Shown: piece after piece, positions 1 to 35,554 of the stretch | Position numbering within the stretch: position 1 is the first letter of the stretch | Layout of the letters: every line of letters begins with the position of its first letter | From: Candidatus Nomurabacteria bacterium GW2011_GWA2_40_9 | GTDB taxonomy: Bacteria > Patescibacteriota > Minisyncoccia > Phycocordibacterales > UBA9973 | Direction: 5' to 3' | DNA: 35,554 bases | Assembly (NCBI GenBank): GCA_000993955.1 | Contig: LBZW01000002.1 | Span: 1 to 35,554 of the forward strand | The notes under the pieces: model-generated | Database searches by the model: none | Seen by the model: the letters and a program-made list of their open reading frames with translations, nothing else | Told to the model about the DNA's origin: nothing | Position numbers and translations under genes: made by a program

Positions 1-726
1 CTGGCAGCTGGCAAAGGCAAAAGGATGGGTGGAGATGAGCCAAAAGCCCTAGCTATGCTTCGTGACAAGCCTTTTTTGAGGCATATTTTGGACACTTTGG
101 AGACACTGGATATATCTATAAAGCCTGTCATAGTAGTCGGCCACAAAAAAGAATGCGTGCAAGAGATAATAGGCTCTCATCATACATACGCAGTCCAACA
201 CGAACAGCTGGGCACTGGCCACGCTGTCAGCTCTGCAAAGACAGTATTGCACTCAGACTATCAGACACTCCTAGTGCTCTCTACAGACCAGCCCCTAGTA
301 TCAAAAGAGACCATAGAGAACCTAATAAAAGTTCATAACGAAACAAAAGCCACTATCACCTTGGCCACTGTAGTGTTGCCAGATTTTGCAGAATGGCGAG
401 CAGGGCTCAAAAATTTCGGCAGAATAGTGCGAGGTAGAGATGGCTCTGTAGAGAGCATAGTAGAATTCAAAGATGCAAACGATGAAGAAAAAGAAATCAA
501 AGAAGTAAATCCTGCATTGTATGCATTTGATGCAGATTGGCTTTGGAGAAATATTGATAAAATCAAAAATGAAAATGCTCAGGGTGAATATTATCTCACC
601 TCTCTCATACATATGGCTTTTGAACAAGGAGAAAAGGTGCAAGCTGTCCCTGTGACAAACATCCTAGAAGGACTGCAACCAAACACAAAAGAAGAGCTTG
701 AGGTATTAGAGAAACTTGTTATCTAG
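1..726 (+). CDS. GlmU-like / sugar-phosphate nucleotidyltransferase, 5' truncated by window edge
   Basis: Frame open from base 1: LAAGKGKRMGGDEPKAL (NTP-transferase signature LAAGxGxRM), plus EQLGTGHAV and NPALYAFD motifs. Confidence 0.85.
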   Translation: MAAGKGKRMGGDEPKALAMLRDKPFLRHILDTLETLDISIKPVIVVGHKKECVQEIIGSHHTYAVQHEQLGTGHAVSSAKTVLHSDYQTLLVLSTDQPLVSKETIENLIKVHNETKATITLATVVLPDFAEWRAGLKNFGRIVRGRDGSVESIVEFKDANDEEKEIKEVNPALYAFDADWLWRNIDKIKNENAQGEYYLTSLIHMAFEQGEKVQAVPVTNILEGLQPNTKEELEVLEKLVI

Positions 727-771
727 TGTACTTGAAAATAGTAGTTTAAAAATGTTATAACTAGTTTGTGA

Positions 772-844
772 GAGCGACTAGCTCATTTGGTAGAGCGACT
801 CTTTGACGTAGAGTAGGTGACAGGTTCGATTCCTGTGTCGCTCA
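772..844 (+). tRNA. tRNA-Val (anticodon GAC)
   Basis: Cloverleaf by eye: acceptor GAGCGAC/GTCGCTC, D stem GCTC/GAGC, anticodon stem ACTCT/AGAGT with loop TTGACGT, T arm ACAGG-TTCGATT-CCTGT. CCA not encoded. Confidence 0.93.
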
Positions 845-884
845 CAAAATTGCAAAATTACTAAGTTAAGAATAGAATATAAAT

Positions 885-1607
885 ATGGATAATAATAAAA
901 ACTACATGGCGTTTGGATTGATTTTAGGACTGGCACTGGTCGTCAGTGCGGGGATAGGGTCTTTTACTTTTTATAAACTGCGTTCTATAGACTACATCTC
1001 TACTACAGGCTCTGCAAAAAAACCTGTGGTATCTGACAAAGTAAAATGGACTTCTAGTATCACACGCCCCACTACCCTCTCTACCATAAAAAACGGTTAT
1101 ACTTCTATGAACACTGATCTAAAAGAAGTTAAAAACTTTTTAATATTAAATGGTGTCCCACCCGAATCTATCTCTATCTCTCCTGTCTTTATGAATGAAA
1201 TATACGAACAATACCCAGGCCCAGAAAAAAAATACAATCTAGTTCAAAATATCGAAGTAAATTCTAAAGATGTAAAAAAAATAGATGAACTTTCTAAAAA
1301 CACAGCTCCACTTATCACAAACAAAGGCATGCTCTTCTCTACAAATTCTCTGGAATATTATTATTCAAAATTGCCTGAAGTGCGAGTAGAACTGCTCGCA
1401 AGTGCTGTCGGAGATGCAAAAGCTCGTGCAGAGCAACTCGCAATAGCCGGAGGCAAAACTATCGGCGCACTCCAGTCTGCATCCTCTGGCGTAGTCCAAG
1501 TCATGTCCGCAAACTCAGTCGAAGTCTCCGACTACGGCATGTACGACACATCAAAAATAGACAAAGAGATCATGGTCACGGTGAAAGCTAGTTTTGAGAT
1601 ACGCTAA
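885..1607 (+). CDS. SIMPL (DUF541) domain protein with N-terminal TM segment
   Basis: ORF with N-terminal hydrophobic helix, then ISTTGSAKKPVVSDKVKW... and DAKARAEQLAIAGGKTIGAL, typical of SIMPL/DUF541. Confidence 0.75.
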   Translation: MDNNKNYMAFGLILGLALVVSAGIGSFTFYKLRSIDYISTTGSAKKPVVSDKVKWTSSITRPTTLSTIKNGYTSMNTDLKEVKNFLILNGVPPESISISPVFMNEIYEQYPGPEKKYNLVQNIEVNSKDVKKIDELSKNTAPLITNKGMLFSTNSLEYYYSKLPEVRVELLASAVGDAKARAEQLAIAGGKTIGALQSASSGVVQVMSANSVEVSDYGMYDTSKIDKEIMVTVKASFEIR

Positions 1608-1615
1608 CTATCCCA

Positions 1616-1632
1616 CACATGTCTGACATGTG
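1616..1632. repeat. REP-like palindrome, copy 1 (downstream of RAYT)
   Basis: CACATGTC-T-GACATGTG. Confidence 0.85.
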
Positions 1633-1638
1633 GAGAAT

Positions 1639-2343
1639 TTAGAACTTCTTATCACTGTCATTTTTATATTTTAGCCAATCCAAAATATCTGTATTAAAAT
1701 CTTTTATATTAAAGAAATATTTTGGGAAAGCTTTCAGATCAAGAATTTTATTCTCTTTTCTGTTTTCGCCTGTATGATCTTTGTAACTACTCCAACTATA
1801 TTTAGTTAAAAATTCTAATGATTTTTTTATATCTTTAATTCCATTCTCTTTCCATTTTGGGTCTAACAACCTTATTGGATTTAAATGTATATAAGAAAAA
1901 AGATATTTAGCTTGATTATCTGTCTTTAAATGAGTAGATTTAAACGGTCCCTCAAAAAGAGATCCGGTGCGTTTATATTTTTCATTAAAGTATTTAACAT
2001 AAGCAGTCAATAATTTCCTCATGAATTCAGAAATAGCATTCTTCTCTCCCCACATGTCTGACATGTGGGGATTTATAGTTATATAAATATGAAAATGATT
2101 TGGCATTAAAACCCAAGCGCCAATAGACACAACATGATTCCCTCTTTCAAAATCAAAAGCATCTATCCCTACTTCAACAATATCATCTCTAAATTTGAAG
2201 TTATTTTTAGAGTTACAAACAAAAAGACATTTTATAAAATGATTGTAATCAGTTTCATCTAAAAATATTTTTTGTTTACTGTTCCCTCTACTGTAGATAT
2301 GATAATATTCTCCTTTCACAAAAGGAACTTTTCTAGTTGCCAT
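1639..2343 (-). CDS. RAYT (REP-associated tyrosine transposase, IS200/Y1-like)
   Basis: YYHIYSRGNSKQKIFLDETDYNHFI and VLMPNHFHIYI (HUH motif), YVKYFNEKYKRTGSLFEGPFKS, FSYIHLNPIR: diagnostic of Y1 transposase RAYT proteins. Confidence 0.9.
   Translation of the reverse strand: MATRKVPFVKGEYYHIYSRGNSKQKIFLDETDYNHFIKCLFVCNSKNNFKFRDDIVEVGIDAFDFERGNHVVSIGAWVLMPNHFHIYITINPHMSDMWGEKNAISEFMRKLLTAYVKYFNEKYKRTGSLFEGPFKSTHLKTDNQAKYLFSYIHLNPIRLLDPKWKENGIKDIKKSLEFLTKYSWSSYKDHTGENRKENKILDLKAFPKYFFNIKDFNTDILDWLKYKNDSDKKF
2047..2071. repeat. REP-like palindrome, copy 2 (inside RAYT coding sequence)
   Basis: TCCCCACATGTC-T-GACATGTGGGGA, perfect 12-nt arms with 1-nt centre; encodes NPHMSDMWGE of the RAYT. Confidence 0.9.
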
Positions 2344-2364
2344 ATAAACATTGTAACACGGAAA

Positions 2365-2952
2365 CTATACTTTCTCCACATGTCTGACGTGTGGGAAATA
2401 AAAGTAATTTACCAAATAAGCTACACCACTTCCCAATACAAACCCTCCGAATATATCTATAGGAAAATGCACTCCGGCTGTGATACGAGCTAGGCCTATC
2501 AAAAACGCAAAAGTTATAAAAACATATCCTGCTTTTTTGTGTGATAAGTATATGGCAACAGCTAAGGCCATAAAAAAAGTAGCGTGGCCTGAAGGAAATG
2601 CGTAACCAGACTCTATCCAAAGAGGTGTCACATCAGGTAATACTAAAAAAGGCCGACTCGTGTGAAAAAGAATTTTCAATACATACGCCAAAACCCACGC
2701 AGAAATACTAGAGAAAAAAACCAGAACTATTTCTCTCCACTTTTGCTTAAAATTTAAAAAAGCTTTTTTAAACACCCCAAAGCCCCCAAAGCCTTGCTTT
2801 GGGGTGAAAATATCGTGATGAAATAAGACGAAAATAATAGCAGAAACTATCACAAAGTACGCCAAAGGTTCAGCTATAAAAATAATCACTTTGTCTAAAA
2901 AGACTGACTTATGTGCTAAATTATAAAAAAAATAAAATATATTATTATTCAT
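2365..2952 (-). CDS. PAP2-family phosphatase (membrane)
   Basis: KILFHTSRPF...SGYAFPSGHATFFMALAVAIYL...RITAGVHFPIDIFGGFVLG: PAP2 motifs. Start chosen at MNNNIFYF because upstream codons lie in a palindrome. Confidence 0.85.
   Translation of the reverse strand: MNNNIFYFFYNLAHKSVFLDKVIIFIAEPLAYFVIVSAIIFVLFHHDIFTPKQGFGGFGVFKKAFLNFKQKWREIVLVFFSSISAWVLAYVLKILFHTSRPFLVLPDVTPLWIESGYAFPSGHATFFMALAVAIYLSHKKAGYVFITFAFLIGLARITAGVHFPIDIFGGFVLGSGVAYLVNYFYFPHVRHVEKV
2371..2398. repeat. REP-like palindrome, copy 3 (upstream of RAYT, over PAP2 stop region)
   Basis: TTTCTCCACATGTC-T-GACGTGTGGGAAA; same core with two G-T wobble positions. Confidence 0.8.
2773..2806. repeat. Palindromic element of CCAAAGC-GCTTTGG type, in frame in PAP2 gene
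   Basis: CACCCCAAAGC ... GCTTTGGGGTG, 11-bp arms, 12-nt loop; encodes TPKQGFGGFGV. Confidence 0.75.
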
Positions 2953-2968
2953 ACTATTTAATATTGTT

Positions 2969-3016
2969 CCCCTCTCCATTACTATGGAGAGGGGCTAGGG
3001 GTGAGGGGTGAAGGGT
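2969..3016. repeat. GC-rich palindromic element at folD 3' end
   Basis: CCCCTCTCCAT-TACT-ATGGAGAGGGG followed by GGGGTGAGGGGTGAAGGGTG; encodes folD tail HPSPLTPSPSP. Confidence 0.8.
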
Positions 3017-3848
3017 GAAGGTGCTTTGCTATTTGCAATACATTTCTAAAAAGCATCGCCACAGTCACAGGCCCCACTCCGCCTGGCACTGGAGAAATAA
3101 AAGACACTTTATCTTTTACGGAATCAAAATCTACATCCCCCACTATCGAGCCCGAAGATTCTGAAGTTCCTGCGTCTATTATAATAACTCCTTCTTTTAT
3201 CATGTCGCTTTTTATATACCCACCAACTCCTATACCAGATATTATAACATCTGCATTTTTTATTAATTTTTCTTTATTTTTGCTTTCAGTTTTTCTATCA
3301 ATCACATTATGCGGTAAATTTCTCGAATCAAGCATCCGAGAAACGGGCTTGCCTACCAGATCTCCAGCTCCAAACACAACGATATTTTTATTTTTCAAAT
3401 CTATTTTTAGAGAATCAAGCAGATACATGCACGCTCCTGCTGTCGGTGGTATAGTCATTGGCTTTTCTTTATAAAAAATATTACTCGCATTTTCTCCTAA
3501 ACAATCCACATCGATATGTGTGTCTATATGAGCCAAAACTTTTTTTGTATCTATATATTCTGGTAGAGGCAACTGCACTATCAATCCACACATATTTTCC
3601 AGCTTGTTTAATTTTTCTACTTCTGTTATCAATTCTTCTGTTGTTATATTTTCTTCAAAATATGCATCTTGAAATTTTATACCCAAAAACAGTGCAATCT
3701 TTTTCTTTAAGTTTACATATTGGACAGATGACGAATCAGACCCAACCAACACATCACAAAAAACTGGAACAAAAGAAAGTCTTGAAACTTCTTTTTTTAT
3801 TTCCTCTAGCATCTCTTTACTCAATTTTTTTCCATCAACTATAGTCAT
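2982..3848 (-). CDS. folD: Bifunctional methylenetetrahydrofolate dehydrogenase/cyclohydrolase
   Basis: YVNLKKKIALFLGI, CGLIVQLPLPEYIDTKKVL, DVDCLG, PPTAGACMYLL, VVFGAGDLVGKPVSRML, SPVPGGVGPVTVAML. Confidence 0.95.
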   Translation of the reverse strand: MTIVDGKKLSKEMLEEIKKEVSRLSFVPVFCDVLVGSDSSSVQYVNLKKKIALFLGIKFQDAYFEENITTEELITEVEKLNKLENMCGLIVQLPLPEYIDTKKVLAHIDTHIDVDCLGENASNIFYKEKPMTIPPTAGACMYLLDSLKIDLKNKNIVVFGAGDLVGKPVSRMLDSRNLPHNVIDRKTESKNKEKLIKNADVIISGIGVGGYIKSDMIKEGVIIIDAGTSESSGSIVGDVDFDSVKDKVSFISPVPGGVGPVTVAMLFRNVLQIAKHLHPSPLTPSPSP

Positions 3849-3872
3849 AATTTTATTTATAAAATTTTCCCG

Positions 3873-5003
3873 CTACACCCCGAAAAATTCATTCTTCATA
3901 TCATCTCTATGTGCTGGGCGTTCATACCTGCGCATACTCATTAGTATTCCAAGTCCTGCGAATTCTGTCAACAAGTGCGAGCCACCATAACTCATAAATG
4001 GCAGTGGTATCCCTGTCACAGGGAAAATTCCTAAATTCATTCCTATATTTATGAGTATGTGACTCATAAAATATATAGCTATCCCCATACCAAAAAGCAT
4101 TTCAAAATTCGTTGCCCCTAGTGACGCACTATATAAAATACGCCAAATAACAAAACCATAAAGTAGGATTATAAGTGTGGAACCAACAAATCCCCATTCT
4201 TCAGCAAAGGCGGCGAAAATAAAATCCGCCTGTGGCTCGGGCAAGAATTGCAAACGTGACTGCGTTCCAAAGCCAAGCCCCTTGCCCAAAAGTTGTCCAC
4301 TACCCACAGCGATAGTGGACTGATACACATTGTAACCAGAATCATGAATATCTGCCAATGGATTTAAGAAATTAGAAATTCTATCTTTTTGATATGGAGC
4401 AAATGCAAAGAACCATAGTGTTGCAAAGATAACTGCTGTAGAGGTGAATACTAATAACAAGTGTGTTTTAGAGATACCAGACACAAATACCATACCTATC
4501 CAAATAAAAAATATTATCATCGCTCCACCAAAATCTGGCTGTAAAAGGATAAGAGTAAAAGGAATAAGAGCATAGAATCCAGAGATAAAAATATGTTTAA
4601 AATTTCTGATTTCTACATGACGCCGAGAAAAATATTTAGCTAATACTATGACCAGCACGAGTTTCATCATGTCTGCTGGTTGAAAAGAAAATCCTCCGAA
4701 ATCAAACCAACTCTGTGCTCCATGAGAAACTTTTCCCAAAACAAAAAGTGCTAATAAAATAGTGCAGAAACCAAGAAAAATAAAAACTAAAATATTAGTC
4801 CTTTTTAAAAATCTGAAATCTATGAAAGAAAAAGAAAAAAATACAGCAAAAGAAAGAATGATCCATATGATTTGTTTACCGAAAAAACTACTCCCCCCAT
4901 TCGCCACACCAAAGGACTTCATGGTAAACAGCCCCGCCAAAATAATAGGAATGATAAATGCGACCAAAAGCCAGTCTATTCTTTTTAGAGCTATTTGAAC
5001 CAT
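3873..5003 (-). CDS. rodA: RodA/FtsW/SpoVE family peptidoglycan glycosyltransferase
   Basis: Multi-TM ORF; LQPDFGGAMIIFFIW, YQSTIAVGSGQLLGKGLGFGTQSRLQFLPEPQADFIFAAFAEEWGF, GIPLPFMSYGGSHLL. Confidence 0.92.
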   Translation of the reverse strand: MVQIALKRIDWLLVAFIIPIILAGLFTMKSFGVANGGSSFFGKQIIWIILSFAVFFSFSFIDFRFLKRTNILVFIFLGFCTILLALFVLGKVSHGAQSWFDFGGFSFQPADMMKLVLVIVLAKYFSRRHVEIRNFKHIFISGFYALIPFTLILLQPDFGGAMIIFFIWIGMVFVSGISKTHLLLVFTSTAVIFATLWFFAFAPYQKDRISNFLNPLADIHDSGYNVYQSTIAVGSGQLLGKGLGFGTQSRLQFLPEPQADFIFAAFAEEWGFVGSTLIILLYGFVIWRILYSASLGATNFEMLFGMGIAIYFMSHILINIGMNLGIFPVTGIPLPFMSYGGSHLLTEFAGLGILMSMRRYERPAHRDDMKNEFFGV

Positions 5004-5005
5004 TA

Positions 5006-5803
5006 TTATTTCAACTTAACATCAAAAATATTATACATAGGTATGATTTCTTTGGTTATCACTTTCCGATCAAAAGCTTCTGGCCAAGTGAAATTTATAT
5101 TTACACTCTCTTCTCCCTTGAGGAGTTCTATATATGTACGAGAAGCTGAGATAGCGTTACCTAAATTATCATAAAGAATAGTGACTACATTTAGATCTGG
5201 GACCAGAAAGATAGATTTATTCTTTATGACAGCGCTCAATTTTGGACTAGTGTCTTCATTTTCTAATTTTATATCTTCTACGGAAATATTTAGTTCACTT
5301 GTTTTTTCTGATGGTACTTTTACCCAAGTAGGAACTTCGGTAAATTCAAAAGAAGTATATACAGGCACAGAATTGCCCATATCTATAGCTGATTCAAAGA
5401 TAGCAAATTTACCTGCTGGCGGAATAGAGACTTCTCCTTCTCTTTTGCCTATATAGATATTGTTTGCATCGGCAAAACGGAATTTATATTTTATTTTATA
5501 AATAGCTGTGTCTATATTTTGATTTTCAAGATACGCCACTGTATTGTATCGCCCCGGAACCACACGAAAAGACCGAGCCCAAAGAACAGAGAGCTTGTCT
5601 ACTTCAAATATACAAGCGAGTTGACAAGACCCCCCACAATCCACCCCAGTCTCCGTGCCATTTTGCTTTTTATCACTACAAGTAGCTGGTTTATTTAAAT
5701 ATGGATAACTTACTAAAAACCCTAACACTAGAAAAAATGCGAGTACAATGCTCACATAGAAAATTTGTCTTTTGAAAGCCCATGTCATAGACCCATTATA
5801 CAT
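5006..5803 (-). CDS. Membrane-anchored hypothetical protein with NGxETGVDCGG-C motif
   Basis: N-terminal TM, then CSDKKQNGTETGVDCGGSCQLAC; start possibly at the internal MTWAFKRQ. Confidence 0.7.
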   Translation of the reverse strand: MYNGSMTWAFKRQIFYVSIVLAFFLVLGFLVSYPYLNKPATCSDKKQNGTETGVDCGGSCQLACIFEVDKLSVLWARSFRVVPGRYNTVAYLENQNIDTAIYKIKYKFRFADANNIYIGKREGEVSIPPAGKFAIFESAIDMGNSVPVYTSFEFTEVPTWVKVPSEKTSELNISVEDIKLENEDTSPKLSAVIKNKSIFLVPDLNVVTILYDNLGNAISASRTYIELLKGEESVNINFTWPEAFDRKVITKEIIPMYNIFDVKLK

Positions 5804-5822
5804 TATCTGCTAATATAAATAA

Positions 5823-7064
5823 ATGATTATTTTGAGCATAGAGACTAGTTGCGATGAGACGGGCCTCACTATATTTAAAGCAAAAGGCAACCAAAACAAG
5901 GCTTCTTTTGAGATTCTAGCCACTACCCTATCTTCTCAAGTAAAAATTCATGCACAGTATGGAGGAGTATTCCCCATGATGGCAAAGAGAGAGCACCAGA
6001 AAAATTTACCAATACTTTTCAAAAAAACACTCAAAAAAGCATTTCCTTCCTCCCCTGCCAAGGGGAGGACTGAGGAGGGGTCTGAAGACATTGAACAAAA
6101 AAATCCTGGCATAGATTTGATAGTAGTTACAAGTGGCCCAGGACTCGAACCTGCACTCTGGACTGGGATAGTTTTTGCAAAAGAGCTCGCTCTAAAATAC
6201 AAAATCCCTCTCATTCCCGTGAACCACATGGAGGGACACATACTGTCAGTCTTTGCTAAAAACAAAGGCACATTCACTATTCCCCTCCGTCGCCAAGGCT
6301 CTGGCGGGCAAGCAAAAATTAACTTCCCTATACTGTCTCTACTCGTCTCTGGTGGACACACAGAGCTAGTGCTCATGCGTGACTGGCTGAAATACGAAGT
6401 CATAGGGCAAACACTAGACGACGCAGCCGGTGAAGCATTTGACAAAGTTGCCCGTATGATGGAACTTCCCTATCCTGGAGGACCAGAGATATCTAGATTG
6501 GCGGAAGAATTTAGAAAGAACATTTCTTCCTCCCCTGCCAAGGGGAGGATTGAGGAGGGGTCTGACCCCCTCGCCTTTCAGGCACTCCCCCTTAGCAGGG
6601 GGAGAAAAATCCGTATTCTTCTCCCTCGCCCAATGATGTATTCCAAGAATTTTGATTTCTCTTTCTCTGGACTCAAAACTGCTGTGCTTTATTTGATACG
6701 AGATCTAAAAAAAGAAAATGTGAATATATTAAAAGATGAAAAAATAAAAGCACAGATAGCCTGCGAATTTGAAAATGCAGTTGTAGAAACTTTAGTCTAT
6801 AAGACAAAAAAAGCTATAGAAAAATATGAGGCGAAAACTTTGATAGTAGCAGGTGGTGTATCTGCAAATAAGCACTTGAAAAAAGAAATGCAGAAAATGC
6901 TCAAAGATACAAATTCAAAAACAAAACTTCTCTTCCCTGACAAAAAACTCACCGGAGACAACTCTGTCATGATCGGCGTAGCTGGGTATTTGAAATATAT
7001 AAAAAACAAAATGAAGAATATAAAATTAGATAGTATAAAAGCTGAGGGTAATCTCAAGCTATAA
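5823..7064 (+). CDS. tsaD: tRNA N6-threonylcarbamoyladenosine transferase, with palindrome-encoded insertions
   Basis: ILSIETSCDETGL, VVTSGPGLEPALWTGI, NHMEGHILS, LLVSGGHTELVLM, DDAAGEAFDKVARMM, FSFSGLKTAVL, VAGGVSANKHL. Confidence 0.95.
   Translation: MIILSIETSCDETGLTIFKAKGNQNKASFEILATTLSSQVKIHAQYGGVFPMMAKREHQKNLPILFKKTLKKAFPSSPAKGRTEEGSEDIEQKNPGIDLIVVTSGPGLEPALWTGIVFAKELALKYKIPLIPVNHMEGHILSVFAKNKGTFTIPLRRQGSGGQAKINFPILSLLVSGGHTELVLMRDWLKYEVIGQTLDDAAGEAFDKVARMMELPYPGGPEISRLAEEFRKNISSSPAKGRIEEGSDPLAFQALPLSRGRKIRILLPRPMMYSKNFDFSFSGLKTAVLYLIRDLKKENVNILKDEKIKAQIACEFENAVVETLVYKTKKAIEKYEAKTLIVAGGVSANKHLKKEMQKMLKDTNSKTKLLFPDKKLTGDNSVMIGVAGYLKYIKNKMKNIKLDSIKAEGNLKL
6049..6085. repeat. GC-rich palindromic element in frame in tsaD (copy 1)
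   Basis: CCTCCCCT-GCCA-AGGGGAGG then ACTGAGGAGGGGTCTGA; encodes SSPAKGRTEEGS. Confidence 0.85.
6291..6320. repeat. Short palindromic element in frame in tsaD (CGCCAAGGCTCTGGCGGGC)
   Basis: GTCGCCAAGGCTCTGGCGGGC inside the loop encoding PLRRQGSGGQAK, between conserved blocks GHILSVFAKN and NFPILSLLVSGGHT. Confidence 0.55.
6529..6604. repeat. Composite GC-rich palindromic element in frame in tsaD (copy 2)
   Basis: CCTCCCCTGCCAAGGGGAGG plus ATTGAGGAGGGGTCTGA (near-identical to copy 1), then CTCCCCCT-TAGC-AGGGGGAG; encodes SSPAKGRIEEGSDPLAFQALPLSRGR. Confidence 0.85.
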
Positions 7065-7107
7065 TCTCATGCTTTAAAAAAATACATAGAAATGTTATAT
7101 TTGCTAT

Positions 7108-9294
7108 ATGGAAATAAATGAGAAACTGCTAAAACCATACAATGCAAAAGATACAGAAGACAGGATTTACAAGCTCTGGGAAGAGAGCGGTTTTTTTAAT
7201 CCTGATGTGTGTGTGGAAAAAGGTATTATAGATAAAGACGCAAAACCATTTACTATTATTATGCCTCCGACAAATGCCAATGGCTCACTCCACGCTGGAC
7301 ACGGATTGGTGATGACTATTGAGGATATCATCATACGCTACAAAAGAATGCGTGGATATAAAACATTGTGGCTACCAGGACTCGACCATGCTGGATTTGA
7401 AACACAAATAGTATATGAAAAAAAATTAGAAAAAGAAGGACGAAGTAGATTTGGGATGGATAAAAGAGAATTATATCAAGAAATTCTAGATTTTACTTTA
7501 AATAATTCAAAAAATATAAAAGACCAGATTAAAAAAATTGGGGCATCGTGTGATTGGACTCGAGAAAAATTTACTCTTGACCCTGATATTGTCCAGACTG
7601 TCTATAAAACTTTCAAAAAACTTTACACAGATGATTTAGTATATCGAGGTGAGCGAATAGTATCTTGGTGTTCAAAACATCAAACTTCTTTTTCAGATTT
7701 AGAAATATTAGATGAAGAACGAATAGATAATTTTTATTATTTAAAATATGGTCCTTTTATTATCGCTACTTCCCGCCCAGAAACAAAATTTGGAGATAAA
7801 TATATAGTAATGCATCCTGATGATACACGGTATAGCACATACACACACGGACAAACTATAGATCTAGAATGGATAAACGGCCCTATTACAGCTACTGTGA
7901 TAAAAGATGAACTAGTAGATATGAAATTTGGCACAGGGGTAATGACTATCACACCATGGCATGATGCTACGGATTTTGAAATTGCAGAAAAACATAAATT
8001 AGATAAAGAACAAATAATAGATGAGATGGGCAAACTTCTACCAATAGCAGGAGAATTTGCTGGCATACACATAAACAAAGCTCGCCCTTTAATAATAGAG
8101 AAATTAAAAAATAAAAATCTTGTAGAAAAAATTGAAGAAAATTATAAACATACTGTTCGCACTTGTTACAAATGTAACACTATCATAGAACCACAAATAA
8201 AAAATCAATGGTTTGTAAAGATGAAGCCACTGGCAGAAAAAGTATTAGAAAAAATTAATAATGAAGAAATAACTTATATACCAGAACATTATAAAAAAAT
8301 TACAATAAACTGGCTCAATGATATAAAAGATTGGAATATTTCCAGACAGATAGTATGGGGCATATCGATACCTGCTAAAATTTGCAAAAACTGTGCACAC
8401 GGCATGGCAGATGTTGATAATACAATCACGACATGCTCAAAATGTGGTAGTGAGGTAAAGCAAGATAATGACACCTTTGACACTTGGTTTTCTTCCGGGC
8501 AATGGCCTTTTGCATCACTTGGATATCCTGACAATATAGATTTCAAAAACTTTTATCCGACCAGTGTTATGGAAACTGCTGGGGAAATAATATTTTTTTG
8601 GGTCTCAAGAATGATAATGCTTGGTTTGTATATCACAGACAAATTACCTTTTAAAACAGTTTATTTACACGGCCTTGTCTTGGACGCAAAAGGACTCAAG
8701 ATGAGCAAAAGTAAGGGTAATGTTATAGATCCACTCGTACTGACTGAAAAATACGGTACTGATGCATTTAGGATGGGTATGGTAGTTGGAAATACACCTG
8801 GAACATCGCTCTCGCTTTCTGAAGACAAAATCAGAGCATATAGAAATTTTGCAAATAAGGTATGGAATATAACCAGATTTGTTTTAGATAATACAAAAGA
8901 TATAAAGCACGATGATAACTTTACGAACTATTCTCAATTAGAAAAAGAAAAATTAATACCTGAAATTGATAATTTAATAAGAGAAATTACAAAAGAAATG
9001 GATGAATATAAATTCTACCTTGTTGCAGAAAAGATATACCACTATGTATGGGATAGATTTGCAGATGTTATCATAGAAGAAAGTAAGGTTATTTTTGAAG
9101 GAACAAATGAACAAGAAAAAGAGTCGCGTAAACAATTTCTACTGGGCACACTCGCGAAAATCATAAAGATATTACATCCATTTACACCTTTTGTTACAGA
9201 AGAAATATGGTCTATGCTAGGAAACAATAAAAAATTATTAATGGTTGAAAAATGGCCCTTCGACAAGACTCAGGGTAAACCAAATGATAACTAA
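7108..9294 (+). CDS. valS: Valyl-tRNA synthetase
   Basis: PPTNANGSLHAGHGL (HIGH), WLPGLDHAGFETQ, editing-domain motifs ATSRPETKFGDKYI and GTGVMTITPWHDATDFEIA, KMSKSKGNVIDP. C-terminal coiled coil not seen. Confidence 0.95.
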   Translation: MEINEKLLKPYNAKDTEDRIYKLWEESGFFNPDVCVEKGIIDKDAKPFTIIMPPTNANGSLHAGHGLVMTIEDIIIRYKRMRGYKTLWLPGLDHAGFETQIVYEKKLEKEGRSRFGMDKRELYQEILDFTLNNSKNIKDQIKKIGASCDWTREKFTLDPDIVQTVYKTFKKLYTDDLVYRGERIVSWCSKHQTSFSDLEILDEERIDNFYYLKYGPFIIATSRPETKFGDKYIVMHPDDTRYSTYTHGQTIDLEWINGPITATVIKDELVDMKFGTGVMTITPWHDATDFEIAEKHKLDKEQIIDEMGKLLPIAGEFAGIHINKARPLIIEKLKNKNLVEKIEENYKHTVRTCYKCNTIIEPQIKNQWFVKMKPLAEKVLEKINNEEITYIPEHYKKITINWLNDIKDWNISRQIVWGISIPAKICKNCAHGMADVDNTITTCSKCGSEVKQDNDTFDTWFSSGQWPFASLGYPDNIDFKNFYPTSVMETAGEIIFFWVSRMIMLGLYITDKLPFKTVYLHGLVLDAKGLKMSKSKGNVIDPLVLTEKYGTDAFRMGMVVGNTPGTSLSLSEDKIRAYRNFANKVWNITRFVLDNTKDIKHDDNFTNYSQLEKEKLIPEIDNLIREITKEMDEYKFYLVAEKIYHYVWDRFADVIIEESKVIFEGTNEQEKESRKQFLLGTLAKIIKILHPFTPFVTEEIWSMLGNNKKLLMVEKWPFDKTQGKPNDN

Positions 9295-9885
9295 CGATCC
9301 TAAAATCTTAGGGCTTGCATTCTTGGGGGGGATCATCCCCTCTCTGATCTGGCTGTGGTTCTGGCTCAAAGAAGAAGAAAAGAAAAAAGAACCAAAAGGA
9401 GTTCTGACAGGCGTATTTATTTTGGGTATGATAGCAGTTATTATCTTGCAGTCATAATAATACTTTACAAAAGTGCACACATAGACGAGCCAATAGACTG
9501 GCCTATATACCTGATCACTGCTGCACTCGGTTTTGCTGCCCTTGAAAATACTTTGTTTTTAATAAAACCACTCTCTCTAGGGGAAACTACTGTGAGCCTG
9601 CTCACAGGACAGCTTCGGTTCCTGGGTTCTACCCTCCTGCACAGTATATCTAGTGGTATGGTGGGTATAGCTCTCGGATTATCCTTCTACATGAGAGGAT
9701 TTGCAAAAAAAATGTATCTTTTAATGGGTCTTATTTTTGCTATCGCCTTGCATAGTGTCTTTAATTTTTTTATAATAAAGAATAGTGGAAGTGATTTTCT
9801 AAAAGTATTTGCTTTCCTTTGGGTTGTGACAGTTGTCGTAATGTTACTTTTTGAAAAATTAAGAAGAATGAGTGGAAAAAATTAA
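9284..9885 (+). pseudogene. PrsW-family intramembrane protease, split across two frames
   Basis: N-terminal part in one frame (MITNDPKILGLAFLGGIIPSLIWLWFW...VIILQ*), C-terminal part in another (LYKSAHIDEPIDWPIYLITAALGFAALENTLFL...LHSVFNFF). The expected EExxK block is missing at the frame junction. Confidence 0.65.
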
Positions 9886-9903
9886 AAATTAATTTAATTA
9901 TAA

Positions 9904-10015
9904 AATATTTTGTAATATAATTTTTGAGAGACATTGCACAGGCGGGTAGCCGAGCATAGCAAATTTTCAGCAGAAAATTATGCGTGTCTATCAAAAATTG
10001 ATATTACAAAATATT
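9904..10015. repeat. Core-plus-long-arms inverted-repeat element, copy A
   Basis: Arm AATATTTTGTAATATAATTTTTGAgAGACA (9904-9933) complementary to 9985-10015 with one mismatch and a 1-nt bulge; core TTGCACAGGCGGGTAGCCGAGCATAGCAAATTTTCAGCAGAAAATTATGCG shared with 18194-18247. Confidence 0.88.
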
Positions 10016-10024
10016 ATAAGATTT

Positions 10025-10504
10025 ATGACACAAAATAAAAAAAGGAGTTTTTTTGAAAGACTAACTGGCAGTATCGAAGCTGAAGAGGAAGAAGAATTGG
10101 AAGCAGAAACTAAAAAAGCTGGAATAAAAACAGATAAAAAAGGTGCACAAAATTGGATAGAAGAAGAAAATGAAGAAGCAGAACTAGCAGTAGATGTATA
10201 TCAGACCCCTACAGATATAGTAGTGAAAACTATGGTAGCAGGAGTACGAAATGAAGACCTAGAGCTCACCATAGCCCGCGACATGATCACCATCTCTGGT
10301 AAACGCAAAGAAGACCAGAATATAGATGAAGACAATTATTTCACCAAAGAACTCTACTGGGGTAAATTTTCTCGCACTATTCTCTTGCCCCAAGAAGTAG
10401 AACCAGAGCAAGTAGAAGCCACAGAAAAGCACGGCCTACTCACTATCAAACTCCAGAAAGTAGATAAAGAGAAGAAGAATACGGTGAAGATAAAATCTAT
10501 CTAG
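10025..10504 (+). CDS. Hsp20/alpha-crystallin small heat shock protein
   Basis: LAVDVYQTPTDIVVKTMVAGVRNEDLELTIARDMITISGKR...YFTKELYWGKFSRTILLPQEV...HGLLTIKLQK. Start MTQNKKRS preferred over 9980. Confidence 0.93.
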   Translation: MTQNKKRSFFERLTGSIEAEEEEELEAETKKAGIKTDKKGAQNWIEEENEEAELAVDVYQTPTDIVVKTMVAGVRNEDLELTIARDMITISGKRKEDQNIDEDNYFTKELYWGKFSRTILLPQEVEPEQVEATEKHGLLTIKLQKVDKEKKNTVKIKSI

Positions 10505-10509
10505 ATGAA

Positions 10510-10911
10510 TTATAGTAAATCTTTATATTCTTTATAACTCTCTTTAATCAAGTTCTTCCAGTTTCCAGTTTCACTACCTCCACCTAAATCAGTTTTATAA
10601 TAAACCAATAATACTTTAACTTGGTTTGATTTTTTATGTATAGCTACGATGCATCTATTTCCTGAACCATGACGAGATTCTTGTGTCCCTGCAATCTTAA
10701 ATTCTGTTTTACAAATCACAATATCCGCATCTTTGTTTGTAATATACTCCGCTGTATTTTTAAGAAACAAGGCATCGATAAATTTAAACTCTGCTAGCAA
10801 AAGATCAAGCGTCGTATCCCAAGCTCCTTTATACTTTTTAGCAAAAGTTCTTATAAAATGCCGTTCAGCAAAAAGTTCGATAGTGACTTGATATTCATTA
10901 GTAATATTCAT
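10510..10911 (-). CDS. Putative toxin partner of the adjacent XRE-Panacea antitoxin
   Basis: 133-aa ORF overlapping the upstream antitoxin-like gene by 14 nt; FAKKYKGAWDTTLDLL, ICKTEFKIAGTQESRHGSGNRCIVAI, VLLVYYKTDL give a compact basic RelE/ParE-like look. Family assignment is inference. Confidence 0.5.
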   Translation of the reverse strand: MNITNEYQVTIELFAERHFIRTFAKKYKGAWDTTLDLLLAEFKFIDALFLKNTAEYITNKDADIVICKTEFKIAGTQESRHGSGNRCIVAIHKKSNQVKVLLVYYKTDLGGGSETGNWKNLIKESYKEYKDLL

Positions 10912-11572
10912 GCGGATTTTCTTGTGTTATGAGGCCAAGGGTTATAATGTCATTTTCATTTGCACACAAATATGGGAATTGGTTATGAGTAAATTCAACA
11001 ATTTCTTTAGTTTTCTTGCCCTTCCACTTGTTACTTATATTTGTTATCAATTTTGACTCTTCTTTATTTATTTCAGACAAAGCTTTTTTATCGCCAGCAC
11101 GAGTTTGAGAGATAAGCATAGCACCATCTTCGGTTTGGTTTATCTCGATCTGCCCATTTTCATATAATTCATCTATAATACGAAAATAAGAATCCGCTAC
11201 AGGTCCGTATTGTATCTTTCTATATTGCATACCGCTCATACTTTTCAAGTTGTAATAAAACCAGCCAGCGTCAGCCAAGTACACTAATTTTGCCAGTTTT
11301 GTTTTTGGAATATTTTTATCGAGTCGCAAAAATGAAAGTATTATTTGTTTATACTTCTCATAATTTGGAGATTCTCCGGCTTCTACTTCTTCAAAAGATA
11401 CATTTAATACGCCAGAAAGCTTTTCAAACTCTCCCATAGTAAGTTCCCTTTTACCTTGCTCTATAGCAATATACGAAGGTCTAGAAATGCCCAATTTAAT
11501 AGCCAAATCAGCCTGAGAAAACCCTTTTTTAATACGAGCCTCTTTTATAAACTTTGCATATTTTGTAATCAT
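10898..11572 (-). CDS. XRE-family HTH + Panacea (DUF4065) domain antitoxin/regulator
   Basis: HTH IKEARIKKGFSQADLAIKLGISRPSYIAIEQGKRELTMGEFEKLSGVL, then Panacea-like TKLAKLVYLADAGWFYYNLKSMSGMQYRKIQYGPVADSYFRIIDEL. Start MITKYAKF chosen from the promoter position. Confidence 0.82.
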   Translation of the reverse strand: MITKYAKFIKEARIKKGFSQADLAIKLGISRPSYIAIEQGKRELTMGEFEKLSGVLNVSFEEVEAGESPNYEKYKQIILSFLRLDKNIPKTKLAKLVYLADAGWFYYNLKSMSGMQYRKIQYGPVADSYFRIIDELYENGQIEINQTEDGAMLISQTRAGDKKALSEINKEESKLITNISNKWKGKKTKEIVEFTHNQFPYLCANENDIITLGLITQENPHEYY

Positions 11573-11581
11573 AATACCCAT

Positions 11582-11610
11582 AGTATATACTTTTGTGTAA
11601 AAAAAGTCAA
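11582..11610 (-). promoter_or_regulatory. Sigma-70-type promoter for XRE-Panacea/toxin operon
   Basis: Minus strand TTGACT-17 nt-TATACT; the -10 abuts ATGGGTATTATG, implying a very short leader or leaderless transcript. Confidence 0.75.
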
Positions 11611-11659
11611 CATGGGTTGTCGGCAACCTTGACATACAAAAACAAAGGAGTAAACTATA

Positions 11660-14254
11660 TTATTTTGTAAACTCAATCAATTTATCTTTAAACTGATTTT
11701 CATCTTCATTATTATAAAAAGGCAATCCTAATACCCTGTATTTATTATTTTTGTTTAACTCTATAATTTTTGCTGTATCTTTTATCTGACTTAAAAAATC
11801 ATTTTTCCATTTATCATATTCAGCGAGATGCTTACCTTTTGGTTCAATAAAAAGTTGGTATGTGATATTTTGACCTTTTTTATTTGTGAGAAATAGTAAA
11901 TAATCTGGCTCAAAAGTTGCTCCATCTTTGAAATTATATATTTTTAATTGTCGCTCATTACGCACTAAATATACCTCTTTAAAATCTTTATATAATTCAG
12001 CAACTTGCCTATGTATTAAATTGACCAACTCTTTTTCTTCGCTTGTTCCATAATTTGCATTGAATACATACCACTCTTTGTCTGCGAGATTTTCTTCACC
12101 TCCATTTACTTTTTCACTATCTTTTTGAACTTTTATTTTTTTGTCTTTAAATATTAAGCGAAACTTTGCTGGTGTAAATTCTTTACTACCTATGTATTCT
12201 GTCACATTTGATTTTATTTGTCTTTCTATCTCGCACAATAACTCCAACAAAGCTTCTAATTTGATTTTATTTGTCATATTATCTAAATCGCTTTGCATGC
12301 CTTCAAATGTAATAGCTAGCCCGCCGAAATAATTTTTATCTGCAATAAAATCACGCATTGACTTCAGCTTTGGGAAATAAGTTTTCAAATTACTAAAATC
12401 AAAAAAATCATTCTTTGCCAAAGCATTTTGAATAATATGAAACTCAATATCTTTAATTTTTATATCCTTCGGGGTTTTTATTATCTTTGATTTTAAAATC
12501 TGCTTATCAGTGAATACTCCTGTTTCTTGTCCTAAGCCGGAAATAATAGAAAAAGTTATATTTTTCTTACTAACCCCCAAATCACTTATTGAATTTATAC
12601 CATCAAAACTCCTCTTTTTTCTTTCATTTTTATATACAAGACCAGTTTTATAAAATTGCTTATTCTTGAAACTTTCTTTCAGTTTTAACTCAAGCTCAAT
12701 TTGATTGTCATCCATCATACCCTCTTTGATAAGAGCAGTAGTAATTTCTGCAATATATCTGGATTCATTATGGCTGTGATAGTGCAATTCTTCTAAAATT
12801 CGAAGCTCATGATCTAAATTCTTATCAAATTTTCTTTTATATTTTTCTCCTTCATCGATTTTAAATGGGAAATATCGTGCTCCTCGCCCGATAAGCTGTG
12901 CCTCAGAAATAGTCGTTTTGCCTGGTTTATTGTCTTTTCCATCACGAGTTTCGTATAAACGAACAATGTCAAAAAGATTAAGCACATCCCAGCCCTCATT
13001 TAATTTTTGGACTGCAAAAATAGCTCTAACCTTATTAATCTTTTCTTCTAACGTATTTAGCTCAATTTGTAATTGTTTTATTTGAGTTTCGTCATTTACG
13101 CTTCTGCACTTATTTTCAGCAAAGTTTTCTTTTAATTTTTTAATAAGAATCAAATCAGTAATATCATGTTCTTTATAAAAATCAAAAGCCTTACTGAGTA
13201 TTTCAATATTCGTTTTACTCCTAATTTGTTTTATTTCCTCAATACTAAGATTTTCAATAATCTCATGGAAAAGTTTTTTATTCTCGTCTGATTGAGCAAT
13301 AGTTTTTTGAGCCTTAAATAAAATTACAGGTTTCAATGAAATTTTATATTTATCAGCAACTTCTTGCCTGTATTGGTTTAAAATAATAGCTTGAATTATC
13401 CGTGTTTTTTTATCTGTATCAGTAGAAAAAAGCTGTGGGTCTTTTGAAAATCCATCATTTCTAAATTCTTTCAAGTCATATTTATAAATAACCTTATTTT
13501 TATATTTCTCTGAGATAAATTTATCTAGAAAATCCATAGTAGCAGTAAACTCTAAGAGTAAATTAGCCCCATTCTTTTTTAAAATTTTTTCAACAGTATT
13601 TTCCCAATTTGGCTTTTTGTCGTCAATTTCTTCTGTCAAATTACTAGCAAACAAATCCGCCTGCGGGGCATTACTCCTTGTTTTTACCTGTGAATGATGT
13701 GCTTCATCAGAAAGCAGAACTATTTTTTTATCCTTAAAATCTTCAAAAGTCAGCGCCCCCTCTTTTTCATTATGCAAATCACTATGTAATTTTTGAATAG
13801 TAGTAAAGCATATATTTATCTCATTTTTCCCTATGTCTTCAAAATTATCAACTTTTCTAACAGGAATTATTTTGTTGTTTAAAACAATCTTTTTATTAAA
13901 AAGATATTTACTAGAAAGAGTATTTAAAAAGTTATCTTCTGTTTTTTTAATGATATTGTCTGAGTTCACAAAGAATATAAAATTACTATATCCTTGCTCA
14001 TATAAATACAAAATAAGTCCTGCCATTATCAATGTTTTGCCAGAGCCAGTAGCCATATTGAAAAGAAAATGCAAGGGGCTTTCTTTTCCTTCAAAAGGAT
14101 TATTATAACAATGGAAAAATCTAGCGAATGCTTCTTTTTGATATTCTCGCAATTCAAAATCCGGATTCAAATTGTCAACCATAAAATCTGGCACCTCCGG
14201 CCATTTCATGCCAATCTTCTTTGCTCCATCTAGTTGTTCGTATAAAAATTGCAT
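11660..14254 (-). CDS. res: Type III restriction endonuclease subunit R (DEAD/H helicase + PD-(D/E)XK)
   Basis: LREYQKEAFARFF, FNMATGSGKTLIMAGL, VLLSDEAHHSQVKTRS, EAQLIGRGARYFPF, C-terminal FEPDYLLFL...YQLFIEPKG. Confidence 0.9.
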   Translation of the reverse strand: MQFLYEQLDGAKKIGMKWPEVPDFMVDNLNPDFELREYQKEAFARFFHCYNNPFEGKESPLHFLFNMATGSGKTLIMAGLILYLYEQGYSNFIFFVNSDNIIKKTEDNFLNTLSSKYLFNKKIVLNNKIIPVRKVDNFEDIGKNEINICFTTIQKLHSDLHNEKEGALTFEDFKDKKIVLLSDEAHHSQVKTRSNAPQADLFASNLTEEIDDKKPNWENTVEKILKKNGANLLLEFTATMDFLDKFISEKYKNKVIYKYDLKEFRNDGFSKDPQLFSTDTDKKTRIIQAIILNQYRQEVADKYKISLKPVILFKAQKTIAQSDENKKLFHEIIENLSIEEIKQIRSKTNIEILSKAFDFYKEHDITDLILIKKLKENFAENKCRSVNDETQIKQLQIELNTLEEKINKVRAIFAVQKLNEGWDVLNLFDIVRLYETRDGKDNKPGKTTISEAQLIGRGARYFPFKIDEGEKYKRKFDKNLDHELRILEELHYHSHNESRYIAEITTALIKEGMMDDNQIELELKLKESFKNKQFYKTGLVYKNERKKRSFDGINSISDLGVSKKNITFSIISGLGQETGVFTDKQILKSKIIKTPKDIKIKDIEFHIIQNALAKNDFFDFSNLKTYFPKLKSMRDFIADKNYFGGLAITFEGMQSDLDNMTNKIKLEALLELLCEIERQIKSNVTEYIGSKEFTPAKFRLIFKDKKIKVQKDSEKVNGGEENLADKEWYVFNANYGTSEEKELVNLIHRQVAELYKDFKEVYLVRNERQLKIYNFKDGATFEPDYLLFLTNKKGQNITYQLFIEPKGKHLAEYDKWKNDFLSQIKDTAKIIELNKNNKYRVLGLPFYNNEDENQFKDKLIEFTK

Positions 14255-14264
14255 ATATTTATAA

Positions 14265-14786
14265 TTATTTTTTATTATCTAGGTTTGTTAATCTTTCAGA
14301 AAAATGTTTAGTTAGTAAAAAAACACTAGACAGCGATATGAAAGTATTAAACACCTCTTTTCCTTGCAATTCTCTATTAATTTCCATGCCATTCCACTTG
14401 ATAATTTGATTTTCTTCAATTTTCCATTCTCCTTTTTCATTTTTTAAATTAAAGATGTTGTTATGTGCTGCTCCGTTTCTAATGTGTCTCAAAAATTGAA
14501 ATTCTTCGTCTGTGTTTATATTTGCGTTATAGCTTGAAAGCGATAAAAAATCAAATGTAAGAATCGCCATGGCCTTGCCAATAAAAATCATTTCGTTATG
14601 AATATTGAGTTTAGATGTGACAATATTACCCCTTTTTTCAATGTGTAAATCTGTGGCTTTGTTAAATTTATCTAACATGTAATTAAAACTTAAATAATCT
14701 TCTTGTATACTGTTTTTTGTCCTTAGTATGTTTTGCACATCACAATCAGATAAAGTTCTAATGGAAAGGAGAAAAAGCCAGTACAT
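14265..14786 (-). CDS. HEPN-like protein between mod and res
   Basis: FLRHIRNGAAHNNIFN contains R-N-x3-H (RNGAAH, 14463-14480), the HEPN catalytic-type motif, in a helical context. Confidence 0.6.
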   Translation of the reverse strand: MYWLFLLSIRTLSDCDVQNILRTKNSIQEDYLSFNYMLDKFNKATDLHIEKRGNIVTSKLNIHNEMIFIGKAMAILTFDFLSLSSYNANINTDEEFQFLRHIRNGAAHNNIFNLKNEKGEWKIEENQIIKWNGMEINRELQGKEVFNTFISLSSVFLLTKHFSERLTNLDNKK

Positions 14787-14848
14787 ATTTTCTATATCCT
14801 TTAGAACGGGATGAAAATTTATATCACTGACATTGATTAATTCTTCAT

Positions 14849-16669
14849 TTAATTTTTGTTGAGAAGTGAAATTAAAATATCTTTTTGCTTAATAAGAGAT
14901 AATTTTTCAAATTCTTTTATATTTTCCTCAAAAACTTTTAGATCTACTGAATACTCAAAAAACGCCTTATCTTTCATTTCCCTCCAAATTTTCAAAAGCA
15001 CTTTTATATCTTTTGCTTTTTCAATATCTTCCATAAACTGCTCGTTATATTTCATTAATTCGCAATAAATAAAATCTTCTTTATTAGATACAGTTCTGAT
15101 TCTTTTAATGTCAACATCCATATGGGTGTTTAATTGTTCTACCAAAATAAATTTTCTATCTCCTCCATCTTCCTTATTTAATTCAATTGTGGCATGACCA
15201 GTTGTTCCAGAACCAGCAAAGAAATCTAAAATTAAATCTTCGTCAGATGTCATTAGCTTTAATGTATCTAATACTGCATATAATGATTTTGGATAACTAA
15301 ATAGATTTTCACCTAAAATTTTTTTCAATAAATTAGTCCCTTGAAACTCAGGAAAATACTTTTTATCAGTCCAAAGATTTTTTAATACCTGCTGTTCATA
15401 GTATTTATGATATATTTTTATTTCATTATCTTCTTTCTTTGCAACAAAAAATTCATTCGCATTTCTTTTGGCAAAAGTTTCTGATATTGTTTTCCATGTA
15501 AAATCTTTTCCATTCTTTTTTGGAAAGACCTCGTAATAATCTTTTTTATTTTCCAAAGTAATATCTCTTAAATCTTTACTAACATATATTGGATAATAAA
15601 AATCAGGCTTACTTTCTCTTGAAGTACTTGTTCTTACTCTTATCAAAGGCTCCAATCTATAATCACCCTGATTATCAGTAAGGTTAAAAGTTTCTGCAAT
15701 TGCCTCGTCTAGGGTCACTTTATTAAATTTTGCAACAGAAATATCTTTCGCATAGACCAACATGTATTCTGTTGCTGCAGAGAAAAATTTTTCATGTTGT
15801 CTGCCTTTTGGATTTATGTAGATTGTGACAAGACCAACTCTATTTTCTCTGCCAAATATTTCATCCATTAATACTCCTATATAATAAAGTTCTTCATGGT
15901 CAATAGTTAATGCAATAAAACCATCTTCTTTTAAGAGATTTAATGCAATCTCAAGTCTATTTTTCATAAAAGTAAGCCAACTTGAATGCTTGAAATTGTT
16001 GTTATATGTAAATGTTTCTGTGCTACCACCAGTATTATATGGGGGGTCTGTATAGATAAGCTTCACTTGTCCGGCAAATTGTTCTTTTAAGCTGTGAAGT
16101 GCGAGTAAGTTGTTGCCTTTGATTATTAGATTTTCGCGAATTACTCCATCTTTATCTCTCTTTAATTCTTTTACTTTTTCTTCTCCATTTTTTGTATATC
16201 TTTTCCAATTTGTCAAAACTTTTGGAGCCAAGAGTTTATCAATATCGTCTTGTGCGAGAATTTCATTAAAAAATATTTCCTTTCGTTTTTCATCCTCTTT
16301 CGTCATCCCACCTTCAAGCACACAGTCCTTAAATGGCCACACAAGAGAGACTTCTTTTCTTTCATTTAAAAATTTACCACCAATATTAAGCCCAATTTTA
16401 TTTTTAAATTTTGTATAAGAATCATTAAGAAAATTCTTATCTTGAATATAAGATACAAAATCATTTATATTAAAAACATACACATCTTTTATTTTCTTGA
16501 AAAACTTGTCTTTTATTTCTTTGTCACTAATTAAAAGCTCAATTAGTTTGCTATCTGCTTTGTACGCTTTATCAATTATAGTATTTGTTAAAATATCACC
16601 CTCTTGATCAAGAAAATCTGGTTCATTTTTAAGAATTTTATTTAATTTTTCTTCAAATTTATTGACCAT
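14849..16669 (-). CDS. mod: Type III DNA methyltransferase (Mod)
   Basis: KLIYTDPPYNTGGSTETFTYNNNF (DPPY) upstream of DLILDFFAGSGTTGHATIELN (FxGxG): beta-type motif order. Confidence 0.92.
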   Translation of the reverse strand: MVNKFEEKLNKILKNEPDFLDQEGDILTNTIIDKAYKADSKLIELLISDKEIKDKFFKKIKDVYVFNINDFVSYIQDKNFLNDSYTKFKNKIGLNIGGKFLNERKEVSLVWPFKDCVLEGGMTKEDEKRKEIFFNEILAQDDIDKLLAPKVLTNWKRYTKNGEEKVKELKRDKDGVIRENLIIKGNNLLALHSLKEQFAGQVKLIYTDPPYNTGGSTETFTYNNNFKHSSWLTFMKNRLEIALNLLKEDGFIALTIDHEELYYIGVLMDEIFGRENRVGLVTIYINPKGRQHEKFFSAATEYMLVYAKDISVAKFNKVTLDEAIAETFNLTDNQGDYRLEPLIRVRTSTSRESKPDFYYPIYVSKDLRDITLENKKDYYEVFPKKNGKDFTWKTISETFAKRNANEFFVAKKEDNEIKIYHKYYEQQVLKNLWTDKKYFPEFQGTNLLKKILGENLFSYPKSLYAVLDTLKLMTSDEDLILDFFAGSGTTGHATIELNKEDGGDRKFILVEQLNTHMDVDIKRIRTVSNKEDFIYCELMKYNEQFMEDIEKAKDIKVLLKIWREMKDKAFFEYSVDLKVFEENIKEFEKLSLIKQKDILISLLNKN

Positions 16670-16727
16670 ACTTATAAGTGTAATACTAACAATTTATCAG
16701 TCAAATTGCTAATGAAAACTTACTTTG

Positions 16728-16799
16728 TGCCGGGGGGCAGAATCGCACTGCCGACCTATCCCTCTTCAGGGGAGAGCTCTACTACTGAGCTACCCCGGC
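16728..16799 (-). tRNA. tRNA-Phe (anticodon GAA)
   Basis: Reverse strand acceptor GCCGGGG/CCCCGGC, anticodon loop CTGAAGA, T arm GGCAG-TGCGATT-CTGCC; no encoded CCA. Confidence 0.9.
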
Positions 16800-16817
16800 A
16801 TATCTACTTTTCAACAT

Positions 16818-17066
16818 CTACCTCGGCATAAAACTTTTGAATTTTTCTATAGTCACGCCAGCTTCTTTGATAAAACTCTGGAACTGCGTGATATATGGCT
16901 CCAAGAAATACAGTGTCCCGATAGCCACACCTATCACAAATACCCAATGCACAATCTGAAAAAAAGCCTGCTTTTTCTGGACACTTCGTATTTTTCGAAG
17001 CATCTCGTTGTTCTCTTCTACGAGTTCATGGGTCTCTTCTAAGAGTTTTTTGGATTCAGGATCCAT
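16818..17066 (-). CDS. Small single-TM hypothetical protein
   Basis: 82-aa ORF: charged N-terminus, TM IVHWVFVIGVAIGTLYFL. Confidence 0.6.
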   Translation of the reverse strand: MDPESKKLLEETHELVEENNEMLRKIRSVQKKQAFFQIVHWVFVIGVAIGTLYFLEPYITQFQSFIKEAGVTIEKFKSFMPR

Positions 17067-17153
17067 AGTAATACTTTAGCATATTTAATAAAAAAAACCA
17101 GTATAAACTTATTTGAGAATAAGCCTTTATATGTTAGATTATAAGAGTTAGCT

Positions 17154-17225
17154 GTCCTCGTAGTTAAATGGATATAACTGCCGCGTCCTAAGTGGTAATT
17201 GCAGGTTCGATTCCTGCCGAGGACA
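17154..17225 (+). tRNA. tRNA-Arg (anticodon CCT)
   Basis: Acceptor GTCCTCG/CGAGGAC, anticodon loop GTCCTAA, T arm GCAGG-TTCGATT-CCTGC. Confidence 0.9.
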
Positions 17226-17233
17226 CAACTAAA

Positions 17234-17467
17234 TTACAACCCCAACAATTCTACTATCTTTGGCTTATTGAAGCCTACGATTAGATTGTCACCGATTTGG
17301 ATGACAGGCACACCCATTTGGCCTGATTTTTCTATCATTTCTGCCCTCTTTGCAGTATCTATTGCTACATCGTAGTCAGTAAAAGCTACATTTTTCTCTT
17401 TAAAAAAGTCCTTTGCCATGTGACAAAAGTGACATGAGGGTGTTGAATATATAATTACATTTTGCAT
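17234..17467 (-). CDS. Glutaredoxin-like protein
   Basis: VIIYSTPSCHFCHMAKDFFKEKNVAF (CxxC) and MGVPVIQIGDNLIVGFNKPKI. Confidence 0.88.
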   Translation of the reverse strand: MQNVIIYSTPSCHFCHMAKDFFKEKNVAFTDYDVAIDTAKRAEMIEKSGQMGVPVIQIGDNLIVGFNKPKIVELLGL

Positions 17468-17531
17468 AAATTTTTATCTGTTAACTATTAATTACTTACA
17501 TTATATCATATGAATCAAGTGACACCAACTG

Positions 17532-17602
17532 TGCGGGATGGGATAATCGAAACCCCGTCTAATCCTTGGGAAGGACTCATTCTACCACTAAACTAATCCC
17601 GC
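17532..17602 (-). tRNA. tRNA-Gly (anticodon CCC)
   Basis: Reverse strand acceptor GCGGGAT/ATCCCGC, anticodon loop TTCCCAA, T arm GGGGT-TTCGATT-ATCCC. Confidence 0.88.
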
Positions 17603-17603
17603 A

Positions 17604-17633
17604 AATTTTGCCAAAGCAAGGCTTTGGCAAATT
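17604..17633. repeat. Palindromic element of CCAAAGC-AAG-GCTTTGG type between ftsB-like gene and tRNA-Gly
   Basis: AATTTTGCCAAAGC-AAG-GCTTTGGCAAATT; may also act as a terminator. Confidence 0.75.
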
Positions 17634-17637
17634 ATTC

Positions 17638-18012
17638 TTATTTAAACAGATTTTTTAAAAAAGAAAAGAATCCTTTTTTTTCTACTGTTTCATCTGCTAT
17701 TTTTTCTTTATCATCTACTATCACTATCAACCCTTCGCCTGCACGGGCAAGCCCGAAATTTTCTCGAAAAACTCTTTCCTTCCCTTCATCAGTGTTTAGA
17801 TTATTTATATCTTCACCAAGTTTTTCTTTTCTATTTTCCAATTCATTCACCTTGGCCTCAGCTATGTCTTTATTCTCTTTGGTATCCTTCATTTTGTTCA
17901 GCAAATCAAAAACACCATAGGCAAACACTAAAATTACAACAGTTAAAACGACCAAAAAAGGCCATGATTCTAAGATACGCCTTCCACTCTTTTTTTCTTG
18001 AAAATTCCTCAT
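17638..18012 (-). CDS. FtsB/DivIC-like septum formation initiator
   Basis: Single TM followed by coiled coil KVNELENRKEKLGEDINNLNTDEGKERVFRENFGLARAGEGLIVI. Confidence 0.8.
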   Translation of the reverse strand: MRNFQEKKSGRRILESWPFLVVLTVVILVFAYGVFDLLNKMKDTKENKDIAEAKVNELENRKEKLGEDINNLNTDEGKERVFRENFGLARAGEGLIVIVDDKEKIADETVEKKGFFSFLKNLFK

Positions 18013-18031
18013 AATATGATAATATCAGTAT

Positions 18032-18145
18032 ATGCTTTTCCATAAAAAACATCAAAAGAAAATACAAGTCATCTGGAGCGTGTTATGCGTACTCATCATC
18101 ATCTCCATGATATTACTTTATTCTCCAATTTTTACACCACAATAA
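18032..18145 (+). CDS. Small (37 aa) single-TM protein, divergent from ftsB-like gene
   Basis: Own reading: MLFHKKHQKKIQVIWSVLCVLIIISMILLYSPIFTPQ*; basic N-terminus plus one TM; below the ORF-track length cutoff. Confidence 0.5.
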   Translation: MLFHKKHQKKIQVIWSVLCVLIIISMILLYSPIFTPQ

Positions 18146-18148
18146 AAG

Positions 18149-18291
18149 ACTGTGAATTACGAAACTCGTCGCAGGCGTAAGTTTTTGAGAACCTTTGCAC
18201 AGGCGGGTAGCCGAGCAAAGCAATTTTCCAGCAGGAAAATATGCGTGGTGAACAAAAACTTATGCCAAGAAAGAGTTTTGTAATTCACAGT
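18149..18291. repeat. Core-plus-long-arms inverted-repeat element, copy B
   Basis: Arm ACTGTGAATTAC...AAACTC...GGCGTAAGTTTTTG...CC (18149-18193) complementary to 18248-18291; core TTTGCACAGGCGGGTAGCCGAGCAAAGCAATTTTCCAGCAGGAAAATATGCGTG shared with copy A. Confidence 0.88.
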
Positions 18292-20171
18292 TCACTACGC
18301 ATCATCTTCAAGAATACATCTTGAGAGATATTTACCCTGCCTCTGTCTTTCATCTTTTTCTTGCCTTTTTTCTGTTTATCTAAAAGTTTATTTTTTCTGG
18401 TTATATCTCCTCCATACAGATAGCCTGTCACATCTTTTCGAAAAGCTTGAATAGTGCGAGAAGATATAATCCTGTTGTTGGCCTTGCCTTGAATTTTAGT
18501 GACAAACATTTGCCGAGGTAAAATACTGTGCAGTTTTTCTACTGCTTTTTCAGCTTCTTCTTCTACTCTCTTGGCAGACACCACCCTAGAAAAAGCAGGG
18601 ATGACTTCATCTGCTACTAGTATGTCGAGACGAGTCACATTTGCTTCCCGCATACCTTCTATCTCATAAGATATAGACCCGTATCCAGAAGAAGTACTTT
18701 TCAATTCATCAAAGAAATTACGCATAAGCTCTCGGAGGGGCATCTTTACAGATATTGATGATCTGGTATCACCAAAATTTTCTGTGTCGCCCACTTCTCC
18801 TTCATGGTCAAAGATAAGTTGCATAATATTCCCTAGATATTTTGCTGGAGTTATTATTTTTACATTCACCCAAGGCTCAAATACAGAAACTATATCATTG
18901 TCATCGGGGAAAAAATATGGTGAATAAACTTTTTCTTTTTTACCATTCTTTTTGAGGACTTCATAAGTAATAGAAGGTGTGGTTATAACTAAATTTAAAT
19001 TAAATTCACGGCGAAGTCTCTCTGTTATTATCTCCAAGTGAAGCATACCCAAGAACCCTGAGCGGAAGCCCCTACCGAGCGACCCACTGGATTCTTCTTC
19101 ATAAGAAAATGCCGAATCAGAGAGCTTTAATTTTCCGAGTGCAAGTTTTAATTCTAGAAAGTCATCTGCATCTTCTGGAAAAACAGAAGCCCATACCACA
19201 GGCAGTGGTTTAGCATAGCCTTCTATTGGTGGTACTGGGTTTTTTGACATGGTTATAGTGTCTCCAACAGAAGCTATGCCAGGCTTTTTTATGCCTGTGA
19301 CTATGTAGCCAGTATCCCCTGCTTGGAGTGAATCTCTCGGAGTTTCTTCTGGAGAAAATGTACCGACTTCGAGTGCTGTGAACTTCTCACCAGAAATTGA
19401 AAACTGAATATTGTCTCCTTTTTTTATTTTACCGTCCAAGATTCTGACAAATACGATCACACCTTTGTGATTTGAATATTTAAAATCAAATACTAATGCT
19501 CGCAACACCTCACCCGACCTCTGAGATTCGGGTCCCACCCCAAATCTCCCCTCTCCTTTCAGGAGAGGGGCACAGGGTGAGGTTGGTGAAGGAACTCTCT
19601 TGATAATTTCTTGCAAAAGATTATCCACCCCCTCTCCAGTCTTGCCTGAAACCAATAAAATTTCATCTGGATCACAATCAAGTAAATTCACAACTTCTTC
19701 TTTTACTTCTTCTATGCGGGCGAGCGGTGAGTCTATTTTTGACAATACTGGAATAATTTTGAGTCCTGCATTTCGTGCCATATTGAGTGTAGTCAGTGTC
19801 TGTGCTTGCACACCTTGAGTGCTATCTACGAGTAGTATAGAGCCCTCTACGGCCTTCAAAGCGCGTGATACCTCGTAAGAAAAATCTATGTGGCCGGGGG
19901 TGTCAATCAAATTCAGAATAAATTCTGAATTTGATTGAAGATTTAAATATTTAAATATTTCAATATTGTCCGGATGATAAATCATCCGGACGGGTTGCAT
20001 CTTGATAGTGATTCCACGCTCACGCTCGAGCTCCATAGAGTCTAGAACCTGGTCTCGCATTTTGCGCACCTCTATGGTCTTTGTAATTTCAAGCATTCTA
20101 TCCGCCAAGGTGCTCTTGCCATGGTCTATGTGCGCTATGATTGAAAAATTTCTGATGTGTTTTAAATCCAT
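18285..20171 (-). CDS. lepA: Elongation factor 4 (LepA), with palindrome-encoded extra segments
   Basis: NFSIIAHIDHGKSTLADRML, NLIDTPGHIDFSYEVSRAL, SGKTGEGVDNLL, GFRSGFLGMLHLEI, LDILVADEVIPAFSRVV. Confidence 0.96.
   Translation of the reverse strand: MDLKHIRNFSIIAHIDHGKSTLADRMLEITKTIEVRKMRDQVLDSMELERERGITIKMQPVRMIYHPDNIEIFKYLNLQSNSEFILNLIDTPGHIDFSYEVSRALKAVEGSILLVDSTQGVQAQTLTTLNMARNAGLKIIPVLSKIDSPLARIEEVKEEVVNLLDCDPDEILLVSGKTGEGVDNLLQEIIKRVPSPTSPCAPLLKGEGRFGVGPESQRSGEVLRALVFDFKYSNHKGVIVFVRILDGKIKKGDNIQFSISGEKFTALEVGTFSPEETPRDSLQAGDTGYIVTGIKKPGIASVGDTITMSKNPVPPIEGYAKPLPVVWASVFPEDADDFLELKLALGKLKLSDSAFSYEEESSGSLGRGFRSGFLGMLHLEIITERLRREFNLNLVITTPSITYEVLKKNGKKEKVYSPYFFPDDNDIVSVFEPWVNVKIITPAKYLGNIMQLIFDHEGEVGDTENFGDTRSSISVKMPLRELMRNFFDELKSTSSGYGSISYEIEGMREANVTRLDILVADEVIPAFSRVVSAKRVEEEAEKAVEKLHSILPRQMFVTKIQGKANNRIISSRTIQAFRKDVTGYLYGGDITRKNKLLDKQKKGKKKMKDRGRVNISQDVFLKMMRSEL
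19508..19582. repeat. Nested palindromic element in frame in lepA
   Basis: Outer CCTCACCC/GGGTGAGG enclosing ACCCGA..TCGGGT and CCCCTCTCCT-TTC-AGGAGAGGGG; encodes SPTSPCAPLLKGEGRFGVGPESQRSGEV. Confidence 0.85.
19903..19991. repeat. Three consecutive palindromes in lepA G-domain
   Basis: TCAATCAAATTCAGAAT-AA-ATTCTGAATTTGATTGA; AAATATTTAAATATTT; GTCCGGATGAT-AA-ATCATCCGGAC. Confidence 0.9.
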
Positions 20172-20177
20172 AAAGTT

Positions 20178-21959
20178 TTAATCTTCTTCTTGCATAAATC
20201 CCCCTGTCTGGTGATTCCAAAGAGACTCGTACATCCCCTTCTTTGCCAAAAGTTCTGCGTGGGTACCCTCTTCTACTATTGTACCCTTATCGAGCACAAT
20301 TATCCTGTCCATCTTCTGTATTGTAGAGAGTCTGTGTGCTATGACAATAGTAGTTTTGCCTTTCATAAGTTCATTGAATGCATCTTGAATATAAGACTCA
20401 CTAATACTGTCTAGTGAACTTGTAGCTTCATCTAGTATGAGTATTGGAGCAGGTTTGAGCATCGCCCTCGCTATAGCCACACGCTGACGTTCCCCACCAG
20501 AGAGTTTTATCCCCCGTTCTCCTACCAATGTATCATAACCGTGAGATAAATTGATTATAAATTCATGTGCATGGGCTTTCTTTGCAGCCTCTATTATTTC
20601 TTCTTTTGAAGCTTCGGGGTTACCATAAGCAATATTTTCACTAATTGTCCTATGAAACAATATTGGTTCTTGAGGGATATAAGATATATTTCTACGCAAA
20701 TCATCTTGTGTAATTTTTTTTATATTTTGACCATCAATAAGTATATTTCCTTTATTTATATCAATGAAACGCATAAGCAATTTTGTAATAGTTGACTTAC
20801 CAGAACCAGAATGTCCAACTAACCCCACCTTTTCTCCTGAAAAAATCTTTAAAGAAAAATCTTGAAATATATCATTTGATACTCCATAATCAAAAAAAAC
20901 ATTTTTCATTTCTATCACGCCTTCTTTTATTTTACACACTTCTGCATTTGGGTCATCTAATACATCTGGAACTTTTTTAAAAATATCCACCATTTCTCTC
21001 ATATCAGAGTAAGCTTTTGTGAATTTAGTCATAGCTCTACCTAGATCCCAAAGAGAATGACCGAGTGTTATAGAATAACTTTGAACTAAAACAAAGACCC
21101 CAGCTGAAATGGTTCCTAAAATCCATAATTTAGCAGTTACAAAAACAACAACAATCTGCATTATTATAATAATTGCTGATTGAATAGCAATTTGTTTATT
21201 ACCAAAATCCCAGGCTGCAGATCTAAATTTATAATCTTCTCTTGTGACTTTTTTAAAGTGTTCAATTTCTCTTTCATTTGCTGCAGAAGATTTTATTGAG
21301 AGAGTGTTAGTTATGGTATCTGCTAAATACCCTGTTACCTTTGAATCGGCAGAAGCTTCTCGTAAATCGTATTCCACTTTTTTTCTTGAAACAAAAAATA
21401 TAATACTTATGTAGAAAATAGACATAAGCAAAAATATAAAAGCTATTTTGGGTGCTTCAATAAAGAAAACTGTAAAAATAGAAATAAAAATAACAATAGA
21501 CGACCAAAAATTATCTATGATAATATCATGCATAACTTCAAATGAACGCACAAATTTTCTTGATTTATTTACCAGTGAACCAGAAAAGTTATCTGCAAAA
21601 AATATATATGAGTGTTTGTGCAACTTGGCAAAAGAAAAATCATGCAAATCTCTTATGACATTGGACTGAAATTTAGACACTAAAAATTGTGTACTTCTTC
21701 CAAAAAACCAAGAAATAGGCAAAAACAAAGCTATCAAAAAAACACTTTTGTATAAAGATTGAGATACGAGAGCTTTATCAATCCCTGTTACAGATATGGT
21801 ATCTAAAATCTTTTTATAAAAAATAGGATTTAAAATACTAGAAAATATTGTGCGTAAAGCATGTAATATAAAAATAGAGAAAAATAGCCACTTATATTTC
21901 ATGACTATAGGTTTAATATAATAAAGAGTTTTCTTAAATTCAAACATAAAATTGCCCAA
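20178..21959 (-). CDS. ABC transporter, fused permease/ATPase (MsbA-like exporter)
   Basis: N-terminal TM domain; Walker A GLVGHSGSGKSTITKLL, signature LSGGERQRVAIARAML, Walker B ILILDEATSSLD, H-loop IVIAHRLST. Confidence 0.93.
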   Translation of the reverse strand: MGNFMFEFKKTLYYIKPIVMKYKWLFFSIFILHALRTIFSSILNPIFYKKILDTISVTGIDKALVSQSLYKSVFLIALFLPISWFFGRSTQFLVSKFQSNVIRDLHDFSFAKLHKHSYIFFADNFSGSLVNKSRKFVRSFEVMHDIIIDNFWSSIVIFISIFTVFFIEAPKIAFIFLLMSIFYISIIFFVSRKKVEYDLREASADSKVTGYLADTITNTLSIKSSAANEREIEHFKKVTREDYKFRSAAWDFGNKQIAIQSAIIIIMQIVVVFVTAKLWILGTISAGVFVLVQSYSITLGHSLWDLGRAMTKFTKAYSDMREMVDIFKKVPDVLDDPNAEVCKIKEGVIEMKNVFFDYGVSNDIFQDFSLKIFSGEKVGLVGHSGSGKSTITKLLMRFIDINKGNILIDGQNIKKITQDDLRRNISYIPQEPILFHRTISENIAYGNPEASKEEIIEAAKKAHAHEFIINLSHGYDTLVGERGIKLSGGERQRVAIARAMLKPAPILILDEATSSLDSISESYIQDAFNELMKGKTTIVIAHRLSTIQKMDRIIVLDKGTIVEEGTHAELLAKKGMYESLWNHQTGGFMQEED

Positions 21960-22000
21960 AAAGGGGCTTAATATATAATATAACAGAAAAAGGCTAAATT

Positions 22001-23680
22001 TTAAAGTCCTTCTTGCGGAGGGGCGACAATGCGAGCGCGCCAGAATTTAGTCTTTAGGGTGTGTATGAGGTCTTTGAGTTCAGTGCTACCTAATAGATAC
22101 AATACTAGCATACCTACCAAAATACCAATAATTCCTGAAATTAGACCTTGCAAGAACACTCCCCAAAAAGTAACCGTGCCAAAAATTGGTGAAAAAATAT
22201 TTAAACTGACATAAGACACAGTGCCAATGAAAAAAGAAGCAGAAAGACTCTGGAAAAAAGTTTTTGATATAAATTGTTGTTCTTTCATGAAGTCTATCTT
22301 TAGAGAGATGTACAGAAGAATGAAATTGATAATCGTGCCAAAAGAGTACGCTAACGGAAGCATGAGCACTTCTGTCCCCTTGATGTCTGCCACTTTCAAA
22401 ATAGATTCTATAAAATATTTAAACTGTGGCATATTTTTAAATATATATAAGAAAAAGAAAGAAAAGAAAACTATAGAGACAGATGAAACAAAATTAATTA
22501 TTAGAGGTCTTCTGGTATTCCCGACTGCATAATACGCTCTAGCAAACAAGGCTATGAGTCCCTGTGCCATTATTGACAGAGAAAAGATCGCGAGAGATGC
22601 TGCGACTAGGCGAGTGTTTTCCCAAGAAAAAGACCCCGAACCCAATATCACTCTGACTATTTGTGCACGCAAAACTATAAATAAAAATGTAACTGGAAGT
22701 GACCAAAATATAATCGCCCGAGAAGCTACAGTCAGGTGATTTTTAAATTCATCTATTTTACCAGAAGTGTAAAATTTTGTAAGCATTGGGAAAGCAGCCA
22801 CTGCATAAGAGAGCCCTATGATACCGAGCGGAACAGACTGAAGATTTAAAGAGAGATTAAATATAGAGATAGAGCCACTGGTGAGGTATGTTGCAAAAGA
22901 TATAATCAAGATCAAAGCTATGTTGTTACAAGAAAGTCCCAGAGTTCTCGGTAGTGAAACCAGCACTACTTTTTTTATGTCAGTAAAATTTATATCAAAA
23001 GAAAATCTAGGAGCAAAACCAGAATACAAAGAAGATACTGCTTGGATAACGAAATGTATAAATGCACCGAGCACTATTCCATATGCTAACCCATGTATCC
23101 CAAAAACGGGATAAAAGAACAACACTCCTGTTATAATACTCAAATTGTAAAATATCGGGCTGAGAGCATAGACAAAGAATTTTCTGAATAGCTGTGTGAT
23201 AGATCCAAATAAATTTGAAAGTCCTAAAAATATCGGCGAGAGCAACATAATTCTAGAAAGTTCTATCACCTTTTCTTGCATCTCAAAAGTAAACCCCGGA
23301 GCAATATAGACTACTAGATAAGGCATCAGAATAAATACTAAAACAGAAACACTTATTATCACAGCAAAAAAGACAGTAAAAATATCGTTCAAGAATTTCT
23401 TGGCTTTTTCACTCACCTTGTCTCCGTCCATCTTTTCATATATAAACGGTATGAGCACGGTAATAGAAGCAAGAGATGCAATAGAAATAAATATCAAATC
23501 CGGTATCCGAAATGCTGTATAATAAGCATCTAAAAGTGGAGATGGACCGATAGAATGAGCTATCAGTCTGTCTCTAAACAAGCCTAATATCTGAGAGATA
23601 AGAGCAAATGAACCCAATAAAAGTGCAGCCTGATTTACATTGACATATTCTTTTCTGAAAAATGATAAAATCTTCTGCAT
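22001..23680 (-). CDS. murJ: Lipid II flippase MurJ (MviN)
   Basis: LLGSFALISQILGLFRDRLIAHSIGPSPLLDAYYTAFRIPDLIF N-terminus and a many-TM profile. Confidence 0.92.
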   Translation of the reverse strand: MQKILSFFRKEYVNVNQAALLLGSFALISQILGLFRDRLIAHSIGPSPLLDAYYTAFRIPDLIFISIASLASITVLIPFIYEKMDGDKVSEKAKKFLNDIFTVFFAVIISVSVLVFILMPYLVVYIAPGFTFEMQEKVIELSRIMLLSPIFLGLSNLFGSITQLFRKFFVYALSPIFYNLSIITGVLFFYPVFGIHGLAYGIVLGAFIHFVIQAVSSLYSGFAPRFSFDINFTDIKKVVLVSLPRTLGLSCNNIALILIISFATYLTSGSISIFNLSLNLQSVPLGIIGLSYAVAAFPMLTKFYTSGKIDEFKNHLTVASRAIIFWSLPVTFLFIVLRAQIVRVILGSGSFSWENTRLVAASLAIFSLSIMAQGLIALFARAYYAVGNTRRPLIINFVSSVSIVFFSFFFLYIFKNMPQFKYFIESILKVADIKGTEVLMLPLAYSFGTIINFILLYISLKIDFMKEQQFISKTFFQSLSASFFIGTVSYVSLNIFSPIFGTVTFWGVFLQGLISGIIGILVGMLVLYLLGSTELKDLIHTLKTKFWRARIVAPPQEGL

Positions 23681-23703
23681 TCTTTAATCCTTTATTATTC
23701 TAT

Positions 23704-25815
23704 TTAATTATTTTTAGTTTTTCCAGTTGAACTTGCGTCTTCTTTTGGAACTTCTATAGATGGTGTTTCAGGAGCGACAGCAGTAGTATTGTTCTTCAAG
23801 GAAGTCACATATTGAGCCAGTTCTTTACTACCTGGGTCCACCGCTAGTGCTTTCTCAGCATAAGAGATAGCGAGTGCGGTGTTGCCATCGTTTTTTTCTA
23901 TTTGAGAGAGAGTGATCAATGCGTCAATATAGTCTGGCTTTAGAGCAAGAGCCTCCAAGGCAATAGAGCGAGCTTCTTTTGTGTTTTTATTGGCATAATA
24001 GGTACTAGCGATAGCTAATTTGAATCCTGGATTTAGAGGGCTTAATTCTGAAGCTTTTGTATATGCTTCTATTGCTTTTGTGTAGGCATCTTCGAGTCCT
24101 AGGGTTGCTACATTTCTATACACTGAACCGAGCATCTGGAAATTTAAGTGATTTGTAGGATTGTATTGAGTAGCAAGGATAGCACCATTTACTGCTTGGT
24201 CAAAATTTGATTGAAGTTCTGCCTTTTCTACTTCAGACAAGGCGGACCCTTTGGAAACAAGGACATTTAATTTTGCGAGATACACTTGGGCATAAGTGCG
24301 AAAATACAAATCATTTGCGTGGAGTAAAATAGCTTTTGAAATAGCGGATTCAGCTACTGCTACTTCTTGTGCTCCGACAGCTTGGCTAAAGTAAGACACA
24401 GAGACAAAGCGTTGTATGTACTTGAAAGATACAGCAGCGGAAACCATCATAAGTATGATCAAGAACAATATTGAGAAGAAGCTTTTTCTAGGATCATCCA
24501 AGAATGAAAATTCCATTTCTCCTTTTTCTTTTTGAGAAGAAGAAACACCGATAAACATACCAGTAAAGGCAAATGCGAGTAGAAGCAACACTGCTCCTGT
24601 AGCATAAAAGAAAGAAGCAATAAATAGATAAATAGAAGCTATGAGAAACACTGCCATATCAGAATTCTCTCCTTTTTTAATACTTGCAAACACTGTTTTT
24701 ACTCCAGTGACTACCAACAACACAAGAAATACAAGCCAAGAGAGAATACCGAGGATACCCGTAGTCGCTGCAAATGTAGGCAACATTCCCGAACCACTAG
24801 AGAAAGAAGTATTCCAAAATGCTGTATTGTTTATAACTGCTGGCTTGTGTAGTGCCCAAACTTCTTCAAATCTATTTGGACCGATACCTATGATGGGATC
24901 TGTCATCAAAGCTTTTCGTGTTACTTGCATTGTAGAAGAAAAAGAAGGACTTACTTCTAAGTCTGACAGTCCGAGCTTGCTTGGGATATATCCACCGATA
25001 AACTGCCCTGACATAAAGAAGAGGAGGGAAATCATAACTATAGAGAAAGAAAATACTGGAAAAGGGGCTTTGTGGTCATCGTGTCTCTTGCCAGCAGAAA
25101 AAGATATCTTGTAAACAAAAATAATAAGAGCAAAAATACCAAATAGTTCCCAGACCAAAGCAAAATTCACGATCAAGGCAAGAATTATAGAAAATATAAC
25201 TGAAGCTCCAAGTAGCCATTTTGCTATTTTACTTACATGAAAAAATTCAACCAAGAAAAGTGACAGGATACCAAACAATCCAGCGAGTAGCCCAAAACTA
25301 TTCCAAGATCCAGCCAAATTGTCAGTCTTTCCTCCTAGTATTCCCAGAGACAACAGTTCAGGCATAAATATCCGTGCTAATTGAAAAAGAAAAACAATAC
25401 CTGAAGATAACAGAACTCCCAATAAGACTACTCTAGCATTTTTCTTGTCTCGCAGAACCACAGAAGAAACTATCATTAGGAGAACTGCAGAAAACATAAA
25501 CCAGAAAGTTCCTACATCAAACATGATGCCAAAAAAAGACATCTTTGATGCACTAGAAAATATGGCCGAGATTAAAAATGCCAACACGATACCGAGTCCC
25601 GCACACAAAAGATGCGATTTAGGTAAAATTATCTTTCCATCCGAAAATCTAGCTGCCGCCCAAAAGATGATCGAAATCACCAATCCTACTACGAGCAGTA
25701 GCCCTTTTGAAGTTTCAACTGGAATTTTTACAAAAGGTAAAAAGAAAAGTGGTAATAGTACGACGGTGAGAAAGAGAGACCAAAAAGAAATCCTATCTAA
25801 AATATTTGATAACAT
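23704..25815 (-). CDS. O-antigen ligase-like membrane protein with C-terminal TPRs
   Basis: Many TM helices, then TPR-like AIEAYTKASELSPLNPGFKLAIASTYY and IALEALALKPDYIDALITLSQIEKNDGNTALAISYAEKALAVDP. Confidence 0.78.
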   Translation of the reverse strand: MLSNILDRISFWSLFLTVVLLPLFFLPFVKIPVETSKGLLLVVGLVISIIFWAAARFSDGKIILPKSHLLCAGLGIVLAFLISAIFSSASKMSFFGIMFDVGTFWFMFSAVLLMIVSSVVLRDKKNARVVLLGVLLSSGIVFLFQLARIFMPELLSLGILGGKTDNLAGSWNSFGLLAGLFGILSLFLVEFFHVSKIAKWLLGASVIFSIILALIVNFALVWELFGIFALIIFVYKISFSAGKRHDDHKAPFPVFSFSIVMISLLFFMSGQFIGGYIPSKLGLSDLEVSPSFSSTMQVTRKALMTDPIIGIGPNRFEEVWALHKPAVINNTAFWNTSFSSGSGMLPTFAATTGILGILSWLVFLVLLVVTGVKTVFASIKKGENSDMAVFLIASIYLFIASFFYATGAVLLLLAFAFTGMFIGVSSSQKEKGEMEFSFLDDPRKSFFSILFLIILMMVSAAVSFKYIQRFVSVSYFSQAVGAQEVAVAESAISKAILLHANDLYFRTYAQVYLAKLNVLVSKGSALSEVEKAELQSNFDQAVNGAILATQYNPTNHLNFQMLGSVYRNVATLGLEDAYTKAIEAYTKASELSPLNPGFKLAIASTYYANKNTKEARSIALEALALKPDYIDALITLSQIEKNDGNTALAISYAEKALAVDPGSKELAQYVTSLKNNTTAVAPETPSIEVPKEDASSTGKTKNN

Positions 25816-25826
25816 ATTTTTATAAA

Positions 25827-27782
25827 TTAAATTACAATATTAATAAGTCTGCCTTTGACATAAATTATTTTCTTTATATCTCGAGCTTCTAACAATTTTA
25901 TCACTACTTCGTTACTTAATGCAAGTTTTTCTATTTCTTCTTCTCCCGTCTCAGTATCAACCAACATCTCAGACCTAACTTTTCCGTTTACTTGTATCAT
26001 TATTTTTAATTTTTCTTCTTTTATTAAACCCTCATCCCACACTGGCCAACTAGAAAGATGAATACTTTTAGTGAGAGAACCCAAAGCAAGGCTTTGGGGA
26101 ATCAAAAGTTTCTGCCATAGCTCTTCTGCAATATGTGGTGCAAAAGGAGATAGAAGCTGGAGAAATTTTTTATAATCTTGCTCTGTCACACCAGAACCTC
26201 TCGCAAATGCGGATTCCATTTCACTAGCTAGTATCATCATAGAAGACACAGCAGTGTTAAAATGCATGCCTTCTATATCTTCTGTTACTTTTTTAATTGT
26301 TTTGTGTAAAAATTTTGATAAATGAAATTTCTGATCGGTGTAGGACCCACCCGGTAATCCGGGAAGGGTAAAGCCGGCAGAAATTTTATTTATCAAAATT
26401 TTTTGTCCTATCTTCCATACTTTTTCCAAGAATCTCCTTGGGCCGATTATACTATCTGTACTCCAATTTGCTACTTGGTCAAATGGACCGATAAACATCT
26501 CGTACAACCTCAGAGTATCTGCACCGTATGTTTTTATAATATCATCTGGATTTATTACATTCCCCCATCTTTTACTCATTTTACGCCCATCAGTAGCCAT
26601 AATAAGCCCTTGATTTACAAGTCTAGAAAACGGCTCGGAATAATTCACAACTTTTATATCATATAAAAATTTATGCCAAAACCTAGCATATATCAGGTGT
26701 CTGGTGGCATGTTCCATCCCACCGACATATAGATCCACAGGTGACCAGTATTTTTCTCTTTTTAAATCAACGAGAGCTTTTTTATTCTTAGGGTCTTCAT
26801 ACCTGAGATAATACCAAGAAGACCCTGCCCAAGAAGGCATGGTATTTGTTTCTCTTTTGGCCCTTCCTTTGCAATTCGGACATTTTGTATTTACCCATTT
26901 TGAAATAGTAGCCAGTGGACTCTCCCCTGTATCTGTCGGTTCATAATTTTTAACTTTTGGTAAAACTACAGGTAAATCCTCCTCTCTTACTGGCACGACT
27001 CCACAAGAGTCGCAGTGAATTATGGGTATAGGTTCTCCCCAATACCTCTGCCTTGAAAAGACCCAATCACGCAATTTATATACAGTCTCCCCTTTTTCAT
27101 TTACACTTTTTCCAATCCAATTTCTTTGCGATTCTTTCACAGAATCCGACCAGTCAAGACCGTCTAAATCTTTGATCAATCTATCAGCGTATTTTGTAAT
27201 AGCAAGCACCCATTGACGCATCGGGCGTTTCTCTACTGTTGCTCCACATCTCTCACATTTACCATCTTCTATGTCTTCATTTGCCAGTCCAGTTTTGTCC
27301 ACAGGACACCAATTTATCGGTTCATAAGATTCATAAGCCAGACCTTTTTTATACATTTGCAAAAATATCCATTGAGTCCATTTATAATATTCTGAGTCAG
27401 TAGTATTTACTTCTCGTGACCAGTCATAATCCACTCCCATGATCGAGAGTTGTTCTTTAAATCTTTTGACATTTTTTTTAACTGCAATCTCAGGGTGTAT
27501 TTTATTTTTCAAAGCGTATTGTTCTGCAGGTAGTCCAAAAGCATCAAAACCCATAGGATGAAGTACATTGAAATTATTCATTCTTTTAAAACGAGAATAT
27601 ACATCTGTGCCTATGTATCCTCTAGGGTGCCCCACATGAAGCCCCTCACCAGAGGGGTAAGGGAACATATCCAAAACATACATCTTCTTTTTTTCTGTCT
27701 TGTCTAAAGTTTTATAAGTATTTTTTTTATGCCATTCCTTCTGCCACTTTTTTTCTATTTTTAGATGATTATATTCTTTCAT
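25827..27782 (-). CDS. leuS: Leucyl-tRNA synthetase lacking the CP1 editing domain
   Basis: PYPSGEGLHVGHPRGYIGTDV (HIGH), NWIGKS...YKLRDWVFSRQRYWGEPIPIIHC, MPSWAGSSWYYLRY, KMSKRWGNVINPDD; NWIGKS joins YKLRDW within a few residues. Confidence 0.93.
   Translation of the reverse strand: MKEYNHLKIEKKWQKEWHKKNTYKTLDKTEKKKMYVLDMFPYPSGEGLHVGHPRGYIGTDVYSRFKRMNNFNVLHPMGFDAFGLPAEQYALKNKIHPEIAVKKNVKRFKEQLSIMGVDYDWSREVNTTDSEYYKWTQWIFLQMYKKGLAYESYEPINWCPVDKTGLANEDIEDGKCERCGATVEKRPMRQWVLAITKYADRLIKDLDGLDWSDSVKESQRNWIGKSVNEKGETVYKLRDWVFSRQRYWGEPIPIIHCDSCGVVPVREEDLPVVLPKVKNYEPTDTGESPLATISKWVNTKCPNCKGRAKRETNTMPSWAGSSWYYLRYEDPKNKKALVDLKREKYWSPVDLYVGGMEHATRHLIYARFWHKFLYDIKVVNYSEPFSRLVNQGLIMATDGRKMSKRWGNVINPDDIIKTYGADTLRLYEMFIGPFDQVANWSTDSIIGPRRFLEKVWKIGQKILINKISAGFTLPGLPGGSYTDQKFHLSKFLHKTIKKVTEDIEGMHFNTAVSSMMILASEMESAFARGSGVTEQDYKKFLQLLSPFAPHIAEELWQKLLIPQSLALGSLTKSIHLSSWPVWDEGLIKEEKLKIMIQVNGKVRSEMLVDTETGEEEIEKLALSNEVVIKLLEARDIKKIIYVKGRLINIVI
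26080..26098. repeat. CCCAAAGC-AAG-GCTTTGGG palindrome in frame in leuS
   Basis: Perfect 8-bp stem matching the elements at 2773-2806 and 17604-17633. Confidence 0.75.
26311..26400. repeat. Long-armed inverted-repeat element in frame in leuS
   Basis: AATTTTGATAAATGAAATTTCTGATCGG (26311-26338) versus CCGGCAGAAATTTTATTTATCAAAATT (26374-26400), complementary with few mismatches; core TGTAGGACCCACCCGGTAATCCGGGAAGGGTAAAG. Confidence 0.85.
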
Positions 27783-27793
27783 GGTCGAAATTT

Positions 27794-28345
27794 TTAAACT
27801 TTCTTTTTAAATTTTTTAATCGCTAGCCATATGAGTGCGTCTAGAGCAAATCCAAGAATTAAAACTTTAATTAAATTATCAGCCGTTGACCAATATCTAA
27901 TAGAAGCAATAATGAGAGAAATTACTCCGCCCCAAGAAAATCCAATTGTCACAATTTCATTTGAAATAAATGCACCTAAAATAAGTGCTAGTACTCCAAA
28001 TACAACCAACATTATAAAAACATTTCTTTGGTAAATTTTTTGGGCATCATTAAAATCCTGTTGTTTAGTAAAATTTGGATCACAATATCCTTTATATATA
28101 TCTCCACTTGATACTGGTACTGGCATATTTTTCTCATAACGATAATTACCTTCATTCCATTGACCTCCTACTTTTAGACAATCTTCTTTATTATTTATAG
28201 TCTCTACTACTTGTGGTTGTAAAAAATATAAATTATAGTCTGGTTCTTTGTAAAACAAAGAAATTGTATAATTTAGAAATAAATTTAATACTATTATAAT
28301 ACCTATTATAAGCGCCCATTTTAAAACTTTTGGTTGTGTTTCCAT
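27794..28345 (-). CDS. Membrane protein of unknown function
   Basis: Multi-TM ORF; start chosen at METQPKVLKW, not the extended ORF start. Confidence 0.6.
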   Translation of the reverse strand: METQPKVLKWALIIGIIIVLNLFLNYTISLFYKEPDYNLYFLQPQVVETINNKEDCLKVGGQWNEGNYRYEKNMPVPVSSGDIYKGYCDPNFTKQQDFNDAQKIYQRNVFIMLVVFGVLALILGAFISNEIVTIGFSWGGVISLIIASIRYWSTADNLIKVLILGFALDALIWLAIKKFKKKV

Positions 28346-28393
28346 AATATATAGTATATCATAATTAACAGATAAATTAATATTTAAATCAAT

Positions 28394-28831
28394 ATGCAAA
28401 AAGGACCAAAAGATTTTCCCCAAAAAATAACTGCTTGGGTCGGCTCTCCTCTGTCCCTCATCATTCATACTATATTCTTTTCTAGTATCTTTGTTTTAGG
28501 TTTTTCAGGTTTAATAAATCCTGATTATGTATTTGCTTTTACTACCAATATCCTTTCTATAGAGGCTATCTATCTTGCCATTTTTATTCAAATGACAGTG
28601 AATAGACATAGTGAAGATCTGGAAGAAGTTTCTGAAGATATAGATGAAATTCAGAAAGATGTGGAAGAGATTTCAGAAGATGTGGAAGAAATTCAGAAAG
28701 ATGTGGAAGAAATATCTGACGAAGATCAAAGTGAAGAAGAAGCAGAAAGAATAGAAATTAATAAATTTAAACACATTGAAGATACCCTCCAAGCTCTTCT
28801 ACAAGAAATCTCTGAATTGAAAAGGAAATAA
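28394..28831 (+). CDS. Low-affinity iron permease-like / DUF1003-like two-TM protein with acidic coiled coil
   Basis: KITAWVGSPLSLIIHTIFF...TTNILSIEAIYLAIFIQMTVNRHSEDLEEV, then heptad repeats. Confidence 0.65.
   Translation: MQKGPKDFPQKITAWVGSPLSLIIHTIFFSSIFVLGFSGLINPDYVFAFTTNILSIEAIYLAIFIQMTVNRHSEDLEEVSEDIDEIQKDVEEISEDVEEIQKDVEEISDEDQSEEEAERIEINKFKHIEDTLQALLQEISELKRK
28634..28717 (+). repeat. 42-nt tandem duplication (14-aa coiled-coil unit)
   Basis: EDIDEIQKDVEEIS / EDVEEIQKDVEEIS with high DNA identity. Confidence 0.85.
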
Positions 28832-28850
28832 AATTAAATTTTATTGTATT

Positions 28851-28885
28851 TTCCCCTCTCCTTTCAGGGGAAGGCGGGGGTGAGG
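28851..28885. repeat. GC-rich palindromic element just downstream of ychF
   Basis: TTCCCCT-CTCCTTTC-AGGGGAA followed by GGCGGGGGTGAGGTT. Confidence 0.7.
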
Positions 28886-28886
28886 T

Positions 28887-29705
28887 TTATATCTTAAACT
28901 CAATCACATCTCCGTCTTTGACTATATATTCTTTGCCTTCGGTGCGTACAGAGCCGTGTTCGCGAGCGACGGCGTAGGATCCTGCTTCTAGGAGTTTGTC
29001 ATAGGCCACCACTTCCGCCCTGATAAATTTATCTTTAAAATCAGTGTGTATAGCTGTGCCTGCGATCGGAGCGGTGCTTCCCTTCTTTATAGTCCATGCC
29101 CGTGTCTCGTCTTCTCCTGTGGTAAAGAAAGTTTCTAGATTCAAAAGTTTGTAACTTTCTTTTATCAGGTTATCGAGCCCAGTGCCAAAAAGTGGATCGA
29201 CTTCTAGATACGGACCAGGTAATTTTGAAATGAAGTCTTTATTTATGTTGTCCACCGCTTCTGAAGTATTGAGTACATACAGTGTCGGCTTTTTTATCCC
29301 CGCTTGTTCAAGTTCAAAATTTATCACTTCTATATCAAAAAGCGGGTCCACCTTGTCATGCACATGAATCATATCTTTATCTTCAAAAATTCTCACCACT
29401 TCGATGATTGCGTCCACCTCTCGTATATGAGATAGAAACTTATTACCGAGCCCTGCTCCTTCTGAAGCTCCTGCTACCAATCCTGCAATGTCCACAAACT
29501 CCACGACTGCTGGAATAGTCTTTTTAGATTTTGAAAGTTCTGACAGTTTTTGCACTCGCTCGTCTGGCACAGGCACTATGCCCACAGAAGGGTCTATAGT
29601 ACAAAATGGATAATTCTCTGCAGGCACAGATTTTTTGGTTAGCACATTAAAAAGCGTCGACTTTCCTACATTCGGCAGACCTACAATTCCGATTGATAGT
29701 GACAT
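28887..29705 (-). CDS. ychF: YchF/OBG-family ATPase lacking the coiled-coil domain
   Basis: IGIVGLPNVGKSTLFNVLT, FVDIAGLVAGASEGAGLGNKFLSHIREVDAI, YKLLNLETFFTTGEDETRAWTIKKGSTAP, GKEYIVKDGDVIEFKI; 272 aa. Confidence 0.93.
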   Translation of the reverse strand: MSLSIGIVGLPNVGKSTLFNVLTKKSVPAENYPFCTIDPSVGIVPVPDERVQKLSELSKSKKTIPAVVEFVDIAGLVAGASEGAGLGNKFLSHIREVDAIIEVVRIFEDKDMIHVHDKVDPLFDIEVINFELEQAGIKKPTLYVLNTSEAVDNINKDFISKLPGPYLEVDPLFGTGLDNLIKESYKLLNLETFFTTGEDETRAWTIKKGSTAPIAGTAIHTDFKDKFIRAEVVAYDKLLEAGSYAVAREHGSVRTEGKEYIVKDGDVIEFKI

Positions 29706-29745
29706 AATATAGATACTATACAGAATTTTTATAAATTAAACAATT

Positions 29746-30450
29746 TTATTTTTCAAATCCTAACCTTAACTTAAGTTGCAAAATTGTTTCAAGTTTTAGT
29801 TTTGATTTCACCCAAGCTTTTTGTTTCTCTGTTAAAAGCTCTCCCATACCACTGAGAATATTATTATCATTCATTCCTTCTAACTCTAGAATACATTTCG
29901 TAAGGAAATCCTTAAAAGACATATTTGTTCGCTCCTCTACAATTTTCTTATTAATTTCCCAATTACTTTTTGAAAAAAACCATACATCAAATATATCACG
30001 ATTTGTTTCTCCAAAACGATCATACATAGCGACGAGCTTATGTGCAAACATATCTTCTTTTACCATTACCAACATTGAAATACCATTGTAAAAACGAACT
30101 TCATATTTTGACCCGAAAATCCTACGATTAATCTCAACTTTTACATTTTGTGTATTCTTTTCTTTGTTTTTATAAGAAAGTAAAAAAAATAAATTAAATC
30201 TCTTTTTCTCTGCATCTTTTACCTCCCCATACTTCCCCACTATTTTCAAAATTTTTTCAAAAATAAAATCTTCTTTTGATTCATCAAGTAAATCAAAATC
30301 TAAATCCACAGAAAAACGAGGGAGTTCATAAAACAAAAGAGCTGCTGTCCCTCCCTTAAAACCCAAATACGGACTGATCGTGGTATCGGAATAAATATCT
30401 ATTAATATTTGTAAAATAATATTCTTGTGTATTTCGGGATTTAAAGTCAT
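29746..30450 (-). CDS. AbiEii/AbiGii-type nucleotidyltransferase toxin
   Basis: YLGFKGGTAALLFYELPRFSVDLDFDLL (GG...DxDF) and EDMFAHKLVAMYDRFGETNRDIFDVWFF. Confidence 0.88.
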   Translation of the reverse strand: MTLNPEIHKNIILQILIDIYSDTTISPYLGFKGGTAALLFYELPRFSVDLDFDLLDESKEDFIFEKILKIVGKYGEVKDAEKKRFNLFFLLSYKNKEKNTQNVKVEINRRIFGSKYEVRFYNGISMLVMVKEDMFAHKLVAMYDRFGETNRDIFDVWFFSKSNWEINKKIVEERTNMSFKDFLTKCILELEGMNDNNILSGMGELLTEKQKAWVKSKLKLETILQLKLRLGFEK

Positions 30451-30452
30451 TT

Positions 30453-31049
30453 TTATTTATTTATTTGGTATTGTTTATAATATTTTTCTACTGTCTTTAC
30501 CATTTTTTTATTATTATATATTGGTAATATTTCAAATACTTTATCCCAGTCCAATTGACGAAGATTATCAAAATAATAATTTTTACTCCTATAAACTATA
30601 TCCAAAAATGCTCTTTCCCTACAAGCTATAGCGTATTGCCCACTTTGGTCTACCCCCATTGGATTAGCTAAAATTGAATCTTTCATCTTTACAAAAGAAT
30701 AAATTTGTCCATCACATTTGATTTCTCTCTTTACATAAGAAGCAACAAAAATATTTCCATAATATTGAAAAGTCATACCAGTCATACCAGAAACAGTTTC
30801 AAAGCTAACATATGAAGGTCTAAAAATCTTAGTAGCAAATTCATACTTATCATAACTTTTATCTTTTGCATAAATACCTCTACGAACTCTAATAAGCTTC
30901 CCAATTTTTACATAATAATTTAATCTTACTTGTGAAGCTGTAGTTTGGGTGTCACGCCAAAGTAAAGCAATATCTTTTGTTGAAAAGACGCTGTTTTTTG
31001 ACCTTAATAAAGTATCCATATATTCGCCTTTTTGAACTTTTGTATTCAT
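30453..31049 (-). CDS. AbiEi-type antitoxin/regulator
   Basis: FSTKDIALLWRDTQTTASQVRLNYYVKIGKLIRVRRGIYAKD wHTH; directly upstream of AbiEii. Start MNTKVQKGEY. Confidence 0.8.
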   Translation of the reverse strand: MNTKVQKGEYMDTLLRSKNSVFSTKDIALLWRDTQTTASQVRLNYYVKIGKLIRVRRGIYAKDKSYDKYEFATKIFRPSYVSFETVSGMTGMTFQYYGNIFVASYVKREIKCDGQIYSFVKMKDSILANPMGVDQSGQYAIACRERAFLDIVYRSKNYYFDNLRQLDWDKVFEILPIYNNKKMVKTVEKYYKQYQINK

Positions 31050-31055
31050 ATATCT

Positions 31056-31086
31056 ACTGGAACTTAGGTTTAAACTAACCTCCAGT
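31056..31086 (-). promoter_or_regulatory. Imperfect dyad just upstream of abiEi, candidate operator
   Basis: ACTGGA ... TTTAAA ... TCCAGT within 31 nt, ending 7 nt from the proposed start codon. Confidence 0.45.
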
Positions 31087-31252
31087 TCATATACTAGCAT
31101 AACCACTATGTAAACGCAACCTAACCAGACCTATATTGCAGACTATATATTTTCTACTGTATCAGTAACTTCTGTTATTTCGATCTGTCTTCTCCTCCGC
31201 CATCTTCAGACTGCACACTTGTACTCTGTGTTATTTGTCACACTCCCTAAAA

Positions 31253-31771
31253 TTATCTTTTTTTCTGTATTGTATTTTGACCCATTTCTAGATCTGTTTT
31301 CATAAACTTTTTCCACGACTGCTCTAGACGAAAAATCTTACCACGCACCAGAGTGTAGCGATTTATCAAATCTTCAATCAAATCTGCTTTTACTTTGTCT
31401 CCATAAGTTCCTTTGATATGATCCAGATAAACAGACACCCTATTGCATCCAGACAATGCTTTTTCTATATAGCCAAGTGCTAGCCCAAAATCTGCAAAAC
31501 GCAGTGAGTGACCTTCGCTGATATAAAGTGGAATCGCCATCGCATTTTTCGACAATTCCTCCACTCTGCTATCTTTTACTTTTTCCAAAGCAGGTACGAT
31601 ATCTTTGTCTATGAGTACAGAACATTCTAGAGTTTTTTGATACACTTCTAAATCTCTGAAACTCCTAATTGGTTTCTTGGGTGTGAATTTTGCGCCCCAG
31701 TGCCGATTTTGTCCTACGCCTGCGGCACTCCCCTTGTCCCATTTTCCTGTTATGTATTTTTGATATATCAT
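31253..31771 (-). CDS. Four-helix-bundle protein (S23/Avd-like)
   Basis: IRSFRDLEVYQKTLECSVLI...SRVEELSKNAMAIPLYISEGHSLR...FGLALGYIEKALSGCNRVSVYLDHI. Confidence 0.85.
   Translation of the reverse strand: MIYQKYITGKWDKGSAAGVGQNRHWGAKFTPKKPIRSFRDLEVYQKTLECSVLIDKDIVPALEKVKDSRVEELSKNAMAIPLYISEGHSLRFADFGLALGYIEKALSGCNRVSVYLDHIKGTYGDKVKADLIEDLINRYTLVRGKIFRLEQSWKKFMKTDLEMGQNTIQKKR
31699..31729. repeat. AGTGCCG...CGGCACT palindromic element at four-helix-bundle N-terminus
   Basis: AGTGCCGATTTTGTCCTACGCCTGCGGCACT, related to AGTGCCGAAATTGCCGACGCCTGTGGCACT at 34312-34341. Confidence 0.7.
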
Positions 31772-31774
31772 AAT

Positions 31775-33064
31775 TTATTTTCGCCTTATTATCTTTATCA
31801 CATCATCTTGTGGTATCTCCTCCTTGATTCCGCTTCTAAAATGTGCGTTTCTTTTTTTCTTACTCATAATCTTTTTCACTACATGCAGTGGATAAAATTC
31901 AAAATAATCCGTCTCATCGAACCACGCACACTTGAACTCATATAATCTTAGCCCCGTCAGGCGGGAGAGTGCAAGTGCATACCAAGTCAGTTGTTCTATG
32001 GGTCTTTCCTTCTTGGCTTTCGGTTTATAGTCGAGCAGATGAATTTGGCCGTTGCGAACTTGGACTAGATCAATATGACCAGTGAGAATTTCTGGGATCT
32101 GAAAGGACTCAGTGCCGATTTTGTCTTGTTTGAAATCTTTCCCTTTTGCCGATTTTTTATTTTCCCGTGCCGATCTTTTTCTAAAACTAATCCCCTCTTC
32201 GCCCACAATCTGAAAATTTAATTTATTCTGCATGTATTCTATATCTTCTCTTCTTATATACACTGGCACTTCGGTCGCCACAGTTACTGAGTCATTTGCA
32301 ATCATAAATTTTTGCACACCTTCATGTCGGTCTTTGTTTTTAGATACCCCTCGCAGAGCAAACTCCGCTAGCCGGTTGGCATAATTTGTTTTGGATGTCA
32401 CGATCATGTCTGCAGTGCTAAACATACTTCGCACATCGCTCATACGCTCGCCACTATTAAAAAATTGATGAGGTGTTTCGGTGGCTATGGCATCCAGATA
32501 TTCTTTTAGGGGATAAAAATTTCTATTTTTATAATCTTGCATCATTAATAAAATTTTCGCCTTGTGATATCGGTAACGGTATAGCTGATGATGCGCCATA
32601 GTTACCACATCTAGCACTTCCATCGGGCCAAAAAGTTTTAGTCCATAAGAACGCATTTTGTTGTAAGCACAAAGGCCGGCATATTCTTCCGCCCAGCGAG
32701 AAATAGTTTCTGGCTCGGGGCGGACTTTTTTATGCAATTGATGGATAATTCCGCAAACTTTCTCGCGGGTAAAACCGAGGTTGTAATAGCTAATAGCGTC
32801 GATGATGACTTGGAGGGGATAACGACGGCCCTTGACTGAGCTATCCGTAAAAGTTTTTTTGCATTCTATATTTCCACATTTATACAGCTGTACCACTTCG
32901 TGTTTTTTCTTGCGGGTGCCTCGACGGACAAATTTTACGCTCTCACAAAAAGGACAGGATAACTTTATGTTTTGCTCCACACGCACCCGTGGTACCTTGA
33001 GATCAATATCTGTTAGATTTTCTTTGCCGAGAATAGGGTATTCCTTGTGATTTTTGCTTGACAT
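31775..33064 (-). CDS. Zinc-ribbon/transposase-like HTH fused to Cas4-like PD-(D/E)XK nuclease
   Basis: N-term CPFCESVKFVRRGTRKKKHEVVQLYKCGNIECKKTFTD, helical HTH-like region; C-term TGHIDLVQVRNGQIHLLDYKPKAKKERPIEQLTWYALALSRLTG. Confidence 0.75.
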   Translation of the reverse strand: MSSKNHKEYPILGKENLTDIDLKVPRVRVEQNIKLSCPFCESVKFVRRGTRKKKHEVVQLYKCGNIECKKTFTDSSVKGRRYPLQVIIDAISYYNLGFTREKVCGIIHQLHKKVRPEPETISRWAEEYAGLCAYNKMRSYGLKLFGPMEVLDVVTMAHHQLYRYRYHKAKILLMMQDYKNRNFYPLKEYLDAIATETPHQFFNSGERMSDVRSMFSTADMIVTSKTNYANRLAEFALRGVSKNKDRHEGVQKFMIANDSVTVATEVPVYIRREDIEYMQNKLNFQIVGEEGISFRKRSARENKKSAKGKDFKQDKIGTESFQIPEILTGHIDLVQVRNGQIHLLDYKPKAKKERPIEQLTWYALALSRLTGLRLYEFKCAWFDETDYFEFYPLHVVKKIMSKKKRNAHFRSGIKEEIPQDDVIKIIRRK

Positions 33065-33142
33065 TGTGTTTTGGGGTTGCTATACTTTAATCATAAACAA
33101 GAAAGAGACCCTTGATATGTTACGGCATATTTGGGGGCTTTT

Positions 33143-33628
33143 TCATTTTTGACGTAAATTATTTATAAATTCATCAAGAATTACTATTGGCACATTTGTT
33201 CTTTTTAATAAAAGCGAAAGATATTTTCTGTTTGGGGAAACTATACTAATGGGTATCTTTTTTTCTTTTAAAAATTCTACAATGCAATGGTAATCACCAT
33301 CTCCGGACACTAGTACAGCACTTTCTAGTTTATTTTCATAAAAATTTTTTGCTATACATAAAATAAGTTCTCCATCCACATTTCCTTTTGTTCTACCCTC
33401 CTTGCTTGTGATAGTAGGTTTAAAAGAAATTTCATAGCCAATATTTTGCAAAAAATTATATAATTCAGCATTATTGGGTATGAGACCCATAAAAAGAATT
33501 GCTCTAGAAACACCAAATTTATCACGAAGCCACGAACGAAATGATTTATAATCAAGTTCCCAACCACTCTGCTTTATGCCAAATTTTAAATTTGAAGCAT
33601 CAATATATGCTGTAGTATTTTTGAGCAT
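33143..33628 (-). CDS. NYN domain (LabA/DUF88-like) putative RNase
   Basis: TAYIDASNLKFGI, KGNVDGELILCIAKNFYENKLESAVLVSGDGDYHCIVEFLKEKKIPISIVSPNRKYLSLLL. Confidence 0.88.
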   Translation of the reverse strand: MLKNTTAYIDASNLKFGIKQSGWELDYKSFRSWLRDKFGVSRAILFMGLIPNNAELYNFLQNIGYEISFKPTITSKEGRTKGNVDGELILCIAKNFYENKLESAVLVSGDGDYHCIVEFLKEKKIPISIVSPNRKYLSLLLKRTNVPIVILDEFINNLRQK

Positions 33629-33664
33629 AAATTTATTATACCATTTATTTCAAAATATGAAGCG

Positions 33665-33708
33665 TATCACGGATTATATCACGGAAACCTCGTGGTGAAA
33701 TATCACAA
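33665..33708. repeat. TATCACGG direct repeats upstream of NYN gene
   Basis: TATCACGG at 33665 and 33677, TATCACAA at 33701: spacings of 12 and 24 nt. Confidence 0.55.
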
Positions 33709-33825
33709 GTGTGTGGCAAAATCGGCCTGTCGATGCCCATCTGTGATATGATTTTGTATAAATTTTTGAAACATCTTTTCTATTTTGTCAATTTTTTTAT
33801 TTTTTTAAATTACCAATTTTTACTT

Positions 33826-35554
33826 TTATGGAATTACTTCTTCACTCAAATTTTCCACAGGTAACACTACTTCTTCTATTACTGGTGCAGTAACAGATGT
33901 CGGTAGTTCTACTATTTCTTCCACTGAAATATTTGTTGTTGGTATTTCTTCTCCTGTAACTTCTATGATCTCAATTTCTGGTTCAGTAGGATCACCACCC
34001 CCTGCCCCCTCCTCCACAAGGAGGGGAATAATTTCGATTTCTGATGTTGGAGTTTCTACTGGTTCTGATTTTGTTATTGGCTCCAAAGTATTTTCTGGTG
34101 GTATTATGACAACACATTCACCAGCAATTGTTTTTGTTGCTCCATTGGCAACAGAGAGACAGTACGGCTCGCCTGTGACTTCATCATACAAAGTGACACC
34201 TGTTCTTTTATCTCTACTACCTATCTTCAAAGTATCCACCACTAATCCTTTCATAAACACCACTCCATTTTCTACTTTTTTTACTACATCGCTAAAGAAC
34301 CCTGCTGCTACAGTGCCGAAATTGCCGACGCCTGTGGCACTTTCCCCCTCCATGCCTCCCTCCAGAGCCACTAACCTTTCTTCTATACCTTCAAGTTTTA
34401 AATCAAGCCCATCTATTTTTTTATTTGTAGCTTGTATTCCTAAAACCATATAACCTAGAGTATTAACTGGATTCACTATTGTTCCGTTAAAATGCATTGC
34501 CCACTGTGCTTCGTCTGCCATCACACCTACATATTCTGTAGTGCTATCTCCAGTTCCCATTTTTGGTTTGTAATGGAAGCGATAGATTTTGGTTCCTAGA
34601 ATTTGATCCAAGGCTACATTTGCATCGGTGACCTCTCCAGAAATATCTTTCATACTGCGCAAAGACCCAGCCGCCGCCCAAGAAGTGATACCCGCTCCAT
34701 CCGTCTGAAGTTGTTGTCCAGCGTCACCATCAACATCGGGAAGAGTGAGAGTCCAACTTCCAGCCGCGGCAGCGGGCTGTAATTGCACATACCCTGACGT
34801 GTTTCCTTCGAGACGAAGTGTGCCCAATGTGGTGCCGGCAAGACCAATGTCTAATTTTGCTCCAGGACTCGTCGTCCCGATGCCGACGTTGCCGTTTTTT
34901 AGTGTCACCGTATCGACCAATGTATCGCCAGTTGTCATTGACTGCAAAGTTAAACGAGCCCCAGTAAAACTTGCATCATTAAAAGCCGTATAAATTCTTC
35001 CAGCACGATTAAAGCTATCTGTTCCATAAGGAGCGTAGAAAGTAAATCCCGTTTCTTCACCTTGGTCCCCGACCCCTTGAAGTCGAAGAATCGAATTGCC
35101 AGTTCCTGTGTCCGCCTGATAAATATGCAATTTGCTATTTGGACTCGTCGTCCCGATGCCGACATTGCCTGTGCTTAAAATTCTCATTCGTTCCAAATAT
35201 CCATCTGCTGCTCTGGTTCCAAACGCTATATCCGCATAATGGCTTGTTCTATTAGTTAAAACAGCAGCTATTGTAGCTGAAGCACCGCTTCCACTGGCTG
35301 TATTATCTCCAAAATTTATACCCGCAAGATTACCAGTAGTAGCACTTGTGTTATTTATAGATAGTCCGACTGCATTTGTAATAGTTGTTCCAGCGGAAAC
35401 CCCATCGAACGCTCCAGCATCACCTGTACTTACAACATGTAATGTTCTACTCGGCCCCGTCGTCCCGATGCCGACGTTGCCGTCATTTAATATCGTGACC
35501 TTTTCTGTTGGAGCGTTGTCAGCTGTGCCAGTACTTCCTGCTGTTGCTGTGTAG
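33826..35554 (-). CDS. S74/tail-fibre-like surface protein, 5' truncated by window edge
   Basis: Frame stays open to the window end; GNVGIGTT(S/G)P repeats, S74 chaperone-like MKDISGEVTDANVALDQILGTKIYRFHYKP...YVGVMADEAQ, acidic Pro-rich C-terminus. Confidence 0.85.
   Translation of the reverse strand, partial: YTATAGSTGTADNAPTEKVTILNDGNVGIGTTGPSRTLHVVSTGDAGAFDGVSAGTTITNAVGLSINNTSATTGNLAGINFGDNTASGSGASATIAAVLTNRTSHYADIAFGTRAADGYLERMRILSTGNVGIGTTSPNSKLHIYQADTGTGNSILRLQGVGDQGEETGFTFYAPYGTDSFNRAGRIYTAFNDASFTGARLTLQSMTTGDTLVDTVTLKNGNVGIGTTSPGAKLDIGLAGTTLGTLRLEGNTSGYVQLQPAAAAGSWTLTLPDVDGDAGQQLQTDGAGITSWAAAGSLRSMKDISGEVTDANVALDQILGTKIYRFHYKPKMGTGDSTTEYVGVMADEAQWAMHFNGTIVNPVNTLGYMVLGIQATNKKIDGLDLKLEGIEERLVALEGGMEGESATGVGNFGTVAAGFFSDVVKKVENGVVFMKGLVVDTLKIGSRDKRTGVTLYDEVTGEPYCLSVANGATKTIAGECVVIIPPENTLEPITKSEPVETPTSEIEIIPLLVEEGAGGGDPTEPEIEIIEVTGEEIPTTNISVEEIVELPTSVTAPVIEEVVLPVENLSEEVIP
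34006..34026. repeat. GC-rich palindromic element in frame in surface-protein C-terminus
   Basis: CCCCTCCT-CCACA-AGGAGGGG; encodes PLLVEEGAGGG. Confidence 0.75.
34312..34341. repeat. AGTGCC...GGCACT palindromic element in frame in surface protein
   Basis: AGTGCCGAAATTGCCGACGCCTGTGGCACT; encodes SATGVGNFGT; related to 31699-31729. Confidence 0.7.
34865..35482 (-). repeat. Three DNA-level copies of the GNVGIGTT(S/G)P repeat (34865-34894, 35141-35169, 35453-35482)
   Basis: CGTCGTCCCGATGCCGACGTTGCC shared almost identically; more GC-rich than surroundings. Confidence 0.85.

Follow-up and report, generated by a model that had tools for sequence, protein, structure and literature searches.

What is the long palindrome directly ahead of an hsp20 gene in Candidatus Nomurabacteria bacterium GW2011_GWA2_40_9, and how did its two arms come to match? 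Small mobile palindromes are common in bacteria, and their origin and the matching of their arms are open questions. The window analysed here is a whole stretch of 35,554 nt (GCA_000993955.1, LBZW01000002.1, positions 1-35,554, forward strand) with two such palindromes, copy A at hsp20 and copy B at lepA (Table 1). We conclude that copy A is probably an insertion of a short, non-coding palindrome that is mobile, in which the tip and inner stem would be the functional part and the outer arms fold-back (template-switch) copies of the target.

Table 1 Positions of the two palindromes, their parts and the neighbouring genes in the window.
Feature	Position	Strand	Remark
prsW-family membrane protease gene	9355..9885	+	left of copy A; PF13367, 1.6e-20
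Copy A left arm	9896..9932	+	inner family-type arm ~9918-9932 (AATTTTTGAGAGAC); remainder is outer arm specific to the locus
Copy A tip hairpin P2	9935..9956	+	UGC/GCA, internal loop ACA/GA, GGC/GCC, loop GGGTA
Copy A tip hairpin P3	9959..9983	+	GCA-AATTTTC, loop AGCA (9969-9972), GAAAATT, bulged A (9980), TGC
Copy A right arm (GTCTATCAAAAATTGATATTACAAAATATTATAA..)	9986..10023	+	terminates immediately 5' of the hsp20 ATG (10025)
hsp20 gene	10025..10504	+	right of copy A; orthologues in 57/60 genomes of the genus
Copy B left arm	18149..18187	+	holds IS982-like terminal inverted repeat (GAATTACGAAACTCGTCG, 18154-18171)
Copy B Y-shaped core (P2 + P3)	18194..18247	+	
Copy B right arm	18253..18291	+	matching IS982-like end (GAGTTTTGTAATTC, 18273-18286); overlaps lepA stop codon 18285-18287
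lepA	18285..20171	-	right of copy B; 3' flank in relatives bears several hairpin kinds

Re-reading the window confirms both copies where a sequence-only reading had placed them, and the shared core that it described is real, given that the window has two exact occurrences of the motif CAGGCGGGTAGCCGAGCA where shuffles predict 0.01. That reading was also correct about an inner hairpin with an AGCA loop and compatible stem changes. It held the arms of A and B to be unrelated, which stands for the outer arms but not for the innermost 9-15 nt, which are a family feature (TTTTTGAGA.. / ..CAAAAA). The arms of the two copies are the longest close inverted repeats within the window, and folding z-scores against shuffles are -7.8 for copy A and -10.0 for copy B; either strand of copy A also gives a good fold as single-stranded DNA. 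Copy A is intergenic, has the inner arms of the family and lacks IS982-type ends. An intrinsic terminator calls for a T run directly behind its hairpin; on the + strand no T run comes after copy A, and T-rich sequence is found on the - strand ~10-20 nt past the stem. A blastn search with copy A, bearing on carriage by phages or plasmids, gave no match.

The element consists of a Y-shaped tip (P2 and P3), an inner stem of ~18 bp and variable outer arms of up to 46 bp. P2 reads UGC-RCA-GGC..GCC-GA-GCA, with stems that change compensatorily around a nearly invariant internal loop, and P3 carries a (C/T)AGCA(G/A) loop and a bulged A. In an alignment of 57 diverse copies, which was fitted to the structure model so that its counts are biased towards that model, two-sided changes occur at 33 of the 34 pairs, 96% of cells pair and the covariation score is 0.81, compared with 0.21 for shuffled alignments and at most 0.17 when partners are slid; sliding partners by 1-3 columns lowers pairing to 38-47% of cells. 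In an independent MAFFT alignment, made from 8 copies, two-sided changes occur at 20/34 pairs and the score is 0.52 versus 0.21. The same tip is kept in lineages whose arms differ strongly. Together with a strand-specific tolerance of G-T pairs described below, the two-sided changes support the earlier suggestion of a structured element. Tips with ~38 extra nt, giving matches of 130-131 nt, are seen at L077-L081 (G037 and G007).

Searching for the core in relatives, as had been proposed, places copies A and B among about 12 in their genome. The assembly of this genome is 75% complete and has 8 occurrences of the core motif at up to 3 mismatches; the figure of about 12 comes from a covariance model built from those 8 copies. 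With this model, 81 of 100 genomes searched contain the element: the present one, every one of the 59 congeners and 21 of the 40 from other families of the order. A broader model finds it in 20/192 genomes across the phylum. The highest count is 39 matches in G085 (broader model; these include partial matches and matches of a distant kind). The exact core is present in named Nomura-, Zambryski-, Yanofsky-, Vogel-, Portnoy- and Buchananbacteria genomes. Exact-core matches titled as a Gammaproteobacteria bin and as Pseudomonas luteola were set aside as chance, since the structure model did not match them. The sequence-only reading had recognised no named family, and none emerged here: an Rfam search of the window returned four tRNAs only above the curated threshold, the best Rfam match to copy A was a chance miRNA match far under threshold, and no description of the element was found in the open-access literature on Parcubacteria repeats. 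This is an undescribed and widespread repeat family of Parcubacteria lineages.

Copies sit in varied surroundings. Relative to flanking genes, 15 lie in the same orientation, 22 opposite, 19 between convergent and 12 between divergent genes, which is near random, and three genomes show no replication-strand bias (29 vs 31, with dnaA as the sole marker of the origin and the terminus taken to lie opposite). Open frames contain 13 of 111 copies, although some of these frames are not real genes; copies in pepN, fmt, uvrC (in this genome) and a glycosyltransferase gene are read through in frame. Close inverted pairs of copies were considered as composite transposons and rejected, with only ordinary genes lying between the copies.

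The matching of the arms is a property of each locus. The arm-shuffling test proposed earlier was applied to 96 non-redundant copies and limited to sequence outside the part covered by the search model. Own arms reach a score of at least 10 in 36/96 copies, compared with 0.8% of swapped pairs, and among copies without IS982-type arms the figures are 23/66 and 0.9%. Mismatches were counted in a split set from which IS982-type copies had been removed, because the unsplit pool counts one shared internal loop repeatedly and is misleading for the outer arms. On the core strand, the inner 18 bp hold 42 G-T and 10 A-C mismatches, whereas the outer arms hold 21 and 19 (Fisher p = 0.006, a guide only, given that copies sharing descent are not independent). 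This suggests that a fold of one strand is selected in the inner stem and not in the outer arms, with RNA and single-stranded DNA fitting alike.

Comparison of the same sites across related species shows the insertion to be present in some and absent from others at ruvC, lepA and hsp20. The gap between prsW and hsp20 is short in the congeners read (mostly 20-60 nt) and element-free. Of 30 loci in total, 23 were readable by script, and among these only the present genome has an element in the gap; a structure-model search of the gap in all 30 loci found no second copy. As read from these sequences, the insertion of copy A is private to this lineage, and its original arm cannot be told from the copied one. 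The gap in G002 contains a relic (L187) of two fused IS982-type half-arms from which the core is missing.

The ruvC locus is more informative about the origin of the arms. In 19 congeners with an empty site, the ruvC stop lies 0-24 nt from a conserved TTATCCACA box, whereas in G006, G009, G022, G023 and G037 this interval is filled, with 104-116 nt between stop and box and with the core in both orientations. In G006, G009 and G023 the far arm holds an exact inverted copy of 14, 15 and 14 nt, respectively, of that species' own ruvC end, while the best match of the same far arms to the ruvC ends of 28 other species is 8-9 nt. In G037 the inverted copy spans the last codon and the stop. The fourth locus (G022, L137) is degenerate and its inverted match is not above control. 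Given that the ruvC C-termini of filled species fit the pattern of empty species, we regard the coding end as the original and the far arm as the copy. No species read here offers both an empty and a filled site, so the making of arms at insertion is inseparable from later arm conversion. The dimorphism at ruvC, lepA and hsp20 and the inverted far arm at ruvC lend good support to the earlier idea of a mobile palindrome that gains or generates its inverted flanks. At the ruvC end of the present genome there is an unlike short palindrome (L151 in G000:C3, ACCCGGTAG..CTACCGGGT), which reaches into the TTATCCACA box.

In G085, hairpins of a distant subfamily lie behind tRNA genes (L221-L225 and L227). 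The right arm is in four cases an exact 18-24 nt copy of the 3' part of that tRNA, from the T loop, and the left arm carries a partial inverted copy. Arms in G085 resemble diverged versions of a shared arm, and arm co-evolution fits them as well as new copying does.

At the lepA 3' flank many species are empty, and the occupied ones differ in what they carry. Besides this genome, G047 and G027 carry the present element; G031 has a second kind of hairpin there, G006 and G058 share a third, and further species show other hairpins. The third kind (L242 in G006 and L240 in G058) occupies an orthologous site and has a third core type (CTTGGTAGGAG..GACGGACAGAG); between the two species, T-A is exchanged for A-T on both arms. 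The same core type is found in L048, the uvrC copy of the present genome.

The outer arms of copy B had been taken as private to the locus, which they are not, given that they contain IS982-like terminal inverted repeats common to many other copies. Ends like TTTGAATTACGAAACTCGTCG are found on copy B and on many copies from the genus and from G082, in which they flank a 266-residue DDE transposase (Pfam DDE_Tnp_1_3, 1.7e-23) whose best NCBIfam model is IS982, under the cut-off. An IS982-like element (L115) bears the same ends as the IS982-type copies. Direct repeats 7 nt long or longer, the majority with a single fixed offset, flank 21 of the 28 IS982-type copies in G082 and G031, compared with 1.7% of swapped flanks; the inspected flanks of copy B lack a clear target duplication. 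With such ends and direct repeats, the IS982-type subset is a MITE. IS982-type arms are present in 26 of 47 non-redundant congener copies, and the IS982-like transposase was found in 6/90 relatives only. No autonomous partner turned up for copies that lack IS982 ends. G031 also has 135-bp MITEs with IS982-type ends and a second core type in the same three-way layout (L125-L134, GGGGTTTCGAGGCTGTCGAGCCGAGAACTTCAGGA..AAGCTT..). Core-less relics in G002 (L187) and G082 (L118) share the joint ACTCG|CC(A/G)AGAAA(A)GAG, which looks as though a clean deletion had removed the inner hairpin.

The preferred reading of copy A would combine these observations as follows. The unit that spreads is presumed to be the tip with its inner stem. 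At insertion, or later during replication, the DNA 3' end of one arm would fold back and copy neighbouring sequence, lengthening the stem by inverted arms made locally. The same reaction would keep the arms matched and may flip the core, and if an insertion-sequence end happens to be the neighbour that is copied, the product would be a MITE that a DDE transposase could move. Two reports describe template switching between inverted-repeat arms as a process that homogenises arms, inverts the spacer, and creates and maintains hairpins (PMC8604942, PMC8794818); it would account for both core orientations at ruvC. A more far-reaching version, in which the hairpin is mobile without any transposase, its tip and inner stem inserting at replication forks or breaks and fold-back copying the target into the outer arms, is a tentative proposal that we consider rather unlikely. 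If it were true, any neighbour, whether a gene, a tRNA or an insertion-sequence end, would turn into a new inverted repeat, and there would be a route from single transposon ends to MITEs.

Two other accounts each explain part of the data. The element could be a structured RNA or single-stranded DNA that the host maintains, with little mobility and no copying of flanks, the arms staying complementary through compensatory selection alone. The strong covariation, the conserved loops, the G-T tolerance of the inner arms on one strand and the two-sided exchange in the orthologous lepA hairpin of G006 and G058 all favour such an account. However, congeners differ in presence at the same loci, orientation to genes is near random, copies lie in frame within pepN, fmt, uvrC and a glycosyltransferase gene, and arms hold inverted ruvC codons, and we regard it as unlikely. 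Quite unlikely, too, is a plain MITE family of an IS982-like insertion sequence, of which copies without clear ends would be decayed members. It would account well for the common ends, the 7-bp target duplications, the full-length IS982-like element in G082 and the sorting of more than half of the non-redundant congener copies as IS982-type, but the copies at hsp20, at ruvC and in G085 lack ends of that type and have clean, often perfect and unrelated arms, the Y tip is conserved under quite different arms, and the rarity of the transposase stands against an element found in every congener and in the present genome.

Two further readings fare worse. One-strand conservation of hairpins with bulge and loops, and strand-specific pairing, would also be expected of a REP/RAYT-type repeat on whose folded single strand an HUH (Y1) transposase acts. 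The Y1 transposase is present in 55/81 genomes with the element versus 10/19 without it, which is no association (p = 0.29), it is missing from element-bearing G077 (24 copies), G008 (19) and G052, and the absence of a replication-strand bias also counts against this reading, which is thus very improbable. That copy A lies directly 5' of the ATG of a heat-shock gene gives some appeal to a cis-regulatory 5'-UTR hairpin of hsp20, a thermosensor or stabiliser. The gap, however, is without an element in every other congener read, and other copies lie at unrelated genes in both orientations, so this role has hardly any likelihood; the claim of a conserved regulatory feature is not borne out by an insertion that is lineage-private in a family of near-random gene orientation.

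Of known systems, MITEs and palindromic repeats are nearest in kind, and the unusual part is the arms made at the locus. Copy B and many relatives share with IS982-type MITEs the terminal inverted repeats of an IS982-like element, in the relatives together with 7-bp repeats, whereas such ends are missing from copy A and from entire lineages; in addition, the present family keeps its Y core under varied arms, and the arms may invert the target. Rickettsia palindromic elements (RPE) are short palindromes across a reduced genome, some of them in frame in housekeeping genes. In-frame copies within protein genes (pepN, fmt, uvrC and a glycosyltransferase gene) are a feature that the present element has in common with RPE, but its arms vary by locus, and the likeness is one of description. 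REP/BIME repeats and CGTC- or GTAG-tagged palindromes are multi-copy, mostly intergenic and hairpin-forming (PMC3733652). The present repeats, too, are palindromes in many copies that form hairpins and lie mostly between genes, and the CGTC in copy B is incidental. A REP is a simple hairpin of 20-40 bp, however, while the present element is a ~54-nt three-way junction with arms of 18-46 bp, without a link to a Y1 transposase and without a constant tag outside the IS982-type copies. Template-switch (quasipalindrome) mutation (PMC8604942, PMC8794818) would explain matched arms, growth into neighbours and core flipping, but it is a mutational process and not an element, and leaves the conserved core and its spread unexplained.

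The family adds a widespread undescribed repeat to Parcubacteria, whose reduced genomes count as streamlined. With a stem that mirrors local sequence at several sites, these elements of Paceibacteria/Parcubacteria may show the birth of bacterial palindromes and mini-transposons. One tip occurs under many locally matched arms, and dozens of related species allow filled and empty versions of a locus to be set side by side, which opens the origin and repair of palindromes to comparative testing. The window also contains an unlike long hairpin at 26308-26403 (26-bp arms, 96% complementary, z = -10.6), which lies in frame in a leucyl-tRNA synthetase gene (25827-27782, - strand), ahead of the anticodon-binding domain.
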